From the NCBI RefSeq assembly GCF_041435335.1, contig NZ_CP108430.1, positions 4,136,501-4,200,500 of the forward strand: a stretch of DNA of 64,000 nucleotides, written 5' to 3'. Under the pieces are notes generated by a model that made no database searches, was not told where the DNA came from, and worked only from the letters and a program-made list of their open reading frames with translations. Both the position numbers and the translations under genes were made by a program. This document shows, one piece after another, positions 1 to 64,000 of the stretch (position 1 is its first letter; every line of letters starts with the position of its first letter). The DNA is from Streptomyces sp. NBC_01283 (lineage in GTDB: Bacteria > Actinomycetota > Actinomycetes > Streptomycetales > Streptomycetaceae).

Positions 1-348
1 GGTGAAACGAATCCGGACGTGGTCGCCCAGGGCATCCTGGCCACGCTCGAACCCGATCCCATGCGTGACGTGACCTGGCTCGATCTGCCCTGCGGGCCCG
101 CGGTATCGGCGATCACCTTCCGTCAGCTGCTGATCGACAGCCGGTACACGAAGAGCGGCCGGGACGAAGAGCTGGTGATGGGCCAGATCCAGGTGCACAT
201 CCCCTTCTCGACCGGCCCCTATACGGCGGTCATCACCCTGGACACAGCCTCCGTGGAACAGTGGGAGGAGTTCACGCACGGCATGGCGGGCATCGTCGGA
301 TCGGTGGAATTCCCCGAACTGTCGGACGCGGAATCGCAGCCCGTCTGA
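1..348 (+). CDS. Unrecognised protein, 5' end outside window
   Basis: The reading frame is open from the first base of the window, so the visible part is a C-terminal fragment of about 115 residues. The first possible start inside the window is a GTG at 19, but no ribosome binding site precedes it. The fragment looks like a compact soluble alpha/beta domain, with alternating hydrophobic strands such as PYTAVITLDTAS and no membrane segment. It lies upstream, on the same strand, of the duplicated family at 417-2497 and the membrane proteins at 2508-6162. That suggests one functional group with the type VII-like genes. I do not recognise the family. Confidence 0.6.
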   Translation, partial: GETNPDVVAQGILATLEPDPMRDVTWLDLPCGPAVSAITFRQLLIDSRYTKSGRDEELVMGQIQVHIPFSTGPYTAVITLDTASVEQWEEFTHGMAGIVGSVEFPELSDAESQPV

Positions 349-416
349 AGAATCGAGTGCCCGGCCGAGCCACCGCCCGGCAAGGCCGACTTCCTCAATG
401 GAAAGACGACGTACTG

Positions 417-1307
417 ATGGACTGGTACCCCAGCCCCGAAGAGGACGTACTCCTCCGCACGGCGGCCAAGTTCGCCACAGGTATGGCGCCGGCCGTCTCC
501 GGCTCTCGCTGGTTCCGCGACCCCGAGCGCAAGGACATCCAGGAGGAGTTGCAGGGCTGGCCCCCGGGCCCCGCCTACGAACTGCGCTCCGCCGGGGACA
601 AGGCGGCCCGCCGCACGGGCCGCGCACTGCTGGTCGGCATCCCCATGGTGGCGAACATCATCGCGAACTTCGGCGGAGCCGCGGGCACGCCCCTCGGTGA
701 GGTCCCCGTCCGGGGCAGGCCCCAGGAGCCGGAGAACGAGGTGCAGGACTTTCCCGTCATGTGGGCCGCCCCCGGCACCCTCGCCCGCACCGTCCCCTGG
801 CAGCTGGACCCCGCACGTCGCCCTGAGGGGTACGCCACCGACCTGGTCCTGACCGACCGGCGGCTGCTCTTCCTGGGCACCCGGTGGGGCACCCTCGAAA
901 AGGCCGAGGAGCTTGCCGAGTTTCCCCGGGACTCCATCGCCGAGGCACGGCAGATGAAGTTCAGCGAGATCAACGCCGACGTCCGCCTCACCTTCACCGA
1001 CGGCTCATGGGTGCGGCTCTTCACGGGAACGCCCGACAGCGCCGAGCGCCTCGACCAAGTACTCAGCGGCAAGGTCAAGCTCCTGGCCGAGAGCGCGCTC
1101 TCCGAAGGGCAGCGGGAACGAGTGGCGCGGTTCATGGCCGACCTTCCCAAGACCGCGCACCCCCCCACCTGCACGGTGCTGCGCAGCGGCATCGTCCTGG
1201 TGGAGTCCCGCGTCTCGGTCCGGGCGGGGTCGGGGATCTTCGAGACCCACTCGATCTTGATGGATGACGCGGGCAGCCCGGCGGAGCCGCTTCCCGGTGA
1301 CCTCTGA
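417..1307 (+). CDS. Unrecognised protein, paralogue of the 1494-2165 product
   Basis: About 296 residues. The ATG at 417 is chosen because the paralogue at 1494 begins with the same DWYP sequence; the open frame extends further upstream (to 261) but overlaps the preceding gene. The protein shares long blocks with the next gene: an N-terminal FATG..P.V.G.R.FR segment, a central PENEV.DFPV.WAAP block, and a LDPARRP.GY...LVLTDRRL segment that reads like a small beta-rich (PH-like) domain. Its last ~75 residues have no match in the 1494-2165 product, but resemble the separate protein at 2162-2497. No signal peptide or membrane segment is seen. Function is unknown; position links it to the type VII-like island. 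Confidence 0.7.
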   Translation: MDWYPSPEEDVLLRTAAKFATGMAPAVSGSRWFRDPERKDIQEELQGWPPGPAYELRSAGDKAARRTGRALLVGIPMVANIIANFGGAAGTPLGEVPVRGRPQEPENEVQDFPVMWAAPGTLARTVPWQLDPARRPEGYATDLVLTDRRLLFLGTRWGTLEKAEELAEFPRDSIAEARQMKFSEINADVRLTFTDGSWVRLFTGTPDSAERLDQVLSGKVKLLAESALSEGQRERVARFMADLPKTAHPPTCTVLRSGIVLVESRVSVRAGSGIFETHSILMDDAGSPAEPLPGDL

Positions 1308-1493
1308 GTAGCCGGCGGCCTCTGAGCGAACGGTGACCTCTGAAACGACTGCCTGAGTGGACCCCGGTCGCCGAGATCACACCAACCGGAGTTGGAGCTG
1401 GGCGGGTGGTCCGACGCGGCAGCGCACTGAGCGCCGGTGTACGAGGCAGCCGCGCCGCACGGAGCGGCCGTGACCTGAGAGGACTTGAGGGCT

Positions 1494-2165
1494 GTGGACT
1501 GGTATCCACCCCAGGGCGAGACGCTGCTCATGCGTGTCAACGTCGCCTTCGCCACTGGGTGCGCCCCGAAGGTCGCGGGACTGCGTTCCTTCCGGGGTGC
1601 CGAAAGGCAGGACATCGAGGGCGAACTGGCGGCCCAGGGCTGGCCGTCGGGCCCCGCCTTCGCCGTACGGGGGAAGGCCGACAGGGCGGGTGTACGCGCC
1701 GTGGACATCGCCTTGCTCGGCATCCCACGACTGCTCAACATGGTCGCGAACGCAGGCGGCCCGAGCGGCGCGCCCCTCGGTGATCCGCAGGGCGCGGGGA
1801 AGCCGCAGGAACCGGAGAACGAGGTCGAGGACTTCCCCGTCATCTGGGCCGCGCCGGACACCACGGCGCGAACACTGCCCTGGCAACTGGACCCCGCACG
1901 GCGCCCCAAGGGGTACCGAACCGAAATCGTGCTGACCGACCGCCGCCTCGTCGTACTCGGCGTGGAGCCCTCGGCCGGCCTGGCCCCGGCCCGGGAGCTG
2001 TGGGACCTGCCCAGGGAGAGGGTGGCTGGAGCCGAGCGGATGACCTTCTCCGAAGGCGGCGCCGATGTCAGGGTCAGGTTCAGGGACGGCTCCTGGACAC
2101 GCTGGAAGACCGGCGACGCAGCGAAGCTCGTGGCCCGGCTCAACGCTGAGGACGAAGACCGATGA
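1494..2165 (+). CDS. Unrecognised protein, paralogue of the 417-1307 product
   Basis: About 223 residues. The GTG at 1494 is chosen because a GAGAGGA site sits 10 bases upstream and the first residues (DWYP) match the start of the 417-1307 product. A TTG at 1485 is in frame but too close to that site. The body repeats the paralogue's blocks, including GWPSGPAF, PENEVEDFPVIWAAP and the LTDRRLVVLG segment. The stop codon overlaps the ATG of the next gene (ATGA at 2162-2165), so the two are translationally coupled. No catalytic motif or membrane segment is visible. Confidence 0.7.
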   Translation: MDWYPPQGETLLMRVNVAFATGCAPKVAGLRSFRGAERQDIEGELAAQGWPSGPAFAVRGKADRAGVRAVDIALLGIPRLLNMVANAGGPSGAPLGDPQGAGKPQEPENEVEDFPVIWAAPDTTARTLPWQLDPARRPKGYRTEIVLTDRRLVVLGVEPSAGLAPARELWDLPRERVAGAERMTFSEGGADVRVRFRDGSWTRWKTGDAAKLVARLNAEDEDR

Positions 2166-2497
2166 GCGAGTTCGTCCAGCACCTCGGTGAGCTGCCCGAA
2201 ATCGTCTCCCTGGAGTCCTTGACCACCGCCCAGCGGATGGCGGTCATGCCCTTCGCCGCCGCACACTCGGCCGCCGGTACGCCTCTCGTGAGCCGGCGGC
2301 CCGGCGGTGATTTCCACGTCGCGATCCGGTCGTCGGACGGCGTCAGCCCGGATCACGGACTCTGCCAGGGCTTGCGCGACATGGTCATGGGGCCCGACGG
2401 CCAGGAGATCAAGGACCCGCGGATGGCCGGCTCCCTCGTCCCGCCCCGCAACAGCACCGCCACGCCCCCCATGGAAACGCCACCGTCGCGACAGTAA
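2162..2497 (+). CDS. Small unrecognised protein, coupled to upstream gene
   Basis: 111 residues. It starts at the ATG that overlaps the stop codon of 1494-2165, which argues for translational coupling. The segment around residues 18-27 (ESLTTAQR) resembles ESALSEGQR in the C-terminal extension of the 417-1307 protein. The 1494 and 2162 genes together may therefore correspond to the single longer 417 gene. The last 20 residues are proline- and threonine-rich and probably disordered. No family was recognised and the comparison is by eye only. Confidence 0.6.
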   Translation: MSEFVQHLGELPEIVSLESLTTAQRMAVMPFAAAHSAAGTPLVSRRPGGDFHVAIRSSDGVSPDHGLCQGLRDMVMGPDGQEIKDPRMAGSLVPPRNSTATPPMETPPSRQ

Positions 2498-2507
2498 AGT
2501 GCGCCCA

Positions 2508-4808
2508 ATGAGTGACGGGGCGGGACGGGCGGGCCAGGGAGCGGCTGCTGTGGGCGTGCACGTATCTCGGGTGAGCTACGTGGATGCGTCTCGTGCCAGC
2601 TACGTGGACGTATCTCGCGCGAGCTCTCGCGGGCCTCGCCTCCTCGCGCTGCTCGGCGCCCTCTGTTTCTCTCTTCTTCTCATCGGCGGCGGCTTCGGCT
2701 CGGCTTCAGCCAACGCCGCCGGGCGAGCGTCGGTGGCCACCCCGGCCTCCCGGGACGTACCACCACAGGACCGCACCAGCGCCCCCACCCAAGCCTCCTC
2801 CCTCGCCGAACTCCTCCGCGGCAACCCGGTCTACGTCACCGACCAGCTCCCCCGCGAAATCCCCCGGTCCTCCGCCCCCGAGTTCGCGAAGCTCGCCAAG
2901 CGGACCGGTGTGCCGACCTACGTCCTCGTACTGCCCGATCAGGGGGCCGACCCCGAGCGGCTGCTCGCGGCCGTGCATGACCGGCTGGGGCGTGACGGGT
3001 TGTACGTCCTCGTCGACGACATGGGCGTCGCGGGTGCCACCGCCTTCGGAGTGCGGGCACCCGCCGATGACGCGTCGACCGTGGCGCTCTATGAACTTCC
3101 TTACGACGCGGGCCCGTTGCTCAGCTTCGAGCGGTTCACCGACGTCATCGCCCTGGGCGGCAAGAAGGCCGCCGAGCGCGCGGACACGGCCCGCGAGGAA
3201 CACGAACGCGCCGGCGACGACGTGCCGGAGATGCACATCGATCCCGTCGACCGTGACAACCAGTCGTTCGTCACCGGGATCACCCTCACCGGCGTACCAC
3301 TGCTGATCGTCTGTGTCAGTCCGTACGCTCGTCGCTGGTGGCGGCGTCGTCGGGGTCACCCCGCAGCGTCGCCGGCATCGGCGGCAGTCGTCGACCGCGA
3401 GGTGCCCGTCGAGGCCGACAGGCAGGGGTCGGCTCCGCGCCGCCCCACCCCCCGTCGCCTCGAAGCCGCCGCCGCCGTCCTCGCCGCGGCGGCGATCGCC
3501 CTCGGCGCCACCCTCGTCTTCGACCAGAAGACGTCCAGCGCCGCCCCGGCACCCATCGCCTCAGACCTGTCGAGCCGCGTCGAACGTGTCGCCGACGGAC
3601 TGCGCGAGAGCGGCCCCATCTACAGCGATCCCGAGAGCCCGCACCCGCTGGACAGCGCGCAGACCCGTGAACTCAGCGACCGGATCAAGAAGTTCGACCG
3701 TGGGCCCGTGTTCGTCGCCCTCGTCCCGCAACTCACCGAGGACGAGTCCGAGGGTGAGCCCGAACTCTTCCTGGAAGCCGTCCGGCAGAAGATCGGGGCC
3801 AAGGGCGAGCGCGGTGTCTACGTGGTCGCCGATCCGCTGGGCGGCACGATCGACGTCGTCACGTACGACGTACGCGTCGACGCGGACCTCGTCGGCTTCG
3901 ACCTCTCCGACGCGATCCGCTACGGCGATGACGACGACCGCTCCACCGACCACCAGCTCGGCAAACGGCTCGACGCCCTCATGACGCTGCTCGACAAGGC
4001 GCCGCGCACCGACCAGCCGGAGACCTCCTCGCTCGGCATGGACGACGCGGCCGACCCCGTGGAGGAGAACGGGCTCTCGCCGCTCTTCTCCGGTGACTTC
4101 TGGCCGGGGCTCATGGTCGGCGCGGTGGTGGCCGGTCTGGCCTTCGGGCTCGTCGCCGCGCTGCTCGGCATCCTGGGTCGCGCCGTGCCAAGCCTGCGGC
4201 GGTCGCGTGCGGCGGCGGCGCCCCCGTCCGCCGACACCTCCTTCCAGGCTCCGCCGGACCCCTCCCGCGACTACCTGCGCCGCACGGCACGCGACGAACT
4301 CGACGCCCTTGGGCGGGAGTTCGACCCGGACGCCGCGATCCGGTCGTCCGTGCGCACCCGCGTGTGGGACTGCCTCGACACCGCGACCCTGCTCGTCGAC
4401 CGCGACCCCGACGGTCACGTCGACGACGACGCCACGCCCGCCGACCTCGCGGCGGCCGTCGTCCTCGCGCGGGCGGGCCGGGCCGCGCTCGCCGGCATCG
4501 ACAAGCCCGACAAGCCCTGCTGCGCTCTCAATCCGCTGCACGGGCCTGCCACGGGGTGGCGCGACGCCCTGTGGGCGCCGGAGGACCAGCGGCTTCGCAC
4601 CATCCCGGTGTGCGCGGAGTGCCGCGTCCTCGTCGGGGTGCAGCCGCGCCTCGCGTACACGCTCCGGCTGACGATCCCCGGTACGGGAAGCGGTGCGGGG
4701 CGCGGCGAGCGTGTGCCGTACGAGGAGGTGTCGGGGCCGCTGTCCGCCGCCCGCGACGGGATCCCTCAACTCATCCGCAAGGTAAGGGAGTACGCCGGTG
4801 TCCAGTGA
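2508..4808 (+). CDS. Multi-pass membrane protein, two outer domains and cytoplasmic Cys/NPLHG domain
   Basis: About 766 residues from the ATG at 2508; the open frame extends upstream only through the preceding gene. Layout: basic N-terminus; hydrophobic segment at about residues 45-62; first extracytoplasmic domain (VYVTDQLPREIP onward); membrane segment with an RRWWRRRRG stop-transfer patch; another membrane segment (LEAAAAVLAAAAIAL); second outer domain related to the first; last membrane segment (GLMVGAVVAGLAFGLVAALL); and a cytoplasmic tail. The tail contains C-x2-NPLHG followed about 22 residues later by CAEC, a likely metal site. The stop overlaps the next gene by 11 bases. The next gene product has one such outer domain and the same tail, so this protein looks like a tandem duplication. 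The outer domains are remotely TPM-like, which is unproven. Confidence 0.72.
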   Translation: MSDGAGRAGQGAAAVGVHVSRVSYVDASRASYVDVSRASSRGPRLLALLGALCFSLLLIGGGFGSASANAAGRASVATPASRDVPPQDRTSAPTQASSLAELLRGNPVYVTDQLPREIPRSSAPEFAKLAKRTGVPTYVLVLPDQGADPERLLAAVHDRLGRDGLYVLVDDMGVAGATAFGVRAPADDASTVALYELPYDAGPLLSFERFTDVIALGGKKAAERADTAREEHERAGDDVPEMHIDPVDRDNQSFVTGITLTGVPLLIVCVSPYARRWWRRRRGHPAASPASAAVVDREVPVEADRQGSAPRRPTPRRLEAAAAVLAAAAIALGATLVFDQKTSSAAPAPIASDLSSRVERVADGLRESGPIYSDPESPHPLDSAQTRELSDRIKKFDRGPVFVALVPQLTEDESEGEPELFLEAVRQKIGAKGERGVYVVADPLGGTIDVVTYDVRVDADLVGFDLSDAIRYGDDDDRSTDHQLGKRLDALMTLLDKAPRTDQPETSSLGMDDAADPVEENGLSPLFSGDFWPGLMVGAVVAGLAFGLVAALLGILGRAVPSLRRSRAAAAPPSADTSFQAPPDPSRDYLRRTARDELDALGREFDPDAAIRSSVRTRVWDCLDTATLLVDRDPDGHVDDDATPADLAAAVVLARAGRAALAGIDKPDKPCCALNPLHGPATGWRDALWAPEDQRLRTIPVCAECRVLVGVQPRLAYTLRLTIPGTGSGAGRGERVPYEEVSGPLSAARDGIPQLIRKVREYAGVQ
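2562..2629 (+). repeat. 24 bp tandem repeat inside the start of the 2508 gene
   Basis: A 24 bp unit beginning GTATCTCGGGTGAGC occurs at 2562-2585, again at 2586-2609 with a few changes, and partly from 2610. In the reading frame it encodes near-repeats of SYVD.SRA just before the first membrane segment. The repeat may be an expansion of the N-terminal tail, or may mark that translation begins further in. Confidence 0.6.
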
Positions 4809-6162
4809 CGCGAAGCGCGCCCTCACGACGGCGTGCGTCGCCCTCACGGCCCTCGCCGCCCTCGTGACCACGGCGCTCCCGGCCGCCGCGCAGGCACCCG
4901 GAGCGCCGACACCGACCCCGGGCGAGAAGGTCGCCGACGCGTTGCGCGAGTCACCGGTGTACGTCGATCCCGCGTACGCCGGTTCGGTGCCTCCCGCCCG
5001 CCAGAAGCAACTGGTACGGCAGATCGAGAAGACCGGGCTGCCCATCAAGGTCGCCCTGGTGCCGATCGTCCAGGGCGACGCGTACGACGGCGAGGCGGAT
5101 GCCTTCGCGGAGGTCGTGCGCGACCGTGTCGACCGGCGCGAGCTCATCCTGGTCACCGGCGGGGACAGGTGGAGCGGGAACCTCAACGGCTACGAGTGGC
5201 CGGACGACAAGCAGCAGGCCCGCGACGCGGTGGGCACGGTCGGCTTCCTGGACGAGTTCAAGGACGCGGGGCTCGCGGCGCAGACGGAGAAGGCGATCGA
5301 GCTGATCGCGGAGGGCGACGGCACGAAGGCGTACGAGGACGCCACGGAGCATCTGCGGGACGGCGACGACGGTGACGACAACGGGAGCGGGAGCCTGCCC
5401 CACCGCCCGGCGGGCTCGGACGAGGAGAGCGGTCCCTCCTGGCTGCTGCCGGCCGGCATCGCGGTCGCTGTCGCGCTGGCCGCCGCCGGTCTCTTCGTGG
5501 GCGTACGTCGCCGGGGGCGCGGCCGGCCGAACCGGTACCCCAGCGCGACCGGCTCCCCCTTCGCCCACCCCCAGGCGGTGTTCGCGGCGGCGCGTACCGC
5601 CGACGAGACGGCACTGCGACGCCAGACGGAAGCGGAAGTGCTCGCGCTCGGCGAGGCGATCCAGGCGGCCGACACGTCAAGTCCCGGCATGCAGAGCGCA
5701 CTTGATGCGTACGCGGCTGCGGGCACGGTACTCGACGCCGCGCGCGGACTGCCCGACCTGGCAGGAGTGCTCGCCCTCGTCACGTCGGGCCGCGACGCCC
5801 TGGAGGGCACGGTCTCGCCCCTCCCCCTCTGCTTCTTCAACCCCCTGCACGGCCGCGCCGAACTCCGCATCCGCTGGCGCCCACTGGGCCGCCGCGACCA
5901 GCTGCACGTGGCCGCCTGCGAGGCGTGCGTGGCGGCGGTACGGACCCGCCGCGCACCCGAGGTACTCACGGACGACCTCGACGGACGCACCGTCCCGTAC
6001 TTCGAGGTACCGGCCGACCGGAGCGTGTGGGCGGCCACGGGCTACGGCTCGCTGCTGAGCGACACGAGCGGAACAAGCGAGGCGAGTGGCACGAGCGGCA
6101 CGGCCGACACCGGGCTCGCGGGGCGCGTGGGGCGGGGGGACTTCTCGCGGGGGCGTGGGTAG
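4798..6162 (+). CDS. Membrane protein with single outer domain and cytoplasmic Cys/NPLHG domain
   Basis: 454 residues from a GTG that overlaps the end of the previous gene by 11 bases. The N-terminus is a Sec-type signal or anchor (ALTALAALVTTALPAAAQA). It is followed by an outer domain of about 150 residues that matches the outer domains of the 2508 product (KVADALRESPVYVDP here, ERVADGLRESGPIYSDP there). A membrane segment (LLPAGIAVAVALAAAGLFVGV) precedes an RRRGRGR patch. The cytoplasmic tail holds CFFNPLHG and, 21 residues later, CEAC. After that both proteins share a VPY.EV stretch. The extreme C-terminus is Gly/Ser/Thr-rich. The role is not known; the pairing suggests a membrane complex. 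Confidence 0.72.
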   Translation: MSSDAKRALTTACVALTALAALVTTALPAAAQAPGAPTPTPGEKVADALRESPVYVDPAYAGSVPPARQKQLVRQIEKTGLPIKVALVPIVQGDAYDGEADAFAEVVRDRVDRRELILVTGGDRWSGNLNGYEWPDDKQQARDAVGTVGFLDEFKDAGLAAQTEKAIELIAEGDGTKAYEDATEHLRDGDDGDDNGSGSLPHRPAGSDEESGPSWLLPAGIAVAVALAAAGLFVGVRRRGRGRPNRYPSATGSPFAHPQAVFAAARTADETALRRQTEAEVLALGEAIQAADTSSPGMQSALDAYAAAGTVLDAARGLPDLAGVLALVTSGRDALEGTVSPLPLCFFNPLHGRAELRIRWRPLGRRDQLHVAACEACVAAVRTRRAPEVLTDDLDGRTVPYFEVPADRSVWAATGYGSLLSDTSGTSEASGTSGTADTGLAGRVGRGDFSRGRG

Positions 6163-6178
6163 GCGGCCGGAACAGAAC

Positions 6179-6224
6179 GACCCGGCCCCCGTCGCGACGA
6201 AACCGTCGCGACGGGGGCCGGGTC
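6179..6224. terminator. Strong bidirectional hairpin
   Basis: Perfect 21 bp inverted repeat (arms 6179-6199 and 6204-6224) with a four-base AAAC loop. It lies between the convergent genes ending at 6162 and 6238, and can stop transcription from both sides. Confidence 0.9.
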
Positions 6225-6237
6225 ACAGGCCGAGGGC

Positions 6238-6543
6238 TCAGCCCTTGCCCTTGACGCCCCTCGCGAGGTCGTCGTCCAGGTCCTCGTACGCCTTCGCGGC
6301 GCTGGTCAGGAACTTGCCCATGCCCGTGAGGCCCTCGATGGTGTCCTTGGCGCCCTTCTTGAACTCCTTGAAGGAGTCCTCGAAGGCCTGCGAGCCCTTG
6401 CGAGTCGTGTAGCCGTTCTTCACCAGGTTCTCGATGAAGCGCTCAAGAGCGTCGAGCTTCTCATCGATCTTGTCCTTGGCGTCGTTCAGCTTGCCCGCCG
6501 CGGTCCGCATCTCCTCATATGTGATATCGGCGTCTTTGGCCAT
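6238..6543 (-). CDS. WXG100-like (ESX) small secreted protein
   Basis: 101 residues, the usual size of the WXG100 family, predicted as a helix-turn-helix hairpin. The first helix is rich in K, E and D (AAGKLNDAKDKIDEKLDAL). The turn reads NGYTTRKGSQAFED and lacks the canonical W-x-G. The second helix ends with AYEDLDDDLA, which contains the YxxxD signal used for type VII export. The gene is divergent from the FHA/FtsK ATPase gene at 6854, the expected motor for such a substrate. Family assignment rests on size, composition, the C-terminal signal and context. It could be a chaperone-like partner rather than the cargo. Confidence 0.8.
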   Translation of the reverse strand: MAKDADITYEEMRTAAGKLNDAKDKIDEKLDALERFIENLVKNGYTTRKGSQAFEDSFKEFKKGAKDTIEGLTGMGKFLTSAAKAYEDLDDDLARGVKGKG

Positions 6544-6853
6544 GTGGCTTCACATCCAATCCAACTCGCCGCAGGGCCATCCCCCTTGGCTCCTCAGTGC
6601 GGGCCGCTCGAAGGCCGTGTGGCCGTTCGTGCGATCTTCCGCTCTTGGGTCAGCAGCTTACGGGTGGGGCAGAAGTGAGCACACCCCGGTTGAGTCACAG
6701 CTCTGCTATGAGCTCATGCACAGCCCGTTGCCTGCGGGAAGGGTGGAGCGGCTATCGTCACAGGCACTGTGGACAGCCTCACAGGCACTGTGGATTTGCC
6801 GCTGCGACCGCGTTCCGGAAGCGGTCGAAAAGGGGCTTATGGGGAGGACGATC
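6544..6853. other. Divergent promoter region between WXG-like gene and ATPase gene
   Basis: 310 bp without a convincing gene. The open frame running through it from 6434 is the upstream extension of the ATPase gene and overlaps the WXG-like gene on the other strand. The notable content is the pair of palindromes at 6758-6794. The GGGGAGG at 6841-6847 is the ribosome binding site for the GTG at 6854. Confidence 0.6.
6758..6794. promoter_or_regulatory. Two tandem identical palindromes, likely operators
   Basis: The 16-mer TCACAGGCACTGTGGA occurs at 6758-6773 and again at 6779-6794. Each copy contains the palindrome CACAG-GCA-CTGTG. The 21 bp spacing is two helical turns, so a dimeric regulator could bind both sites on one DNA face, about 60-95 bp upstream of the ATPase start codon. 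Confidence 0.6.
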
Positions 6854-9800
6854 GTGCGCCTGACTCTGACCGTCGTCGATCCGCTCGGCGGCGCCAACGC
6901 CGATGTCGTGCTCGACGCCGATCCTGAGTCCTCCGTGGGGGACATCGCCAAGGAGCTGGCCTCGCACGTGGGGTACAGCGGCGGCGACGCCCAGATCATC
7001 CCCATCGGCGGGCATCAGCTCCAGCCAGGCACCGGCCAGGGCGGTGCGCCGATCGTCTTCGTGGACGGGTATCCCATCGATGCCGCCGCGACCATCGGCA
7101 CCTCCCCGCTGCGCGAGGGCGCCGTCGTCAGCCTGCACGATCCGGCCGGCTGCCTGCCCGGCGAACCCACCGGCCTGGTCGAGCTGCGCGTCGCGGGCGG
7201 GCCCGTGGCCGGCGCAGTGCACCGCCTCGGGATCGGCCGCTACGACATCGGCAGCGGACCCGCCTCGTACATCCGCATCGATGATCCGGAACTGCCCGCG
7301 CGCGCCCTGACGTTGTCAGTTGCAACCGATGGCACCTGCCAAGTCGCCGTACATGGGGACATAGACGGCGTGACCATCGAGGGCAAACCCTTCGGCGAAG
7401 TCGATTCGACCGAAAGCCGCGAAAGCGGCGACAATGGTGACAACGGCGCGAAGGGCAAGAAGAGCAGGAAGAGCAATAAGGGTAAGAAGGGCAAGAAGAG
7501 CGAGAAGCGGGGCGGCGGCAATCGCGGGGAACGGGGCAATAAGCGCGACAATCCCCGTGACAAAGGCGAATGGCCGCTCGGTGCTCAGATCGCCATCGGC
7601 AATACCCTTCTCGAACTCGACCGTTATGCCCCGCCCAATGCCGCACTGAAGTGGTCCGAGGACGGATCCGGTCTCGATTACAACCGGCCGCCCCGACTGC
7701 GCCCGCCCGAGCGGCAGACCAAATTCAAGCTGCCCAATCCGGTACGTGATTTCGAGGCCAGGCCGCTGCCCTGGCTGATGGCGCTCACACCGCTCGTCGG
7801 TGCGCTCGTATCGGTGATGATCTTCCAGCGCTGGTACTACCTGATCATGGCGGCGCTGAGCCCGCTGATCCTCTTCGGCAACTACTTCATGGACAAGAAG
7901 CACGGGCGCAAGTCCCATGCCAAACAGGTCAAGGAGTACAACGAGCACAAGGAGCGGATCGAGAGGGACGCCCAGGAAGCCCTCGTCGCCGAGCGGCTCG
8001 ACAAGCGGCAGGCCATCCTCAGCCCGGCGGGGATCCTCTCCCTGAGCACCGGGCCCCGTACGCGGCTGTGGGAGCGGCGGCGCACCGACGAGGACCATCT
8101 GCTGCTTCGCGTCGGCACCGGGCGGCTCGACTCCGAGGTCGTCCTCGACGACCCCGAGCAGGACGACCACAAGCGCGAGGTCACCTGGAAGATCGAGGAC
8201 GCCCCCGTCGCGCTCTCGCTGCGCAAGCTCGGCGTCATCGGCATGGCCGGGCCCGGCGACTCCGCGCAGGCGCTCGGCCGCTGGGCGGTCGCGCAGTCCG
8301 CGGTGCTGCACAGCCCGCTGGACGTCCAGTTCTATGTGCTGACGGAGAACTCCGCGCGCGAGACCTGGGACTGGACGCGCTGGCTGCCGCACGCGCGGCC
8401 CTCCGGTGCGCAGGACGCCAACGTGCTGATCGGGACGGACGCCGAGACCGTCGGCTCCCGCATCGGCGAGCTGACCCAGATCCTCGCCGCCCGCCAGAAG
8501 GCCGCCAAGGAGAACAACAACCGGCAGGGCGGTGCCTCCTTCGGCGACCCCGACATCGTGGTGGTCTGGGACGGCTCACGGCGCCTGCGGTCCATGCCCG
8601 GTGTGGTGAAGCTGCTGCGCGAAGGACCCGCCGTGTCCATGTTCGCGCTCTGCCTCGACGCCGAGGAACGGTTCCTGCCCGGCGAGTGCCAGGCCGTCGT
8701 GATCGCCGAGCCGCGGCCCGAGGAGATCAGCCTCCCGGCCCGGCCCGCGCCCGGCGGCGGCCAGGCCCCCGTCCCGCCCGCCCCCGGCGGCTTCCCCTCC
8801 TTCCAGGCCTGGCACTCCGCCGAGCCCGACGACAGCGAGCAGAACGCCGAGAAGCCCCTCGAACTGCGGCTCCGCGTCGAGCAGACCGGCGCCGCCCGCA
8901 TCCGTTCCGTACGCCCCGACTTCGTCTCGCCCGCCTGGTGCGGGCGGCTCGCCCGCGCCCTCTCGCCGCTGCGGGACATCAGCGGCGAGACCGAGGACTC
9001 GGCGCTGCCCGGCTCCAGCCGGCTGCTCGACGTGCTCCAGCTGGAGCCGCCGACGGCCGACCAGATCACCGCGCGCTGGCAGGTGAGCGGCCAGTCGACG
9101 ATGGCCGTCATCGGTGAGTCGTACGACGGTCCCTTCGGCATCGACATGCGGCGCGACGGACCGCACGGCCTGATCGCCGGTACGACCGGTTCCGGTAAGT
9201 CGGAGCTGCTGCAGACCATCGTGGCGGCCCTTGCCGTCGCCAATACGCCCGAGAACATGACCTTCGTCCTCGTGGACTACAAGGGCGGTTCGGCGTTCAA
9301 GGACTGCGTGAAGCTGCCGCACACCGTCGGCATGGTGACCGACCTCGACGCCCACCTCGTGGAGCGGGCCCTGGAGTCGCTGGGTGCCGAGCTGAAGCGG
9401 CGCGAGCACATCCTGGCCGCCGCCGACGCGAAGGACATCGAGGACTACCAGGACCTCGTACGCCGTGATCCCTCGCACCCGCCCGTGCCCCGGCTCCTCA
9501 TCGTCATCGACGAGTTCGCCTCCATGGTGCGTGACCTGCCCGACTTCGTGACGGGCCTGGTGAACATCGCCCAGCGAGGCCGTTCGCTCGGCATTCACCT
9601 GCTGCTCGCCACCCAGCGCCCGAGCGGTGTCGTGTCACCCGAGATCCGCGCCAACACCAACCTCCGCATCGCCCTGCGCGTGACGGACGGCGCGGAGTCC
9701 AGCGACGTCATCGACTCCCCCGAGGCCGGCCACATCTCCAAGAGCACGCCAGGACGCGCCTACGTACGCCTCGGCCACGCCTCCCTGGTCCCCTTCCAGT

Positions 9801-11611
9801 CCGGCCGCGTCGGTGGCCGCAGGCCCGGCGCCACCGACCCGGCGCTGCTCGCGCCGTGGGCGGGTCCGCTCGGGTGGGAGGACCTGGGCCGTGCCGCGCT
9901 GGTGAAGCCCAAGGCAGAGGCGCGCGAGGAGGAGGAGATCACCGACCTCAAGGTCCTCGTGGACGCCGTGCGCGACGCGAACGCGACGATGGGCATCCCC
10001 GCCCAGCACAGCCCGTGGCTGCCCGCGCTCTCCGAGACGCTCCAGCTCGACGAGATCCCGCTGCCCCCGGCGAGCGACAAGCCGGGCGCCCTCGCCCCGG
10101 CTCCGTACGGCCTGGAGGACATCCCCTCCGACCAGGCGCGCCGCCCGGTCGTGGTCAACTTCGAGACCTTCGGGCACCTGCTCATCGGCGGCGCCCCGCG
10201 CAGTGGCCGCTCGCAGATCCTGCGGACGATCGCGGGCTCCATCGCCCGCACGCACTCCTCCGCCGACGTGCACCTCTACGGCATCGACTGCGGCAACGGC
10301 GCGCTCAACGCCCTGACCCGGCTTCCGCACTGCGGCGCCGTCGTCAGCCGTAACCAGACCGAGCGCGCGGTGCGTCTGGTCACCCGCCTCAAGGGCGAAC
10401 TGACCCGCCGTCAAGATCTGCTTGCCGACAAGGGCTTCGCCGACATCGGCGAGCAGCGGGCCGCCGCGCCCGAGGAGGAGCGGCTCGCGCACATCGTCGT
10501 GCTCCTCGACCGCTGGGAGGGCTGGCTGCCCACCCTCGGCGAGTACGACCACGGCGAGCTGACCGACGAACTGCAGGCGATGATGCGCGAGGGCGCGAGC
10601 GTCGGCATCCACCTGGTCATCACCGGTGACCGCCAGGTCCTCATCGGCCGCATGGCCTCGCTCACCGAGGACAAGTACGGCCTGCGGCTCGCCGACCGCT
10701 CGGACTTCTCGATGCTCGGCATGAACGCCCGCAAGGTGCCGGAGGAGATCCCCCCGGGCCGCGGCTTCAAGAACGAGCACGGCACGGAGACGCAGTTCGC
10801 GCTGCTCGCCGAGGACTCCACGGGCCAGGGCCAGGCCGCGGCGATCTCCGAGATCGGCGAGGCCGCCGCCGCCCGGGACGCGGACGTGCCGCGCTCGCGC
10901 AAGCCGTTCCGCGTGGACAGCCTGCCCAGCCGCATCAACTTCGCCGACGCGTGGGAGATGCGCGACCCGGACGCCTCGCGCTCCAAGCTCTGGGCGCTCG
11001 CCGGCATCGGCGGCGACGACATCATGGGCTTCGGCCCCGACCTCGCGCAGGGCGTCCCGACGTTCGTCGTCGCGGGCCCCGCCAAGTCCGGCCGCAGCAC
11101 GACGCTGATGAACCTGGCCCGGTCCTATCTCACCCAGGGCGTACGGCTCGTCATCGCCGCCCCGCGGCCGTCTCCGCTGCGTGAGCTCGAGGGCCAGGAA
11201 GGTGTCCTGAAGGTCTTCAAGGACGACGACATCGAGAGCGACGACTTCAAGGAGGTCGTCGAGGACGCGTCGCCCGAGGACCCGATCGTGTGGATCGTCG
11301 ACGACGGCGAGGTCCTGGAGGACTGCGACGCCGAGCGCGAGTTCAAGCGCCTCGTGCAGCGGGGCTCCGAGCGGGGCCTCGGGCTCATCATCGGCGGCGA
11401 CGAGGAGGAGGTGTGCGGTGGCTTCTCCGGCTGGCAGGTCGAGGCGAAGAAGGGCCGCCGCGGCATCCTGCTCTCCCCGCAGGACTCCTCCAGCGGCGAA
11501 CTGATCGGCATTCGTACGACCCGGAGCATGGTCGGCGGGCCGATCGCACCGGGCAAGGGACTGCTGTACACGGGCAGCGGGGAGCCGGTCACGGTCACGA
11601 CGCCGATGTGA
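6854..11611 (+). CDS. eccC: Type VII secretion ATPase, EccC/EssC-like with FHA domain
   Basis: About 1585 residues. The GTG at 6854 is preceded by GGGGAGG at six-base spacing, better than the ATG at 6839. Order: N-terminal ubiquitin-like segment (1-95); FHA-like domain (about 100-265) interrupted by a very Lys-rich insert near residues 190-240; two membrane segments (about 306-346); then three FtsK/SpoIIIE-type ATPase domains. The first has a full P-loop (GTTGSGKS, 776-783) and Walker B (LLIVIDEF). The second (GAPRSGRS, 1113-1120) and third (GPAKSGRS, 1408-1415) replace the P-loop Lys with Arg. FHA plus FtsK in one chain resembles Firmicute EssC; mycobacterial EccC lacks FHA. It would drive export of WXG100 proteins such as the 6238-6543 product. 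Confidence 0.85.
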   Translation: MRLTLTVVDPLGGANADVVLDADPESSVGDIAKELASHVGYSGGDAQIIPIGGHQLQPGTGQGGAPIVFVDGYPIDAAATIGTSPLREGAVVSLHDPAGCLPGEPTGLVELRVAGGPVAGAVHRLGIGRYDIGSGPASYIRIDDPELPARALTLSVATDGTCQVAVHGDIDGVTIEGKPFGEVDSTESRESGDNGDNGAKGKKSRKSNKGKKGKKSEKRGGGNRGERGNKRDNPRDKGEWPLGAQIAIGNTLLELDRYAPPNAALKWSEDGSGLDYNRPPRLRPPERQTKFKLPNPVRDFEARPLPWLMALTPLVGALVSVMIFQRWYYLIMAALSPLILFGNYFMDKKHGRKSHAKQVKEYNEHKERIERDAQEALVAERLDKRQAILSPAGILSLSTGPRTRLWERRRTDEDHLLLRVGTGRLDSEVVLDDPEQDDHKREVTWKIEDAPVALSLRKLGVIGMAGPGDSAQALGRWAVAQSAVLHSPLDVQFYVLTENSARETWDWTRWLPHARPSGAQDANVLIGTDAETVGSRIGELTQILAARQKAAKENNNRQGGASFGDPDIVVVWDGSRRLRSMPGVVKLLREGPAVSMFALCLDAEERFLPGECQAVVIAEPRPEEISLPARPAPGGGQAPVPPAPGGFPSFQAWHSAEPDDSEQNAEKPLELRLRVEQTGAARIRSVRPDFVSPAWCGRLARALSPLRDISGETEDSALPGSSRLLDVLQLEPPTADQITARWQVSGQSTMAVIGESYDGPFGIDMRRDGPHGLIAGTTGSGKSELLQTIVAALAVANTPENMTFVLVDYKGGSAFKDCVKLPHTVGMVTDLDAHLVERALESLGAELKRREHILAAADAKDIEDYQDLVRRDPSHPPVPRLLIVIDEFASMVRDLPDFVTGLVNIAQRGRSLGIHLLLATQRPSGVVSPEIRANTNLRIALRVTDGAESSDVIDSPEAGHISKSTPGRAYVRLGHASLVPFQSGRVGGRRPGATDPALLAPWAGPLGWEDLGRAALVKPKAEAREEEEITDLKVLVDAVRDANATMGIPAQHSPWLPALSETLQLDEIPLPPASDKPGALAPAPYGLEDIPSDQARRPVVVNFETFGHLLIGGAPRSGRSQILRTIAGSIARTHSSADVHLYGIDCGNGALNALTRLPHCGAVVSRNQTERAVRLVTRLKGELTRRQDLLADKGFADIGEQRAAAPEEERLAHIVVLLDRWEGWLPTLGEYDHGELTDELQAMMREGASVGIHLVITGDRQVLIGRMASLTEDKYGLRLADRSDFSMLGMNARKVPEEIPPGRGFKNEHGTETQFALLAEDSTGQGQAAAISEIGEAAAARDADVPRSRKPFRVDSLPSRINFADAWEMRDPDASRSKLWALAGIGGDDIMGFGPDLAQGVPTFVVAGPAKSGRSTTLMNLARSYLTQGVRLVIAAPRPSPLRELEGQEGVLKVFKDDDIESDDFKEVVEDASPEDPIVWIVDDGEVLEDCDAEREFKRLVQRGSERGLGLIIGGDEEEVCGGFSGWQVEAKKGRRGILLSPQDSSSGELIGIRTTRSMVGGPIAPGKGLLYTGSGEPVTVTTPM

Positions 11612-11640
11612 CGGGACTCCGATGTGACGGGCGCCGGAGG

Positions 11641-13365
11641 TCAGTCCGCGCGGGAGAGGCGGGCCTCCGGATTGCCCGACTCGGCGTTCTCGGAGAGGTA
11701 GAGGAGATCGTCGCCCTTCGGGCGCAGCCGCACCGTGTGCGTGTTCTTCGTGCACTGTGCGGCGCTGTCCGCCTTGCCCTTGCCCCGGGCCACGATCTCC
11801 TTGCCCGACACCGACTTCAGGACGAGGTCGACCGCGCAGACTCCGCCCAGCTGGTCGGTCTGCGTCATCACCGCGAAGCGTTCGCCGACCTTGCCCCGCC
11901 CGACCTCCAGCCTGAACGTGCCCATCGGGACGGCGCCGTTCGCCGCGACCGCCTGGCCCTCCCAGCTGCCGCGGTAGGAGGCGGGGACCTCGTCGCCCGC
12001 CTGGTCCGCCCCGTCCCCGGGCTGCTGTCCGCTCGACGTCGCGGCCGGGGGCTGCGCGCCCGCGTCGCTCGACTTGTCGTCGTTCCCCGGCAGCAGGCCG
12101 AACACGAAGACGGACCCGACCGTCACGGCGGCGAGCGCGCCCGCGACTCCCAGGACGAGCGTGCAGCTGACCTTGCGTCCCCGCCCATCGGGGCCACTGG
12201 GCGTGGAGGTCGCGGCGGCCGAGAAGGTCACCCGGCCGGGCGGCCCCGACGGGCCTGACGTCTGTGTGGGGACGTACGCGGCCGAGGGCGAGGAGACAGC
12301 CGGCACCGGCGCGTACGAGGGGTCCGGCGGGCCGAAGCCGCCGCTGCCCTGCGGCACTTCACGCCCCGGGGCCCCTCCCGCGGATGAGCCCACCACCGAC
12401 ACGGACCCGCCCACCACCGAGCTGCCGAACGGCACCGGCCCCGAAGGCTGTTCCGCGGCCCCCGCCCCGTCCGTCTCCAGGTCCAGGATCCGCACCGCGC
12501 TCCGGCTGACCCGCTCGACCAGCGGACCCGGCAGCCACCCGGCCGCCACCAGACTGTTCGCGCCCGCGGGGGCGAGCCTCCGGGCGATCTCCTCCGGCGA
12601 GGGGCGCGCGCCCGGCTCCTTGGCCAGGCAGGCTCCGGCGAGCTCCCGCAGCTCCCCGTCCAGCGCACCGAGTTCCGGCTCTTCGTGTACGACCTTGTAG
12701 AGCAGCGAGGCGGACGAGTCACCCGGGAACGGCGCCGTCCCCGTCGCCGCGAACACCAGGACCGCACCCAGCGAGAAGACGTCCGCGGGACCGGCGACCC
12801 CCCTGCCGAGGATCTGCTCCGGCGACATGTAGCCGGGCGAGCCGACCGAGACCCCGGTCGACGTGAGCGAAGCCGTGCCGTCCGTCGCCCGTGCGATGCC
12901 GAAGTCGATGAGGCGCGGTCCGTCCATCGTGAGCATCACGTTCGACGGCTTGACGTCGCGGTGGACGAGCCCGAGCCCGTGCACATGGGCGAGCGCCTCG
13001 GCCAGCCCCGCCACGAGCACGCGTACGGAATGGGCGGGGAGAGGGGAGAGGTCGCGCACCGCGTCCGCGAGCGAAGGGCCCGCCGCGTACCCCGTGGCCA
13101 CCCACGGCACCGACGCCTCCGGGTCCGCGTCGAGGACCGGCGCGGTCCAGTCACCGCCCACCCGCCGCGCCGCGTCCACCTCGCGCCGGAAGCGGGCGCG
13201 GAACTCCTCGTCGAGCGCGAAGTGCGGATGGACGACCTTCACCGCGACCGTACGACCGCCCGAGCTGCGCCCCAGGTAGACCCGGCCCATGCCGCCCGAG
13301 CCCAGCCGGCCGAGCAGCCGGTAGGGCCCGATGGCGGTCGGTTCGCCGGGATCGAGCGGGTGCAT
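11641..13365 (-). CDS. Transmembrane Ser/Thr protein kinase
   Basis: 574 residues. The N-terminal Hanks-type kinase domain (about 12-270) shows the Gly loop (LGSGGMGRVYLG), the ATP Lys (VAVKVV), the catalytic loop HRDVKPSN, DFG (IDFGIA) and an activation segment SVGSPGYMSPEQ. A long Pro/Ser/Gly linker follows. One membrane segment (LVLGVAGALAAVTVGSVFVFGL) leads to an outer domain of about 130 residues containing two Cys and no PASTA repeat. The gene converges on the FHA-containing ATPase gene with a 29 bp gap. FHA domains bind phospho-Thr, so this kinase might act on the type VII-like system; that is inference. Confidence 0.9.
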   Translation of the reverse strand: MHPLDPGEPTAIGPYRLLGRLGSGGMGRVYLGRSSGGRTVAVKVVHPHFALDEEFRARFRREVDAARRVGGDWTAPVLDADPEASVPWVATGYAAGPSLADAVRDLSPLPAHSVRVLVAGLAEALAHVHGLGLVHRDVKPSNVMLTMDGPRLIDFGIARATDGTASLTSTGVSVGSPGYMSPEQILGRGVAGPADVFSLGAVLVFAATGTAPFPGDSSASLLYKVVHEEPELGALDGELRELAGACLAKEPGARPSPEEIARRLAPAGANSLVAAGWLPGPLVERVSRSAVRILDLETDGAGAAEQPSGPVPFGSSVVGGSVSVVGSSAGGAPGREVPQGSGGFGPPDPSYAPVPAVSSPSAAYVPTQTSGPSGPPGRVTFSAAATSTPSGPDGRGRKVSCTLVLGVAGALAAVTVGSVFVFGLLPGNDDKSSDAGAQPPAATSSGQQPGDGADQAGDEVPASYRGSWEGQAVAANGAVPMGTFRLEVGRGKVGERFAVMTQTDQLGGVCAVDLVLKSVSGKEIVARGKGKADSAAQCTKNTHTVRLRPKGDDLLYLSENAESGNPEARLSRAD

Positions 13366-13509
13366 GACGAAGACCTCCCCCGGACGCGCCGCACGGCCGC
13401 GGCCCCCGGGCCGCGCGCATTGTCTGCAGCTCAGGGTAGTGCGCGGGCAGGCCCGGCGGAGCGGGCATTCCCCCTGCCCGCTCCGGACGTGTGGCGCGGC
13501 GTTCGCGTA

Positions 13510-14502
<993 letters not shown>

Positions 14503-14556
14503 TCAACCCCTCTGGGGGGTCCGTCAAACATCCGGGTGACGTGATCTTGCCCCCTA

Positions 14557-14584
14557 TTGCATTCGGCTGCCTGCGTGCTAAGCT
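14557..14584 (+). promoter_or_regulatory. Possible promoter of the cold-shock gene
   Basis: TTGCAT (14557-14562) and TAAGCT (14579-14584, preceded by TGC) are separated by 16 bp, giving a start point near 14591. Transcription from here would leave a leader of about 140 bases that includes the hairpin at 14621-14650. Prediction by motif only. Confidence 0.4.
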
Positions 14585-14620
14585 CGCCGCAAGTTGCAGT
14601 TTGGTTTCCCTTGCAGTACA

Positions 14621-14660
14621 GAGCCTGCGGAGCATGTGACCCGCGGGCTCTCGTCGTTTT
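14621..14660 (+). promoter_or_regulatory. Terminator-like hairpin in the cold-shock mRNA leader
   Basis: GAGCCTGCGG (14621-14630) pairs with CCGCGGGCTC (14641-14650), one pair being G-U, around a ten-base loop. It is followed by TCGTCGTTTT. It lies between the predicted promoter and the AGGAGG site, so it could act as an attenuator or as a temperature-dependent leader structure. Confidence 0.5.
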
Positions 14661-14730
14661 CAGACTTATGCAGTTGTTTCAACAATCGCAGGTTCTGGAG
14701 CAGGGCAACCCTTTGGCCCAAGGAGGGCTT

Positions 14731-14934
14731 ATGGCTACCGGAACCGTGAAGTGGTTCAACGCCGAAAAGGGCTTTGGATTCATCGCCCAGGAAGGCGGAG
14801 GCCCCGACGTCTTCGTCCACTACTCCGCGATCAACGCAAACGGCTTCCGCTCCCTTGAGGAGAACCAGGCCGTGAGCTTCGACGTCACGCAGGGCCCGAA
14901 GGGTCCGCAGGCGGAGAACGTCACCCCCATGTAG
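14731..14934 (+). CDS. Cold-shock protein (CspA family)
   Basis: 67 residues from the ATG at 14731, with AGGAGG four bases upstream at 14721-14726. It is a single OB-fold domain with both RNA-binding motifs: RNP1 as KGFGFIAQ and RNP2 as DVFVHYSAI, plus the starting [11 protein letters not shown]. These proteins bind single-stranded RNA and DNA and melt structure in mRNA. It is monocistronic, with a long leader and hairpins downstream at 14940-14959 and 15006-15052. Which csp paralogue this is cannot be told from sequence alone. Confidence 0.97.
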
Positions 14935-14939
14935 TGGGG

Positions 14940-14959
14940 CGTCCCACGCAAGTGGGACG
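14940..14959 (+). terminator. Short hairpin after the cold-shock gene
   Basis: CGTCCCAC pairs with GTGGGACG around a GCAA tetraloop, starting six bases after the stop codon. It has no T-tract and may be an mRNA-stabilising 3' structure. Confidence 0.6.
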
Positions 14960-15005
14960 TGTGACAGTTCCGGTGACTTGATCCGGACATGGATAGCAGT
15001 ACCCA

Positions 15006-15055
15006 AGGAGCCCTGCCTCCCCGTTCACGCGGAGAGGCGGGGCTCCTGCCTTTTT
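15006..15055 (+). terminator. Rho-independent terminator
   Basis: A 14 bp stem (arms 15006-15019 and 15034-15047, one G-U pair) is followed by GCCTTTTTCC. It is the main terminator for the cold-shock transcript. Confidence 0.85.
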
Positions 15056-15174
15056 CCGGCCCCTGGGCCTTGGGGCCTCCCTTCACCGCGGGTCAGTGGG
15101 GGCTGAGCGCGCAGTTCCCCGCACACGCCGACCGGCATCACGACGGAGGCGCTGACCGGCGCATCCCCCGCCGC

Positions 15175-15819
15175 CTACACGTGCTGCATCACCAGCACGA
15201 AGGTCGTGCCCGCCTCCAGCGCCTCGTACAGATGCGGGACATCGCCCCGGTACGACATGTAGTCACCGGCCGCCAGCTCCACCGTCTCGTCGCTCGGGCC
15301 CGCGACGAGCCGTCCCGTGGAGACGACGAGGTGCTCCACCGACCCCGGAATGTGCGGTTCGGACTCCCGCACCGAGCCGGGCTCCAGCGCGCCGTGATAG
15401 ATGTCGCGCCGGACACCGGCAGGACCCGCGGAGAGCAACGTCCCCGCGTACGAGGCCTGTTCGGCGTGCATGGTCGGCCCCTCCCCCGCCCGGATCACCG
15501 TCACGGCGGGGGCCGGTGACTCCACGAGGACGCTGAAGGGCACGCCGAGGGCCACGGCGAGGGCCCACACCGTCTCGATCCCGGGGTTGCCGGTCGCCGC
15601 CTCCAGCTGGGACAGCGTCGACTTCGCGATCCCGGCCCGCTTGGCCAGCTCGGAGAGCGAGATCCCCGCCTTGGCGCGCTCGCGGCGCAGGGCGGCGGCG
15701 ATCCATTCCCGCGGAAGGCGGGAGGGTGCGGCCGGGGCGGACGTCGAAGCCGTATCCGGTTCGGGCCGCGGTCCGCCGCGCCCCGCGGGCCCGCGCCCGT
15801 CCGCCATGTCCCGCGTCAT
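15175..15819 (-). CDS. XRE-family regulator with cupin domain
   Basis: About 214 residues from the ATG at 15819, which has GCGAGG nine bases upstream. An ATG at 15837 and a GTG at 15945 are also in frame, but the latter runs through the divergent promoter. The helix-turn-helix is about residues 38-92 (ISLSELAKRAGIAKSTLSQLE), and a C-terminal cupin barrel (LVVSTGRLVAGPSD, GDYMSYRGDVPHLYEAL) probably senses a small ligand. The gene is divergent from azlCD, and paired CGTTCG-N6-CGAAC palindromes lie between them. It is therefore the likely repressor of that amino-acid exporter and of itself. Confidence 0.88.
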   Translation of the reverse strand: MTRDMADGRGPAGRGGPRPEPDTASTSAPAAPSRLPREWIAAALRRERAKAGISLSELAKRAGIAKSTLSQLEAATGNPGIETVWALAVALGVPFSVLVESPAPAVTVIRAGEGPTMHAEQASYAGTLLSAGPAGVRRDIYHGALEPGSVRESEPHIPGSVEHLVVSTGRLVAGPSDETVELAAGDYMSYRGDVPHLYEALEAGTTFVLVMQHV

Positions 15820-15869
15820 GTCCGTGTTCCTCGCCATCCCTCGGCAGCCGTTCGGTGCAGCGGCCCATT

Positions 15870-15960
15870 CGTTCGCCTTGACGAACGGCGACCACTCTGC
15901 CCATCCTACGACGTATGCGTTCGCCACACCGAACAGATAGCCCACCCCACCGAACGAACG
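15870..15960. promoter_or_regulatory. Repeated CGTTCG-N6-CGAACG operators
   Basis: Two palindromes of identical design occur at 15870-15887 (spacer CCTTGA) and 15918-15935 (spacer CCACAC, last base changed), with centres 48 bp apart. Half-sites occur at 15868-15875 (TTCGTTCG) and 15951-15960 (CGAACGAACG). The second palindrome touches the proposed azlC start codon. They are the probable binding sites of the adjacent XRE-cupin protein. Confidence 0.6.
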
Positions 15961-16703
15961 AGGGGTTCGTCCGCCCTTCCCACCTCCCTCGCGGCGTCCT
16001 GCGCGACATCGCCCTCGTCTGGCTCGCCGACGCCGTCGTCGGTGTCTCCTTCGGCGCGATCGCCGTCGCGGGCGGGCTGCCCGTCTGGGTGCCGGTCCTG
16101 ATGTCGCTGCTCGTGTACGCGGGCTCCGCCCAGTTCAGCGCGGTCGGGATCCTCGCGGCGGGCGGCGGCCCCGCTGCCGCCGCGGCCACCGGCCTGCTGC
16201 TCAACTCCCGTACGGCGGCGTTCAGCCTGGCCGTCGCCGACAGCCTGGGCCGGTCCTGGGCCGCGCGGTTCCTCGGCGCGCACCTGATCACCGACGAGAC
16301 GGCCGCCTTCGTGCTCGCCCAGCCCGACCAGAAGCGGCGCAGGGCCGCGTTCTGGATATCCGGGCTCGGCCTGTTCGCCGTATGGAACGTCAGCGTTCTC
16401 GGGGGCGCGCTCGCCGGGTCCGTCATCGGTGACACCGATCGCTTCGGCCTCGACGCCGCGTTCCCCGCGGTGCTCCTCGCGCTCGTGCTGCCCGCCCTGC
16501 GCGCCGACAGCATGACGCGGCGGGCCGCGGCCACCGGTGCCGTCATCGCGGTCGCCGCGGCTCCGTGGCTGCCCGCCGGGGTGCCGGTGCTGCTCGCGCT
16601 CCTCGGGCTCCTCGCGGCGCGGCGCGGACCGGGCCGCCCCGCCTCCGGGCCCGCCCTGCCCGAAGACCCCGACCGTCCCGTCACCCAGGGGAACGCCTCG
16701 TGA
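15915..16703 (+). CDS. azlC: AzlC-family branched-chain amino acid exporter, large subunit
   Basis: 262 residues with about seven or eight membrane segments. The family signature FGAIAVAGGLPVWVPVLMSLLVYAGSAQF is present in parts (FGAIA, AGSAQF), followed by LLNSRTAAFSLAVADSLG. Together with AzlD it forms a two-subunit exporter for branched-chain amino acids or analogues. The ATG at 15915 has no clear ribosome binding site and overlaps an operator palindrome. Translation may be leaderless, or may begin further in, before RGVLRDIALVW. The stop overlaps the azlD start (GTGA). Confidence 0.88.
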   Translation: MRSPHRTDSPPHRTNEGFVRPSHLPRGVLRDIALVWLADAVVGVSFGAIAVAGGLPVWVPVLMSLLVYAGSAQFSAVGILAAGGGPAAAAATGLLLNSRTAAFSLAVADSLGRSWAARFLGAHLITDETAAFVLAQPDQKRRRAAFWISGLGLFAVWNVSVLGGALAGSVIGDTDRFGLDAAFPAVLLALVLPALRADSMTRRAAATGAVIAVAAAPWLPAGVPVLLALLGLLAARRGPGRPASGPALPEDPDRPVTQGNAS

Positions 16704-17014
16704 ACACCTACCTCGCCTGCGTCCTCGTCCTCGCCGTGGGGACGTACGCCTTCCGGCTCGCGGGCCCGCTGCTGCACGGGAGGATCGAACTCCCGGCCCG
16801 CATGCAGGAGTTGCTGACCGTCGGGGCGACCGTCCTGCTCGTCGCGCTGCTCGCCACCGGCGCGCTCACCGAAGGGCACGGCTTCGCCGGATGGGCCCGG
16901 CCCCTCGGCGTGCTGGCCGGTGGGGTGCTCGCCTGGCGGAAGGCGCCCTTCGCCGTGGTCGTGGTCGGCGCGGCGGCGACTACGGCGCTGTTGCGGCTGG
17001 CGGGGGTGCAGTAG
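16700..17014 (+). CDS. azlD: AzlD-family exporter, small subunit
   Basis: 104 residues from the GTG at 16700, which overlaps the azlC stop codon (GTGA). The longer open frame upstream lies wholly inside azlC. Three or four membrane segments are visible (TYLACVLVLAVGTYAFRLAGP, LTVGATVLLVALLATGAL, GVLAGGVLAW, and a C-terminal Ala/Val segment). This is the size and layout of AzlD. Its 3' end overlaps the converging acyl-CoA ligase gene by 35 bp. Confidence 0.88.
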   Translation: MNTYLACVLVLAVGTYAFRLAGPLLHGRIELPARMQELLTVGATVLLVALLATGALTEGHGFAGWARPLGVLAGGVLAWRKAPFAVVVVGAAATTALLRLAGVQ

Positions 17015-18803
17015 GGGACGACTCGGGCGTCGGCCCGCCTTTCTCGTACAGCCCCTCCACCAGCCCCGCATACCGCTCGGTGACCGCCCGCCTGCGTACC
17101 TTCAGGCTCGGTGTGAGCAGGCCGTCCTCCACCGTGAAGTCCTCGTCCAGCAGGGCGAAATCGCGGATGCGGGCCGGGCGCGAGACCGTCGCGTTCGCCG
17201 CCTCCACCACCTCGCCCACGAGCGCGCGGACGCGGGGGTCCCGCGAGGGCGGTTCGGCGAGCGCCACGCCCTCGCGCCCTGCCCAGCCGCTGATCTCCTC
17301 CGCGTCCAGAGTGATCAGGGCCACCGGGTAGGGACGCTTGTCGCCGACCATCACCGCGCGCGACACGAAGCGCGAGCGCTGGAGGGCCAGTTCGATGATG
17401 GACGGGGTGAGGTTCTTGCCGCCGGAGGTGATGATCAGGTCCTTCTTGCGGCCGGTGATGCTGAGGTAGCCGTCGGCGTCGAGGGCTCCCAGGTCGCCGG
17501 TGTGCAGCCAGCCCTCGTCGTCCAGGGCGTCGCGGGTGGCGGCCGGATCCGCGTGGTAGCCGGGGAAGACCATCTCGCCCCGGGCAAGGACCTCTCCGTC
17601 GTCGGCGATACGGACCTCGCAGCCCTCGACGGGGCGGCCGACCGTGCCGTACCGGACGGCGCCGGGGTGGTTGAGGCTGATGACACCGGCCGACTCGGTC
17701 ATCCCGTACCCCTCGTAGACCGCGATCCCGCAGGCCCGCAGGAAGTCGACGACGTGCGGCGCGATGGGCGCGCCGCCGGTAAGCGCCCACCGGACCCGCC
17801 CTCCGAGCGCCTGTCGGACCAGACCGTAAAGGGCCTTGTCGGCGGCCTCGTACGCGTCCCGGAGGTCGGGCGGCAAGGCGCCGTCCGCCGCGAGGACCCC
17901 GATGCGTACCGCCTCCTCGAACCGCTCCCGGCCGCCCTCCTGGGACTCCGCCAGGGAGAGGACCACGGAGTACACCTTCTCGAACAGGCGCGGCACGGAC
18001 GGCAGATGCGTGGGCCGCGCCTCGGCCAGTTCGGCGACGACGTTCTCGATCCTCCCGCCGAAGAAGCAGAGCTCGCCGCCCTCGATGAGGGTCGTGAACT
18101 CGATGAGCTGGGCGAGGAGGTGGGCGAGCGGGAGGTAGAGGTACGTGGAGTCGCCCGGGCCGCCCTGGATCAGCGGGAGGGTGGCGGACTGGACGGCGCC
18201 CAGGTTGCCGTGGGTGAGGAGACAGCCCTTGGGCAGGCCGGTGGTGCCGGAGGTGTAGATGATGGTGGCCAGGTCGGCGGGGGTGCGGGTCCGGGCGCGG
18301 TCCAGCAGGGTGTCCAGGGGGTCGTTCAGCCGGGCTTCCGGTGGGGCCTCCAGCGGGGCGTCCTCCTCGCGGTCCGTCATGAGCAGCACGTGCCGGACAC
18401 CGGGCAGCCGTTGCCGCAGGCGCTCGATCTTCGCCGCCTGTGCGGCGTCCTCGCAGATCACCACCGAGGTGCCGGAGTCCCCGGTGACCCACTCGACCTC
18501 CTCGTCGCCCGCCGTCGGGTAGACGGGGACGACCACCGCGCCCGCCGCGAAGACGGCGAAGTGGGCGTAGGTCCACTCGGGGCGGGTCTCGGCGAGGATC
18601 GCCACGCGGTCGTCCGGGCGGACGCCGAGCGCGAGCAGTTCCTGACCCAAGCCCCGCACACGCTCCCGGAGTTGCTCGTACGAGACCTCCTCCCACGTCC
18701 CGCCCGCCGCGGACCTGAAGCGCAGGGCCGGCAGCTTGCCGTGGCGGTCGGCCGCCCACTCGGTGAGGACGGCCAGGGTCTCGGGGCGCTCCGTCGGCTG
18801 CAT
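16980..18803 (-). CDS. Long-chain acyl-CoA synthetase (AMP-forming)
   Basis: 607 residues, typical for FadD-type ligases that activate fatty acids to acyl-CoA through an acyl-AMP. Motifs: P-loop IIYTSGTTGLPKG (A3), YGMTES (A5), GEMVFPGYH, LHTGDLGALDADGYLSITGRK in parts (TGDLG, ITGRKKD) with the hinge Asp, and the catalytic-Lys region near GGKNLTPS. The start at 18803 is 173 bp from the divergent AraC-type regulator gene at 18977, which may control it. A second ligase of the same class lies at 29749-31647. Confidence 0.92.
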   Translation of the reverse strand: MQPTERPETLAVLTEWAADRHGKLPALRFRSAAGGTWEEVSYEQLRERVRGLGQELLALGVRPDDRVAILAETRPEWTYAHFAVFAAGAVVVPVYPTAGDEEVEWVTGDSGTSVVICEDAAQAAKIERLRQRLPGVRHVLLMTDREEDAPLEAPPEARLNDPLDTLLDRARTRTPADLATIIYTSGTTGLPKGCLLTHGNLGAVQSATLPLIQGGPGDSTYLYLPLAHLLAQLIEFTTLIEGGELCFFGGRIENVVAELAEARPTHLPSVPRLFEKVYSVVLSLAESQEGGRERFEEAVRIGVLAADGALPPDLRDAYEAADKALYGLVRQALGGRVRWALTGGAPIAPHVVDFLRACGIAVYEGYGMTESAGVISLNHPGAVRYGTVGRPVEGCEVRIADDGEVLARGEMVFPGYHADPAATRDALDDEGWLHTGDLGALDADGYLSITGRKKDLIITSGGKNLTPSIIELALQRSRFVSRAVMVGDKRPYPVALITLDAEEISGWAGREGVALAEPPSRDPRVRALVGEVVEAANATVSRPARIRDFALLDEDFTVEDGLLTPSLKVRRRAVTERYAGLVEGLYEKGGPTPESSPTAPPPAATAP

Positions 18804-18976
18804 GCGTACGACGCTAGGGACAGTGCGGGCCGTCCAGGGATGACGGGAAGCGTCAGCGGGGTTGGCCGCGGAGCTCAGGGGGGTGGTCGGCCCGCGACGT
18901 CATGACCCGCCTCAGGTGGCCGGCCGGATCGGGCGGTGCCGTTTCGGCAAGGGGCGGGCCGGGGCAAGGAAACCCC

Positions 18977-20017
18977 ATGTCGAGCCGGACCATCACCGTC
19001 CACCACGTCCGTGCCATGCTGCACGGCGCCGAGCGCCGCGGAATCGACACCGTCCCGCTGCTCCGCACCGCCCAGATCCCCCCGCTCCTGCTCGGCGACG
19101 ACCGGTCCCGCATCACCGAGGTCCAGTTCGCCCGCCTCTTCCGGGAGCTGTACCGCGCCACCGGCGACGAGTTCCTCGGCCTCGGCGCGGCCGTCAGCAG
19201 GCCCGGCACCTTCGCGATGATGTGCCACGCGTCCCTCGGCTGCCGTGATCTCGGCGCCGCCATGGAGCGGGGCGTCACCTTCTACGGGCTGTTCCCCGGC
19301 GGCCCCGACCTCACCCTTGAGCACCGCGGGACGGGCAGCGCCGTCTTCGCCGTACGCAACGACCTCGAACGCGACTACTTCCTCGCCGAGTGCCTCGTCA
19401 TCATCTGGCACCGCCTGTGCAGCTGGCTGATCGGGCGCCGCATCCCGTTGCACTGGGCCGAGTTCGGGCATCCGCCACCCCCGCACAAGGATGAGTACGG
19501 ACTTCTCTTCGGCTGTCCGGTCCGCTTCGGTGCGCCGCGTACCGGCGCCGGGTTCGACGAGCGCTGGCTGGCCGCGCCGCTGATCCGGGACGAGGAGGCC
19601 CTTGAGGGGATGCTGAGCCGTGCGCCGTTCGACCTCCTCTCGCGGCGCGAGTACGGGACGACGGTCGCCGAACAGGTGCGGCGCGCCCTCGCCCGCGCGC
19701 TGCGCACCTCTCCCCGCCTGCCCTCCCTGGGCGAGATCGCCGCCCGCCTCGCCGTGAGTCCCGCGACGCTGCGCCGCCGGCTGGCCCAGGAGTCCACGTC
19801 GTACCAGCAGTTGAAGGACGCCGTCCGGCGTGACGCGGCGATCGCCGGACTCGCGGAGGGTGCCGAGCCCATCGCCGAGCTCGCCGCGCGGCTCGGCTTC
19901 TCGGAGGACACGGCCTTCCACCGTGCGTTCCGGCGCTGGACGGGCACGACGCCGGGGGCCTATCGGGTGGCGCACCCCTACGACGAGTCGTGGGAGCTGG
20001 GGTCCGAGCTGGCGTAG
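18977..20017 (+). CDS. AraC-family regulator with N-terminal arabinose-binding-like domain
   Basis: 346 residues from the ATG at 18977, with AAGGA six bases upstream; the frame is open earlier but without a site. Residues about 20-200 resemble the OruR/ArgR-type ligand domain. The C-terminal 90 residues are the double helix-turn-helix (LGEIAARLAVSPATLRRRLA; ELAARLGFSEDTAFHRAFRR), ending in WTGTTPGAYR. Regulators of this subtype often sit next to, and activate, lipid or amino-acid catabolic genes. Here it is divergent from the acyl-CoA ligase gene, so an acyl compound is a plausible effector. Confidence 0.88.
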   Translation: MSSRTITVHHVRAMLHGAERRGIDTVPLLRTAQIPPLLLGDDRSRITEVQFARLFRELYRATGDEFLGLGAAVSRPGTFAMMCHASLGCRDLGAAMERGVTFYGLFPGGPDLTLEHRGTGSAVFAVRNDLERDYFLAECLVIIWHRLCSWLIGRRIPLHWAEFGHPPPPHKDEYGLLFGCPVRFGAPRTGAGFDERWLAAPLIRDEEALEGMLSRAPFDLLSRREYGTTVAEQVRRALARALRTSPRLPSLGEIAARLAVSPATLRRRLAQESTSYQQLKDAVRRDAAIAGLAEGAEPIAELAARLGFSEDTAFHRAFRRWTGTTPGAYRVAHPYDESWELGSELA

Positions 20018-20200
20018 GGCCCACTCACGTATGCCCCAGACCCGGGGGGGATTCTCCGGAGTCAACAAAGGTGAGCGCTCCCGTCAGCGCTCGACCCGCT
20101 CGCGCGTCACTACCGTCAACGCCTGCACGGCGCACACAGAATGACGCCCCAGCCCCTGAGGACAGTGACCCCACCCACTGAGCACAGTCGGGAGAGCCGC

Positions 20201-21358
20201 ATGCACGTTCGTTCCAGCGCAAGAGCCCTGGCCGTGGTGGCCGCGCTCGGCCTGTCGGCCGTCACCCCGGTGACGGCGCAGGCCGCACCGTCGGACGCCG
20301 CCGCCCCCGGAGACATCGTCAGCTCCGCACCGAGCAGCTTCCACCCGCTGCCGGGCCAGCCGACGAACACCAAGGCCTGGAAGATCGACTACCGGTCGAC
20401 GACGGCGAAGGGCGAGCCGAACACCGTCTCCGGCACGGTCATCGTGCCGCAGGACGGCCGGAAGGGACCCCGCCCCCTCATCACGTACGCCGTCGGGACG
20501 ATCGGCATGGGCGACCACTGCGCCCCGAGCGCCGGCTTCCCCAAGGGGACGACCATGGAAGCCAATCTGATCCAGCAACTCACCCTGCGCGGCTGGGCGG
20601 TCGCCGTGACGGACTACGAGGGTCTCGGCACCCCGGGCGACCACACCTACACCGTCGGCAGGGCCGAGGGGCAGGCCATGCTCGACGCGGCCCGCGCCGC
20701 GATCCGTCTCCCGGAAGCGGGGCTCGGCGAGGACACCCCGGTCGGCATCATGGGCTACTCGCAGGGCGGCCAGGCCGCAAGCTGGGCGGCCGAGCTGCAC
20801 GGTTCGTACGCCCCCGACCTGAAGGTCAAGGGCACGGCGGCCGGCGGCATCCCCGGCGACCTGAAGAAGGTGGCGGCCTTCAACGACGGTTCGTACGGCT
20901 CGGGCCTGGTCTTCATGGCAGCGATCGGCCAGGACGCGGCCTTCCCCGAACTGAACCTGGAGTCGTACCTGAACCCGACGGGCAAGAAGCTGATCGGCAC
21001 GCTGCGCGACAGCTGTGTGGCGGACGGCGCGGTCCTCGGCTCCTTCAAGAAGATCTCCGACATGACGGTGCGGAACCCCCTCGACCAGCCGGACTGGCAG
21101 CAGCGTCTTCGCGAGTCGACGGTCGGCACGCGGGCTCCGGACGCGCCGGTGTACCAGTACCACGTGATCACCGACGAGCTGATCCCGTACGGCGTGGGCA
21201 AGCAGGTCCGCACGGACTGGTGCGCCAAGGGTGCGAACGTCGAGTGGCACACGGTTCCGCTGGGCGAGCACGTCTCCGGGGTGATCACGCAGTCGCCGCT
21301 GGCGGCGAACTGGCTCGCGGAGCGGTTCGCGGGCAAGTCGGCGCGGGGCAACTGCTGA
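20201..21358 (+). CDS. Secreted lipase / alpha-beta hydrolase (LIP family)
   Basis: 385 residues from the ATG at 20201, preceded by GGGAG at six bases. The Sec signal peptide is about 33 residues (ARALAVVAALGLSAV ... AQAA). The mature part shows the secretory lipase fold: oxyanion region ITYAVGTIGMGDHCAPS, nucleophile elbow GYSQGG, acidic residue near VYQYHVITDELIPYG, and His in LGEHVSGV. It probably hydrolyses esters or triglycerides outside the cell. It is monocistronic, with a strong hairpin after it at 21379-21412. Confidence 0.88.
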   Translation: MHVRSSARALAVVAALGLSAVTPVTAQAAPSDAAAPGDIVSSAPSSFHPLPGQPTNTKAWKIDYRSTTAKGEPNTVSGTVIVPQDGRKGPRPLITYAVGTIGMGDHCAPSAGFPKGTTMEANLIQQLTLRGWAVAVTDYEGLGTPGDHTYTVGRAEGQAMLDAARAAIRLPEAGLGEDTPVGIMGYSQGGQAASWAAELHGSYAPDLKVKGTAAGGIPGDLKKVAAFNDGSYGSGLVFMAAIGQDAAFPELNLESYLNPTGKKLIGTLRDSCVADGAVLGSFKKISDMTVRNPLDQPDWQQRLRESTVGTRAPDAPVYQYHVITDELIPYGVGKQVRTDWCAKGANVEWHTVPLGEHVSGVITQSPLAANWLAERFAGKSARGNC

Positions 21359-21378
21359 CCGACCGGACCGAGTTCATT

Positions 21379-21412
21379 GGTGCGCGGCGGCTTCGGGAAG
21401 CCGCCGCGCACC
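21379..21412. terminator. Bidirectional hairpin terminator
   Basis: A 14 bp stem (21379-21392 with 21399-21412) with a six-base loop TCGGGA lies between the converging lipase and AraC/GyrI-like genes. Confidence 0.85.
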
Positions 21413-21417
21413 ATCGC

Positions 21418-22305
21418 TCAGACCACCGTCCGCTCCACAGGGATCCACAGCTCCGCGTCCGCCCGCGTGCCGTCGTCCGAGAGGCGGGTCCGCAGGATCT
21501 CCGGTCCCGGCCTGCTCTGGTACGGGTTCGACGGGAACCACTGCGTGAACACGTCCCGCCACATGTACTGGAGCGTCTGCGGGAACGGCCCCGCGCTCTC
21601 GAAAACGGCCCAGGACCCGGCGGGCACGGTGAGCGCGTCCATGTCGTCGGGCACCGCCGCGCCGGTCACCACACCGTGGTAGTAGTCGAGTTCGGTCCCT
21701 TCGGCGCGGCTCTCGTCCAGGTTGTCGCTCACCGAGATGATTCCCTGCGGCTCCTGGTCCGACAGGCTCTCGATGCGTTGCAGCGTCTCCCGCCCGATCC
21801 CCCGGATGAACTCGGCGATGTCCGGGTTCATGCCCTCGTGCACGAGCGGGACACGCGCCTTCCTGCCGACGACCCGGAACTCGTCCTTCTCGACGACCTT
21901 GTACCGCATGCTGCTGCTCCCTTCGACGATGAGGCGGAAGGACATCCGCGGCTGGGAGCGCAGGGTCGCGCCGCCCCGCCTCGCCTCGCCGGGCCCGACG
22001 CCGTGCATCCCGCGGAACGCCCGCGCGAAGGCCTCGCCGGACGAGTAGCCGTAGCGCACGGCGACCTCCAGGAGCGTCCGCTCCCCGGCGATCACCTCGG
22101 CTCCCGCGACGGTCAGCCGCCTGCGCCGGATGTACTCCGACAGCGGCATCCCCGCCAGCGCGGAGAACAGCCGCCGGAAGTGGTACTCCGACGTCACCGC
22201 CATCCGCGCGAGCTCGGCCACGTCGATCCGCTGGTCGAGGCGGGCCTCGATGTGCTCCATGGCCTGGTTCAACCGCTCAAGCACCCCGGACTCCTTCCCT
22301 TTCAC
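21418..22305 (-). CDS. AraC-family regulator with GyrI-like effector domain
   Basis: 295 residues. The N-terminal AraC double helix-turn-helix (residues 8-110: VAELARMAVTSEYHFRRLFS; SGEAFARAFRGMHGVGP) is joined to a C-terminal GyrI-like/SOUL-type domain (about 125-295; YKVVEKDEFRVVGRK, GSWAVFESAGPFPQTL, ELWIPVE). This is the Rob/BltR-like layout of regulators that bind lipophilic or cationic drugs. Nearby targets are not obvious; the FN3 gene at 22599 is divergent. Confidence 0.9.
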   Translation of the reverse strand: MKGKESGVLERLNQAMEHIEARLDQRIDVAELARMAVTSEYHFRRLFSALAGMPLSEYIRRRRLTVAGAEVIAGERTLLEVAVRYGYSSGEAFARAFRGMHGVGPGEARRGGATLRSQPRMSFRLIVEGSSSMRYKVVEKDEFRVVGRKARVPLVHEGMNPDIAEFIRGIGRETLQRIESLSDQEPQGIISVSDNLDESRAEGTELDYYHGVVTGAAVPDDMDALTVPAGSWAVFESAGPFPQTLQYMWRDVFTQWFPSNPYQSRPGPEILRTRLSDDGTRADAELWIPVERTVV

Positions 22306-22598
22306 GCCTCACGCTAGGAAGACCACACCCTGCCGGACCCGACATCCTGTGCCCGGTCGGGTCGGGTCGAGGCAGGCTGATCGGGTCGGGCCGGTCAGGT
22401 CGCACCGTCCGGACCGGGTCGCGCTGACGGTGAGCCGCCTCCCGGCCACCGGTCATGTGCGGCTACAGTTTCCTGCCCCCACGGCACCACAGAGCGACAG
22501 CGCCACAGCACCACCACAGCGCCACCAACTCCCCCCACGAGTGCATCCCGTACCCCCGTACGTCCGTACGTGGTTCCACCGGAAAGGGAACGCAAGCC
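22306..22598. other. Divergent intergenic region with simple GGTCG repeats
   Basis: 293 bp between the AraC/GyrI-like gene and the FN3 gene. It contains short direct repeats of GGTCGGGTC around 22360-22400 and CCACAGC(G/A)CCA repeats near 22500-22530. No gene, hairpin or clear promoter was recognised. Confidence 0.5.
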
Positions 22599-23942
22599 GT
22601 GTCTCAACGCCGTCATCTCCGACCCGCAGCCGTCGCCTCCGCGGCCGCCGTCGTCGTCCTCGCCCTCGGGTTAACCGGCACCGCCCACGCCGCCGCGTCC
22701 GCCACGGCCCCCAGCTCCGCCGACCGAGGCGTCGGCGACGACCCGGACCAGCCCGACAACCCCCTGTACGACGCCCCCGAGGGTTTCCGCGTCGAATCCG
22801 GGCGCGAGTCCATATCCCTCTCCTGGAGCCCGCTCTCCGCGGCCACCGCCTACGAGGTGTACCGCGCCGAGGCCGAGGGGACGGACCCGGACGAGGTCGG
22901 CCCCTACGAGCTGCTCGGCACCGGGCCCGCGAGTTCGTACGTGGACAGCGGCGCCGACCCCGACGTCGCGTACGCCTACAAGGTCCGCGCCCTGGACGAC
23001 GCCGGTCACGTCTCGCCGTACACCGAGTCCGTCCGCGGCACCCGGGACACGGTCGCGCCCTTCGCGCCGCGCGACCTCACCCGCGTCCGCGAGGACGAGC
23101 GCGGTGTGACGCTGACGTGGCGCACCGGCGACTCGGACTCGGTGAAGTACGTGGTGTACCGCGCCGAATCCCCCAACGCCCACCGCGTCAAGGTCGGTTC
23201 GACGACGTCGCTGACCTTCCGGGACACGAAGGGCGACCCGGGCCGCATGTACTTCTACGAGGTGCGGGGCGTCGACGCCGTCGGGAACGAGTCCGGGTCG
23301 TCGGAGATCGTGAACGGCACCAAGACCGTCACCGACGCCACCGCGCCCATGGCCCCCGCCCTCGGCAACGCCCAACTCGTGGGCAAGCGGCTCACGTTGT
23401 CGTGGTCGCAGAGCCCGTACGTGCCGGTTTCCTCCTACACCGTCTACCGCTCCAAGACCTCGCCGGTCGACATCACCGACCCGGCCAACCGCGTGGCCGA
23501 CGTGACGCGCACCGAGTACACGGCCACCGTGGGCGAGGACGAGGGCGAGCGGGGCTACTACTACGCCGTCGTCGCCACGTCCCAGCACTCCGTCGCCTCG
23601 CCCGCCTCCGCATCGGTCAGGCCGACGTACTCGGAGCCGAAGCCGCCGGGCGCCACGCAGATCTATGACGTCACGCCGGGTGCGGGCAGTGTGCGGCTCA
23701 GCTGGTACATCGCCCCGTACGGCAACGGCGATTCACCCGTGGCCGGCTACCGCGTCTACCGCTCCACCAAGCCCGGCGTGACGAAGGAGAACGCCGAGTT
23801 CACGCATTTCACGACCGATTCGGAGTACGTGGACCGCGGCCTGACGGGCGGCACGAAGTACTACTACGCCGTCGCCACCGTCAACGAGGACGACCTTGAG
23901 TCCGCCCTCTCCCCCGAGGTGTCGGCCACGCCGACCGCCTGA
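22599..23942 (+). CDS. Secreted protein of four fibronectin type III domains
   Basis: 447 residues from the GTG at 22599, with AAGGGA nine bases upstream. A Sec signal peptide of about 30 residues ends near AHAAAS. The rest is four FN3 repeats (about 55-145, 150-240, 245-340, 345-447), each with the W strand (SLSWSP, TLTWRT, TLSWSQ, RLSWYI) and a YxVYR strand, and most with a YY(Y)AV- or YxY-type strand. No catalytic or anchoring domain is seen. FN3 arrays in Streptomyces usually accompany polysaccharide-degrading enzymes; here they stand alone, suggesting an adhesive or scaffold role. A hairpin terminator follows. Confidence 0.9.
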   Translation: MSQRRHLRPAAVASAAAVVVLALGLTGTAHAAASATAPSSADRGVGDDPDQPDNPLYDAPEGFRVESGRESISLSWSPLSAATAYEVYRAEAEGTDPDEVGPYELLGTGPASSYVDSGADPDVAYAYKVRALDDAGHVSPYTESVRGTRDTVAPFAPRDLTRVREDERGVTLTWRTGDSDSVKYVVYRAESPNAHRVKVGSTTSLTFRDTKGDPGRMYFYEVRGVDAVGNESGSSEIVNGTKTVTDATAPMAPALGNAQLVGKRLTLSWSQSPYVPVSSYTVYRSKTSPVDITDPANRVADVTRTEYTATVGEDEGERGYYYAVVATSQHSVASPASASVRPTYSEPKPPGATQIYDVTPGAGSVRLSWYIAPYGNGDSPVAGYRVYRSTKPGVTKENAEFTHFTTDSEYVDRGLTGGTKYYYAVATVNEDDLESALSPEVSATPTA

Positions 23943-23953
23943 GCCAGGCGGAG

Positions 23954-23989
23954 GGGGTCCGGGAAGCCGCACCCGGTTTCCCGGACCCC
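23954..23989. terminator. Bidirectional hairpin terminator
   Basis: A 12 bp perfect stem (23954-23965 with 23978-23989) and a 12-base loop lie between the converging FN3 and DinB-like genes. Confidence 0.85.
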
Positions 23990-24003
23990 TTCAGCACGTC
24001 GCC

Positions 24004-24663
24004 TTACCCGCGGGGCTCCCCGTACCAGCGCCACGACGTACGCCGCGCCTGCCCAGGGAGCTCGCCGCGGCCCGTGGCCCACAGCAGCGTCGGCCAGGGG
24101 TCGTCGCCGGAAGGGACATCGGGGAACAGGCGGTGGAGAACCCGGGCGCACACGTCGGCGGGCGGGGCCCACTTCAGCCCCAGGCCCTCGGCGAGGTCGT
24201 AGGTGTGGACCAGCGTCTCGACGACCCCCATCGCGGCGAAGCCCTCCGGGTCCGAGACCCCGAAGCCGTGGTACGCGCGGGTCGTCGGCGGCGTCGTGCG
24301 CACCATGGCGATCAGCAGGGCCCCGCTCGCCTCCAGGACCTGGAGCAGCCCGGCGGGGCCGGCGGCACGGTCCGCGTGGATGGCGTTGGACGGGCCGCCC
24401 GGCCTGCGCGGCTCCCAGACGAACGGGACCTCACTGTCCATGGGCGGCTGCCGCGGGCCGAGTTGAGCGGCGTACGCGAAGAGATCATCCGCGAGATGCT
24501 CCACGGTCTCCCAACAGTCCCACTCCAACGCCCCCGCCTTGCCGCCCCAGGCGTCCGGGGGCGCTTCACGGAGAGCGACAAGGGCAAGCTGGACGACCTG
24601 GTCGAGGTCGTCGGGAGTTACGGGGCCGGGGCTGGCGGCATCTTGTTCGGCTTGTCGGCGCAT
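24004..24663 (-). CDS. DinB-like / maleylpyruvate isomerase N-terminal family protein
   Basis: About 219 residues from the ATG at 24663; the open frame continues upstream through a repeat array and that part is unlikely to be coding. The family is a four-helix bundle with a His-based metal site, and many actinobacterial members are mycothiol-dependent. Visible features are WDCWETVEHLADDLFAYAAQ (His on the second helix) and VVETLVHTYDLAEGLGL (the His-x3-Asp helix). Substrate unknown. A truncated relative lies at 63728-64000. Confidence 0.8.
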   Translation of the reverse strand: MRRQAEQDAASPGPVTPDDLDQVVQLALVALREAPPDAWGGKAGALEWDCWETVEHLADDLFAYAAQLGPRQPPMDSEVPFVWEPRRPGGPSNAIHADRAAGPAGLLQVLEASGALLIAMVRTTPPTTRAYHGFGVSDPEGFAAMGVVETLVHTYDLAEGLGLKWAPPADVCARVLHRLFPDVPSGDDPWPTLLWATGRGELPGQARRTSWRWYGEPRG

Positions 24664-25430
24664 CCGGGAACGGTAACCGCGGACCGGCTCGGACCCCACC
24701 GTCTTTTCCGGCTCGCGGTGGGGGCCGGCCGGGGGGCGGCTCGCCCCGGGGCGCGGGGGCCCGCTCGCCTGATGGCCCGTGGGCCGCTGGCACGAAGACA
24801 CGGCGACCCGCTCGCCCGCTCACCTCATGGGCCACTGTCGCGTGAGCACATGGGCGCGGTGACCCGCTCACCCCGTGGGCCGCTGACGCGCGGGCGCGGA
24901 GGTGCGGAAGCGCGGGGGCCCGCTCGCCTGGCGGCCCGTGGGCCGCTAGCACGTAGACACGGCGACCCGCTCGCCCGCTCACCTCATGGGCCACCGTCAC
25001 GTGAGCACATGGGCGCGGTGACCCGCTCACCTCCGGGGCCGCTGACGCGTGGGCGCGGAAGCGCGGAGGCCCGCTCGCCTGATGGCCCGTGGGCCGCTGG
25101 CACCTAGACACGGCGACCCGCACGCCCGCTCACCTCATGGGCCACTGTCACGTGAGCACATGGGGCGCGGTGACCCGCTCACCCCGTGGGCCGCTGACGC
25201 GCGGGCTGCTGGCGCGTGGGCGCGCCGGCTCAATGGCCCGCATGCCCTCTCTCCCGCTGCCGCACTGGCCCGCACGCCCGCTCACCCTCTGCCGCGCTCG
25301 CCCGCTCACCCGCTCACCCGCTCGCCCGCTGCAAGAAACTCCCACCCACGAGCCGTCACCCACCCCCCACCGCCCCTCACCACCGCACTCCCCCCGGGAT
25401 TTTCCTGCAACGCCCCGCCCCGTCAGCGCC
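24664..25430. other. Long non-coding region containing tandem repeats
   Basis: 767 bp between the DinB-like gene and the MFS gene. Several frames stay open, but they are repeat-driven, overlap one another on both strands, and resemble no protein. Beyond the array at 24751-25206, the part from 25240 to 25335 is rich in GCCCGCTCACC units. No terminator or promoter was recognised with confidence. Confidence 0.6.
24751..25206. repeat. Three tandem copies of a ~155 bp repeat
   Basis: Copies start at 24751, 24910 and 25061 (periods 159 and 151 bp), each opening with GCGCGG(G/A)GGCCCGCTCGCCT. Shared landmarks are GATGGCCCGTGGGCCGCT, ACACGGCGACCCGC, CTCATGGGCCAC and CGTGAGCACATGG. Differences are point changes and one indel of about 9 bp. 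Each copy is full of GGGCC palindromes. Confidence 0.85.
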
Positions 25431-26927
25431 TCAGCGGCCGTCCCTCGGCAGCAGCCAGGCTGCCAGTGCCGCCGTCGCGCACAGCAGCAGGCCCACCGCG
25501 AGCAGCGCTTCCCGCATCCCGCCGACCGAGAAGCCCGTCGTACCGTCGGAGACCAGGAGTGCGCCGAACAGGGCCACGGACATGGCACCGCCCGTCTGGC
25601 GCAGGGAGTTGAGCAGCCCGGACGCCGTGCCCGCACGCTCGGCGGGGACCGCGTCCATCAGCAGCGCCGTCAGCGCGGGGACCGCGAACGCGCCGCCCAT
25701 TCCGGTGGGGATCAGCAGTACGAGCACCAGCCAGAGCGGGGTGTCGGCGGCGAGCGGCAGGAGCACGAACATCGCGAGGGCGAGCACCGCCTGCCCGGCC
25801 ACGATGACCCGGCGGCGGCCGATCCGCTCCGCCATGCGCGGCGAGACGAGGTTCGTCGACGTGATGATGGCGGCCAGGGGCACGAACATCAGACCGGCGG
25901 CGATCGCCGACATCCCGCGCAGCTGCTGGAAGTAGAGGCCCAGCAGGAAGACGACCCCGTAGAAGCCCGCGTTGACGGCGAAGCCGATCGCCAGCGAGAC
26001 GCTGACCCGGCGGTCCCGCAGCATGCCGAGCGGGACCATCGGCGCGCGGTGCCGCTTCTCGGTGACGTAGAAGCCGAGGCCCGCCACGACGGCCACGGCG
26101 ACCGCGCCGAGCACCGGCGCGCTGGTCCACCCCAGGTGCCCGCCCTCGATCACGGCGAAGGCAAGGCCCGCGAGGGTGAGCACGGCGGTGGCCTGACCCG
26201 CGAGGTCGATGGGTGCGGGGCGGCGCGTGGACGGGGCGGTGCGGGCGAGGAGGGCCAGGATCACGGCCCCGACGGGCAGGTTGAGCAGGAACACCGCCCG
26301 CCAGCCTGCTGCTTCGGTGAGCACTCCGCCCAGTACGGGCCCGGCGGCCATGGCGACCGAACCGCCCACCGTCCACAGCGCGATGGCACGTGCGCGGCGG
26401 CGCGGGTCGTCGTACGCCTGCCGGATCAGCGCGAGCGAGGCGGGCATGACGATGGCCGCGGCCCCGCCCTGCGCGACGCGGGCGGCGATGAGCGCGCCGA
26501 TGCCGGGGGCCAGTGCGCAGGCGAGCGAGGCGAGGGTGAAGAGCCCGACGCCCCATACGTAGGCGCGGCGCGCTCCCGCCCGGTCGGCGAGGGCGCCCGC
26601 GGAGAGCATGAGGGCGGCGAACATCAGCGTGTACGCGTCGACTACCCACTGCAGGCCTGCCATGCCGCCGTGCAGGGAGGTGCGGATGGCGGGCAGCGCG
26701 ATGTTCACGGCGGACACGTCGACGGTGATGACGGTGAAGCCGAGCAGGGACGCGAGGAGAGCGGCGGTCCGGGAGCGGGTGGGGCCGGGCCCGGGGCCGG
26801 GGCCGGTACCGGTATCTCGGGTGCTTCTGTCGCTTCGGGCGGGGCTTGGGACGTGTGCGCCGCGGGCGGGCCGTGCGGTGGCGGCAGAGGCAGCAGTGGT
26901 GACGGTTGCGTTGTCCGTGAGCGGCAT
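25431..26927 (-). CDS. MFS drug efflux transporter (DHA2, 14-TM type)
   Basis: 498 residues from the ATG at 26927, preceded by CAGGAG at seven bases. The longer frame upstream is rejected because it runs into the divergent regulator. About 14 membrane segments follow a Gly/Pro-rich N-terminal tail. Motif A is seen as GALADRAGARRAYVWG, motif C as GPVLGGVLTE, and motif D1 near TVDVSAVNIALPAI. This is the proton-driven drug exporter class. The XRE-type regulator at 27119 is divergent and is the likely controller. Confidence 0.9.
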   Translation of the reverse strand: MPLTDNATVTTAASAATARPARGAHVPSPARSDRSTRDTGTGPGPGPGPTRSRTAALLASLLGFTVITVDVSAVNIALPAIRTSLHGGMAGLQWVVDAYTLMFAALMLSAGALADRAGARRAYVWGVGLFTLASLACALAPGIGALIAARVAQGGAAAIVMPASLALIRQAYDDPRRRARAIALWTVGGSVAMAAGPVLGGVLTEAAGWRAVFLLNLPVGAVILALLARTAPSTRRPAPIDLAGQATAVLTLAGLAFAVIEGGHLGWTSAPVLGAVAVAVVAGLGFYVTEKRHRAPMVPLGMLRDRRVSVSLAIGFAVNAGFYGVVFLLGLYFQQLRGMSAIAAGLMFVPLAAIITSTNLVSPRMAERIGRRRVIVAGQAVLALAMFVLLPLAADTPLWLVLVLLIPTGMGGAFAVPALTALLMDAVPAERAGTASGLLNSLRQTGGAMSVALFGALLVSDGTTGFSVGGMREALLAVGLLLCATAALAAWLLPRDGR

Positions 26928-27118
26928 GGGATTACTCCTGCGAGTCGTGTAAGCGGGGGGAAGGTCGGGGCGGGGCGAAGAACCGGCGGCACCGGCGGCA
27001 CCGGCGGCACCGGACGCACACCAAAGACTCCGCCCCTTGCCGCCGCCCCGGCAGACCGCACCGTTCCTGGCCCTGACACGGCCCCCCACGCGCGCCGCCC
27101 ACCGGGGAGAATGGACGC

Positions 27119-27967
27119 ATGGCAGCACCAGAGGGAACAGAGCTCGGCCGGTACCTGCGCGCGCGGCGGGCGCAGATCAGCCCCAGCGACGCGGGGCTGC
27201 CGGTCGGCACCGGCCTGCGCCGCACCCCCGGGCTGCGCCGCGAGGAGCTCGCGACCCTCGCCGGGGTCAGCGTCGACTACTACACGCGCCTGGAGCGGGG
27301 CCGCGAGACGAACCCCTCCGCCTCCGTCATCGACGCCCTGGCCCGCGCCCTGCGCCTGAGCGGCGACGCCCACGAGCGGCTGCACGACCTGGCGGAACTC
27401 GCGTCGGGCCGCCTCACGGAGCCCCGCCCGACCACCGACCGCACCGTCCGCGACTCCATCCTGCGGATGCTGGAGGCCCTGCGTCCGCTCCCCGCGTACG
27501 TGGTCAGCCGCCACAACGACCTGCTCGCCGCCAACGCGCCCGGCCGCAACCTCCTGCCCGGTCTCTGGGACTGGCCGCCGGAGAAGCGCAACATCACGCG
27601 CTATCTGTTCCTGCATCCCGTGGGCCGCGCCCTCTACGTGCCCTGGGAGGAGACCGTCGCCAACTCGGTTGCGCATCTGCGCGCGGTCGGCGGGCTCGAC
27701 ACGGACTCGCCCGAGCTCGCCGCCCTGGTGGGCGAACTGCTCCTGAAGTCACCGGACTTCGCCCGCCTGTGGGAGCGGTACGACGTGAAGGAGCGGGGCG
27801 GCGGCGTCAAGACCTTCGCGCACCCCAAGGTCGGCACGATGACCCTGACGTACGAGACGATGCAGCTCGCCAGGACGGGCGGCCAGCGCCTGGTCAGCTA
27901 CCAGGCCCCGGTCGGCACCGAGACCGAGGACGCGATGCTCCGGCTTGACCCGGCGGCCCGCTCGTAG
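27119..27967 (+). CDS. XRE-family regulator with MmyB-like ligand domain
   Basis: 282 residues from the ATG at 27119, with GGGGAGA nine bases upstream. The N-terminal helix-turn-helix (about 8-80; RTPGLRREELATLAGVSVDY, then YYTRLERGR) is the standard start of this family. The C-terminal MmyB-like domain (about 105-280) is PAS-like and in relatives binds fatty-acid-like ligands. The tail ends TYETMQLARTGGQRLVSYQA in parts. The gene is divergent from the MFS exporter gene, giving a common regulator/exporter pair. Confidence 0.9.
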   Translation: MAAPEGTELGRYLRARRAQISPSDAGLPVGTGLRRTPGLRREELATLAGVSVDYYTRLERGRETNPSASVIDALARALRLSGDAHERLHDLAELASGRLTEPRPTTDRTVRDSILRMLEALRPLPAYVVSRHNDLLAANAPGRNLLPGLWDWPPEKRNITRYLFLHPVGRALYVPWEETVANSVAHLRAVGGLDTDSPELAALVGELLLKSPDFARLWERYDVKERGGGVKTFAHPKVGTMTLTYETMQLARTGGQRLVSYQAPVGTETEDAMLRLDPAARS

Positions 27968-27990
27968 CCCTCCTGGTCTCCCGATCCCCC

Positions 27991-29664
27991 CTAATCCTCC
28001 TCGTCCACCCCGCACGAGCTCCCGTTCCGGGGCATCTCCCCGTACAGCAGGAACCCGTCCACCTTGTCCCGCACGCACTTCGACCCGGCGTAACCGGTGT
28101 GGCCGTCTCCCTTGTTGTCCAGGACGACCGCCGCCGAGCCGAGCCGCTTCGCGGTCTCCTCGGTCCAGCGGTACGGCGTGGCCGGGTCGCCGCGGGTGCC
28201 GACGAGGAGGAAGTCGGGGCTCTTCACGTCGCGTACGTCGTCACGGATGTAGTCCGTGCCCGCGGGCCGCCCGAAGCAGAACAGCACCGGCATCAGCATC
28301 GAACGCCCGAAGATGGCGGACGTCGACTCGAACTCCTCCTGGAGCTTGCCGACTTCCTTCTCGATGCTGTCCTCGTCGGGGCGGTCCGGGTCGTCCGCGC
28401 AGTTCACGGCCATGAGCGCGGCAGCCATGTTGTCGGCGGGCACGTCCTGCGGCGCCCGCCCACGCACCCTCGCGACCCCGCCGCCGCGGGTCTGCTCGGC
28501 CAGGGATCCGCTCATCCGCAGCATCGCCCTGGGGTCCCCGTCCGCGAGGAGCGCGCCGAGCGCCTGCGAGAGCGCGGGCCACGACTGCCTGCTGTAGAGC
28601 GCCTGCCCGAGTACGTCGACGACGTCCTGGCCGGTGAACTCCGCGCCGTCCGATGACTGGAGCGGGTACGTGTCGAGGCCCTTGATCAGCTCGGTCATGT
28701 TGCCGCGTGCCGCGCGCGAGTCGGTGCCGAGGACACAACCGGCGTTTCCCGTGCACCACTTGATGAAGTTGTCGAGGGCGGTCTGCCGGCCCTCCGCGCT
28801 CACCAGGGCCTGCTCCGCGACGTCCTCGGTCAGCGTGTCCACGCCGTCGAGGACCATCCGTCCGACGTTCTTGGGGAACTGGGCGGTGTACACGGCACCG
28901 AGCCGCGTCCCGTACGAGAAGCCGAGGTAATTGAGCTTCTTGTCGCCGAGCACCTCGCGCATGACGTCCATGTCGCGCGAGACGTTGACGGTTCCGACGT
29001 AGGGGAGGACGGGCCCCGACTTCTTCCTGCACTCCTCGGATATCTTGCGCATCTCGTCCAGCACGGCACCCGGGTCGTCGGAGTCCCCCTCCATCTCCGG
29101 CTCCCGCTCACCGGCGTCGCCGCAGCTCACGGGCGAACTCTCGCCCACACCGCGGGGATCGAAGGAGACGACGTCGTACCCCTTGCCGAGATACTCGAAC
29201 TCCTTCTGCGCGGCGAGCAGCCCGGACACCCCCGCGCCGCCGGGGCCGCCGAAGTTCAGCAGGAGCGAACCCCGGGGCTTGCCGCTGGACTTGATGCGGA
29301 TCATGGCGAGCTTGACCTTGCCGCGCCCCGGCTTCGCGTAGTCGAGGGGGACGGTGATCCTGCCGCACTGGATGCTCTTGTCCTTGGGCACGGCGGTGGC
29401 GTCGGAGTCGGACATGAGGTCCGCCCCTGCCCCCTCACAGGCCCCCCATTTGATCTTCTGCGTGTAGTACCGGGACAGGTCGGGCGAGTGCGAGGACGAC
29501 GGCGCGGACGGCGACGACGGCGACGAGGATGAGGAGGATGACGACGGGTCCGGTGCGGGCTTGGCCACCGCGCGCCCGGCCGCCGCGCGCTCGCCCGGCA
29601 GCCAGGCTCCTGTCCCCACGACGGCCAGCGCTGTCACGCCGGCGAGTGCCACAGCTCCACGCAC
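27991..29664 (-). CDS. Secreted TAP-like alpha/beta hydrolase (tripeptidyl aminopeptidase family)
   Basis: 557 residues. An N-terminal signal peptide (ALAGVTALAVVGTGAWL) is followed by a poly-Ser/Pro linker (about 41-60). The hydrolase domain has the oxyanion GGPG motif (LLNFGGPGGAG), FDPRGVGES, and the nucleophile elbow GFSYGT. The C-terminal TAP-like domain carries Asp (GTRGDPATPY) and His (GDGHTGY). Family members cleave short peptides from N-termini outside the cell. Several conserved Cys may form disulfides. The Ser linker is encoded by a low-complexity tract. Confidence 0.9.
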   Translation of the reverse strand: MRGAVALAGVTALAVVGTGAWLPGERAAAGRAVAKPAPDPSSSSSSSSPSSPSAPSSSHSPDLSRYYTQKIKWGACEGAGADLMSDSDATAVPKDKSIQCGRITVPLDYAKPGRGKVKLAMIRIKSSGKPRGSLLLNFGGPGGAGVSGLLAAQKEFEYLGKGYDVVSFDPRGVGESSPVSCGDAGEREPEMEGDSDDPGAVLDEMRKISEECRKKSGPVLPYVGTVNVSRDMDVMREVLGDKKLNYLGFSYGTRLGAVYTAQFPKNVGRMVLDGVDTLTEDVAEQALVSAEGRQTALDNFIKWCTGNAGCVLGTDSRAARGNMTELIKGLDTYPLQSSDGAEFTGQDVVDVLGQALYSRQSWPALSQALGALLADGDPRAMLRMSGSLAEQTRGGGVARVRGRAPQDVPADNMAAALMAVNCADDPDRPDEDSIEKEVGKLQEEFESTSAIFGRSMLMPVLFCFGRPAGTDYIRDDVRDVKSPDFLLVGTRGDPATPYRWTEETAKRLGSAAVVLDNKGDGHTGYAGSKCVRDKVDGFLLYGEMPRNGSSCGVDEED

Positions 29665-29748
29665 GGCAACCTCCCTGGGTCTGCCCCTCGATCACCCTAA
29701 GCGCGGGGCGGCGACCCCGCCCGTTCAGGTGACCGTGCGTGACACCGG

Positions 29749-31647
29749 CTACCGTGCGTGTCCGTAGAGGCCCTCGATCTCCGCCGCGAAGTCCCGCTCG
29801 ACGGCGTCCCGCTTCAGCTTCAGGGACGGGGTCAGATGGCCGCTCTCCTCCGTGAAATCCACCGGCAGCACGGCGAACCGCCGGATGGACTCGGCCCGCG
29901 ACACGAGCTTGTTGGCCTCGTCCACGGCGCGCTGCAGGGTCTCGCGCAGGTCGGGGTCGTCCGCCAGGCCCGGGCCCGTGTGCGCCTTCTTCTTCATGCG
30001 GCACCAGTGCGCGATGCCGTCCGGCTCCAGCGTGATCAGCGCGGTGATGTACGGCCGGTCGTCGCCGACGACCATGCACTGGCCGACCAGCGGGTGGGCG
30101 CGCAGCCAGTCCTCCAGCGGGGCGGGCGCCACGTTCTTGCCGCCGGTGGTGATGAGGATGTCCTTCTTGCGCCCGGTGATGGAGAGGTATCCGTCGGCGT
30201 CGAGGGCGCCGATGTCCCCCGTCGCGAACCACTCCGCCCTCGCGGGCACCACGCGCCGGGCCTGCCCGTCCCAGTAGCCGCCGAAGACCTGGCCCCCGGC
30301 GAGCAGCACCTCGCCGTCGTCCGCGATCCGCACGCGCGTGCCCGGCAGCGGCCAGCCCACCGTGCCGAGCCTCGGCTTCAGCGGCGGGGTCACGGTCGCC
30401 GCCGCGGTGGTCTCGGTCAGGCCGTACCCCTCGAAGATCTCGATGCCCGCCCCCGCGTAGAACGCGGCGAGGCGGCGCCCCAGCGGTGAACCGCCGCAGA
30501 TCGCGTACCGCACCTTGCCGCCGAGGGCCGCGCGGATCCGCCGGTAGACGAGCGGGTCGTACAGCGCGCGGGCCAGCCGGAGCCCGAACGCCGGGCCGGG
30601 TCCCGTGCCGTGCTGCCGCGCCTCGACGGCCTCGCCGTAGCGGACGGCGATGCGGGCGGCACGGTCGAAGGAGGAGGCGCGGCCCATCTTCTCGGCGGTG
30701 GCGCGCCCGGTGTTGAAGACCTTCTCCAGGACGTACGGGATGGCGAGCAGGAAGGTGGGCCGGAAGCCGCTCAGATCCGTCAGGAGGTCCTCGGTCTGGA
30801 TGCTGGGCGCGTGCCCGAGCCGTACCCGCGCGCGCAGGCAGCCGACGGCGACCATGCGCCCGAAGACGTGGGACAGCGGCAGGAAGAGCAGCGTGGAGGC
30901 GGGCTCCTTGCTGACGGACTTGAAGACGGGGTGGAGCAGCTCGATCGCGTTGTCGACCTCGGCGAAGAAGTTGCCGTGGGTCAGGACGCAGCCCTTGGGC
31001 CGCCCGGTGGTGCCGGAGGTGTAGATGAGCGTGGCCACGGAGTCGGGCCCGAGCTCGGCCCGCCTGCCCGCCACTTCCACGTCGGAGATTCCCGCCTTCC
31101 GCCCCAGCTCGGCGAGCCGCCGTACGTCCCCCTTCTCGAAGGCCCACAGGTGCTTCAGGTCGGGCATCCGGTCCCGCTCGGGGCCGAGCGAGGCGGCGAG
31201 CGCCGAGGTCTCGACGGCGAGTGCGACGGCGCCGGAGTCCTGGAGTATCCACCGGGTCTGGTAGGCGGAGGAGGTCGGATAGACCGGCACGGTGACGAGC
31301 CCGGCGGCCCAGCCCGCGAAGTCGAGGAGCGTCCACTCGTACGTCGTACGCGCCATGATGGCGAGCCGGTCCCCCGGAGCGAGCCCCTCGGCGATCAGCC
31401 CCTTCGCGACGGCGAGCACTTCCTCCGCGAACTGGGCGGCGGACACGTCCCGCCACCGCCCGTCGTCGCCCTTGCGGGAGAGCACGGCTTCGGCGGGTGC
31501 CTCGCGGGCGTTGTCGAAGGGGATGTCGGCGAGGGACCCGCTGCGGACGGCGGCGGCGAACGGCGGCACGGACACTTCGCGTACGACGCCGTCGAGGTGC
31601 CGCAAGTGCGGTTCCACCAGGGCGGGCTGGGGCGAGACGGGTGACAT
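29749..31647 (-). CDS. Long-chain acyl-CoA synthetase (AMP-forming), second copy
   Basis: 632 residues from the ATG at 31647, with AAGGAG nine bases upstream. Motifs: LIYTSGTTGRPKG, GYGLTETTAA, TGDIGALDADGYLSITGRKK in parts (TGDIG, ITGRKKD) and GGKNVAPAP. It has the same domain order as the ligase at 16980-18803, but belongs to a different subgroup judging from the adenylation motifs. It lies 125 bp downstream of the thiolase gene on the same strand and probably supplies acyl-CoA to that cluster. Confidence 0.92.
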   Translation of the reverse strand: MSPVSPQPALVEPHLRHLDGVVREVSVPPFAAAVRSGSLADIPFDNAREAPAEAVLSRKGDDGRWRDVSAAQFAEEVLAVAKGLIAEGLAPGDRLAIMARTTYEWTLLDFAGWAAGLVTVPVYPTSSAYQTRWILQDSGAVALAVETSALAASLGPERDRMPDLKHLWAFEKGDVRRLAELGRKAGISDVEVAGRRAELGPDSVATLIYTSGTTGRPKGCVLTHGNFFAEVDNAIELLHPVFKSVSKEPASTLLFLPLSHVFGRMVAVGCLRARVRLGHAPSIQTEDLLTDLSGFRPTFLLAIPYVLEKVFNTGRATAEKMGRASSFDRAARIAVRYGEAVEARQHGTGPGPAFGLRLARALYDPLVYRRIRAALGGKVRYAICGGSPLGRRLAAFYAGAGIEIFEGYGLTETTAAATVTPPLKPRLGTVGWPLPGTRVRIADDGEVLLAGGQVFGGYWDGQARRVVPARAEWFATGDIGALDADGYLSITGRKKDILITTGGKNVAPAPLEDWLRAHPLVGQCMVVGDDRPYITALITLEPDGIAHWCRMKKKAHTGPGLADDPDLRETLQRAVDEANKLVSRAESIRRFAVLPVDFTEESGHLTPSLKLKRDAVERDFAAEIEGLYGHAR

Positions 31648-31772
31648 GGGTGGCGGCTCCTTGTCGGTGTGGGGCGGGCGGATTTCAGGGGCGCCCGGGG
31701 TTCAGTAAGGGGCTGCCGACTGTGGGGGGAGCCGGCTGCGGGGCACTCCGGTCGGGGAGGGCCCGCGGCGGA

Positions 31773-33050
31773 TCAGTACCGCTCCAGGATCGCCGTCACC
31801 CCCTGTCCGCCCGCCGCGCAGACCGAGATCAGCCCGCGCCCGGGGGTGCCCCGTTCGGCGAGCAGCTTCGCCAGGGTGGCGACGATCCGCGCGCCGGTGG
31901 CGGCGAAGGGGTGCCCCGTGGCGAGCGAGGACCCGGCGACGTTGAGCCGGTCCCGGTCGACGGTCCCGAGTCCCCGCTTCTCCCAGGCGGCCAGCGTGGC
32001 GAGCACCTGCGAGGCGAACGCCTCGTGGATCTCGACGAAGTCGAAGTCCGCGAGCCCGAGTCCGGCCCGCTCCAGCATCCGCGGCACGGCGTACGCGGGC
32101 GCCATCAGGAGCCCGTCCTCGCCGCCCGAGACATCGCCGCCGACGAAGTCGACGGCGGCGGTCTCGTACGCGGTCAGATAGGCCAGCGGTTCGAGCCCGC
32201 GCGCCTCGGCCCACTCCTCACCGGCGAGCAGGGCGACGGCGGCGCCATCGGTCAGCGGGGTCGAATTCCCCGCGGTCATGGTGGGGTTGGGCCCCTTCAT
32301 CCCGAAGACGGGCCGAAGCTTCGCCAGCTTCTCGACGGTCGACCCGGGCCGCAGGTTCTGGTCCCGCTCAAGACCGCGGAACGGCACGACGAGCCCGTCC
32401 AGGAGCCCCCTGTCGTACGCGGCGGCGAGCCGCTGATGGCTGGCGGCGGCCAGCTCGTCCTGCGCCTCGCGCGTGACGCCCCACTTCTGGGCGGTCACGG
32501 CGGCGTGCTCGCCCATCGAAAGCCCGGTGCGGGGCTCCGCGTTGCGCGGGATGTCGGGCACGAGGTGCGAGGGCCGGATGCGGGCGAGCGCCTTGACGCG
32601 GCCTCCGGCGGACTTGGCGCGGCGGGCGGACAGGAGGATCTTCCGCAGGGAGTCGTTGAGACCGAGCGGGGCGTCGCTCGCGGTGTCGGCGCCGCCCGCC
32701 ACGGCGGACTCCGTCTGCCCCAGCGTGATCTTGTTGGCGGCGGCGATGACGGCCTGCAGCCCGGTGCCGCAGGCCTGCTGGATGTCGTACGCGGGTGTGG
32801 TCGGCGCGAGCCGCGATCCGAGGACGGTCTCGCGGGCGAGGTTGAAGTCCCGGCTGTGCTTGAGCACGGCACCGGCGACGAACTCGCCCACGGCGCCTTC
32901 GCCGTCGAGCCCGTACCGCTCGACGAGTCCGTCGAGCGCGGCGGTCAGCATCTCCTGGTTGGAAGCGGTCGCGTATGGACCGTCGGAGCGCGCGAAGGGG
33001 ATGCGGCTGCCGCCGATGACCGCCACGCGGCGGGTGGTGGGCAGTTTCAT
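31773..33050 (-). CDS. Acetyl-CoA acetyltransferase / thiolase (FadA2-like)
   Basis: 425 residues from the ATG at 33050; upstream extension of the frame is opposite the FabG gene and rejected. Thiolase motifs are complete: nucleophilic Cys in QQACGTGLQA (about residue 95), NVAGSSLATGHPFAATG in parts (GHPFAATG, active His), and the final catalytic Cys in VCAAGGQG. It cleaves or condenses 3-ketoacyl-CoA. The divergent neighbour is a two-domain FabG, followed by a MaoC dehydratase. The same layout is known for fadA2, fabG4 and htdX of M. tuberculosis. Confidence 0.93.
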   Translation of the reverse strand: MKLPTTRRVAVIGGSRIPFARSDGPYATASNQEMLTAALDGLVERYGLDGEGAVGEFVAGAVLKHSRDFNLARETVLGSRLAPTTPAYDIQQACGTGLQAVIAAANKITLGQTESAVAGGADTASDAPLGLNDSLRKILLSARRAKSAGGRVKALARIRPSHLVPDIPRNAEPRTGLSMGEHAAVTAQKWGVTREAQDELAAASHQRLAAAYDRGLLDGLVVPFRGLERDQNLRPGSTVEKLAKLRPVFGMKGPNPTMTAGNSTPLTDGAAVALLAGEEWAEARGLEPLAYLTAYETAAVDFVGGDVSGGEDGLLMAPAYAVPRMLERAGLGLADFDFVEIHEAFASQVLATLAAWEKRGLGTVDRDRLNVAGSSLATGHPFAATGARIVATLAKLLAERGTPGRGLISVCAAGGQGVTAILERY

Positions 33051-33073
33051 GTCTCGACCAGCTCCTGACCCTT

Positions 33074-33095
33074 GAGTAACCTTACTCTGAAGTAA
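33074..33095. promoter_or_regulatory. Two overlapping palindromes between thiolase and FabG genes
   Basis: GAGTAA-CC-TTACTC (33074-33087) overlaps TTACT-CTGA-AGTAA (33082-33095). The 72 bp divergent gap is otherwise GC-rich, so this AT-rich block stands out. It is placed to control both genes at once. The cognate regulator is unknown; the TetR protein encoded at 36037-36708 is one candidate. Confidence 0.6.
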
Positions 33096-33122
33096 ATTTA
33101 CGACCGAGCTGGGAGTTGGACA

Positions 33123-34442
33123 ATGGCCGACCGCTATCTGAACTTCACGGGCACCGCACCCGGCCGCTTCCTCACCCGGAGGCTCGGCCTGCCCCAGCCG
33201 TCCACGCTGCGCCGCTGGACCCCGGAGAGCCCCTTCCTGGAGGGCGAGTTGCTGCACCTGACGACAGGCGGTACCTCCCCTCACCAGCCGGAACTGGCAT
33301 CGACGCTGGCGCGAACGCCCCTCAAGCTCGTGTCCGAGTCCACCCACCCGACGGCGGTGATACTGGACGCAACGGGCATTGGCGACACCCCTGACCTCGC
33401 CCTCGTGCATGCGGCGCTGCACCCCGTGGTGCGTTCGGTGGCGGAGAACGGCCGCGTGGTGGTGCTCGGCGCCCCCATCTCGCCGTCGGACCACCACCAG
33501 GCGGCGGCGCAACAGGCGTTGGAGGGTTTCGTACGTTCCCTGGGCAAGGAGCTGGGCAAGGGCCGCACGGCGACGCTGGTCCGGATGCGGTCGGCGGCGG
33601 CCGCTGAATCGACGCTGCGTTTCCTGCTGTCGCCGAGGTCGGCGTATGTGAGCGGCCAGGTGATCGAGGTGGGGGAGCCCGCGGCACAGGAGCCCTTCGA
33701 CTGGGCCCGCCCCCTCGCGGGCCGCACGGCGCTCGTGACCGGGGCGGCGCGGGGGATCGGCGAGGCGGTGGCCGAGATCCTTGCCCGGGACGGGGCGCAT
33801 GTGGTCGTACTCGATGTGCCGTCCGCGCAGGGGGAGTTGGCGCGGGTCGCGGAACGGCTGGGCGGTACGGCGCTGCCGCTGGACATCACGGCGGACGACG
33901 CCGGGGAACGCATGGCGTCGGCGCTCGCCCCCGGGGGCCTGGACGTCCTCGTCCACAACGCGGGGATCACGCGGGACCGCAGACTGGCGAACATGCCGGC
34001 GGACCGCTGGAACCCGGTCCTGGACGTGAACCTGACGAGCGTGCTGCGCACGACGGACGCGTTGCTCACGTCCGGGACGCTCAACCGGGGCGGGAGCGTC
34101 GTGGCCACGGCGTCGATCGCGGGGATCGCGGGGAATGCCGGGCAGACGAACTACGCCGCCAGCAAGGCGGGGATCATCGGCCTGGTGCGGGCTCTGGCGC
34201 CGGGGGCGCTCGCGGAGTACGGGGTGACCGTCAACGCGGTGGCCCCCGGGTTCATCGAGACGAAGATGACGGCGGCGGTCCCGCTCTTCATCCGCGAGGC
34301 CGGCCGCAGGATGAACTCCCTTGGGCAGGGGGGTCTTCCGGTGGACGTGGCCGAGACCACGGCGTGGCTCTCCTCCCCGGCCTCAGCGGCCGTGAACGCC
34401 CAGACGATCCGGGTCTGCGGCCAGAGCCTTCTCGGCGCATAG
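33123..34442 (+). CDS. fabG: Two-domain 3-ketoacyl reductase (FabG4-like)
   Basis: 439 residues, about twice a normal FabG. The N-terminal half (1-195) looks like a degenerate Rossmann domain. The C-terminal half is a full short-chain dehydrogenase: cofactor motif TALVTGAARGIGEAV, HNAG(I), catalytic Ser in ATASIAGIAG and YxxxK in NYAASKAG. This is the high-molecular-weight FabG (FabG4) class, which reduces long 3-ketoacyl-CoA with NADH in mycobacteria. The start at 33123 follows GGGAG at seven bases. The partner MaoC gene lies downstream at 35199. Confidence 0.92.
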   Translation: MADRYLNFTGTAPGRFLTRRLGLPQPSTLRRWTPESPFLEGELLHLTTGGTSPHQPELASTLARTPLKLVSESTHPTAVILDATGIGDTPDLALVHAALHPVVRSVAENGRVVVLGAPISPSDHHQAAAQQALEGFVRSLGKELGKGRTATLVRMRSAAAAESTLRFLLSPRSAYVSGQVIEVGEPAAQEPFDWARPLAGRTALVTGAARGIGEAVAEILARDGAHVVVLDVPSAQGELARVAERLGGTALPLDITADDAGERMASALAPGGLDVLVHNAGITRDRRLANMPADRWNPVLDVNLTSVLRTTDALLTSGTLNRGGSVVATASIAGIAGNAGQTNYAASKAGIIGLVRALAPGALAEYGVTVNAVAPGFIETKMTAAVPLFIREAGRRMNSLGQGGLPVDVAETTAWLSSPASAAVNAQTIRVCGQSLLGA

Positions 34443-35198
34443 CCTCGCCCCAACGAGCCTCCGGTGGCCCGGCACCGGCCCCTCCCCGAACAAGCCTTCC
34501 CCACCCACCCGCCCGATTGCCCCGCATCCAGCCCCGAGCGAACAAGAATTTCCCGCCCACCCACCCGATTACCCCGCAGCACCATCGATCAGCCAACGAG
34601 CGGCCGCAATCGGCAACGCTCGCGAGGGGGACGCGCCGCTAGCTCCGCGCACCAAAGGCGAGGGCGGGCGGGGACCTCAACCGGGCAGGACCCGCAGTCG
34701 GCATCGAGACCCGAGGGGACGTGCCGGTATGTCCGCCCGGAGCACGGTTCCCAGCACTCCAGCCCCGAAGCAACCCACCGGCCACCGGACGATAGCGAGG
34801 ACGGACATACCGGCACGGCACCGCACCCACAACCGGACCGCACCGCACCGCACCGGCAAGCACCCGCAGTCGGCATCGAGACCCGAGGGGACATGGCGGT
34901 ATGTCCGCCCGGAGCACGGCTCGCGGCACTCCAGCCCCGAAGCAACCCCGCGGCCACCGGACGATAGCGAGGACGGACATACCGGCGCGGCACCGCACCC
35001 ACAGACGAGCCGGCCCCGCAGCCGCAGGCACGGCGGGACGCCCGCCCGAAGCACGGCCCGCAGGCCTGGCCCGCCGAAGGGCAAGGCGCCCCAACCGAAC
35101 CGGCCTCGCACCCACACACGAACCAGCCCCGCAGCCCCCGCCAAGCCCCGCAGGGCCCCGCAGCCCCCGCAACACGGAACCCCGAAAGGACGACCCCC
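34443..35198. other. Long non-coding region with duplicated element
   Basis: 756 bp between the FabG and MaoC genes. It contains the two 141 bp copies at 34691-35003 and, before them, a short duplicated C-rich element (about 34500-34530 and 34550-34580, both with CCACCCACCCG.. and GATT(G/A)CCCCGCA). Frames that stay open through it have no family resemblance and depend on the repeats. The only clear site is GAAAGGA at 35184-35190, serving the MaoC start. Confidence 0.6.
34691..35003. repeat. Duplicated 141 bp element with internal inverted repeats
   Basis: Copies at 34691-34831 and 34863-35003 are 172 bp apart. Each begins CCCGCAGTCGGCATCGAGAC and ends near GCACCGCACCCACA. Inside copy 1, GTGCCGGTATGTCCG (34721-34735) is exactly complementary to 34802-34816. 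In copy 2 the core CGGTATGTCCG (34897-34907) pairs with 34974-34984. The arms are 66 bp apart. Confidence 0.85.
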
Positions 35199-36020
35199 AT
35201 GCTCGCCCCCCTGCTCCTCCGCGGCGCGATCCTCTCCCCGTTCAAGCGGGCCCGCTCCGACGCCCCCCTCCCCACCTCACGCCCCACCCTCAGCGACGTA
35301 CGCCCCAGCGCGGAACACCTCGCCGTCTACTCCCGCCTCTGCGGGTTCCGCACCGCCCCGCACACCCTCCCCCTCACCTACCCCCACGTCCTCAGCTTCC
35401 CCCTGGCCATGCGGCTCATGACCACCCGCGCCTTCCCGCTGCCGCTGCTCGGTCTCGTCCACACGTCCATCGAGATCACCCAGCATCGCGCCCCGACGAC
35501 CGCCGACACCCTCGAACTCTCCGTGCACGCATCCCGGTTGGCGCCCCACCGGCGCGGCACCGAAGCCACCCTCGTCACCGAGGCCCGCGTCGACGGCAGC
35601 ATCGTATGGACGTCCAGCAGCACCTACCTGGCCCGCCACCGAACCGCCACCCCCACAAGCCCCCGGGCGCAGCCCGACAGTGCCCCGCTCCCCGCCCTCG
35701 CCGAGTGGCCCATCGCCCGCGACCTCGGCCGTCGCTACGGCGCCGTCTCCGGCGACCGCAACCCCATCCACCTGTACCCCCTCACCGCACGCCTCCTCGG
35801 CTTCCCCCGAGCCATCGCGCACGGCATGTGGACCGTGGCCCGCTGCCTTGCGGAGTACGGCACGCCCGAATCCGCCTACGTACAGGCCGACTTCAAGGCC
35901 CCCGTACTGCTCCCCGGCACCGTCACCTACGCGGCCGACGGGCCGGACTTCCAGCTCCGTGACGCCCGCAGCGGCACCACCCACATCACCGGAACCCTCC
36001 GCCCCCTCAGCACCAGCTAG
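35199..36020 (+). CDS. MaoC-family (hot-dog) enoyl/hydroxyacyl dehydratase
   Basis: 273 residues from the ATG at 35199, with GAAAGGA eight bases upstream. The C-terminal hot-dog domain shows the hydratase signature: a catalytic Asp/His pair in YGAVSGDRNPIHLYP and the following IAHGMWTVARC. The N-terminal half (about 30-150) is a second, less conserved hot-dog (FPLAMRLMTTRAFPL, VHTSIEI). It is similar to mycobacterial HtdX, which hydrates or dehydrates 3-hydroxyacyl thioesters. With the FabG4-like and thiolase genes it forms a chain-modifying set. It converges on the TetR gene with a 16 bp gap. Confidence 0.9.
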   Translation: MLAPLLLRGAILSPFKRARSDAPLPTSRPTLSDVRPSAEHLAVYSRLCGFRTAPHTLPLTYPHVLSFPLAMRLMTTRAFPLPLLGLVHTSIEITQHRAPTTADTLELSVHASRLAPHRRGTEATLVTEARVDGSIVWTSSSTYLARHRTATPTSPRAQPDSAPLPALAEWPIARDLGRRYGAVSGDRNPIHLYPLTARLLGFPRAIAHGMWTVARCLAEYGTPESAYVQADFKAPVLLPGTVTYAADGPDFQLRDARSGTTHITGTLRPLSTS

Positions 36021-36036
36021 GCGGCAAGGCCCACCG

Positions 36037-36708
36037 TCACGGCGCCCAGCGCCGCCCCTCCATCAGCTTCCCGAGTCCCGCCCACGCGAAGTTCATCAGC
36101 GTCGCCGCAGACTCCTTCGCGGACACCGAAGCGTCGCCGTTCGCCCAGCCCGCGAGCGACTCCGCGGCTCCCACCAACGCCTGGGCGAGCCCTGCGACCT
36201 CACGCTCCGCGAGCTCCGGCTTCCGGTGCGCCTCCCGTGCCGCCTCCGCGATCAAGGACGTCACGAACGCCACGATCTCCTCGCGCATCACGGTGACCTC
36301 GGCGGCGAACGGCTCCCCCTGCGTCCGCGCCTGGTGATGCAGGACCACCCACGCGTCGGGGCGCTCCGCGGTATGCGTGAAGAAGGCCTGCAGGCCGGCC
36401 CAGAGCTGCCGGTCGGCGGACCCGCTCCCGCTCACCCCGCCCCGCACCGCCGCGACCAATGCCGCGGACTCCCGCCGGATGCACGCGGTGAAAAGCTCTT
36501 CCTTGGAGTTCAGATACAGGTAGACCAGCGGCTTCGAGACCCCCGCGACCTCCGCGATCTCATCCATGGAAGCCGCCCGGTACCCCCGCTGCCCGAAGAT
36601 CCGCACGGCCGCGTCCAGCATCTGCTGCTCCCGCACGGCCCGCGGCATCCGCTTCTGCCGCTTCCCCGCCGCACGGCCGGCGGCACCACCGGCCGTCCCG
36701 ACCTTCAC
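36037..36708 (-). CDS. TetR-family regulator
   Basis: About 223 residues from the GTG at 36708; the alternative is the ATG before PRAVREQQMLDAAVRIF. Longer frames run through the octamer cluster and the divergent gene. The N-terminal helix-turn-helix is clear (GYRAASMDEIAEVAGVSKPL, followed by VYLYLNSKEELF). The all-helical ligand domain has no distinctive motif. The start is preceded by only a weak site (GGGTGAC). Position suggests control of the fatty-acyl cluster, of itself through the TGGCGCCA sites, or both. Confidence 0.88.
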   Translation of the reverse strand: MKVGTAGGAAGRAAGKRQKRMPRAVREQQMLDAAVRIFGQRGYRAASMDEIAEVAGVSKPLVYLYLNSKEELFTACIRRESAALVAAVRGGVSGSGSADRQLWAGLQAFFTHTAERPDAWVVLHHQARTQGEPFAAEVTVMREEIVAFVTSLIAEAAREAHRKPELAEREVAGLAQALVGAAESLAGWANGDASVSAKESAATLMNFAWAGLGKLMEGRRWAP

Positions 36709-36823
36709 GTCACCCGCCCCGTCGCCCACCCCGGCGCCCCCTTCCCCACAGCCTGTGCACAGAAGGGCCAGCCTACGACCAGCCCCTCGAACCCCCACGG
36801 CAGCCAGCGCCCCCGACACCACA

Positions 36824-36975
36824 TGGCACCAACTGGCGCCAGACCCTGGCGCCACCATGACCCGGCACACCAGATCTTCATTTCTGCAGGTCAAGCACCC
36901 AGAACCCAAACCACCCCCATCACCCACCCCACCCAAGGCGCCAGCGGGCTTGCGGGTGGCGCCACGATGGTGCCA
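36824..36975. promoter_or_regulatory. Cluster of six TGGCGCCA-like octamers
   Basis: Group 1: TGGCACCA 36824-36831, TGGCGCCA 36834-36841, TGGCGCCA 36847-36854. Group 2: AGGCGCCA 36936-36943, TGGCGCCA 36957-36964, TGGTGCCA 36968-36975. The outermost sites (TGGCACCA and TGGTGCCA) are reverse complements, so the whole set is roughly mirror-symmetric. It lies between the TetR gene and the ribbon-helix-helix gene. Confidence 0.7.
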
Positions 36976-36985
36976 TGATGACGTC

Positions 36986-37528
36986 ATGGACCTCACCCCG
37001 TATGTCGACACCCTCCGCCGCGAACTCGCGGTGGCCGCCGAAGCCGGCGGGGAAGACGCTCGCGAGCTGGCCGACCGGCTCACCGCTCCCCTGGAGTCGG
37101 CGACCCGGCTGACCATGCTGAACGTGCTCTCGGCCGCGATGGACGAGATCACCCGCGAGCTCGCCCCGGGCTCGGTCGACGTACGGCTGCGCGGGCTCGA
37201 CCCCGACTTCGTGGTGACGCTGCCGCCCACCGACAGTGGCACCACCGACCCGAACGACGCACCCGCACACGCGCCCTCGTACGCCCCCGCCGAACCGTTC
37301 AAGTCACAGGCCCCCGCCGACGGCGACGAGGGCGGCACCGCCCGCGTCAACCTGCGCCTGCCGGCCCACCTCAAGGCCCGCGCCGAGGAGGCGGCCAACC
37401 GCGAGGGCCTCTCGGTCAACGCATGGCTGATCCGCGCCGTGTCGGCCGCGGTCGACGGTGACGCCCGGCCGCGTACGCCGCAGAAGGCCCGCACGACCGG
37501 ACAGAGCATCACGGGCTGGGTGCGCTAG
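36986..37528 (+). CDS. Ribbon-helix-helix (HicB/Arc-like) DNA-binding protein
   Basis: 180 residues from the ATG at 36986. No ribosome binding site is visible and TTGCGG...CATGAT lies just upstream, so the mRNA may be leaderless. The N-terminal 90 residues are helical (LTPYVDTLRRELAVAAEAGG). After a Pro/Ala-rich linker, the C-terminal region (about 117-160) is a ribbon-helix-helix: RVNLRLPAHLKARAEEAANR then GLSVNAWLIRAVSAAV. Such proteins bind short palindromic DNA as dimers, and the adjacent octamers are likely its sites. It heads a run of genes with DUF4097 and an ABC exporter. Confidence 0.85.
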   Translation: MDLTPYVDTLRRELAVAAEAGGEDARELADRLTAPLESATRLTMLNVLSAAMDEITRELAPGSVDVRLRGLDPDFVVTLPPTDSGTTDPNDAPAHAPSYAPAEPFKSQAPADGDEGGTARVNLRLPAHLKARAEEAANREGLSVNAWLIRAVSAAVDGDARPRTPQKARTTGQSITGWVR

Positions 37529-37612
37529 CCACGCCCCGCCCCACCCAGCACGTCACCGACACCACGTCCCACCAGCGGGGACGCCCCCAAGACCCAAGAG
37601 GACGGGACAGCC

Positions 37613-38455
37613 ATGCCTTCTTTCGACACTCCCGAACCGATCTCGGCCACGGCGCACGTGGGCGCGGGCTCCATCCAGTTCGTCGCGGGCGACCGGCCCG
37701 ACACGGTCGTCGAGGTCAAGCCGCACGACCCGAAGAAGGACAAGGACGCACGGGCCGCCGAGCAGACCGAGGTCACGTACAGCAGCGGCGTCCTGACCAT
37801 CAGGACGAAGGACCGCTTCCTCATCGGCCCCGCGGGCGCCGTCGACGTGACGGTCGAGCTGCCCACGGGCTCGCACGTCGAGGTGACCGGCTCCTGGACC
37901 CAGGTGTACGGCGAGGGCCGGCTCGGCAAGGCCCACGTGAAGGCCTCGGTCGGTGACGTACGCCTCGACACGACCGGCCCGCTCCAGCTGACCGTCTCGC
38001 ACGGCTCGATCACCGTCGACCGGGTCGAGGGCCTGGCCGAGATCACCACCAGCTCCGGCAGCATGCGCGTCGGCCTCGTCGACGGCCCCGCGGTACTGAA
38101 GAACTCGCACGGCAGCACGACCATCGGCGCCGTCACCGGCGACCTGCGGGTGAGCGGCGCCAACGGCGACATCGACATCCTGCGCGCCGAGGGCTCGGTC
38201 ACCGCGACGAACGCTCACGGCACCCTGCGGGTCGGCGAAGTCGCCCGCGGCACGGTGCAGCTGGAGACCAACTACGGCGCCATCGAGGTGGGCATCCGCG
38301 AGGGCACGGCCGCCTGGCTGGACGTCAGCTCCGACAAGGGGCAGGTGCGCAACACGCTCACCGCGGCCGAGGGCCCGGCGGAGACCGAGGACACCGTCAA
38401 GATCCGCGCCCGCACCAAGCACGGCAACATCGACCTCCGCCGCCCCCGCGCCTGA
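37613..38455 (+). CDS. DUF4097-family beta-repeat protein
   Basis: 280 residues, starting at an ATG with GAGGA about ten bases upstream. It has no signal peptide or membrane segment. The chain is built of short repeating beta strands (SGSMRVGLVDGPAVLKNSHG, NGDIDILRAEGSVTATNAHG), consistent with a right-handed parallel beta-helix typical of DUF4097. The family often accompanies membrane sensors and ABC exporters. Here it lies between the ribbon-helix-helix gene and the DrrAB-like genes on the same strand. Molecular function is unknown. Confidence 0.88.
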   Translation: MPSFDTPEPISATAHVGAGSIQFVAGDRPDTVVEVKPHDPKKDKDARAAEQTEVTYSSGVLTIRTKDRFLIGPAGAVDVTVELPTGSHVEVTGSWTQVYGEGRLGKAHVKASVGDVRLDTTGPLQLTVSHGSITVDRVEGLAEITTSSGSMRVGLVDGPAVLKNSHGSTTIGAVTGDLRVSGANGDIDILRAEGSVTATNAHGTLRVGEVARGTVQLETNYGAIEVGIREGTAAWLDVSSDKGQVRNTLTAAEGPAETEDTVKIRARTKHGNIDLRRPRA

Positions 38456-38535
38456 CCGCGCCCCGGCCGCGGCCGGGACCGGAGCCCCGCAAGCCTCTTC
38501 CCCCCATCACCTCAGCCTTCTATCGGGAGGGCCCC

Positions 38536-39537
38536 ATGCCTTCATCTGTCATGTCCACATCCAACCAGAACAACGGTCACCCCGCATCGACCGCCGTCTC
38601 CGCCGTCGGGCTGCGCAAGTCCTACGGCGACAGGACCGTCCTCGACGGCGTCGACATCCGCATCCCCACCGGTTCCGTGTACGCGCTGCTCGGCCCGAAC
38701 GGCGCCGGCAAGACCACCGCCGTCAAGATCCTCTCCACGCTCATCACCGCCGACGGCGGACAGGCCCAGGTCGCGGGCCACGACCTCACCACACACCCCC
38801 AGAAGGTGCGCGCCGCGATCGGTGTCACCGGGCAGTTCTCCGCCGTCGACGGCCTGATCACCGGCGAGGAGAACATGCTCCTCATGGCCGACCTGCACCA
38901 CCTGCCCAAGCAGGAGGGCCGCCGGGTCGCCGCCGAACTCCTGGAGCGCTTCGACCTGGTGGAAGCGGCGAAGAAGCCCGCCTCGACCTACTCCGGCGGC
39001 ATGAAGCGCCGCCTGGACATCGCCATGACCCTGGTCGGCAGCCCGCGCATCATCTTCCTCGACGAGCCCACCACCGGCCTGGACCCGCGCTCCCGGCACA
39101 ACATGTGGACCATCATCCGCGAGCTCGTCACGGACGGCGTCACCGTCTTCCTCACCACCCAGTACCTTGAAGAGGCCGACGAACTCGCCGACCACATCGC
39201 CGTACTCAACGACGGAAAGATCGCCGCCGAAGGCACCGCGGAAGAGCTCAAACGGCTCATCCCCGGCGGCCACGTACGCCTGCGCTTCGACGACCCGGAC
39301 GCCTACCAGTCCGCCGCCACCACCCTGCGCGAAGTCACCCGCGACGACGAAGCACTGGCCCTGCAGATCCCCAGCGACGGCACCCAGCGCGAACTGCGCT
39401 CCCTCCTCGACTGGCTGGACTCCGCAGGCATCGAAGCCGACGAACTGACCGTGCACACCCCCGACCTCGACGACGTCTTCTTCGCCCTCACCGGCCCGGC
39501 CGCCGTCCCCAACCAGCCCAAGGAGAACGTCCGATGA
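38536..39537 (+). CDS. ABC exporter ATP-binding protein (DrrA-like)
   Basis: 333 residues with GGGAGGG upstream of the ATG. It is an ABC ATPase with Walker A GPNGAGKTT (53-61), signature YSGGMKRRLDIAM, Walker B IIFLDEPTTGLD and the H-loop region FLTTQYLEEADELAD. The C-terminal extension matches the daunorubicin-resistance (DrrA) class, ending with DLDDVFFALTG. The start of the permease gene overlaps its stop (ATGA), so the two are made together. The pair probably exports a lipophilic compound or lipid. Confidence 0.95.
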   Translation: MPSSVMSTSNQNNGHPASTAVSAVGLRKSYGDRTVLDGVDIRIPTGSVYALLGPNGAGKTTAVKILSTLITADGGQAQVAGHDLTTHPQKVRAAIGVTGQFSAVDGLITGEENMLLMADLHHLPKQEGRRVAAELLERFDLVEAAKKPASTYSGGMKRRLDIAMTLVGSPRIIFLDEPTTGLDPRSRHNMWTIIRELVTDGVTVFLTTQYLEEADELADHIAVLNDGKIAAEGTAEELKRLIPGGHVRLRFDDPDAYQSAATTLREVTRDDEALALQIPSDGTQRELRSLLDWLDSAGIEADELTVHTPDLDDVFFALTGPAAVPNQPKENVR

Positions 39538-40325
39538 GCTCCCTCTCCCTCACCGTGCGCGACTCGTCCACGATGCTGCGCCGCAACCTCCTGCACGCCC
39601 GCCGCTACCCCTCGCTGACCCTGAACCTGCTGCTCACACCGATCATGCTGCTACTGCTCTTCGTCTACCTCTTCGGCGACGTGATGAGCGCGGGCATCGG
39701 CGGCGGCGGCGCCGACCGCGCCCAGTACATCGCCTACATCGTCCCCGGCATCCTGCTCATGACCATCGGCGGCACCGTCGTGGGCACCGCCGTCTCCGTC
39801 TCCACCGACATGGCCGAAGGCATCATCGCCCGCTTCCGCACCATGAACATCCACCGCGGCTCGGTCATCATCGGACACGTCATCGGCAGCGTCCTGCAAT
39901 CAGTGGCCAGCGTCGTCCTCGTCGGCGCCGTCGGCGTGGCCATCGGCTTCCGCTCCACCGACGCCACCGTCCTGGAATGGCTCGCCGCCTTCGCCCTCCT
40001 GGTCCTCTTCGCCACCGCCCTGACCTGGATCGCCGTCGGCATGGGCCTGGTCAGCCCCAACGCCGAGGCCGCCAGCAACAACGCCCTGCCCATGATCCTG
40101 CTGCCGCTCTTCTCCAGCGCCTTCGTCCCCGTCGACTCCATGCCCACCTGGTTCCAGCCCATCGCCGAATACCAGCCCTTCACCCCCGCCATCGAAACCC
40201 TCCGCGGCCTCCTCCTCGGCACCGACATCGGCAACAACGGCTGGATCACCCTCGCCTGGTGCCTCGGACTCTCCGCCCTCGGCTACCACTGGTCGAAGAA
40301 GGTCTTCAACCGCGACCCGAAGTAG
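39534..40325 (+). CDS. ABC exporter permease (DrrB / ABC-2 type)
   Basis: 263 residues with six membrane segments, including LTLNLLLTPIMLLLLFVYLF, YIVPGILLMTIGGTVVGTAV and a final WITLAWCLGLSALGYHWSKK. The ABC-2 signature region appears near SNNALPMILLPLFSSAFVPVD, followed by MPTWFQPIAEYQPFTP. This is the membrane partner of the ATPase encoded at 38536. A 17 bp perfect hairpin after the gene terminates the operon. Confidence 0.95.
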   Translation: MSSLSLTVRDSSTMLRRNLLHARRYPSLTLNLLLTPIMLLLLFVYLFGDVMSAGIGGGGADRAQYIAYIVPGILLMTIGGTVVGTAVSVSTDMAEGIIARFRTMNIHRGSVIIGHVIGSVLQSVASVVLVGAVGVAIGFRSTDATVLEWLAAFALLVLFATALTWIAVGMGLVSPNAEAASNNALPMILLPLFSSAFVPVDSMPTWFQPIAEYQPFTPAIETLRGLLLGTDIGNNGWITLAWCLGLSALGYHWSKKVFNRDPK

Positions 40326-40376
40326 CCCCCGACACCGGTCGCCACCACCCAGTCATGAAGCCACCCGGCCAAGAAA

Positions 40377-40423
40377 CGAGCGTGCCCCGCACCCGGAACG
40401 AATCCAGGTGCGGGGCACGCTCG
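40377..40423. terminator. Bidirectional hairpin terminator
   Basis: Perfect 17 bp stem (40377-40393 with 40407-40423) and a 13-base loop lie between the ABC permease gene and the converging symporter gene. Confidence 0.9.
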
Positions 40424-40440
40424 TCACGAGCGGGGGGACG

Positions 40441-41805
40441 TCAGGCGGCGACGGGCACCGGCTGCCGCTCGTCGGCGGGCTCCTCGTCGTACCCGTCGAG
40501 CGGGGACGACGTGGCCTTCGCGTACTTGTCGCGGTCGAGGATGTTCTCCCGCGCGGCCACGATCAACGGCGTCGCGACCTGGCCGGCCACGTTCGTGGCG
40601 GTGCGCATCATGTCCAGGATCGGGTCGATGGCGAGCAGCAGGCCCACGCCCTCCATCGGGAGACCCAGGGTGGAGAGGGTCAGCGTCAGCATGACCGTGG
40701 CGCCGGTCAGACCGGCCGTGGCGGCCGAGCCGACGACCGACACGAAGGCGATGAGGACGTACTCCTTGATGCCCATCTGCACGTCGAAGATCTGCGCGAC
40801 GAAGATCGCGGCGATCGCCGGGTAGATCGCGGCGCAGCCGTCCATCTTCGTGGTCGAGCCGAACGGCACCGCGAAGGACGTGTACTCCTTCGGCACGCCG
40901 AGGCGCTCGGTGACCTTCTGGGTGACCGGCATCGTGCCGACCGAGGAGCGCGAGACGAAGGCCAGCTGGATCGCGGGCCAGGCGGCCTTGAAGAACTGGA
41001 GCGGGTTGACCTTGGCGACCGTGGAGAGCAGCAGCGGGTAGACGCCGAACATCACCAGGGCGCAGCCGACGTAGATGTCGGCGGTGAACGTCGCGTACTT
41101 GCTGATCAGGTCCCAGCCGTAGTCGGCGATGGCGAAGCCGATGAGGCCGATGGTGCCGATCGGCGAGAGCTTGATGACCCACCACAGGGCCTTCTGGAGG
41201 AGGGCGAGAACGGACTCGCTGAGCTCCAGGATGGGCTGCGCCTTCTCGCCGATCTTCAGTACGGCGATACCGGCGACGGCGGCCATGAAGACGATCTGCA
41301 GGACGTTGAGCTCGGTGAACGGCGTGACGACGTCCGTCGGGATGATCCCGGTGAGGAAGTCGAGCCAGGAGCCCGAGGTCTCCGGCTTGGAGCCGTCCTT
41401 CGGGGTCAGGCCGGTGCCGGCGCCCGGGTTCGTGATGAGCCCGATGGCGAGGCCGATGACGACCGCGATCAGCGACGTGATCATGAACCAGATCAGCGTC
41501 TGCGTGGCGAGCCGGGCGGCGTTGTTGACCTTACGCAGGTTGGTGATCGACACCAGGATGGCGAAGAAGACGAGCGGGGCGACCGCCAGCTTCAGCAGGC
41601 CGATGAAGGTGCTTCCGACCTTGTCCAGGGTGGTGACGAGCCAGGACACGTCCTGGCTGCGGGCCAGCCAGCCGAGCAGGACACCGAGGACCAGACCGCC
41701 GAGGATCTGGGCCCAGAAGGGCAGCTTGAGGAACGCGGGTATCCGGGAGCCGGACTTCGGCTGCTCGGCCGTGGGGGCCGGGGATACGGGGGAGTTCGCG
41801 GACAC
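40441..41805 (-). CDS. DAACS-family cation symporter, possibly for cystine
   Basis: 454 residues. The GTG at 41805 has GGAG at seven bases; the in-frame GTG at 41811 is too close to that site. The dicarboxylate/amino acid:cation symporter fold is clear: HP1 tip SRSSVGTMP, the TM7 region STTKMDGCAAIYPAIAAIF, and TM8 DPILDMMRTATNVAGQ. The TM7 triplet is KMDGC rather than the NMDGT of glutamate/aspartate carriers. G-C-A-x-x-YPA recalls cystine carriers of this superfamily (TcyP/YdjN). A Cys-containing leader peptide is encoded 143 bp upstream, which supports sulfur-dependent control. Substrate is inferred. Confidence 0.88.
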   Translation of the reverse strand: MSANSPVSPAPTAEQPKSGSRIPAFLKLPFWAQILGGLVLGVLLGWLARSQDVSWLVTTLDKVGSTFIGLLKLAVAPLVFFAILVSITNLRKVNNAARLATQTLIWFMITSLIAVVIGLAIGLITNPGAGTGLTPKDGSKPETSGSWLDFLTGIIPTDVVTPFTELNVLQIVFMAAVAGIAVLKIGEKAQPILELSESVLALLQKALWWVIKLSPIGTIGLIGFAIADYGWDLISKYATFTADIYVGCALVMFGVYPLLLSTVAKVNPLQFFKAAWPAIQLAFVSRSSVGTMPVTQKVTERLGVPKEYTSFAVPFGSTTKMDGCAAIYPAIAAIFVAQIFDVQMGIKEYVLIAFVSVVGSAATAGLTGATVMLTLTLSTLGLPMEGVGLLLAIDPILDMMRTATNVAGQVATPLIVAARENILDRDKYAKATSSPLDGYDEEPADERQPVPVAA

Positions 41806-41948
41806 GGACACACTCCGGGTAATGGCGGGGGACGTGAGGGAGCGGCGACCGCGAGGGGGTCAGACGGAACGGCCTTGACGGTGCCGCCGCAGTGCAGATG
41901 TCACTTGGTGCTTGTCGTTCGCGCTGTTCGCGGAGAACTCGGGAGAAC

Positions 41949-42056
41949 TCAGAGACGGCGACGACAGGCCGCGGACATGCAGCGGCAGAGATCGACATGC
42001 AGGCGCGCCACGAGCGGGACGCTCATGGGGATGCGGTGCGCGGCTGCTGTCTTCAT
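41949..42056 (-). CDS. Cys-containing leader peptide upstream of symporter
   Basis: A short open frame of 35 codons: MKTAAAHRIP then MSVPLVARLHVDL, CRCMSAACRRRL. The ATG at 42026 gives a 25-residue form. The LHVDLCR..SA.CRR pattern matches the short actinobacterial leader peptides commonly found before sulfur and cysteine transport or metabolic genes. It has three Cys codons near the end. No coding match to larger families is seen. It probably acts in cis, with ribosome stalling at Cys codons when charged tRNA-Cys is scarce changing expression of the downstream symporter. A promoter candidate ends near its first base, so translation may be leaderless. Confidence 0.65.
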   Translation of the reverse strand: MKTAAAHRIPMSVPLVARLHVDLCRCMSAACRRRL

Positions 42057-42064
42057 GTCGAACA

Positions 42065-42093
42065 CGTTAACACTTGAACTTTGGGAACATCAA
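42065..42093 (-). promoter_or_regulatory. Possible promoter of leader peptide and symporter
   Basis: On the minus strand TTGATG (42093-42088) and TTAACG (42070-42065) are separated by 17 bp, within an unusually AT-rich stretch. The start point would fall at about 42058, next to the leader ATG. Prediction from motif and composition only. Confidence 0.4.
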
Positions 42094-42162
42094 AGGTCTT
42101 GTTTGAGGTAGACGGGGCCAATCCGAGGCAGAGATGCCACAGGAACCCATGAAACGCACGAA

Positions 42163-42198
42163 ACCCCGGCACTGGAGCAGGTGCTCCGGTGCCGGGGT
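42163..42198. terminator. Hairpin terminator
   Basis: 17-base arms (42163-42179 and 42182-42198, one G-U pair) with the tip opening to a small loop. It lies downstream of the DUF4229 gene. Confidence 0.8.
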
Positions 42199-42241
42199 CG
42201 AGTTACGTGTGTGACGAAGACGACGGCTTCGCGGACGAAGG

Positions 42242-42532
42242 CTACGACTTCGCGCGAGCGGCGTCGTCCGCGAGGTCCTCCTGGGTGCGGTTCGCCTCCA
42301 GGTTGGCCTTGGTGCGCTCCACGCGCTCGACGACCTGGATCGACGCCCGGTCCCGCTCCCCCCGCAGCAGCACGAAGCTGATGGGCGCGGAGATGACGAG
42401 CGCGAGCAGCATCACCCAGAGGAGGTTGGAGTCCCCGAGCCCCTTCGGCAGGATCCCGGCGTAGACAAGTCCCCAGACCGCGAAAAAGCAGCCCACGAAG
42501 ACCCCGAGGCGCATCAGCGTGTAGCGGAGCAT
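42242..42532 (-). CDS. DUF4229-family small membrane protein
   Basis: 96 residues. Two membrane segments (LGVFVGCFFAVWGLVYAGIL and NLLWVMLLALVISAPISFVLL) are followed by a charged helical tail beginning RGERDRASIQVVERVERT. Length and layout fit DUF4229, a conserved actinobacterial membrane family without assigned function. In relatives it is often near menaquinone and cytochrome genes, as here. It appears monocistronic, with a hairpin at 42163-42198. Confidence 0.88.
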   Translation of the reverse strand: MLRYTLMRLGVFVGCFFAVWGLVYAGILPKGLGDSNLLWVMLLALVISAPISFVLLRGERDRASIQVVERVERTKANLEANRTQEDLADDAARAKS

Positions 42533-42638
42533 GTCAATCCACTCTTCCGTTCCGAAATGGGCCCGAGTAGGACGAGCCCCTCCAGTGAAGCATGGGAGGG
42601 GGCGCGCTCAGCAAGGGGGTGAGCCCTCCGGTGAACCG

Positions 42639-43163
42639 TCAGCCGAGCGGGAGCAGCATCGTGATGTCGTCGCGGTCGTCACCGGGGGCCACCCGGATCG
42701 CGCCGGGCACGCGTCCGACCTCCTTGTATCCGCAGGACTCGTAGAACCGGTCGACTCCCGTGCCGCCCCGGCAGGTGAGCCGGATCGCCTCGATGCCGTC
42801 GAGCCCGCGGGCGGCGTCCGCCGCGGCGGCCATCAGGTCGCGCCCGTACCCCTTGCCCTGATGCCTGGGGTGCACCATCACCACGTACAGCCAGATCCAG
42901 TGCCTCATCAGCCGGTGGGTGTTGTACGCGAGGAAGGCGGTCGCGGCGACGGTGCCGTCCTCGTCGTACCCGACGAGGAGCCGGGTGTGCCCCTCGCTCA
43001 GTTGCGTCAGGCGCTTGACCCACTCGGGACGGATGTCGTCGACCGTCACGGGCGGCACGAAACCGACGGCTCCGCCGGCGTTGGACACGTCCGCCCAGAG
43101 CGCGAGCACGCCGTCGCGCAGAGCGGGATCGATCTCGGGGTCCAGGCGGAAGGTAAGTGTCAT
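42639..43163 (-). CDS. GNAT-family acetyltransferase
   Basis: 174 residues, a single GNAT domain. The acetyl-CoA loop reads VHPRHQGKGYGRDLM (Q/RxxGxG/A type) after the strand WIWLYVVMV, and FYESCGYKEVGRVPG is the usual C-terminal motif. The acceptor cannot be deduced. It stands between the DUF4229 gene and mqnE with no coupling. Confidence 0.88.
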   Translation of the reverse strand: MTLTFRLDPEIDPALRDGVLALWADVSNAGGAVGFVPPVTVDDIRPEWVKRLTQLSEGHTRLLVGYDEDGTVAATAFLAYNTHRLMRHWIWLYVVMVHPRHQGKGYGRDLMAAAADAARGLDGIEAIRLTCRGGTGVDRFYESCGYKEVGRVPGAIRVAPGDDRDDITMLLPLG

Positions 43164-43234
43164 AGCCGAAGGCTAACCATTACATCTACCGGGCCTCAAC
43201 CGCGTTCCGCATCCCGGACAGCACCCGTGACGCA

Positions 43235-43265
43235 GCGAGCCCCGGCCCATGGGGCCGGGGCTCGC
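43235..43265. terminator. Hairpin terminator after mqnE
   Basis: A 14 bp perfect stem (43235-43248 with 43252-43265) around ATG lies just beyond the mqnE stop. Confidence 0.85.
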
Positions 43266-43285
43266 GCGTGGTGCACGGCGGGCGG

Positions 43286-44449
43286 TCAGACCCGCATCGC
43301 CTGCGGGGTCTCCCGGAGCGAGAGGTCCGGCCCCTCGTACTCACGGATCGACTCGTAGCGCGTGTTGCGCTCGACGGGCCGGAAGCCCGCCTCGCGGATG
43401 AGGTCGAGCAGGTCCTCGCGGGTCAGCTTGTTCGGCGTGCCGAAGTTGTCCGCGTCGTGCGTGATCTTGTACTCGACGACCGAGCCGTCCATGTCGTCCG
43501 CGCCGTGCTGCAGCGCGAGCTGCGTGGTCTGCAGGCCGTGCATGACCCAGAAGACCTTGACGTGCGGGACGTTGTCGAAGAGGAGGCGCGAGACCGCGAA
43601 GGTCTTCAGGGCCTCGGCGCCGGACGCCATGGTGGTGCGCGCCTGGAGCTTGTTGCGGACCTTGCCGTCCTTCATGTCCACGAAGTCGTGCTGGTAGCGC
43701 AGCGGGATGAAGACCTGGAACCCGCCGGTCTCGTCCTGCAGTTCACGCAGCCGCAGCACGTGGTCGACCCGGTGCCGGGGCTCCTCGATGTGGCCGTACA
43801 GCATCGTGCACGGGGTCTTGAGACCCTTCTCGTGCGCGAGGCGGTGGATGCGCGACCAGTCCTCCCAGTGGGTGCGGTGGTCGACGATGTGCTGGCGGAC
43901 CTCCCAGTCGAAGATCTCCGCACCGCCGCCGGTCAGCGACTCAAGACCGGCCTCGATCAGCTCGTCGAGGATGTCGGACGCCGACATCCCCGAGATCGTC
44001 TCGAAGTGGTGGATCTCCGTGGCCGTGAACGCCTTCAGGGACACGTCCGGGAGCGCCTTCTTGAGCTCGCTCAGCGAACGCGGGTAGTAGCGCCACGGCA
44101 GGTTGGGGTGCAGGCCGTTGACGATGTGCAGCTCGGTGAGGTTCTCGCCCTCCATCGCCTTGGCGAGGCGGACGGCCTCCTCGATGCGCATCGTGTACGC
44201 GTCCTTCTCGCCCGGCTTGCGCTGGAACGAGCAGTACGCGCACGAGGCGGTGCACACGTTCGTCATGTTGAGGTGGCGGTTGACGTTGAAGTGCACGACG
44301 TCGCCGTTCTTGCGCGTGCGCACCTCGTGGGCGAGACCGCCGAGCCAGGCCAGGTCGTCCGAGTCGTAGAGGGCGATGCCGTCCTCGCGGGACAGCCGCT
44401 CACCGTCCCGGACCTTCTGCTCCAGCTCGCGCTTGAGCCCAGCGTCCAT
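43286..44449 (-). CDS. mqnE: Aminofutalosine synthase (radical SAM)
   Basis: 387 residues. The [4Fe-4S] motif is CxxxCxxC: Cys66, Cys70 and Cys73 in NVCTASCAYCSF. It joins the 3-enolpyruvyl-benzoate made by MqnA to SAM, giving 6-amino-6-deoxyfutalosine. Further family features are GGGAEIFDWEVRQHI and TMLYGHIEEPRHRVDH. The ThiH/CofH-like relative MqnC is distinguished by its own motifs, so MqnE is preferred. It is close to the later menaquinone genes at 45262-48335. Confidence 0.95.
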   Translation of the reverse strand: MDAGLKRELEQKVRDGERLSREDGIALYDSDDLAWLGGLAHEVRTRKNGDVVHFNVNRHLNMTNVCTASCAYCSFQRKPGEKDAYTMRIEEAVRLAKAMEGENLTELHIVNGLHPNLPWRYYPRSLSELKKALPDVSLKAFTATEIHHFETISGMSASDILDELIEAGLESLTGGGAEIFDWEVRQHIVDHRTHWEDWSRIHRLAHEKGLKTPCTMLYGHIEEPRHRVDHVLRLRELQDETGGFQVFIPLRYQHDFVDMKDGKVRNKLQARTTMASGAEALKTFAVSRLLFDNVPHVKVFWVMHGLQTTQLALQHGADDMDGSVVEYKITHDADNFGTPNKLTREDLLDLIREAGFRPVERNTRYESIREYEGPDLSLRETPQAMRV

Positions 44450-44511
44450 ACCCCGGCCGCCTCTCCATGTCTATATGCCTGCGTAAATCGAGCCTCGCCA
44501 ACGGTACGCCT

Positions 44512-44973
44512 CTACCCCTGCGACTCCTCGGGCAGCTCCCCGACGCGGTTCTCCCACTTCGTGGAGAGCACGATCGTCGTACGCGTCCTGGAGACGCCCT
44601 TCGTGCCGCTCAGCCTGCGGATCGTCTTCTCCAGGCCGTCCACGTCGGTGGCCCGGATCTTGAGCATGTACGAGTCGTCGCCCGCGATGAACCAGCAGTC
44701 CTCGATCTCGTGCAGGTCCTTGAGGCGCCGCGCCACGTCCTCGTGGTCGGCGGCGTCCGAGAGGGAGATGCCGATGAGGGCGATCACGCCCAGGCCGAGC
44801 GAGGCGGAGTCCACGGTCGCGCGGTAGCCGGTGATGACACCCGCCGCTTCGAGGCGGTTGATCCGGTCCGTGACGCTCGGTCCCGAGAGGCCGACGAGCC
44901 GGCCGAGTTCGGCGTACGAGGCCCTGCCGTTCTCGCGCAGGGCCTGGATGAGCTGCCTGTCCACGGCGTCCAT
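44512..44973 (-). CDS. Lrp/AsnC-family regulator
   Basis: About 153 residues from the ATG at 44973, which has AAAGG nine to ten bases upstream; the ATG at 44991 would add six residues. The N-terminal winged helix-turn-helix (ASYAELGRLVGLSGPSVTDR) is followed by the RAM ligand domain (IALIGISLSDAADHEDV, IEDCWFIAGDDSYMLKIRA). Such proteins sense amino acids as octamers. It is divergent from the 42-residue gene, and its intergenic region contains TAGAATCTA at 45019-45027. Confidence 0.93.
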   Translation of the reverse strand: MDAVDRQLIQALRENGRASYAELGRLVGLSGPSVTDRINRLEAAGVITGYRATVDSASLGLGVIALIGISLSDAADHEDVARRLKDLHEIEDCWFIAGDDSYMLKIRATDVDGLEKTIRRLSGTKGVSRTRTTIVLSTKWENRVGELPEESQG

Positions 44974-45136
44974 AGGTGCGATGCCTTTCATTATTCAGCG
45001 ATACCGCGAGTCTATGTGTAGAATCTAAGGTGCAACAGGGTCCAAGCCCTGTGAATCTTTCGGAATCTCCGCCACTTGGCGTCGATTCTTCAAACCACAC
45101 TGCGTTTCAAACGACACCTCAGGAGTGAGACACCCC

Positions 45137-45265
45137 GTGTACTCGATCGAGATGGCCTACGCCCGGATGCGCGAGCTGCAGGACCTGGCCAACCGCTCGC
45201 GTGCCCACCAGACCACCGCGCACCAGGCCGAGCGCCGCACGAAGCGCGCCGCCAAGAAGCGCTAA
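45137..45265 (+). CDS. 42-residue basic protein
   Basis: A short gene from the GTG at 45137, with AGGAG eleven bases upstream, to TAA at 45265. The product begins VYSIEMAYARMRELQDLANR and ends RRTKRAAKKR. It is a single long amphipathic helix with a very basic tail and could bind RNA, DNA or membrane. The good ribosome site, coding-like codon use and the abutting stop of the converging UbiX gene (4 bp overlap) support it. No family name is known to me; similar short ORFs occur in other Streptomyces. Confidence 0.7.
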   Translation: MYSIEMAYARMRELQDLANRSRAHQTTAHQAERRTKRAAKKR

Positions 45266-45942
45266 CCCCCCGAAGGGGCAGAGCCTCCACCGAGCTCTCC
45301 CTTCCAGCGGCGGTACAGCCGATGCGGCACTTCCGCCGCGTCGAGCGTCCGCCCGGCGACGAAGTCCACCAGATCCTGGATGTGCGTCGCCCCCGCGTAG
45401 AACGCCGGAGAGGCGGGCAGCACGATCGCGCCCGCCTCGTCCAGCGTCACCAAGTGCTTCAGCGTCTGTCCGTTGAGCGGTGTCTCGCGTACGCAGACGA
45501 CCAGCTTCCGGCCTTCCTTGAGCGTCACGCTCGCCGACCGCTGCAGCAGATCCTTCGAGAGCCCCAGCGCCACCCCGGCCACGCACGCCGTGGACGCGGG
45601 CACGATCAGCATCCCCTTGGTCGCGTACGACCCCGACGAAGGACCGGCGGCCAGATCCCCGGCCGCCCAGTACCGCACGTCGTCCACCGGCACGTCGAAG
45701 GCCGCCGGCTTGCCGTCGGCACCCCGCCCGAGCCACTCCCGCAGGTCCTCCTGCCAGTGCGCGTCCCGGAAGGAGATGCCCGTCTCGTCGAGGATCGTCA
45801 GGCGTGAGGCCCGCGAGACCACCAGGTCGACGCTCTCCCCCGCCGCGAGCAGCGCCCGCAGCACGGCGGTGGCGTACGGAGTACCCGAGGCCCCCGACAC
45901 CCCCACGATCCAAGGCTTACGCTGCGTATCTCCTGGCTTCAC
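45262..45942 (-). CDS. UbiX-like flavin prenyltransferase
   Basis: 226 residues. The FMN-binding start (WIVGVSGASGTPYATAVLRAL) and the central SYATKGMLIVPASTACVAGVAL are typical, with ETPLNGQTLKHLV near the prenyl site. UbiX makes the prenylated FMN required by UbiD decarboxylases. A UbiD-like gene lies two genes upstream (46878-48335), with the prenyltransferase between. In Streptomyces these three genes serve late menaquinone synthesis on the futalosine route. The gap to the prenyltransferase is 9 bp, so they are co-transcribed. Confidence 0.93.
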   Translation of the reverse strand: MKPGDTQRKPWIVGVSGASGTPYATAVLRALLAAGESVDLVVSRASRLTILDETGISFRDAHWQEDLREWLGRGADGKPAAFDVPVDDVRYWAAGDLAAGPSSGSYATKGMLIVPASTACVAGVALGLSKDLLQRSASVTLKEGRKLVVCVRETPLNGQTLKHLVTLDEAGAIVLPASPAFYAGATHIQDLVDFVAGRTLDAAEVPHRLYRRWKGELGGGSAPSGG

Positions 45943-45951
45943 GCTGTGAGC

Positions 45952-46875
45952 CTAGACGGTCAGTCCGCGCACCAGCAGGTCGAGGAGGGCGCAGACGAAC
46001 AGCGCGATGCCGATGAAGCCGTTGACCTGGAAGAAGGCCCGGTTGAGGCGCGTGAGGTCGTGCGGCTTCACGATGGAGTGCTCGTAGACGAACGCGCCGG
46101 CGACGACCGCGAGGCCGAGCCAGAAGAAGACGCCCGCGCCGGTGGACGCCGCGTACCAGACGAGCAGCAGCGTGGTCACCAGATGGCAGCCGCGCGCGCC
46201 CCGGATCGCGGCGGGGATGCCGAAGCGGGCGGGCACCGAGAGCACGCCGACCTCGCGGTCCGTCTCCACGTCCTGGCAGGCGTAGATCAGGTCGAAGCCG
46301 CCGATCCAGACGCCGACCGCGAGCCCGAGGATGACGGCCTGCCCCGACCACTCGCCGGTGACGGCGATCCAGGCGCCGACCGGGCCCATGGCCTGGGCGA
46401 TGCCGAGGATCGCCTGCGGGAAGTTCGTGAACCGCTTGCCGTAGGGATAGACGACCATCGGGATCACCGCGATGGGCGCCAGCGCCAGGCAGAGCGGGTT
46501 GAGCAGGGCGGCCGAGCCGAGGAACACGACGAGCGCGATGAGCGCGCCGGTCCAGGCGGACTTCACCGAGACCGCGCCCGTGACGAGCTCGCGGTGGGCG
46601 GTCCTCGGGTTACGGGCGTCGATCTCCCGGTCGATGATGCGGTTGGCGGCCATGGCGAACGTGCGCAGGCCCACCATGCAGATGGTGACCAGGAGCAGCC
46701 GCCCCCAGTGGATGTTCTCGTCCAGCTGGAACATCGCGGTCAGCGCGGCGATGTAGGCGAAGGGCAGGGCGAACACCGAGTGCTCGATCATGACGAGGCG
46801 CAGGAACGCCTTGACCTTGCCGGGCGGGGCGGGCTCGGGCCCGAAGAGTTCCGGAGTCGCTGAATCAGCACTCAT
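45952..46875 (-). CDS. mqnP: Menaquinone prenyltransferase (UbiA family)
   Basis: 307 residues from the ATG at 46875, two bases after the UbiD-like stop codon; the longer frame is inside that gene. Eight to nine membrane segments are present. The two Asp-rich motifs are NRIIDREIDARNPRT and YACQDVETDREVG. It attaches the polyprenyl side chain to the naphthoate ring in the membrane. The order UbiD, prenyltransferase, UbiX, all on the minus strand, is that of the late futalosine menaquinone set in Streptomyces. Confidence 0.92.
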   Translation of the reverse strand: MSADSATPELFGPEPAPPGKVKAFLRLVMIEHSVFALPFAYIAALTAMFQLDENIHWGRLLLVTICMVGLRTFAMAANRIIDREIDARNPRTAHRELVTGAVSVKSAWTGALIALVVFLGSAALLNPLCLALAPIAVIPMVVYPYGKRFTNFPQAILGIAQAMGPVGAWIAVTGEWSGQAVILGLAVGVWIGGFDLIYACQDVETDREVGVLSVPARFGIPAAIRGARGCHLVTTLLLVWYAASTGAGVFFWLGLAVVAGAFVYEHSIVKPHDLTRLNRAFFQVNGFIGIALFVCALLDLLVRGLTV

Positions 46876-46877
46876 CT

Positions 46878-48335
46878 TTAGAGCCCGTACTCCTTCCAGC
46901 GGCGGTCGACCTTCGACGCCGTCTCCGGGTCGGACTCGACCATGTTCGGCCAGCCCCCGTCCCGGGTGTATCCCTCTTCGGGCAGCTTCTTCGTCGCGTC
47001 GATGCCCGCCTTGCCGCCCCAGAACTGCTGGTAGGAGGCATGGTCGAGGTGGTCGACGGGACCTTCGGCCACCGTCAGGTCGCGCGCGTAGTCGGTGTTG
47101 CCGAGCGCGCGCCAGGACACTTCGTGCAGATCGTGGACGTCGCAATCCTTGTCCACGACCACGATCAGTTTGGTCAGCGACATCATGTGGGCGCCCCAGA
47201 TGGCGTGCATGACCTTCTGCGCGTGCTTCGGATACTTCTTGTCGATCGAGACGATCGCGCAGTTGTGGAAGCCGCCGGACTCCGGCAGGTGGTAGTCCAC
47301 GATGTCCGGGACGATCACCTTGAGCAGGGGCAGGAAGAAGCGCTCGGTGGCGCGGCCGAGGGGGCCGTCCTCCGTCGGCGGGCGGCCGACCACGATCGAC
47401 TGGAGCAGCGGACGCTTCCGCATCGTCACGCAGTCGATCTTCAGGGCGGGGAACGGCTCCTGCGGCGTGTAGAAACCGGTGTGGTCGCCGAAGGGGCCCT
47501 CCGGGAGCATCTCGCCCGGCTCCAGCCAGCCCTCGATGACGACCTCGGCGTGCGCCGGGACCTGGAGCGGGACCGTCTTGCAGTCGACCATCTCGACGCG
47601 CTTGCCCTGGATGAACCCGGCCAGCATGTACTCGTCCATGTCGCCGGGCAGCGGCGCGGTCGACGCGTACGTCACGGCGGGCGGACAGCCGAAGGCGATC
47701 GCGACCGGCAGCTTCTCGCCCCTGCGGGCGGCCACCTGGTAGTGGTTGCGGCTGTCCTTGTGGATCTGCCAGTGCATGCCGATGGTGCGCTTGTCGTGGC
47801 GCTGGAGGCGGTACAGGCCGAGGTTGCGGACGCCGGTGTCCGGGTCCTTGGTGTGGGTCAGGCCCAGGTTGAAGAAGGAGCCGCCGTCCTCGGGCCAGGT
47901 GAAGAGCGCGGGCAGCTTCTCCAGGTCGACGTCGTCGCCGGTGAGGACGACCTCCTGCACGGGCGCGTTGTCGGACTTCACCTTCTTCGGCGGTACGTGC
48001 GTCATCGCGCCGAGCTTCCCGAAGGCCTCGCGCACGCCGACGAAGCCGTGCGGCAGCTCCGGCTTGAGGAGGCCGCCGATCTTCTCGCTGATCTGGCTGT
48101 ACGACTTCAGGCCGAGCGCCTTCAGGAGGCGCCGGTCCGTCCCGTACACGTTCATCGCGAGGGGCATCGCCGAGCCCTTGACGTTCTCGAAGAGGAGCGC
48201 GGGGCCGCCGGACTTCTGCACCCGGTCGGTGATCTCGCCGACCTCCAGATACGGATCGACCTCGGCCTTGATGCGCTTGAGATCGCCCTCGCGCTCCAGT
48301 GCACGGAGCAGGGAGCGAAGATCGTCATAAGCCAT
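46878..48335 (-). CDS. UbiD-family menaquinone decarboxylase
   Basis: 485 residues, first gene of the operon. The family motif EGPFGDHTGFYTP is present, with prenyl-FMN-binding residues in the NLGLYRLQRHDKRTIGMHW region and the catalytic Glu in EVVIEGWLEPGEM. It removes the ring carboxyl group in late menaquinone synthesis, using the cofactor made by the UbiX-like protein. Two bases separate its stop from mqnP, giving tight coupling. Confidence 0.93.
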   Translation of the reverse strand: MAYDDLRSLLRALEREGDLKRIKAEVDPYLEVGEITDRVQKSGGPALLFENVKGSAMPLAMNVYGTDRRLLKALGLKSYSQISEKIGGLLKPELPHGFVGVREAFGKLGAMTHVPPKKVKSDNAPVQEVVLTGDDVDLEKLPALFTWPEDGGSFFNLGLTHTKDPDTGVRNLGLYRLQRHDKRTIGMHWQIHKDSRNHYQVAARRGEKLPVAIAFGCPPAVTYASTAPLPGDMDEYMLAGFIQGKRVEMVDCKTVPLQVPAHAEVVIEGWLEPGEMLPEGPFGDHTGFYTPQEPFPALKIDCVTMRKRPLLQSIVVGRPPTEDGPLGRATERFFLPLLKVIVPDIVDYHLPESGGFHNCAIVSIDKKYPKHAQKVMHAIWGAHMMSLTKLIVVVDKDCDVHDLHEVSWRALGNTDYARDLTVAEGPVDHLDHASYQQFWGGKAGIDATKKLPEEGYTRDGGWPNMVESDPETASKVDRRWKEYGL

Positions 48336-48424
48336 GCGTTCCAGTATCGGTCACGGGCTACCCTGGCCGGGTCACCGGGGTTCGCACGCCGCCCTCCCTT
48401 CGTCCTTTGGGGAATCGCGCCACC

Positions 48425-48745
48425 ATGCTCAGGTATCTGCCGTTCCTGCTGGTCCTGGCCGTGTGGATCTATGCCTTCATCGATGTCCTGAACACTCCGG
48501 AGAAGGAGATCAGGCATCTGCCGAAGGTGGTCTGGGTCATCATCGTGCTGCTCTTCGGCGAGGTTCTGCTCGGTCCGATCGCCTGGTTCGTCACGGGCAA
48601 GGTGCGCCACGCTCCCGCCGGAGGCGGTCCGCGCGGCGTGCGCGGCGGGCAGTGGGTGGCGCCGGACGACAACCCGGAGTTCCTGAAGTCCCTCAGGGAC
48701 GAGGACCCCGACGACAAGAAGCGGGACAAGGGCACGGAGAGCTGA
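48425..48745 (+). CDS. PLDc_N-domain small membrane protein
   Basis: 106 residues from the ATG at 48425. Two membrane segments (LPFLLVLAVWIYAFIDVL, VVWVIIVLLFGEVLLGPIAWF) carry the phospholipase D N-terminal-type motif, without any phospholipase domain. The tail is Gly-rich then acidic and basic. Its stop shares an A with the ATG of the LysR gene, so they are coupled. Divergent from the UbiD operon, it is a common small neighbour of these genes. Confidence 0.88.
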   Translation: MLRYLPFLLVLAVWIYAFIDVLNTPEKEIRHLPKVVWVIIVLLFGEVLLGPIAWFVTGKVRHAPAGGGPRGVRGGQWVAPDDNPEFLKSLRDEDPDDKKRDKGTES

Positions 48746-49662
48746 TGATGGAACTGCGGCTGCTCGTCACGTTCGAAAAGGTCGCGTCCGTACTCAGCTT
48801 CACTCAGGCCGCGGCCGAGCTGAAGTACGCCCAGTCCAGCGTCACCAGCCAGGTCCGCTCCCTGGAGTCCTCGCTCGGCACCGAACTCTTCGACCGGCTC
48901 GGCAGCCGCATCCGCCTGACGGAGGCCGGTGAGCGCCTGCTCCCCTACGCCCGGCAGATCATCGAGCTGACGGACGAGGCACGTTCCGCGGTCGTCGGTG
49001 CCGGGGAGCCGAGCGGCGCCATCGCGGTCGGCACGATGGAATCGCTGACCTCCTACCGCCTGCCCCCGCTGCTCGAACTCTTCCACCACCGCTACCCGAA
49101 GGTGCAGCTCTCCCTGCGCCCCACCCTGGGCGACGAGACCCGCCACGCGCTGCGGCAGGGGGCGTACGACGTCGGGTTCCTGATGGAGCGGGAGACCGAG
49201 CACGCGGGCCTGGAGACCGAGGTCCTCGCCGAGGAGCCGCTGGTCCTTGTCTGCGCGCCGACGCATCCGCTGGCCGCCGCGCACGGGGCGGACTCGCTCG
49301 CCACGGGCGATCTGGCGTCGGTGCAGCTGGTCGGTACGGAGCCGGGCTGCCCCTACCGGGATCTGTTCGAGGAGGAGCTGCGGGTGCGGAACGGCACCCC
49401 GCCGCCCTTCATGGAGTTCGGCACGATCGAGGCCACCAAGCGGGGTGTCGCCGGTGGCCTCGGGGTGGCGCTGCTTCCGCGGATGGCGGTGCGCGAGGAG
49501 CTGGCCTCGGGGGTGCTCGTCGCGCTGCCGTGGGAGCCACCGTTCATCCTGCACACGCAGCTCGCGTGGCGGTCGGGCAAGCGGCTCGCGGCCCATGTGC
49601 GGCTCTTCATCGAGCAGTCTGTGCGGCTGGTGCGGGAGCAGGCAGCGGAGGCGTCGAAGTAG
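48745..49662 (+). CDS. LysR-family regulator
   Basis: 305 residues from the ATG at 48745 (a second ATG follows directly). The N-terminal winged helix (FTQAAAELKYAQSSVTSQVR, then SLESSLGTELFDR) is typical, and the co-inducer domain begins near GAIAVGTMESLTSYRL. It overlaps the PLDc_N stop and, at its 3' end, the converging EamA transporter gene by 56 bp. LysR proteins usually control a nearby gene; the EamA gene is a candidate although the two are convergent. Confidence 0.93.
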   Translation: MMELRLLVTFEKVASVLSFTQAAAELKYAQSSVTSQVRSLESSLGTELFDRLGSRIRLTEAGERLLPYARQIIELTDEARSAVVGAGEPSGAIAVGTMESLTSYRLPPLLELFHHRYPKVQLSLRPTLGDETRHALRQGAYDVGFLMERETEHAGLETEVLAEEPLVLVCAPTHPLAAAHGADSLATGDLASVQLVGTEPGCPYRDLFEEELRVRNGTPPPFMEFGTIEATKRGVAGGLGVALLPRMAVREELASGVLVALPWEPPFILHTQLAWRSGKRLAAHVRLFIEQSVRLVREQAAEASK

Positions 49663-50530
49663 CCACGGTCCTCTGTGACTTGGCGCGGTTGACCTTCAGG
49701 CTCGCGAGGACGATCAGCGGCACGCCGAGCGCCTGGACGAAGCCGATGTGGTGCCCGTAGACGGCCCAGTCGGCGACCATCGCGACCGCCGGATAGGTGA
49801 AGGCGAGTACGGCGATCTTGGCGGTGGGCAGCTTCGCGTACGCCGCGTACATCAGGACGTACATCAGGCCGGTGTGGATGACGCCGAGCCCGACGAGCCA
49901 GCCCCAGCCGGCGCCCGTTCCGCTCATCGCACCGAAGTTCGCGAAGGGCAGCAGCAGCGGGATGCCGACGAGGACCTGGACGAGGGCGATGAGATGTGGG
50001 CGTACGCCGGTGATGCGCTTGGTGACGAGCGTGGAGAGGCCGTAGAGCAGCGCGGCGACGAGTGCGAGGCCGATGCCGGTGAGCGAGCCGAGGTCACCGG
50101 GCCGTACACCGGAGACCAGGACGAGCCCGGCGAACGCGGTGCCGAGCCACAGGAGTTGATGCCTGGTCAGGCGTTCGCGGAAGATGACCGCGCTGAGCAG
50201 CACGAGCAGGAACGGCTGCGTGTGGTAGACGACGGTGGCCAGGGAGATCGAGGTCGCCTCGTACGCCTTGAAGAGGAACACCCAGTTGAAGACGATGAAC
50301 GCGCCGCCGAGCGCGGCGAGTCCGAGCTTCTTGGGGGTGAGGCCGTGGTCGCGGAAGTAGCCGCGGACGAAGGCGTAGGCCCCCAGGGCGAGGGCACCGA
50401 AGAGTACGCGGAAGAACACCACGTTGAAGGCCGAGGCGCCTGACTCGACGACGAAGATCCCGAGGGTGCCGGAGAGCACCATCGCGGCGGTGAGCTGGGC
50501 CGTGCCCTTGTTCTCTGAGGTCATGCCCAT
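49607..50530 (-). CDS. EamA/DMT-family transporter
   Basis: 307 residues with ten membrane segments in two EamA repeats (about 10-145 and 155-295). Signature segments include AYEATSISLATVVYHTQPFL and LPTAKIAVLAFTYPAVAMVA. It probably exports amino acids or other metabolites. The final ~18 codons overlap the LysR gene on the other strand, where the tail is Pro/Ala-rich and poorly conserved. Confidence 0.92.
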   Translation of the reverse strand: MGMTSENKGTAQLTAAMVLSGTLGIFVVESGASAFNVVFFRVLFGALALGAYAFVRGYFRDHGLTPKKLGLAALGGAFIVFNWVFLFKAYEATSISLATVVYHTQPFLLVLLSAVIFRERLTRHQLLWLGTAFAGLVLVSGVRPGDLGSLTGIGLALVAALLYGLSTLVTKRITGVRPHLIALVQVLVGIPLLLPFANFGAMSGTGAGWGWLVGLGVIHTGLMYVLMYAAYAKLPTAKIAVLAFTYPAVAMVADWAVYGHHIGFVQALGVPLIVLASLKVNRAKSQRTVATSTPPLPAPAPAAQTAR

Positions 50531-50630
50531 GAAGCTACGAGCGGGCGTATGCGCTGGTCCACGAGCCAGTGGGGCGTCCTGCCGATGGGCTCATCGGCGG
50601 GGACGATGGCCCCTGACGAAAGGTGCTCGG

Positions 50631-51098
50631 ATGGATCAGACACCGGTGGATCAGGCACAGGCCCGCGCATGGCTCGCGACCGCCGTCGACGAAGCACGGC
50701 TGAGCCTCGCGGAGGGCGGCGTTCCGGTCGGCGCCGCGCTGTACGGAACGGACGGGGCCCTGTGGGGGCGCGGGCGCAACCGCCGCGTCCAGGAGGGTGA
50801 TCCGTCCCTGCACGCGGAGACATCGGCGTTCCGGGCCGCGGGACGGCAGCGCACGTACCGCGGGACGACGATGGTCACGACGCTCTCCCCGTGCTGGTAC
50901 TGCAGCGGCCTGGTGCGGCAGTTCGGGATCTCGCGGGTGGTCGTCGGCGAGGCGCGGACGTTCCAGGGCGGACACGACTGGCTGGCGGAGCACGGCGTGG
51001 AGGTCGTGATCCTCGACGATCCGGCGTGCGCGACGATGATGCGGGACTTCGTCGCGGCACGGCCGGAGCTGTGGCACGAGGACATCGGCCTCGACTAG
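50631..51098 (+). CDS. Cytidine/guanine-type deaminase
   Basis: 155 residues from the ATG at 50631, with GAAAGG seven bases upstream. The zinc deaminase motifs are complete: HAET (His ligand and catalytic Glu) and PCWYC (the two Cys ligands). The length and the tail (HDWLAEHGVEVVILDD) fit the nucleoside/cytosine deaminase group (CodA-like or FCY1-like fold), rather than tRNA adenosine deaminase. Substrate uncertain. Its stop codon overlaps that of the converging ArsR gene at CTAG. Confidence 0.88.
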   Translation: MDQTPVDQAQARAWLATAVDEARLSLAEGGVPVGAALYGTDGALWGRGRNRRVQEGDPSLHAETSAFRAAGRQRTYRGTTMVTTLSPCWYCSGLVRQFGISRVVVGEARTFQGGHDWLAEHGVEVVILDDPACATMMRDFVAARPELWHEDIGLD

Positions 51099-51460
51099 CC
51101 GGCCTGCCCGGCCTGCCCGGCTGCCGAGGAGTCCGGCCGGTCCGGCCGCAGGACCAGGGCGAGCAGTCCGGGGAAGCGCGCCTCGAACTCCTCCCGGCGC
51201 AGCCGGTTGACCCGCTTGGGCCCCTCGTCCCGCTGCTCGACGAGCCCCGCTCCCCGCAGTACCCCGAAGTGATGGCTCAGCGCGGCCTTGCCGACGGGCA
51301 CGTCGAAGCTGCCGCAGCTGCGGGCCCAGTCGGGGGACGAGGCCAACTCCCGTACCAGTTCCAGGCGTACGGGGTCGCCGAGCGCGGTGAGCGCGGCCAG
51401 CACGGACACCTCGTCGGGATGGACGTGCACCGGCGCCGCGCGGTGGTGCGTGTTCGCCAC
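51095..51460 (-). CDS. ArsR-family regulator
   Basis: 121 residues from the GTG at 51460, with GGGAG seven bases upstream. The winged helix-turn-helix is VGKAALSHHFGVLRGAGLVE. The N-terminus is His-rich (THHRAAPVHVHPDE), but the metal-type Cys motif ELCVC is absent, so a non-metal signal is likely. The frame running further upstream is rejected. It is divergent from the quinone oxidoreductase gene with GAGTGTTC sites between, which is the classic repressor/oxidoreductase arrangement. Confidence 0.9.
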   Translation of the reverse strand: MANTHHRAAPVHVHPDEVSVLAALTALGDPVRLELVRELASSPDWARSCGSFDVPVGKAALSHHFGVLRGAGLVEQRDEGPKRVNRLRREEFEARFPGLLALVLRPDRPDSSAAGQAGQAG

Positions 51461-51512
51461 GACCGGACTCCCTTCACCTCGGCCCTTGCCGGGTTTCCGC
51501 TCGACCCTTGCC

Positions 51513-51566
51513 GAGTGTTCGATGAAAACCATACACTCCTGAGTGTTCGCTTTCTGTTGAACACTC
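51513..51566. promoter_or_regulatory. Repeated GAGTGTTC operators
   Basis: GAGTGTTC at 51513-51520 and 51541-51548, and its complement GAACACTC at 51559-51566. ACACTC-CT-GAGTGT at 51533-51546 is a perfect palindrome. The region is between the ArsR and oxidoreductase genes and is AT-richer than its surroundings. Confidence 0.65.
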
Positions 51567-51605
51567 CATCGGACACCTGTCTGGCCACTCGAAGGGTGCA
51601 CAGCC

Positions 51606-52604
51606 ATGCCCACCATGCGCGCGATCCAGTTCCAGGAGTACGGCGGCCCCGAGGTCCTCACGGTGACGGAGGCTCCCGTCCCCGCGCCCGCGGCGGGCCA
51701 GATCAGCATCGACGTCGCGTACACCGGCGTGAACTTCGCCGACCTGAAGGCCCGCTCCGAGGGCTACCGCGTGCCCTCGCTCCCCTACGTACCCGGCCTT
51801 GAGGTCTCCGGGCGCGTCCGGGAAGTCGGCGCGGGCGTCGAGGGGTTCACGGCCGGACAGGAGGTCGTCGCGCTCACCGAGGGCGGCGCGTACGCGGAGG
51901 TCGTGGTCGCCGCGGCGGCGACGGTGTTCCCCCTGCCGGACGGCGTGGACCTGCGCACGGCGGCCACCCTGCCCACGGTCCTGCCCACCGCGCACGCCCT
52001 GCTCCACGAGGTGGGCAGGCTGCGCGCGGGCGAGAGCGTCCTCGTGCAGGGCGCGGCGGGCGGGGTCGGCACGGTGGTGGGCCAGTTGGCCAAGGCGGCG
52101 GGCGCGGGCGCGGTGTACGGCGTCGTGTCGAGCGGGGCCAAGGCGAAGTACGCCCTGGAACACGGATACGACGAGGTGTTCGTCGGGGACTCCGGCGACG
52201 GCTTCGCCGCCGAGGTCCGTGCCGCCACCGGCGGACGCGGCGTCGACCTCGCTCTCGACCCGGTCGGCGGCGACGCCTTGCGCGGGGGCCTCGACGCGCT
52301 CGCCGTCTTCGGGCGGCTCGTCTCCTTCGGCAACGCGAGCTCGGCCGAGCCGTGGCGGGTGGGCCAGCCCGAGCTGTACCCGGCGGGCCTCGGCGTCTTC
52401 GGCTTCTCGATCCTGTCGCTCGCCGCGTCGGCGCCGCAGTCCCTGCGCGAGATCGCCGCACGGGCCTACGCGAAGGTGGCCGACGGGACGGTGACGCTGC
52501 CGGTGACGGCGGAGTTCCCGCTGGCCGATGCCGCCGGGGCACACCGCCTGATGGGCAACCGCACGAGCACGGGAAAGCTGCTTCTGAGGGTCACCGCAGC
52601 CTGA
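51606..52604 (+). CDS. NADPH:quinone oxidoreductase / zeta-crystallin family
   Basis: 332 residues, starting at an ATG with AAGGG upstream. The medium-chain dehydrogenase fold is clear: a GroES-like N-terminus, then the cofactor loop (VLVQGAAGGVGTVVGQLAK) and GRGVDLALDPVGGDALR. It has no zinc-binding Cys set, so it is the non-zinc quinone reductase group. Regulation by the adjacent ArsR protein, relieved by an electrophile or quinone, is likely. Confidence 0.93.
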   Translation: MPTMRAIQFQEYGGPEVLTVTEAPVPAPAAGQISIDVAYTGVNFADLKARSEGYRVPSLPYVPGLEVSGRVREVGAGVEGFTAGQEVVALTEGGAYAEVVVAAAATVFPLPDGVDLRTAATLPTVLPTAHALLHEVGRLRAGESVLVQGAAGGVGTVVGQLAKAAGAGAVYGVVSSGAKAKYALEHGYDEVFVGDSGDGFAAEVRAATGGRGVDLALDPVGGDALRGGLDALAVFGRLVSFGNASSAEPWRVGQPELYPAGLGVFGFSILSLAASAPQSLREIAARAYAKVADGTVTLPVTAEFPLADAAGAHRLMGNRTSTGKLLLRVTAA

Positions 52605-52633
52605 CTACAGCTGACTCGCGCCCGGCCGTCCGG

Positions 52634-53137
52634 TCACTGCTTCCGGTACGTCTCGCGCAGTTCCCGCCACGGTTCCAGGCTCCACGTCGACCAGTCCTTG
52701 GGCCGCCCGTCGAGGGCATCGACGAGGAACTCGAAGTGGTTGTGCCAGCCGGCGAGGCAGTCGAGTCGCAGCGCGTCGTCGCCGTCGAACTCGTTGGTGA
52801 AGCGGAGGGTGGTGCCGGTCTTCCCGTCGGCCGCCTCCAGGTGGAAGCGGCACCGCCCGTGCAGGTCGATCGTGTACTCGGCGACCCGCTCCGGGTCCCA
52901 CTCCGTGATGTGCCCGGAGTGGGAGGCCGACTCGTCGCCGTTGAGCCACCGCAGCGTGACGGCTCCGCCGAGCCTCGGCTCGAACACGTCGGCGGCGGCC
53001 AGCCACCCCGGAAGCCCCTCCGGGGTGGCCGCCGCCGCCCAGACCTTTTCCACAGGGTGGGGAAGGTGAAGTGCGTAACGGAGATGCTGCGTGGAGCCGT
53101 CCGTCCAGCTCGTACCCTGCCCGATCAACGCGGTCAT
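52634..53137 (-). CDS. SRPBCC-domain (Bet v1/START-like) protein
   Basis: 167 residues from the ATG at 53137, with GAGGG seven bases upstream; a GTG at 53158 is also in frame. The SRPBCC (AHSA1-like) fold is shown by LPHPVEKVWAAAATPEGLPG, WLNGDESASHSGHITEWDP and TTLRFTNEFDGDD, and the final helix follows GWHNHFEFLVDALDG. These proteins bind hydrophobic ligands. It is next to, but separate from, the cytochrome c genes. Confidence 0.88.
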   Translation of the reverse strand: MTALIGQGTSWTDGSTQHLRYALHLPHPVEKVWAAAATPEGLPGWLAAADVFEPRLGGAVTLRWLNGDESASHSGHITEWDPERVAEYTIDLHGRCRFHLEAADGKTGTTLRFTNEFDGDDALRLDCLAGWHNHFEFLVDALDGRPKDWSTWSLEPWRELRETYRKQ

Positions 53138-53201
53138 GCCACAACCCTCACCCGACACGGACCACTCCGCACTCCCGGCGGGTGCTTACGGGCGCTGCGG
53201 G

Positions 53202-54314
53202 TCAGACCCCGGCGTACGAGTGCTTGCCGGTGACGAAGATGTTCACGCCGTAGTAGTTGAACAGCCAGCAGCCGAAGGCGATCAGGGCCAGGTAGGCGGC
53301 CTTGCGGCCCTTCCAGCCTGCCGTCGCGCGGGCGTGGAGGTAGCAGGCGTAGGCGACCCAGGTGATGAAGGACCAGACCTCCTTGGGGTCCCAGCCCCAG
53401 TAGCGGCCCCATGCGTCGCCCGCCCAGATCGCGCCCGCGATGATCGTGAACGTCCACAGCGGGAAGACGGCGGCGTTCACGCGGTACGAGAACTTGTCGA
53501 GGGTGGCCGCGGCGGGCAGGCGCTCCAGGACGGAGGAGGCGAAGCGGCCGGGCTTGCCGCCCGCGGCCAGCTTGTTCTCGTAGGAGTCGCGGAAGAGGTA
53601 GAGGATCGTCGCGACGCCGGCCAGGTAGAACGTCGCCCCGCAGAAGATCGCGGTGGAGACGTGGATCCACAGCCAGTACGAGTGAAGGGCGGGAACCAAC
53701 TGGTCACTGGCGGTGTACAAGACAGTGACGGCGAGACCGAGATCGAGGAGGACCGTGGTGACCAGCGGAAGGCCGAGCCAGCCGACGTTCTTCTTCAGCG
53801 CCATGAGCACGAGGTACACCCCGACGGCCATGGTGGAGAACGTCAGGTTGAATTCGTACATGTTGCCCCACGGCGCCCGCTGCACCGACAGCGCGCGGGT
53901 GAGCACACCACCGGCCTCGACGAGGAACGCGAGCACGGTGAGGGACACGGCGATACGGCCGTAGAGGTCCCCCTTCTCGTCACCGCCCGAGGCGCCGGGG
54001 CCGTCCGGCACGTCGCGCGTGCCGGTGACGGAGCGGGTGACGACCTTGGGGGCCGACGCGGGGCGGTCGAGAACCGCGGTGCCGGTGCCGTTCTTGGCCT
54101 TGACGGTGACGGCGGGCGCCTTGGCGGCGGCCTCGGTCCGGGGGGTCAGCGCGGCGGCCGTGCGGCCGACCTTGCTGCGGCTGCCGAGGATCCACTCCGC
54201 CATGTGCGCGAAGAAGGCAAGGAGATAGACGGCCATCGCGGAGTAGACCAGCACATTGCTGATGTGCGCGAGGTTCTCGTTCGGTTCGGCGGCGAGGGTG
54301 GTGGCGAGATTCAC
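53202..54314 (-). CDS. ccsB: Cytochrome c biogenesis protein CcsB/ResC
   Basis: 370 residues with about eight membrane segments. The heme-handling WWD-type motif is RYWGWDPKEVWSFITW, and conserved His residues flank it (for example HVSTAIFCGATFYL and GKHSYAGV). With ResB it forms the system II heme exporter and cytochrome c ligase. Between the first membrane segment and the rest is a disordered Ala/Lys/Pro-rich loop (about 38-100). Start and ResB stop overlap by 4 bp (ATGA). Confidence 0.93.
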   Translation of the reverse strand: MNLATTLAAEPNENLAHISNVLVYSAMAVYLLAFFAHMAEWILGSRSKVGRTAAALTPRTEAAAKAPAVTVKAKNGTGTAVLDRPASAPKVVTRSVTGTRDVPDGPGASGGDEKGDLYGRIAVSLTVLAFLVEAGGVLTRALSVQRAPWGNMYEFNLTFSTMAVGVYLVLMALKKNVGWLGLPLVTTVLLDLGLAVTVLYTASDQLVPALHSYWLWIHVSTAIFCGATFYLAGVATILYLFRDSYENKLAAGGKPGRFASSVLERLPAAATLDKFSYRVNAAVFPLWTFTIIAGAIWAGDAWGRYWGWDPKEVWSFITWVAYACYLHARATAGWKGRKAAYLALIAFGCWLFNYYGVNIFVTGKHSYAGV

Positions 54315-56125
54315 TTCTCAGCCCCTTCGGCAGGAACATCTTGGGGGGTGGAGTCGCCATGCGCGGCAGTTGCTTGAGCTGCGGGAACGGCATGATCGGC
54401 TTGATCGGCGGGGTCTGTTTCGGACGCGCTCGGCGCCTTCTCGTAGAGGTGCGCGGCGAGGTCGCCCAGCTCTTCGGGCAACTTGGCGGACTCGCTGCGG
54501 CCGAGCCCGGCCATCTCGACGACGGTGACGCCGTCGGCGCCACGGACGGCCCGCACCCACACGCGGCGGCGCTGGATGAACAGCGATCCGGCGAGGCCGA
54601 CGATGGCGGAGACCGCCCCGACGAGCGCCCACATGGAGCCGGGCTGCTGGGAGACCTGGAAGGTCGCCCAGCGCTTGATGTCCTTCTCGAAGGTGATCGA
54701 GCCGGCACCGCCGGGCAGCTTCATCGTCTCGCCGGGCCGCATCCGCTGCTTGAGGAGCTCGCCCTTGGAGTCCTTGAACTTTTCCATCTTGCTGGTGTCC
54801 AGCTGATAGACGTTCTGCGGCAGACCGGAGTCCACACCGAGGCTTCCGTGGTACGCGGAGAGCGCGAGCACGGGGTAGTCCAGCGCGGGGAACTGGGAGA
54901 ACATCTGGCCCTGGCCCTCGCCGGCGAACGTCGGCACGAAGAAGGCGTTGAAGCCGAGCTGTTCCTTCTTGCCGTTCTTGTCGCGGTAGCCGTCGAGCAC
55001 CTTGATGGCGCCGGTGGCCGTGCCATTGGAGTCGATGGGCAGCAGCGGCACGGACATCTTGGAGACGACCTTGCCCTTGCCGTCCCGGACGGTGACGGTC
55101 GGCGCGTAGCCCTGGCCGATCAGGTAGACCTTCGAGCCGTCGACCTCGAGCGGCTTGTTGACCTCGATCGACTTCTTCTTCTCCGGACCGTCGACGCCCT
55201 CGGTGTAGGTGACGTTCGCCCGGTAGGTGCGGGCGGTCCCCTTCTCGGGGCCCTTCCGCTCGAACGTCGACTCGAAGCTGTCCAGCTTGAAGCTGAACGG
55301 CGCCAGGTCGTCGGTGTTGAAGAGGCTGCCGGACTTGAAGTTGTCGTACTGGGTGAGGGTGTTGGCGAACCCGTCGCCCTGGACGATGAGCTTGCCGCCC
55401 TCGGACTTGAACAGGGCGCCGACGGCGAAGGCGATCAGGAGCACGATCAGCGAGATGTGGAAGAAGAGGTTGCCCGCCTCACGCAGGTAGCCCTTCTCCG
55501 CGGCGACGGACGCCCCCGCGCCGCCCTTGCCCGCCGTGAGGTCCGCGCGGAAGCGGCGGCCCTTGAGCAGCCCGAGCGCGGCGTCGTGGACCTGCTCGGG
55601 CTCGGCCTCGGTGCGCCACGTGGTGTACGCGGGCAGCCGGTCGAGCCGTTTGGGCGCACCCGGCGGCCGGCCGCGGAGCTGGCCGACGAACTGCCAGGTG
55701 CGGGGCACGATGCAGCCGATGAGGGAGATGAAGAGCAGGATGTAGATCGCCGAGAACCACACGGAGCTGTAGACGTCGAACAGCTGGAACTTCTCGTAGA
55801 TCGGCGCGAGCGTGGTGTGCGCGGTCTTGAAGTCCTGGACCTTCAGCTCGTCGATGCTGGTCTGCGGGATCAGCGAGCCCGGGATCGCGCCGAGCGAGAG
55901 CAGGAGCAGCAGGAGCAGCGCGACCCGCATCGAGGTCAGCTGCCGCCACATCCACCGCGTCCAGCCGACGACTTCCTTGCCGGTCCAGACGAGCCAGCCC
56001 GCGGCGCCCGGGGCGCGCTTGCCGCCGAAGGAGCCGGGCATCGCCCGGTCGACGGGGGCGGTGGACAGCTGAGAGCCCGCGGCACCCAGGTCGCTCTGTT
56101 CTTCAGGGGCTTCGGTCTTGCTCAT
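54311..56125 (-). CDS. resB: Cytochrome c biogenesis protein ResB
   Basis: 604 residues. Four membrane segments (VALLLLLLLSLGAIPGSLIP; YILLFISLIGCIV; FFHISLIVLLIAFAVGALF; MWALVGAVSAIVGLAGSLFI) and a large extracytoplasmic domain between the third and fourth are typical of ResB/Ccs1. A conserved His is in FFHISL. A charged N-terminal tail of about 40 residues and a Pro/Ala-rich C-terminal tail are extra. It is the third gene of the resA-ccdA-resB-ccsB operon. Confidence 0.94.
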   Translation of the reverse strand: MSKTEAPEEQSDLGAAGSQLSTAPVDRAMPGSFGGKRAPGAAGWLVWTGKEVVGWTRWMWRQLTSMRVALLLLLLLSLGAIPGSLIPQTSIDELKVQDFKTAHTTLAPIYEKFQLFDVYSSVWFSAIYILLFISLIGCIVPRTWQFVGQLRGRPPGAPKRLDRLPAYTTWRTEAEPEQVHDAALGLLKGRRFRADLTAGKGGAGASVAAEKGYLREAGNLFFHISLIVLLIAFAVGALFKSEGGKLIVQGDGFANTLTQYDNFKSGSLFNTDDLAPFSFKLDSFESTFERKGPEKGTARTYRANVTYTEGVDGPEKKKSIEVNKPLEVDGSKVYLIGQGYAPTVTVRDGKGKVVSKMSVPLLPIDSNGTATGAIKVLDGYRDKNGKKEQLGFNAFFVPTFAGEGQGQMFSQFPALDYPVLALSAYHGSLGVDSGLPQNVYQLDTSKMEKFKDSKGELLKQRMRPGETMKLPGGAGSITFEKDIKRWATFQVSQQPGSMWALVGAVSAIVGLAGSLFIQRRRVWVRAVRGADGVTVVEMAGLGRSESAKLPEELGDLAAHLYEKAPSASETDPADQADHAVPAAQATAAHGDSTPQDVPAEGAEK

Positions 56126-56128
56126 GGA

Positions 56129-56896
56129 TCAGATCCCCACCGTGTAGCCGTTGGACCAGACCTGCATCTGCTGCACGATGGTGTCCCAGACGCCGGTGAC
56201 GAGCAGCAGCCCGGTCGCGATCATCATGATGCCGCCGATGCGCATCACCCAGACGTAGTGCTTCTTGACCCAGCTGAACGCGCCGAGCGCCTTGCGGAAG
56301 GCGATGGCCGCGAGGATGAACGGCAGCCCGAGCCCCAGGCAGTACGCGACGCTCAGTATGGCCCCGCGCCCCGCACTCCCCTGGTCGAGGGCCAGGGAGT
56401 TGACGGACGTCAGCGTGGGCCCCACGCAGGGCGCCCAGCCCACGGCGAACAGTGCGCCGAGCACCGGGGCGCCCGCGAGTCCGGCGGCGGGCTTCTTGTG
56501 GAAGCGGAACTCCCGCTGCGACAGCCAGGGCATGAGCCCCATGAAGAAGATGCCGAGGACGATCATCAGCACGCCGAGCACCTTGGTGATGACGTCCTGG
56601 TATTCCTGCAGGTTCTGCCCGACGAACCCGAAGAGCGCGCCGGTGGAGACGAAGACGGCGGTGAAGCCGAGCACGAAGAGCCCGGCTCCCGCGGCCATCC
56701 GCCCGCGCTTGGCCTCGGCCAGGTCGGTGCCGCCGACGCCGGTGACATACGACAGATAGCCCGGCACCAGCGGGAGTACGCACGGGGAGAAGAAGGAGAC
56801 GAGACCGCCGAGGACCGCGACGGGCAGCGCGACGAGAAGCGCTCCGTTCATGACGGTCTGGTTCGCTTCGCCGACGGCGGCGAGAGTGGACATCAC
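56129..56896 (-). CDS. ccdA: Thiol-disulfide interchange protein CcdA
   Basis: 255 residues with six membrane segments. It has the two reactive Cys of CcdA/DsbD-TM proteins: FFSPCVLPLVPGYLSY and GWAPCVGPTLTSV. It passes electrons from cytoplasmic thioredoxin to the outer face, reducing ResA so that apocytochrome c Cys pairs stay reduced. Only 3 bp separate it from resB and 7 bp from resA. Confidence 0.95.
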   Translation of the reverse strand: MMSTLAAVGEANQTVMNGALLVALPVAVLGGLVSFFSPCVLPLVPGYLSYVTGVGGTDLAEAKRGRMAAGAGLFVLGFTAVFVSTGALFGFVGQNLQEYQDVITKVLGVLMIVLGIFFMGLMPWLSQREFRFHKKPAAGLAGAPVLGALFAVGWAPCVGPTLTSVNSLALDQGSAGRGAILSVAYCLGLGLPFILAAIAFRKALGAFSWVKKHYVWVMRIGGIMMIATGLLLVTGVWDTIVQQMQVWSNGYTVGI

Positions 56897-56903
56897 GGGG
56901 AAA

Positions 56904-57533
56904 TCACTTCTCCGCGATCAGCGGGTCGATCATCTTGCGCAGCTTCTCTTCGTTGAGCGCCTGCTGCGAGCGGGCCGCGATCTTTCCCTCGCGGTCGAGG
57001 ATGATCGTGGAGGGGATGAACTTCGGGTTCATCGTGCCCTTGGGGAAGCGCAGCATCAGCTTGCCCATCGGATCGTGCAGGCTCGGATAGGAGATCTTCC
57101 ACTCCTTCTCGAACGCCAGCGCCGGGTCCTTCTGCGGGTCGCGGGTGTTGATCCCGACGAACTGCACGTCCTTGCCCTTGAGGTCCTTCGAGACCTTCGC
57201 GAAGTTCGGCGCCTCGGCCCGGCAGGGCGAGCACCAGGAGCCCCAGACGTTCAGGACGACGATCTTGCCCTTGTAGTCGTCGACGTCGAGGTGCTTGCCC
57301 GTGAGGGTCTCCCCCTCAAGCTTCGGGCCGTCCTGGCGATCACCCTTGCCCGCGGTGGCGATGCCGTCGGAGCCGGTGACGAAGTTGGTGTTCCCGGAAC
57401 CGCCTGACGTGCCGCCGGAGCTGCACGCCGACAGGGTCAGCGCGGCGACCGCGGCCCCAGCGCCCAGGAGGGCGGCGCGGCTGCGGCTACGGCTGCGGTT
57501 CGTGCTGTGGGGGGCGCGGCAGGCGGCACTCAT
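56904..57533 (-). CDS. resA: ResA/TlpA-like thioredoxin lipoprotein
   Basis: 209 residues. A lipoprotein signal ends with lipobox LSAC (LTLSACSSGG), after a basic Arg/Ser-rich N-terminus. The thioredoxin fold has the active site WCSPC in WGSWCSPCRAEAP. It reduces apocytochrome c in concert with CcdA. It heads the four-gene cytochrome c operon. A separate promoter in the short 66 bp gap to the deacetylase gene cannot be judged. Confidence 0.94.
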   Translation of the reverse strand: MSAACRAPHSTNRSRSRSRAALLGAGAAVAALTLSACSSGGTSGGSGNTNFVTGSDGIATAGKGDRQDGPKLEGETLTGKHLDVDDYKGKIVVLNVWGSWCSPCRAEAPNFAKVSKDLKGKDVQFVGINTRDPQKDPALAFEKEWKISYPSLHDPMGKLMLRFPKGTMNPKFIPSTIILDREGKIAARSQQALNEEKLRKMIDPLIAEK

Positions 57534-57599
57534 GTGAAAAGTTTCGCATGTCTGTTTCGGGGATCTTCCGCACCCCCCGGGGTTGCGGAAAGTCCCATT

Positions 57600-58829
57600 T
57601 CAGACGGCCTTCCCGAGTCCCTTCCAGCCACCGGTCGGCGCCTGGCCGACTTCGAGGCCCTGCAGGTCGGCGAGGACCTTCGGGTCCTGGACGTCGAGCC
57701 AGTCGACGAACTGCCGGAAGGAGACCAGGCGTACGTCCTTCTTGCCCGCGATGTGCTTCAGGGCCGCCTCGACGGCGTCCATGTAGATGCCGCCGTTCCA
57801 CTCCTCGAAGTGGTTGCCGATGAAGAACGGGGCGCGGTTGGACTCGTAGGCACGCTTGAATCCGGCGATGTAGGACTCGGTGGCCTGCTTGCGCCAGCCC
57901 GGGTAGTTGGCCGGCGGGGCCTTCGTGGAGTTGTTCGACTGGTTGGCCAGGATGTTGTAGTCCATGGACAGGACCTCGAAGGAGTGCCCGGGGAACGGCA
58001 TCGCCTGCAGCGGCAGATCCCAGATGCCCATCTTCTTCTGGGGCCAGCGCTGGCGGCCGCCGGGCGACGAGGCGTCGTAACGCCAGCCGAGCTTCTTCGC
58101 CGTCGGCAGCAGATTGTCCTGGCCGAGGAGGCAGGGCGTGCGCCCGCCGACGAGTTCCTTGTCGTAGTCGAAAGGCAGCGACGGCAGGTCGGTCCAGCCG
58201 GTATTCGTGCGCCATTCCTTCACGAAGGAGGTGGCCTGGTCGATTTCGCTCTGCCATTGCGCGGGCGTCCAGTTGGCGACCGTGCCGTTGCCCGTGCAGA
58301 AGTGTCCGTTGAAGTGCGTGCCGATCTCATGGCCCTCGAGCCATGCCTGGCGTACGTACTTCAGCGTCTCCTTGACGTGACCGTCGGTGAGATAGCCGAT
58401 GTCGGAGGCGCCGACCGCGTTGTTCGGCGGCTTGTACATCCGCTTCTTCGATTCCGGCAGCAGATAAAGACCCGAGAGGAAGAACGTCATCCGTGCGTCG
58501 TGTTCCTCGGCCAGCTTGAGGAAACGCGGGAAGAGACCGTTGCCGACCTCGCCCGCACCGTCCCAGGAGAAGATCACGAACTGCGGGGGCGTCTCACCCG
58601 GCTGCAGGGGGACGGGCTTGCCCGGCTGGTTCGGCTGCTTCCCCGTGTACGAGGTGGAGCCGTCGCCGATCGGCTTCGCGGGGCGCTTTCCGCCACCCCG
58701 GCCGTCCTTTGCCTTGTCCGCGGAACCGCCCGAATGACTGCCGCCGCCCGTGCCGCAGCCCGCAAGTCCCACGGCGGCGGCGGTCCCGACGCCGAGGCCG
58801 ATCATTCCCCTGCGACTGATGTCGCGCAT
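57600..58829 (-). CDS. Tat-type lipoprotein with atypical polysaccharide deacetylase fold
   Basis: 409 residues. The signal has the twin-arginine motif SRRGMIG and the lipobox LAGC, so it is a folded exported lipoprotein. The NodB-like fold is suggested by VIFSWDGAGE (motif 1), GHEIGTHFNGH (motif 2 with His-x3-His) and the later FFIGNHFEEW. Motif 1 of active deacetylases is TFDDG-like with two Asp; here the second is Gly, so catalysis may be altered or lost. The gene is just upstream of resA, with a nested hairpin at its 5' end. Confidence 0.8.
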   Translation of the reverse strand: MRDISRRGMIGLGVGTAAAVGLAGCGTGGGSHSGGSADKAKDGRGGGKRPAKPIGDGSTSYTGKQPNQPGKPVPLQPGETPPQFVIFSWDGAGEVGNGLFPRFLKLAEEHDARMTFFLSGLYLLPESKKRMYKPPNNAVGASDIGYLTDGHVKETLKYVRQAWLEGHEIGTHFNGHFCTGNGTVANWTPAQWQSEIDQATSFVKEWRTNTGWTDLPSLPFDYDKELVGGRTPCLLGQDNLLPTAKKLGWRYDASSPGGRQRWPQKKMGIWDLPLQAMPFPGHSFEVLSMDYNILANQSNNSTKAPPANYPGWRKQATESYIAGFKRAYESNRAPFFIGNHFEEWNGGIYMDAVEAALKHIAGKKDVRLVSFRQFVDWLDVQDPKVLADLQGLEVGQAPTGGWKGLGKAV

Positions 58830-58839
58830 TCCATCCCCA

Positions 58840-58894
58840 TTCGTCGTGCCCTTCGTCCATGCACGATGGACGCCCCGTTAGAGGGCACGACGAA
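58840..58894 (-). promoter_or_regulatory. Nested inverted repeats at the deacetylase leader
   Basis: Outer arms 58840-58851 and 58883-58894 (12 bp, perfect) enclose inner arms 58855-58860 and 58866-58871 (6 bp). In the minus-strand mRNA the hairpin ends directly before the ribosome site at about 58830-58839, so folding could limit initiation. Confidence 0.55.
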
Positions 58895-58913
58895 CAATGA
58901 GGTTCCGACAAGT

Positions 58914-58935
58914 AGGCACATATTGAGTGCCTTTT
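58914..58935 (+). terminator. Small hairpin with T-tract
   Basis: AGGCAC (58914-58919) and GTGCCT (58927-58932) around ATATTGA, followed by TTT. It is oriented to stop plus-strand transcripts, but no plus-strand gene precedes it. It may be part of the minus-strand promoter region. Confidence 0.35.
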
Positions 58936-59058
58936 ACCGAGAACGGACATACAGTCGCGAGCCGATTACCTGGCGTGGGCGCCCCGAAGGGGCGCGGGGA
59001 ACTGCGCACCCAGCCACGACGCCGCCGCAGACAATCGACGGCAATACCAGCGGAGCGC

Positions 59059-59742
59059 TTATGCGCCGAACGCCTTGGCCTTCCCCTTCACCGGCTTGGC
59101 GCCCGCGAGGAGATGCGCCGGAACGAGATCCCGCGCGGGCTCCGTGTACCCGACGGACACGATCTTGTCGCCGCGGTACGTGAACGTCGTCAGCGAGGCC
59201 AGCGTGCACTGCCGCTTGCGCGGGTCGTGCCACAGGCGCCGCTTCTCCACGAAGCTCCGCACGATCCAGATCGGCAGCTGATGGCTGACGCACACCGCTT
59301 CATGCCCACGGGCCGCGTCCTTCGCCGCGTCCAGGGCGCCCATCATCCGCACGACCTGCTCGACGTACGGCTCGCCCCAGGACGGCTTGAAGGGGTTGAC
59401 CAGGTGCTTCCAGTTCTCCGGGTTCTTCAGCGCGCCGTCGCCGACGCCGAAGGTCTTGCCCTCGAAGACGTTGCCCGCCTCGATGAGCCGCCCGTCCGTC
59501 GCCAGCTCAAGACCGTGCTCCTTGGCGATCGGCGTCGCCGTCTCCTGCGCGCGGTCGAGCGGCGACGCCACCACGTGCGTGATGTCACGCGGGGCGAGAT
59601 GCTCGGCGACCCGGTCGGCCATCTGCCGCCCCAGCTCGGAGAGGTGGTAGTCGGGAAGGCGCCCGTAAAGGATCCCGTCCGGGTTCTCCACCTCCCCGTG
59701 GCGCATCACATGGACGACTGTGAGCTCGCTGCCCGCGCTCAT
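59059..59742 (-). CDS. Histidine phosphatase (phosphoglycerate mutase-like)
   Basis: 227 residues. The catalytic RHG is in [14 protein letters not shown], with the second His region in [12 protein letters not shown] and the Arg and Glu of the fold in [12 protein letters not shown]. The stop-start overlap with hemL is 4 bp, so it is co-translated with it. Family members are broad phosphatases; a role tied to heme or tetrapyrrole metabolism is possible only by position. Confidence 0.9.
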
Positions 59743-61097
59743 GCGGTGGCCTCCGTGGTGGTCTCAGTGGCTTCGGCTGCCGCGCGCGCCGCCGACGGCA
59801 GGGCCGCGGCGATCCGCTCGATCGCCCGGTCGTCATGGGCGGTGGACACGAACCAGGACTCGAAGGCCGACGGCGGGAGATACACGCCCTGCGACAGCAT
59901 CGAGTGGAAGAACGCGGTGAAGCGGAACGACTCCTGCTTCTTCGCGTCGTCGTAATTGCGCACCTCACCGTCGGTGAAGAAGACGGAGAACATGTTCGAC
60001 GCGTTCTGCAGCCGGTGCGCGACGCCCTCCTTGGAGAGCGCGTCCGTGACGAGAGCGCGCAACTGCCCGGAGACGACATCGACCTTGTCGTACGCGTCGT
60101 CGTCCAGGAGCCGCAGCTGGGCGAGGCCCGCGGCCGTCGCGATCGGGTTACCCGACAGGGTGCCCGCCTGGTAGACGGGGCCGACCGGGGCGAGGTGCTC
60201 CATGACGTCGGCCCGGCCACCGAAAGCGGCGGCCGGGAAGCCGCCGCCCATGACCTTGCCGAAGGTCATCAGATCGGGACGCACCCCGTCGACGCCGAAC
60301 CAGCCCGCCTTCGACGTACGGAAGCCGGTCATCACCTCGTCCGAGATGTACAGCGCGCCGTTCTCCCTGCACAGGTCCGCGAGCCCCTGGTTGAAGCCAT
60401 CGCCCGGCGGGACGACGCCCATGTTGCCCGGCGACGCCTCCGTGATGACACAGGCGATCTCACCGGCGTTCGCGGCGAACGCGGCACGCACGGCATCGAG
60501 GTCGTTGTACGGGACGACGATCGTGTCGCCGGCCTGGGCGCCGGTGACGCCCGGGGTGTCCGGCAGGCCGAACGTGGCGAGACCGGAGCCGGCCGCGGCG
60601 AGCAGCGCGTCCACGTGACCGTGGTAACACCCGGCGAACTTGATGATCTTGGCGCGGCCGGTGAAGCCGCGCGCCAGGCGGATCGCGGACATCGTCGCCT
60701 CGGTGCCGCTGGAGACCAGACGCACCTGCTCGACGGGCGCGATGCGCGCGACGATCTCCTCGGCGAGCGCGACCTCGCCCTCGCCGGGCGTACCGAAGGA
60801 CGTGCCGCGCGAGACGGCCTCCTGGACGGCGGCGATCACATCGGGGTGGGAGTGGCCGAGGATCATCGGCCCCCACGAGCAGACGAGGTCGACGTACTCA
60901 CGGCCGTCGGCATCCGTCAGGTACGGACCGGTACCGGACACCATGAAGCGGGGCGTACCGCCCACAGCGCGGAAAGCGCGCACGGGAGAGTTCACACCGC
61001 CGGGCGTCACGGCCGCCGCACGGTCGAAGAGAGTCTGCGAAACTGGGGCGCTATACGGGAAGCTCACATGAACCATGGTGTCAGAGGCTTCGGACAT
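59739..61097 (-). CDS. hemL: Glutamate-1-semialdehyde 2,1-aminomutase
   Basis: 452 residues. It converts glutamate-1-semialdehyde to 5-aminolevulinate, the first committed precursor of heme in the C5 pathway. The PLP Lys lies in [14 protein letters not shown]; other motifs are [12 protein letters not shown] near the N-terminus, [16 protein letters not shown], and [11 protein letters not shown]. The start at 61097 may be 7 or 9 codons long, since later Met/Val codons are in frame. It is followed by a histidine phosphatase and then the cytochrome c genes, tying heme supply to cytochrome assembly. Confidence 0.96.
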
Positions 61098-61238
61098 CCT
61101 GCGGACAGGTGTTTCACTCCACGTTTTAGCCGGTGACCGTGGGGGAGGTCACTGACACGATGATCGGGTTGCGCGGCGGGGGCCGCGAGGCCTAGAAAAG
61201 CAGGGGCGGGCGCCCTGGAAAAGCAGTCGGGTGGAGAT

Positions 61239-61838
61239 ATGCATCGCGGTGGCGGACTGGGCGAGGGGACCGACGGCCTGGGTCCGCGGCGTGCCCGGCG
61301 GATCGGCAAGCACCGGCGCGAGGCGGAAGCGGCCGAGGCCGAGGCCTTGGCGCGGGGCGAGACGGAGCAGGACCGGGCGGGAAGCAGGAGTGGCCGGGTG
61401 GGCGGGGTGACCTACAAATACTTCGGGGCCCCGGACGGCGCGACCGCCGCCCGCGTACCCATCTCGATGCGTCCCGAGGAGCTCGGGGGCGACGAGCTCG
61501 GCATGAACGGCATGTTCACGAAGATCAAGCCGGAGACGGTGGCCGCGATGGTCCTGACCGGCATCGAGGGCATACCCCTGTCCAAGGTGCCCCCGCTCGA
61601 ACTGGTCGTCCTGCACCCCGACTACGCCGTGGTGAAACTCCCCATGACGGTCGTCGACCCGCTGCGCGGCATCGGCGAGGAGTCGGTGGGTGCCGCCGCG
61701 TTCATCTGGTCCACGGTCCCCGACCGCGGCGGCCCGCGCGACGCCTTCAACGTCTACCAACTGCTGCACGAATGGCAGGACTTCAGCCACCGCCTCCACG
61801 ACGCGGGGCACCAGGCGTACTGCCTGGTGTGGCCGTGA
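61239..61838 (+). CDS. Conserved hypothetical protein
   Basis: 199 residues from the ATG at 61239, with GGTGGAG four bases upstream. The N-terminal third is charged and Arg/Glu/Ala-rich, likely flexible. The C-terminal part (about 58-199) is a compact domain with an alternation of strands and helices: VTYKYFGAP, AMVLTGIEGIPLSKVPPLEL and VVDPLRGIGEESVGAAAFIW in sequence, and HEWQDFSHRLHDAGHQAYC at the end. No motif identifies a reaction. It is divergent from hemL and appears to be conserved among Streptomyces. Confidence 0.7.
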   Translation: MHRGGGLGEGTDGLGPRRARRIGKHRREAEAAEAEALARGETEQDRAGSRSGRVGGVTYKYFGAPDGATAARVPISMRPEELGGDELGMNGMFTKIKPETVAAMVLTGIEGIPLSKVPPLELVVLHPDYAVVKLPMTVVDPLRGIGEESVGAAAFIWSTVPDRGGPRDAFNVYQLLHEWQDFSHRLHDAGHQAYCLVWP

Positions 61839-61867
61839 GCGTGTGGCCGTGAGCCCCGCGTCCGGAC

Positions 61868-62458
61868 CTACTCGGGCCTGAGCGCCGCCAGTTGCTTCTC
61901 GAAGGGGATCAGCTCCTCCGCACGCACCGGCGCGGGCCGCATGATTCCGGCCAGTTCGGCCGCGGCCCTCTCCACACGCCCGTCCAGGCCGTCCGCGCCC
62001 CAGTCCTCGGACGCCGCGTACACGGCCGTCGGCATGACCACCGCCCGCAGGTACGCGAACAGCGGGCGCATCGCGTGTTCCAGGACCAGCGAATGGCGCG
62101 GGGTGCCGCCGGTCGCCGCGATCAGGACCGGCGTACCGGCGACCGCGTCCTTGTCCAGGACCGTCAGGACGTCGAAGAACGACTTGAACAGGCCGCTGTA
62201 CGAGGCGGAGAAGACCGGCGTGACGGCGATGAGCCCGTCCGCGCCCTTCACCGCTTCCGCCGCCGCGCTCAGCTCCGGGCCGGGGAACCCGGTGACGTAG
62301 TTGTGCGCGATCTCCACGGCCAGGTCGCGGAGTTCGACGACCTGGATCTCGACGTCGGCGTGGCGTCCGGTGGCCGCTGCCAGGCGGTCGGCGAGGAGGC
62401 GGGTGGAGGAGGGGACGCTCAGTCCCGCGGAGACGACGACGAGCTTCATGCGCTTCAT
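61868..62458 (-). CDS. NADPH-dependent FMN reductase
   Basis: 196 residues from the ATG at 62458, which overlaps the stop of the preceding LLM gene (ATGA). The flavodoxin-like fold is shown by KLVVVSAGLSVPSSTRLLAD (phosphate loop) and TPVFSASYSGLFKSFFDVL, with ATGGTPRHSLV following. It would supply reduced FMN to the coupled LLM flavin oxidoreductase, a two-component monooxygenase arrangement. Relatives are annotated as CE1759-type FMN reductases. Confidence 0.9.
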   Translation of the reverse strand: MKRMKLVVVSAGLSVPSSTRLLADRLAAATGRHADVEIQVVELRDLAVEIAHNYVTGFPGPELSAAAEAVKGADGLIAVTPVFSASYSGLFKSFFDVLTVLDKDAVAGTPVLIAATGGTPRHSLVLEHAMRPLFAYLRAVVMPTAVYAASEDWGADGLDGRVERAAAELAGIMRPAPVRAEELIPFEKQLAALRPE

Positions 62459-63564
62459 GCGGTGACCTCATCACTCTGCTGGGCCGCCACGCGGGCGGCG
62501 TGCGTCGGGGCGTCCGGGACGTTCGCCGGGCGGTTCTTGGCGAACTCCTCGCGCAGGACCGGGACGACCTCCTCGCCGAGGATGTCCAGCTGCTCCAGGA
62601 CGGTCTTGAGGGGCAGGCCCGCGTGGTCCATCAGGAACAGCTGGCGCTGGTAGTCGCCGACGGTGTCGCGGAAGGACAGCGTCCGCTCGATCACCTGCTG
62701 CGGCGATCCGACGGTCAGCGGGGTCTGGGAGGTGAACTCCTCCAGGGAGGGCCCGTGCCCGTACACCGGTGCGTTGTCGAAGTACGGCCTGAACTCGTTC
62801 ACCGCGTCCTGGGAGTTCTTCCGCATGAAGACCTGCCCGCCGAGCCCGACGATCGCCTGCTCGGGCGTGCCGTGCCCGTAGTGCGCGAACCGGCGGCGGT
62901 AGAGGTCGACCATCTTCTTGGTGTGCTCCTGCGGCCAGAAGATGTTGTTGTGGAAGAAGCCGTCGCCGTAGTACGCGGCCTGCTCGGCGATCTCCGGGGA
63001 GCGGATGGAGCCGTGCCAGACGAAGGGCGCGACGCCGTCCAGCGGGCGGGGCGTCGAGGTGAACGACTGAAGGGGCGTACGGAACTTGCCCTCCCATGTC
63101 ACGACGTCCTCGCGCCACAGCCTGTGCAGGAGCGCGTAGTTCTCGACGGCGAGGTTGATGCCCTCGCGGATGTCCTTGCCGAACCACGGGTACACCGGGC
63201 CGGTGTTGCCACGGCCCATCATCACGTCGGCCCGGCCGCCGGCGAGGTGCTGGAGCATCGCGAAGTCCTCGGCGATCTTCACCGGGTCGTTCGTGGTGAT
63301 GAGGGTCGTGGAGGTGGAGAGGATCAGGTTCTCGGTGCGGGCGGCGATGTAGCCGAGCATCGTGGTGGGCGAGGAGGGGACGAACGGCGGATTGTGGTGC
63401 TCGCCGGTCGCGAAGACGTCGAGCCCGACCTCCTCGGCCTTCAGCGCGATGGCGACCATGGCCTTGATGCGCTCGTGCTCGGTGGGGGTGCGGCCCGTCG
63501 TGGGATCCGGCGTCACGTCGCCGACGCTGAAGATCCCGAACTGCATGCCGGATCCGGACTGCAT
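62455..63564 (-). CDS. LLM-class flavin-dependent oxidoreductase
   Basis: 369 residues from the ATG at 63564, with GGAGAG about ten bases upstream; a TTG at 63600 and the ATG at 63546 are also in frame. The luciferase-like TIM barrel is clear: GLDVFATGEHHNPPF, LILSTSTTLITTNDPV and RADVMMGRGNTGPVYPW in order, and GDGFFHNNIFWP. It probably uses FMNH2 from the coupled reductase. Substrate unknown; relatives in Streptomyces are annotated as alkanal- or dimethylsulfone-like monooxygenases without proof. Confidence 0.9.
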   Translation of the reverse strand: MQSGSGMQFGIFSVGDVTPDPTTGRTPTEHERIKAMVAIALKAEEVGLDVFATGEHHNPPFVPSSPTTMLGYIAARTENLILSTSTTLITTNDPVKIAEDFAMLQHLAGGRADVMMGRGNTGPVYPWFGKDIREGINLAVENYALLHRLWREDVVTWEGKFRTPLQSFTSTPRPLDGVAPFVWHGSIRSPEIAEQAAYYGDGFFHNNIFWPQEHTKKMVDLYRRRFAHYGHGTPEQAIVGLGGQVFMRKNSQDAVNEFRPYFDNAPVYGHGPSLEEFTSQTPLTVGSPQQVIERTLSFRDTVGDYQRQLFLMDHAGLPLKTVLEQLDILGEEVVPVLREEFAKNRPANVPDAPTHAARVAAQQSDEVTA

Positions 63565-63727
63565 GGCTGACTCACTCTCCGCAGGTTGTTGACTGTTCAA
63601 CTATACCTACGGAACTGCGCTGGGTCGCGGGGTATTCCCGGAGCGCCGCGGTGGGGTCCGGCCAGGCCCCACCCCCCCCCGGGCCCTGGCGGTGGCGCCT
63701 GGGCCCGGGGTCGCGGGGTTCGGTGCG

Positions 63728-64000
63728 TTACGGGGTCCAGCGGGGGTCCCGGCCGGTCTCGGCCAGAAGCCGCTCCAGCTCGGAGGCTCCTTCGGGCACG
63801 GGGAGCGGCTCCCCGAAGACGCCCATCTTCCGGGCCGTCGGACCCAGGTTCGCGACCGATTCCCGCAGCGCGGCGACGACGCCGCTGCTCTCCGGGGCGG
63901 GCTCGTAGTCCTGACCCGTGGCGCGGGCCAGATCCCAGGCGTGCACCGTCAGGTCGAGCAGCACCATGCAGCCGACGGTCCTCGCGGGCATGTCCATCGC
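63728..64000 (-). CDS. DinB-like (TIGR03086-type) protein, truncated by window end
   Basis: The last ~90 residues of a gene whose start lies beyond the window. The visible part has the helix MVLLDLTVHAWDLARATGQ with the His-x3-Asp pair of DinB-like metal-binding proteins, and a C-terminal LERLLAETGRDP segment. It is related to the 24004-24663 product. The 127 bp gap to the LLM gene contains a run of nine C at 63672-63680 and no gene. Confidence 0.75.
   Translation of the reverse strand, partial: AMDMPARTVGCMVLLDLTVHAWDLARATGQDYEPAPESSGVVAALRESVANLGPTARKMGVFGEPLPVPEGASELERLLAETGRDPRWTP

Follow-up and report, generated by a model that had tools for sequence, protein, structure and literature searches.

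How type VII secretion systems form their channel has been asked for a long time, and several membrane partners accompany those described so far (PMC11217815). A locus in Streptomyces sp. NBC_01283 raises this question in a reduced form: how would cargo cross the membrane in a machine pared down to one ATPase and one WXG100 protein? The window, that is, the whole analysed stretch of 64,000 nucleotides (C1:4136501-4200500 of the genome), carries a type VII-like core at positions 6238-11611. A preliminary description had proposed a minimal type VII-like locus around an FHA-bearing EccC/EssC-class ATPase, and this proposal is supported: EccD is not near, and the Firmicute-type membrane partner EssB was found in none of the 19 genomes searched, this one included, while the control search returned a match in Bacillus subtilis. 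The locus probably represents the core of a minimal, EccD-independent type VII-like variant for putative toxin export, consisting of two core genes and exchangeable cassettes of toxin type.

The ATPase gene (6854..11611, forward strand) encodes 1585 residues from a GTG at 6854, in agreement with the FHA plus triple FtsK/SpoIIIE protein first described. An ATG at 6839 would give 1590 residues; the RefSeq start of the Streptomyces atratus relative aligns with 6854. Pfam FtsK_SpoIIIE matches in two stretches (1.1e-60), and three FtsK-type motors are present. By pattern, an intact Walker A (GTTGSGKS, residue 776) and a LIVIDE motif (882) occur only in motor 1, with no standard Walker A in motors 2 and 3. 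A hydrophobic segment lies at residues 305-323. The protein scores 559.6 bits on the NCBIfam EssC model, 420 on EccCa, 326.5 on EccCb and 64 on FtsK, which places it in the EccC/EssC class of multi-motor ATPases expected of type VII secretion, yet below the equivalog cut-offs of all three type VII models (778.4, 509 and 346.6 bits, respectively). As a control, the EccC of the genome's own ESX cluster (L008) reaches 913 bits on EccCa and 820 on EccCb, far over the cut-off. The closest solved chain is 4nh0, EccC of T. curvata. The S. coelicolor counterpart is SCO4508, beside mqnA (SCO4506); SCO4508 is reportedly named in one paper (PMC4625935).

The first ~98 residues of the ATPase (6854..7147) are modelled as a ubiquitin-like fold, followed by an FHA-like domain at residues ~112-180 (7187..7393). 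In the AlphaFold2 model of residues 1-234 the mean confidence is low (pLDDT 57); the ubiquitin-like part reaches pLDDT 60-89 in ten-residue blocks, except for 36-44 in a loop. Nearly all of the 50 PDB matches listed for this part are ubiquitin-like or beta-grasp, the best at E 7.4e-3 and none reaching 0.001, and a chain of the ESX-5 pore stands at rank 25 among the 50 listed for the N-terminus. Pfam YukD is found in three of 24 aligned ATPase N-termini (best E 0.034). In other type VII systems the ubiquitin-like domain resides on EccD or stands alone as EsaB, whereas here it is fused to the ATPase; for the actinobacterial YukD domain, fusion to a membrane domain of 12 helices has been described as the invariable arrangement (PMC1779556). 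In the whole ATPase, the Pfam match to an FHA domain is weak (Yop-YscD_cpl, 3.1e-4), and the same model matches 22 of the 24 N-termini, with a best value of 6.5e-9. Inspected by eye against the usual motif, the alignment of these 24 lacks the FHA recognition residues and phosphothreonine site, and the domain appears degenerate.

Divergently transcribed from the ATPase is the gene for a 101-residue WXG100 protein (6238..6543, reverse strand). The divergent WXG100 character and YxxxD tail noticed at the outset are borne out by PF06013 (4.9e-15), TIGR03930 (46.1 bits against a cut-off of 44.85) and the tail YEDLD, with its tyrosine at residue 86, while the W-x-G motif itself is absent. Conservation of the pair was followed across 85 loci found through the ATPase: 80 named loci from genomes, with flanking sequence reaching at most 10 kb on either side (and less than 10 kb upstream in 11 of them), and five plasmid loci chosen from 15 matches listed. 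A WXG100 gene accompanies the ATPase in 78 of the 80 genome loci, the remaining two being contig ends, and in all five plasmid loci; of 71 called copies, 66 are transcribed divergently from the ATPase. Most loci come from Streptomyces, and shared ancestry therefore inflates these and the following locus counts.

Besides the WXG100 gene, polymorphic cassettes recur around the ATPase, comprising a small partner, an effector and PsbP/Mog1-fold proteins. Effectors with WXG-type heads occur in 75 of the 85 loci and WXG-like partners in 64. The window's own cassette begins directly upstream, where 16 kb of flanking sequence (L007) contain the head of the cassette with a partner gene (L007:14126-14452) and an effector ending at L007:15638. 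This effector scores below the T7SS_signal and WXG100 cut-offs. For the small partner there is no match to an NCBIfam family, and for a second such protein (L007:1067) none to a WXG100 model; both are putatively WXG-like, judging by size, make-up and clustering. Among four long effectors scanned, all contain RHS repeats, three contain T7SS_signal (one over the cut-off) and one ends in an Ntox21 tip; Pfam gives no match for an Embleya effector. Both S. justiciae and S. antibioticus have, beside the WXG100-ATPase pair, a cassette whose effector is 73% identical.

The cassette continues into the window with the 3′ part (1..348, forward strand) of a gene for a 232-residue protein that starts 350 bases before it. 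A model of a relative (75% identical; pLDDT 85) is predicted to adopt a PsbP/Mog1 fold, with MTC28, Tsi3 and PsbP as best PDB matches, followed by Mog1 and LpqN, at identities of ~8-17%. Next on the same strand are the two copies of a duplicated family, a (408..1307, 299 residues) and b (1485..2165, 226 residues). Their duplication, suspected from the start, is confirmed by 56% identity over 207 residues, and neither copy matches Pfam or NCBIfam. All 18 loci that have an effector closely related to the upstream one also carry this cassette-bound family, against 4 of 62 others (Fisher 2e-14); its products are candidate immunity or accessory proteins. A 111-residue gene on the cassette side (2162..2497, forward strand) bears a weak likeness to copy b (27% over 99 residues, E 0.009) and is matched in 8 of the 80 genome loci.

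Taken as a machine, these parts suggest the following course. The small WXG-like partner would pair with the helical head of the effector, and the PsbP/Mog1-fold proteins would either cover its hydrophobic segments, in the manner of Eag proteins with type VI effectors, or confer immunity. Next, the WXG100 protein may engage the ATPase through its hydrophobic-xxx-D/E tail. The ATPase itself, membrane-anchored and carrying its own ubiquitin-like and FHA-like domains, would hydrolyse ATP with motor 1 and move cargo out, the fused ubiquitin-like domain doing in cis what the domain of EccD, or EsaB/YukD, does elsewhere. A bolder version, offered tentatively, holds that the ATPase also forms the channel through which cargo is translocated. 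Having absorbed the ubiquitin-like subunit, it would need no EccB/EccD-like or EssB/EsaA-like partner, so that a single membrane protein together with a single WXG100 protein would suffice for the export of polymorphic toxins, with PsbP/Mog1-fold chaperones, the solution of type VI Eag proteins, serving effectors with hydrophobic segments.

The most durable alternative is that the ATPase relies on partners encoded elsewhere, either the EccB and EccD of the genome's own ESX-type system or a Streptomyces membrane protein encoded at an unlinked site, perhaps the widespread distant relative of the MemB protein described below. Membrane partners are, after all, the rule in the described systems, and such parts are at hand. 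Genome-wide searches for EccD, EssB and EccC-type ATPases found EccD in 184 of 197 genomes, and in the present genome EccB, EccC and EccD lie together in a distant, separate ESX cluster (L008). MemB matches, many of them partial and weak, occur in 180 of the 197, including two genomes that have neither EccD nor the ATPase (G071 and G146). The early impression that no EccD accompanies the ATPase is borne out by a search of the whole genome: only a match at C1:1526395, 2.6 Mb away and beside another ATPase, exceeds the cut-off, and a weak one of 58 bits lies at C1:2783601. Nor does eccD lie just outside the window, a possibility raised at the time, and by eye the 16 kb upstream contain no EccB, EccD or mycosin.

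Against borrowed parts speak the 13 genomes that lack EccD. The orthologous ATPase is present in 11 of these Streptomyces genomes, none of which has a canonical EccC-type match in a listing exhaustive down to E ~5e-21, and EccD and canonical EccC are therefore apparently not required by the ATPase. Outside the genus, EccD is missing from all 12 genomes whose ATPase falls on the same side as this one in a tree that has no Bacillota EssC, is midpoint-rooted and places a T7SSd-like row by a long branch. This disfavours borrowing as far as EccD and canonical EccC are concerned, and EssB is missing from the 19 genomes searched. Dependence on parts encoded elsewhere appears unlikely overall, though EccB or an unlinked membrane protein may still take part.

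A role of the ATPase in DNA movement, division or sporulation, with the WXG100 genes as mere passengers, is very unlikely. The protein belongs to the FtsK/SpoIIIE family, several members of which are encoded in this genome, and the lack of a standard Walker A in motors 2 and 3 would sit well with such a reading. However, its EssC and EccC scores are far above its FtsK score, the WXG100 gene is retained and mostly divergent, and the effector cassettes beside the ATPase include some with T7SS_signal and RHS.

The two genes between the cassette and the core, MemA (2502..4808, 768 residues) and MemB (4798..6162, 454 residues), both on the forward strand, had been suggested as a substitute channel or accessory parts (at 2508-6162). 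They had been called two related multi-pass proteins; the relationship is real (41% over 71 residues, E 1e-9), but only MemA is multi-pass. In a simple hydrophobicity scan MemA has four hydrophobic segments, of which the first is probably a signal peptide, and MemB one signal-like segment and one other. MemB also contains a conserved Cys/His region (CFFNPLHG ... CxxC), and MemA has no Pfam or NCBIfam family match. The TPM label that some databases give to MemB relatives was rejected, as a Pfam scan of 20 homologues did not return TPM.

Co-occurrence with the ATPase does not support a channel role for this pair. MemA/MemB adjoins the WXG100-ATPase pair here and in one other genome (G164). Fifteen genomes carry both MemB and the ATPase, and in 9 of them, these two included, the distance is no more than 25 kb, so that an occasional accessory role is conceivable. 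Yet MemA or MemB falls within the flanks of only 4 of the 80 genome loci, next to the core in none of these four. Even in S. longisporoflavus, which is the closest relative, the two pairs are separated by an effector cassette and ~5 kb, and in S. justiciae and S. antibioticus MemA/MemB does not lie between cassette and core. A close MemB orthologue (E under 1e-60) is found in 22 of 197 genomes of the order. Among 23 MemB-bearing genomes, this one included and one with only a 129-residue fragment dropped, eight lack the orthologous ATPase, so that the membrane proteins do occur widely without it; only 1 of 20 relatives with MemB orthologues has the ATPase in the surrounding stretch. Conversely, 8 of the 11 EccD-less genomes with the ATPase have no close MemB, and of 72,556 plasmid records one matches MemB, while 17 have the ATPase at a length coverage of 80% or more. 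MemA/MemB as a substitute channel or needed accessory is thus scarcely tenable, and as a general channel largely refuted.

On the other side of the core, a Ser/Thr kinase (11641..13365, reverse strand; Pkinase 6e-37) with a hydrophobic segment at 403-421 is followed by MqnA of menaquinone biosynthesis (13510..14418, reverse strand; PF02621 5.8e-74), a chromosomal landmark. The mqnA cluster occurs in 60 of the 85 loci and the kinase cluster in 57, but the kinase occurs in none of 13 set-apart loci without mqnA; four loci with mqnA (L092, L093, L123, L127) have no kinase match. The kinase was rejected as a regulator of the TsdD type because it follows mqnA and the FHA domain is degenerate. By such gene neighbourhoods, both it and MemA/MemB are judged to be neighbours rather than parts of the machine. 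With core and cassette genes set aside, none of the remaining clusters with hydrophobic segments, out of the 45 largest, appears in more than three of the 13 loci without mqnA.

A minimal, EccD-independent type VII-like variant would offer a very small natural gene set for asking what suffices for export. It is retained by near-complete genomes that lack EccD and a canonical EccC, has its predicted ubiquitin-like domain in cis, and is common in Streptomyces, which is tractable in the laboratory, with ready-made cargo cassettes; how cargo would cross the membrane is a testable question. The main text of a survey of T7SSc-j nowhere mentions Streptomyces, nor a variant of this kind for that genus (PMC11217815). 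Within the open-licence PMC literature, the available portions of six papers do not describe the fused ubiquitin-FHA-ATPase or the two-gene core (PMC11217815, PMC1779556, PMC3482391, PMC1949818, PMC12881460, PMC7773334).

Compared with known systems, membership of T7SSa, T7SSb and T7SSd was rejected on EccD and EccC, on EssB and the EssC score, and on an intact FHA domain and TsdD, respectively. With T7SSa/ESX (EccB-EccC-EccD-EccE-MycP) the locus shares a three-motor FtsK-type ATPase, a WXG100 protein and a ubiquitin-like domain, which is on EccD there; it differs in an ATPase that has no EccD near, occurs in EccD-less genomes and falls below both EccC cut-offs. T7SSb/Ess-Yuk (EssA, EssB, EssC, EsaA, EsaB) has an N-terminal FHA domain, degenerate there too (PMC11217815), a single WXG100 protein, and effectors with helical heads and small partners. 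In contrast, EssB is missing here, the ubiquitin-like domain is fused rather than a free EsaB, and the ATPase is below the EssC cut-off. T7SSd of Olsenella and Bifidobacterium resembles the locus in its actinomycetotal host, FHA-bearing EssC-type ATPase and core WXG100 protein, an RHS effector near the locus, and no stand-alone ubiquitin-like gene reported (PMC11217815). Its FHA domain has a conserved phosphothreonine site and it possesses the kinase TsdD, TsdH and envelope-spanning TsdI (PMC11217815), whereas the FHA domain here is degenerate, the kinase follows mqnA rather than the ATPase, and no envelope protein co-travels among the 45 largest clusters; on the EssC model, a T7SSd-like ATPase (L151) reaches 898 bits, compared with 560 here. 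Finally, the type VI Eag chaperones and the immunity protein Tsi3 share the PsbP/Mog1 fold with the cassette proteins beside the effectors. The context here is type VII, the host Gram-positive, the sequence identity in the fold matches ~8-17% and the role putative; the likeness would extend this fold from type VI to type VII cassettes.

The window covers C1:4136501-4200500 in a 9.59 Mb genome, whose assignment to Streptomyces follows its closest named relatives. It encodes an FHA-bearing, FtsK-type ATPase of 1585 residues (6854-11611, + strand) and, divergent from it, a WXG100 protein of 101 residues (6238-6543, - strand). The GTG start of the ATPase at 6854 matches the RefSeq start of the relative from S. 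atratus. Against curated models the ATPase reaches 560 bits (EssC), 420 (EccCa) and 327 (EccCb), in each case less than the cut-off; the EccC of the genome's own ESX cluster, taken as control, gets 913 and 820 bits from these two EccC models and 461 from the EssC model. By pattern, intact Walker motifs occur in the first motor only. The WXG100 protein passes the cut-offs of its two main families, and W-x-G is absent from it and from 70 of 71 called relatives. Its tail reads YEDLD; many relatives have FxxxD/E, and 27 of the 71 have Yxxx[DE].

Genes were called and clustered in 85 ATPase loci (80 genome loci and five plasmid loci chosen from 15 listed) with a simple codon-position G+C caller, which undercounts small genes and yields some fragments. 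Effectors with WXG-type heads are found in 75 of the 85 loci and WXG-like partners in 64, while WXG100 genes were called in 71 and detected by tblastn in 78 of the 80 genome loci, the two misses being contig ends. MqnA and a kinase occur in 60 and 57 of the 85 loci by clusters, and in 61 and 65 of the 80 by tblastn. Thirteen loci without mqnA (eight genome, five plasmid) were set apart, and neither gene is found in any of them; four mqnA-bearing loci (L092, L093, L123, L127) give no kinase match. All four long effectors scanned carry RHS repeats, and three match T7SS_signal, one of them over cut-off; an Ntox21 tip is present in a single one, which is the second part of a locus that is interrupted. 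Of three further effectors scanned from relatives, that of S. atratus exceeds the T7SS_signal cut-off, that of Curtobacterium gives a sub-cut-off WXG100 match and that of Embleya none. A simple scan finds a median of two hydrophobic segments per effector. Among the 45 largest clusters, the ATPase and effectors aside, none with hydrophobic segments exceeds 3 of the 13 set-apart loci, and the one that reaches three is a 240-aa family that looks Tad-pilus-like by eye. For the pore, two readings of equal, low probability are considered: the ATPase may suffice by itself, or it may have an unlinked partner.

The analysis shows the gene set, its linkage, its occurrence without EccD and canonical EccC, and folds as predicted by models. 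In the order, 184 of 197 genomes have EccD over cut-off, and 11 of the 13 lacking it encode the ATPase (51-84% identity). None of these 11 gives a canonical EccC-type match in a list reaching E about 5e-21. Three of them (G063, G101, G083) are assembled in one, two and five contigs, so that incomplete sequence hardly explains the absence in these three. EssB was found in none of 19 genomes, the control matching in Bacillus subtilis. Outside the genus, 19 genomes were chosen from 149 of the phylum with type VII-like ATPases; EccD is over cut-off in one, weak in one and not found in 17, which include all 12 whose ATPase groups in the tree with the window's class. A midpoint-rooted tree of 43 rows, with SH-aLRT support only and no Bacillota EssC, separates 32 FHA-type rows from ten canonical EccC and one long-branched T7SSd-like row (support 99). 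Within it, 19 Streptomycetaceae-type rows, including a Curtobacterium plasmid copy, form one group (support 99).

The ATPase begins with a predicted ubiquitin-like domain. Residues 1-98 were modelled within a 1-234 piece (mean pLDDT 57), and their ten-residue blocks reach 60-89, save 36-44 in one loop. Of the 50 PDB matches listed, almost every one is ubiquitin-like or beta-grasp, most with probabilities near 1 and all with E above 0.001; one chain from the ESX-5 pore complex ranks 25th. Three of 24 rows are matched by Pfam YukD (E of 0.1 or lower). By eye, the same order, a ubiquitin-like domain followed by an FHA, recurs in six further loci (L152, L153, L155, L158, L160, L164), and FHA models match L152 and L158 (the latter scanned as L184). 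The usual FHA residues, GR...S[RK]xH, are kept in L153, L155, L164 and L009 and lost in the window's class and in L160. ESX systems carry a domain with this fold on EccD, where it touches the first motor of EccC, and T7SSb has it as a separate protein, EsaB (PMC11217815); in actinobacteria the YukD-type domain is described as always fused to a 12-helix membrane protein (PMC1779556). The passages of these two papers on the domain do not describe its fusion to the ATPase. The genome's third FHA-bearing FtsK-type protein (L009, G000:C1:5620500-5640499; 8084-11476, - strand) also starts, by eye, with a ubiquitin-like domain and an intact FHA; its neighbours are two Ser/Thr kinases and apparent prfB and ftsE/ftsX genes, and it may be a relative controlled by phosphorylation. 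In another actinobacterium (L184, G204:C12:529001-549000), an ATPase relative lies with genes that, by eye, resemble those for a PPM phosphatase, Ser/Thr kinase and FHA protein, possibly a phosphorylation-controlled version of the system.

An effector cassette enters the window from the left. In the 16 kb upstream (L007), a WXG-like partner (14126-14452; no NCBIfam match) precedes an effector ending at L007:15638, which has overlapping hydrophobic segments at residues 233-274 and whose matches to T7SS_signal (22.4 of the 27 bits required) and WXG100 (21.1 of 27.3) stay below cut-off. A 232-aa protein spanning the window's left edge comes next, followed by a duplicated family (408-1307 and 1485-2165). 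This family occurs in all 18 ATPase loci with a close effector relative (E < 1e-90) and in 4 of 62 others (Fisher 2e-14, n = 80 named loci, a figure overstated by the relatedness of the loci). Since its occurrence is tied to the effector, the family is cassette-bound and no part of the machine; perhaps it confers immunity. Its C-terminal part (TDLVLTDRRLLFLG ... VRLTFTDGS) resembles a bacterial PH domain by eye. Farther upstream, apparent Tad/Flp-pilus genes (L007:1438-8145, by eye) are flanked by WXG-like and PsbP/Mog1-type genes; Tad genes also adjoin T7SSg and T7SSh (PMC11217815).

Proteins of 200-230 aa, belonging to several families, stand beside effectors. The example modelled (L083:6401-7063 in S. 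justiciae; pLDDT 85, pTM 0.81, 21 rows) shares 75% identity with the protein that spans the left edge of the window. Its predicted fold matches MTC28, Tsi3 and PsbP first in the PDB, followed by Mog1 and LpqN; EagT6 stands at rank 29. The best E is 2.1e-4 and TM-scores are about 0.3-0.6, which points to a shared fold rather than close kinship. Tsi3 confers immunity to a type VI effector. A PsbP/Mog1-like protein adjoining type VI toxins has been considered a possible adaptor (PMC3482391), and Eag proteins stabilise transmembrane segments of effectors (PMC12881460). We infer that the 200-230-aa proteins may be chaperones for the effectors; the alternative reading is immunity.

The membrane proteins MemA (2502-4808, + strand) and MemB (4798-6162, + strand) were proposed in the preliminary description as a substitute channel or accessory parts. 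MemB orthologues (E < 1e-60) occur in 22 of 197 order genomes, own included. For 20 of the other 21, the surrounding sequence was examined (up to 20 kb, and less in two cases because of contig ends), and the ATPase is encoded in one of these stretches (G164). MemA or MemB lies within the examined flanks of four of the 80 named ATPase loci (the best of 161 found; upstream, 11 of them extend under 10 kb), and never, in these four, beside the WXG100-ATPase pair: in S. longisporoflavus (ATPase 91% identical) 5 kb with an effector and other genes intervenes, and in the remaining three the distance is about 8 kb. The ATPase was searched in 33 genomes, an orthologue being a best copy at least 51% identical. 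Among 23 MemB genomes (own and G065, a weaker match of 4e-35, included; G099, a 129-aa fragment, dropped), 15 have it and in eight none was found. In S. justiciae and S. antibioticus (L120), a cassette whose effector is 73% identical to the window's adjoins the pair with no MemA/MemB between, and in S. justiciae a transposase-like frame intervenes. These three tests (MemB surroundings, ATPase flanks, genome co-occurrence) speak against MemA/MemB as a machine part, and with it against the substitute channel. What survives of the accessory proposal is a possible side role in some strains: the two share a neighbourhood, lying within 25 kb in 9 of the 15 genomes with both and adjacent in own and G164.

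MemB relatives (20 rows) share an invariant or nearly invariant CFFNPLHGR ... CxxC region after the hydrophobic segment that is suggestive of a metal site; none of the Pfam families fits, and some databases give the name TPM. Tad/Flp-like genes similar to those upstream lie close to MemA/MemB in three further loci (L030, L031, L034). In G083 an ATPase copy in two open frames (G083:C1:3182489-3186321) lies 11 kb from the membrane pair, and a second, more distant copy elsewhere is a single open frame.

In the mechanism we propose, partner and effector head would together make up the signal for export, the tail of the WXG100 protein would dock on the ATPase, motor 1 would power transport, and the ubiquitin-like domain would take in cis the place of that of EccD. 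The system shows the two general type VII marks tested and lacks marks tested for T7SSa, T7SSb and T7SSd. T7SSc to T7SSj are described in PMC11217815, whose main text does not mention Streptomyces and whose supplements may list relatives. Unlike T7SSa (ESX), the system has an ATPase under both EccC cut-offs that is present in EccD-less genomes; unlike T7SSb (Ess/Yuk), its ATPase is under the EssC cut-off and EssB is missing from all 19 genomes. The T7SSd-like row of the tree, on its long branch, falls outside the window's FHA-type group. The system is rated a variant of type VII secretion, taken as new.
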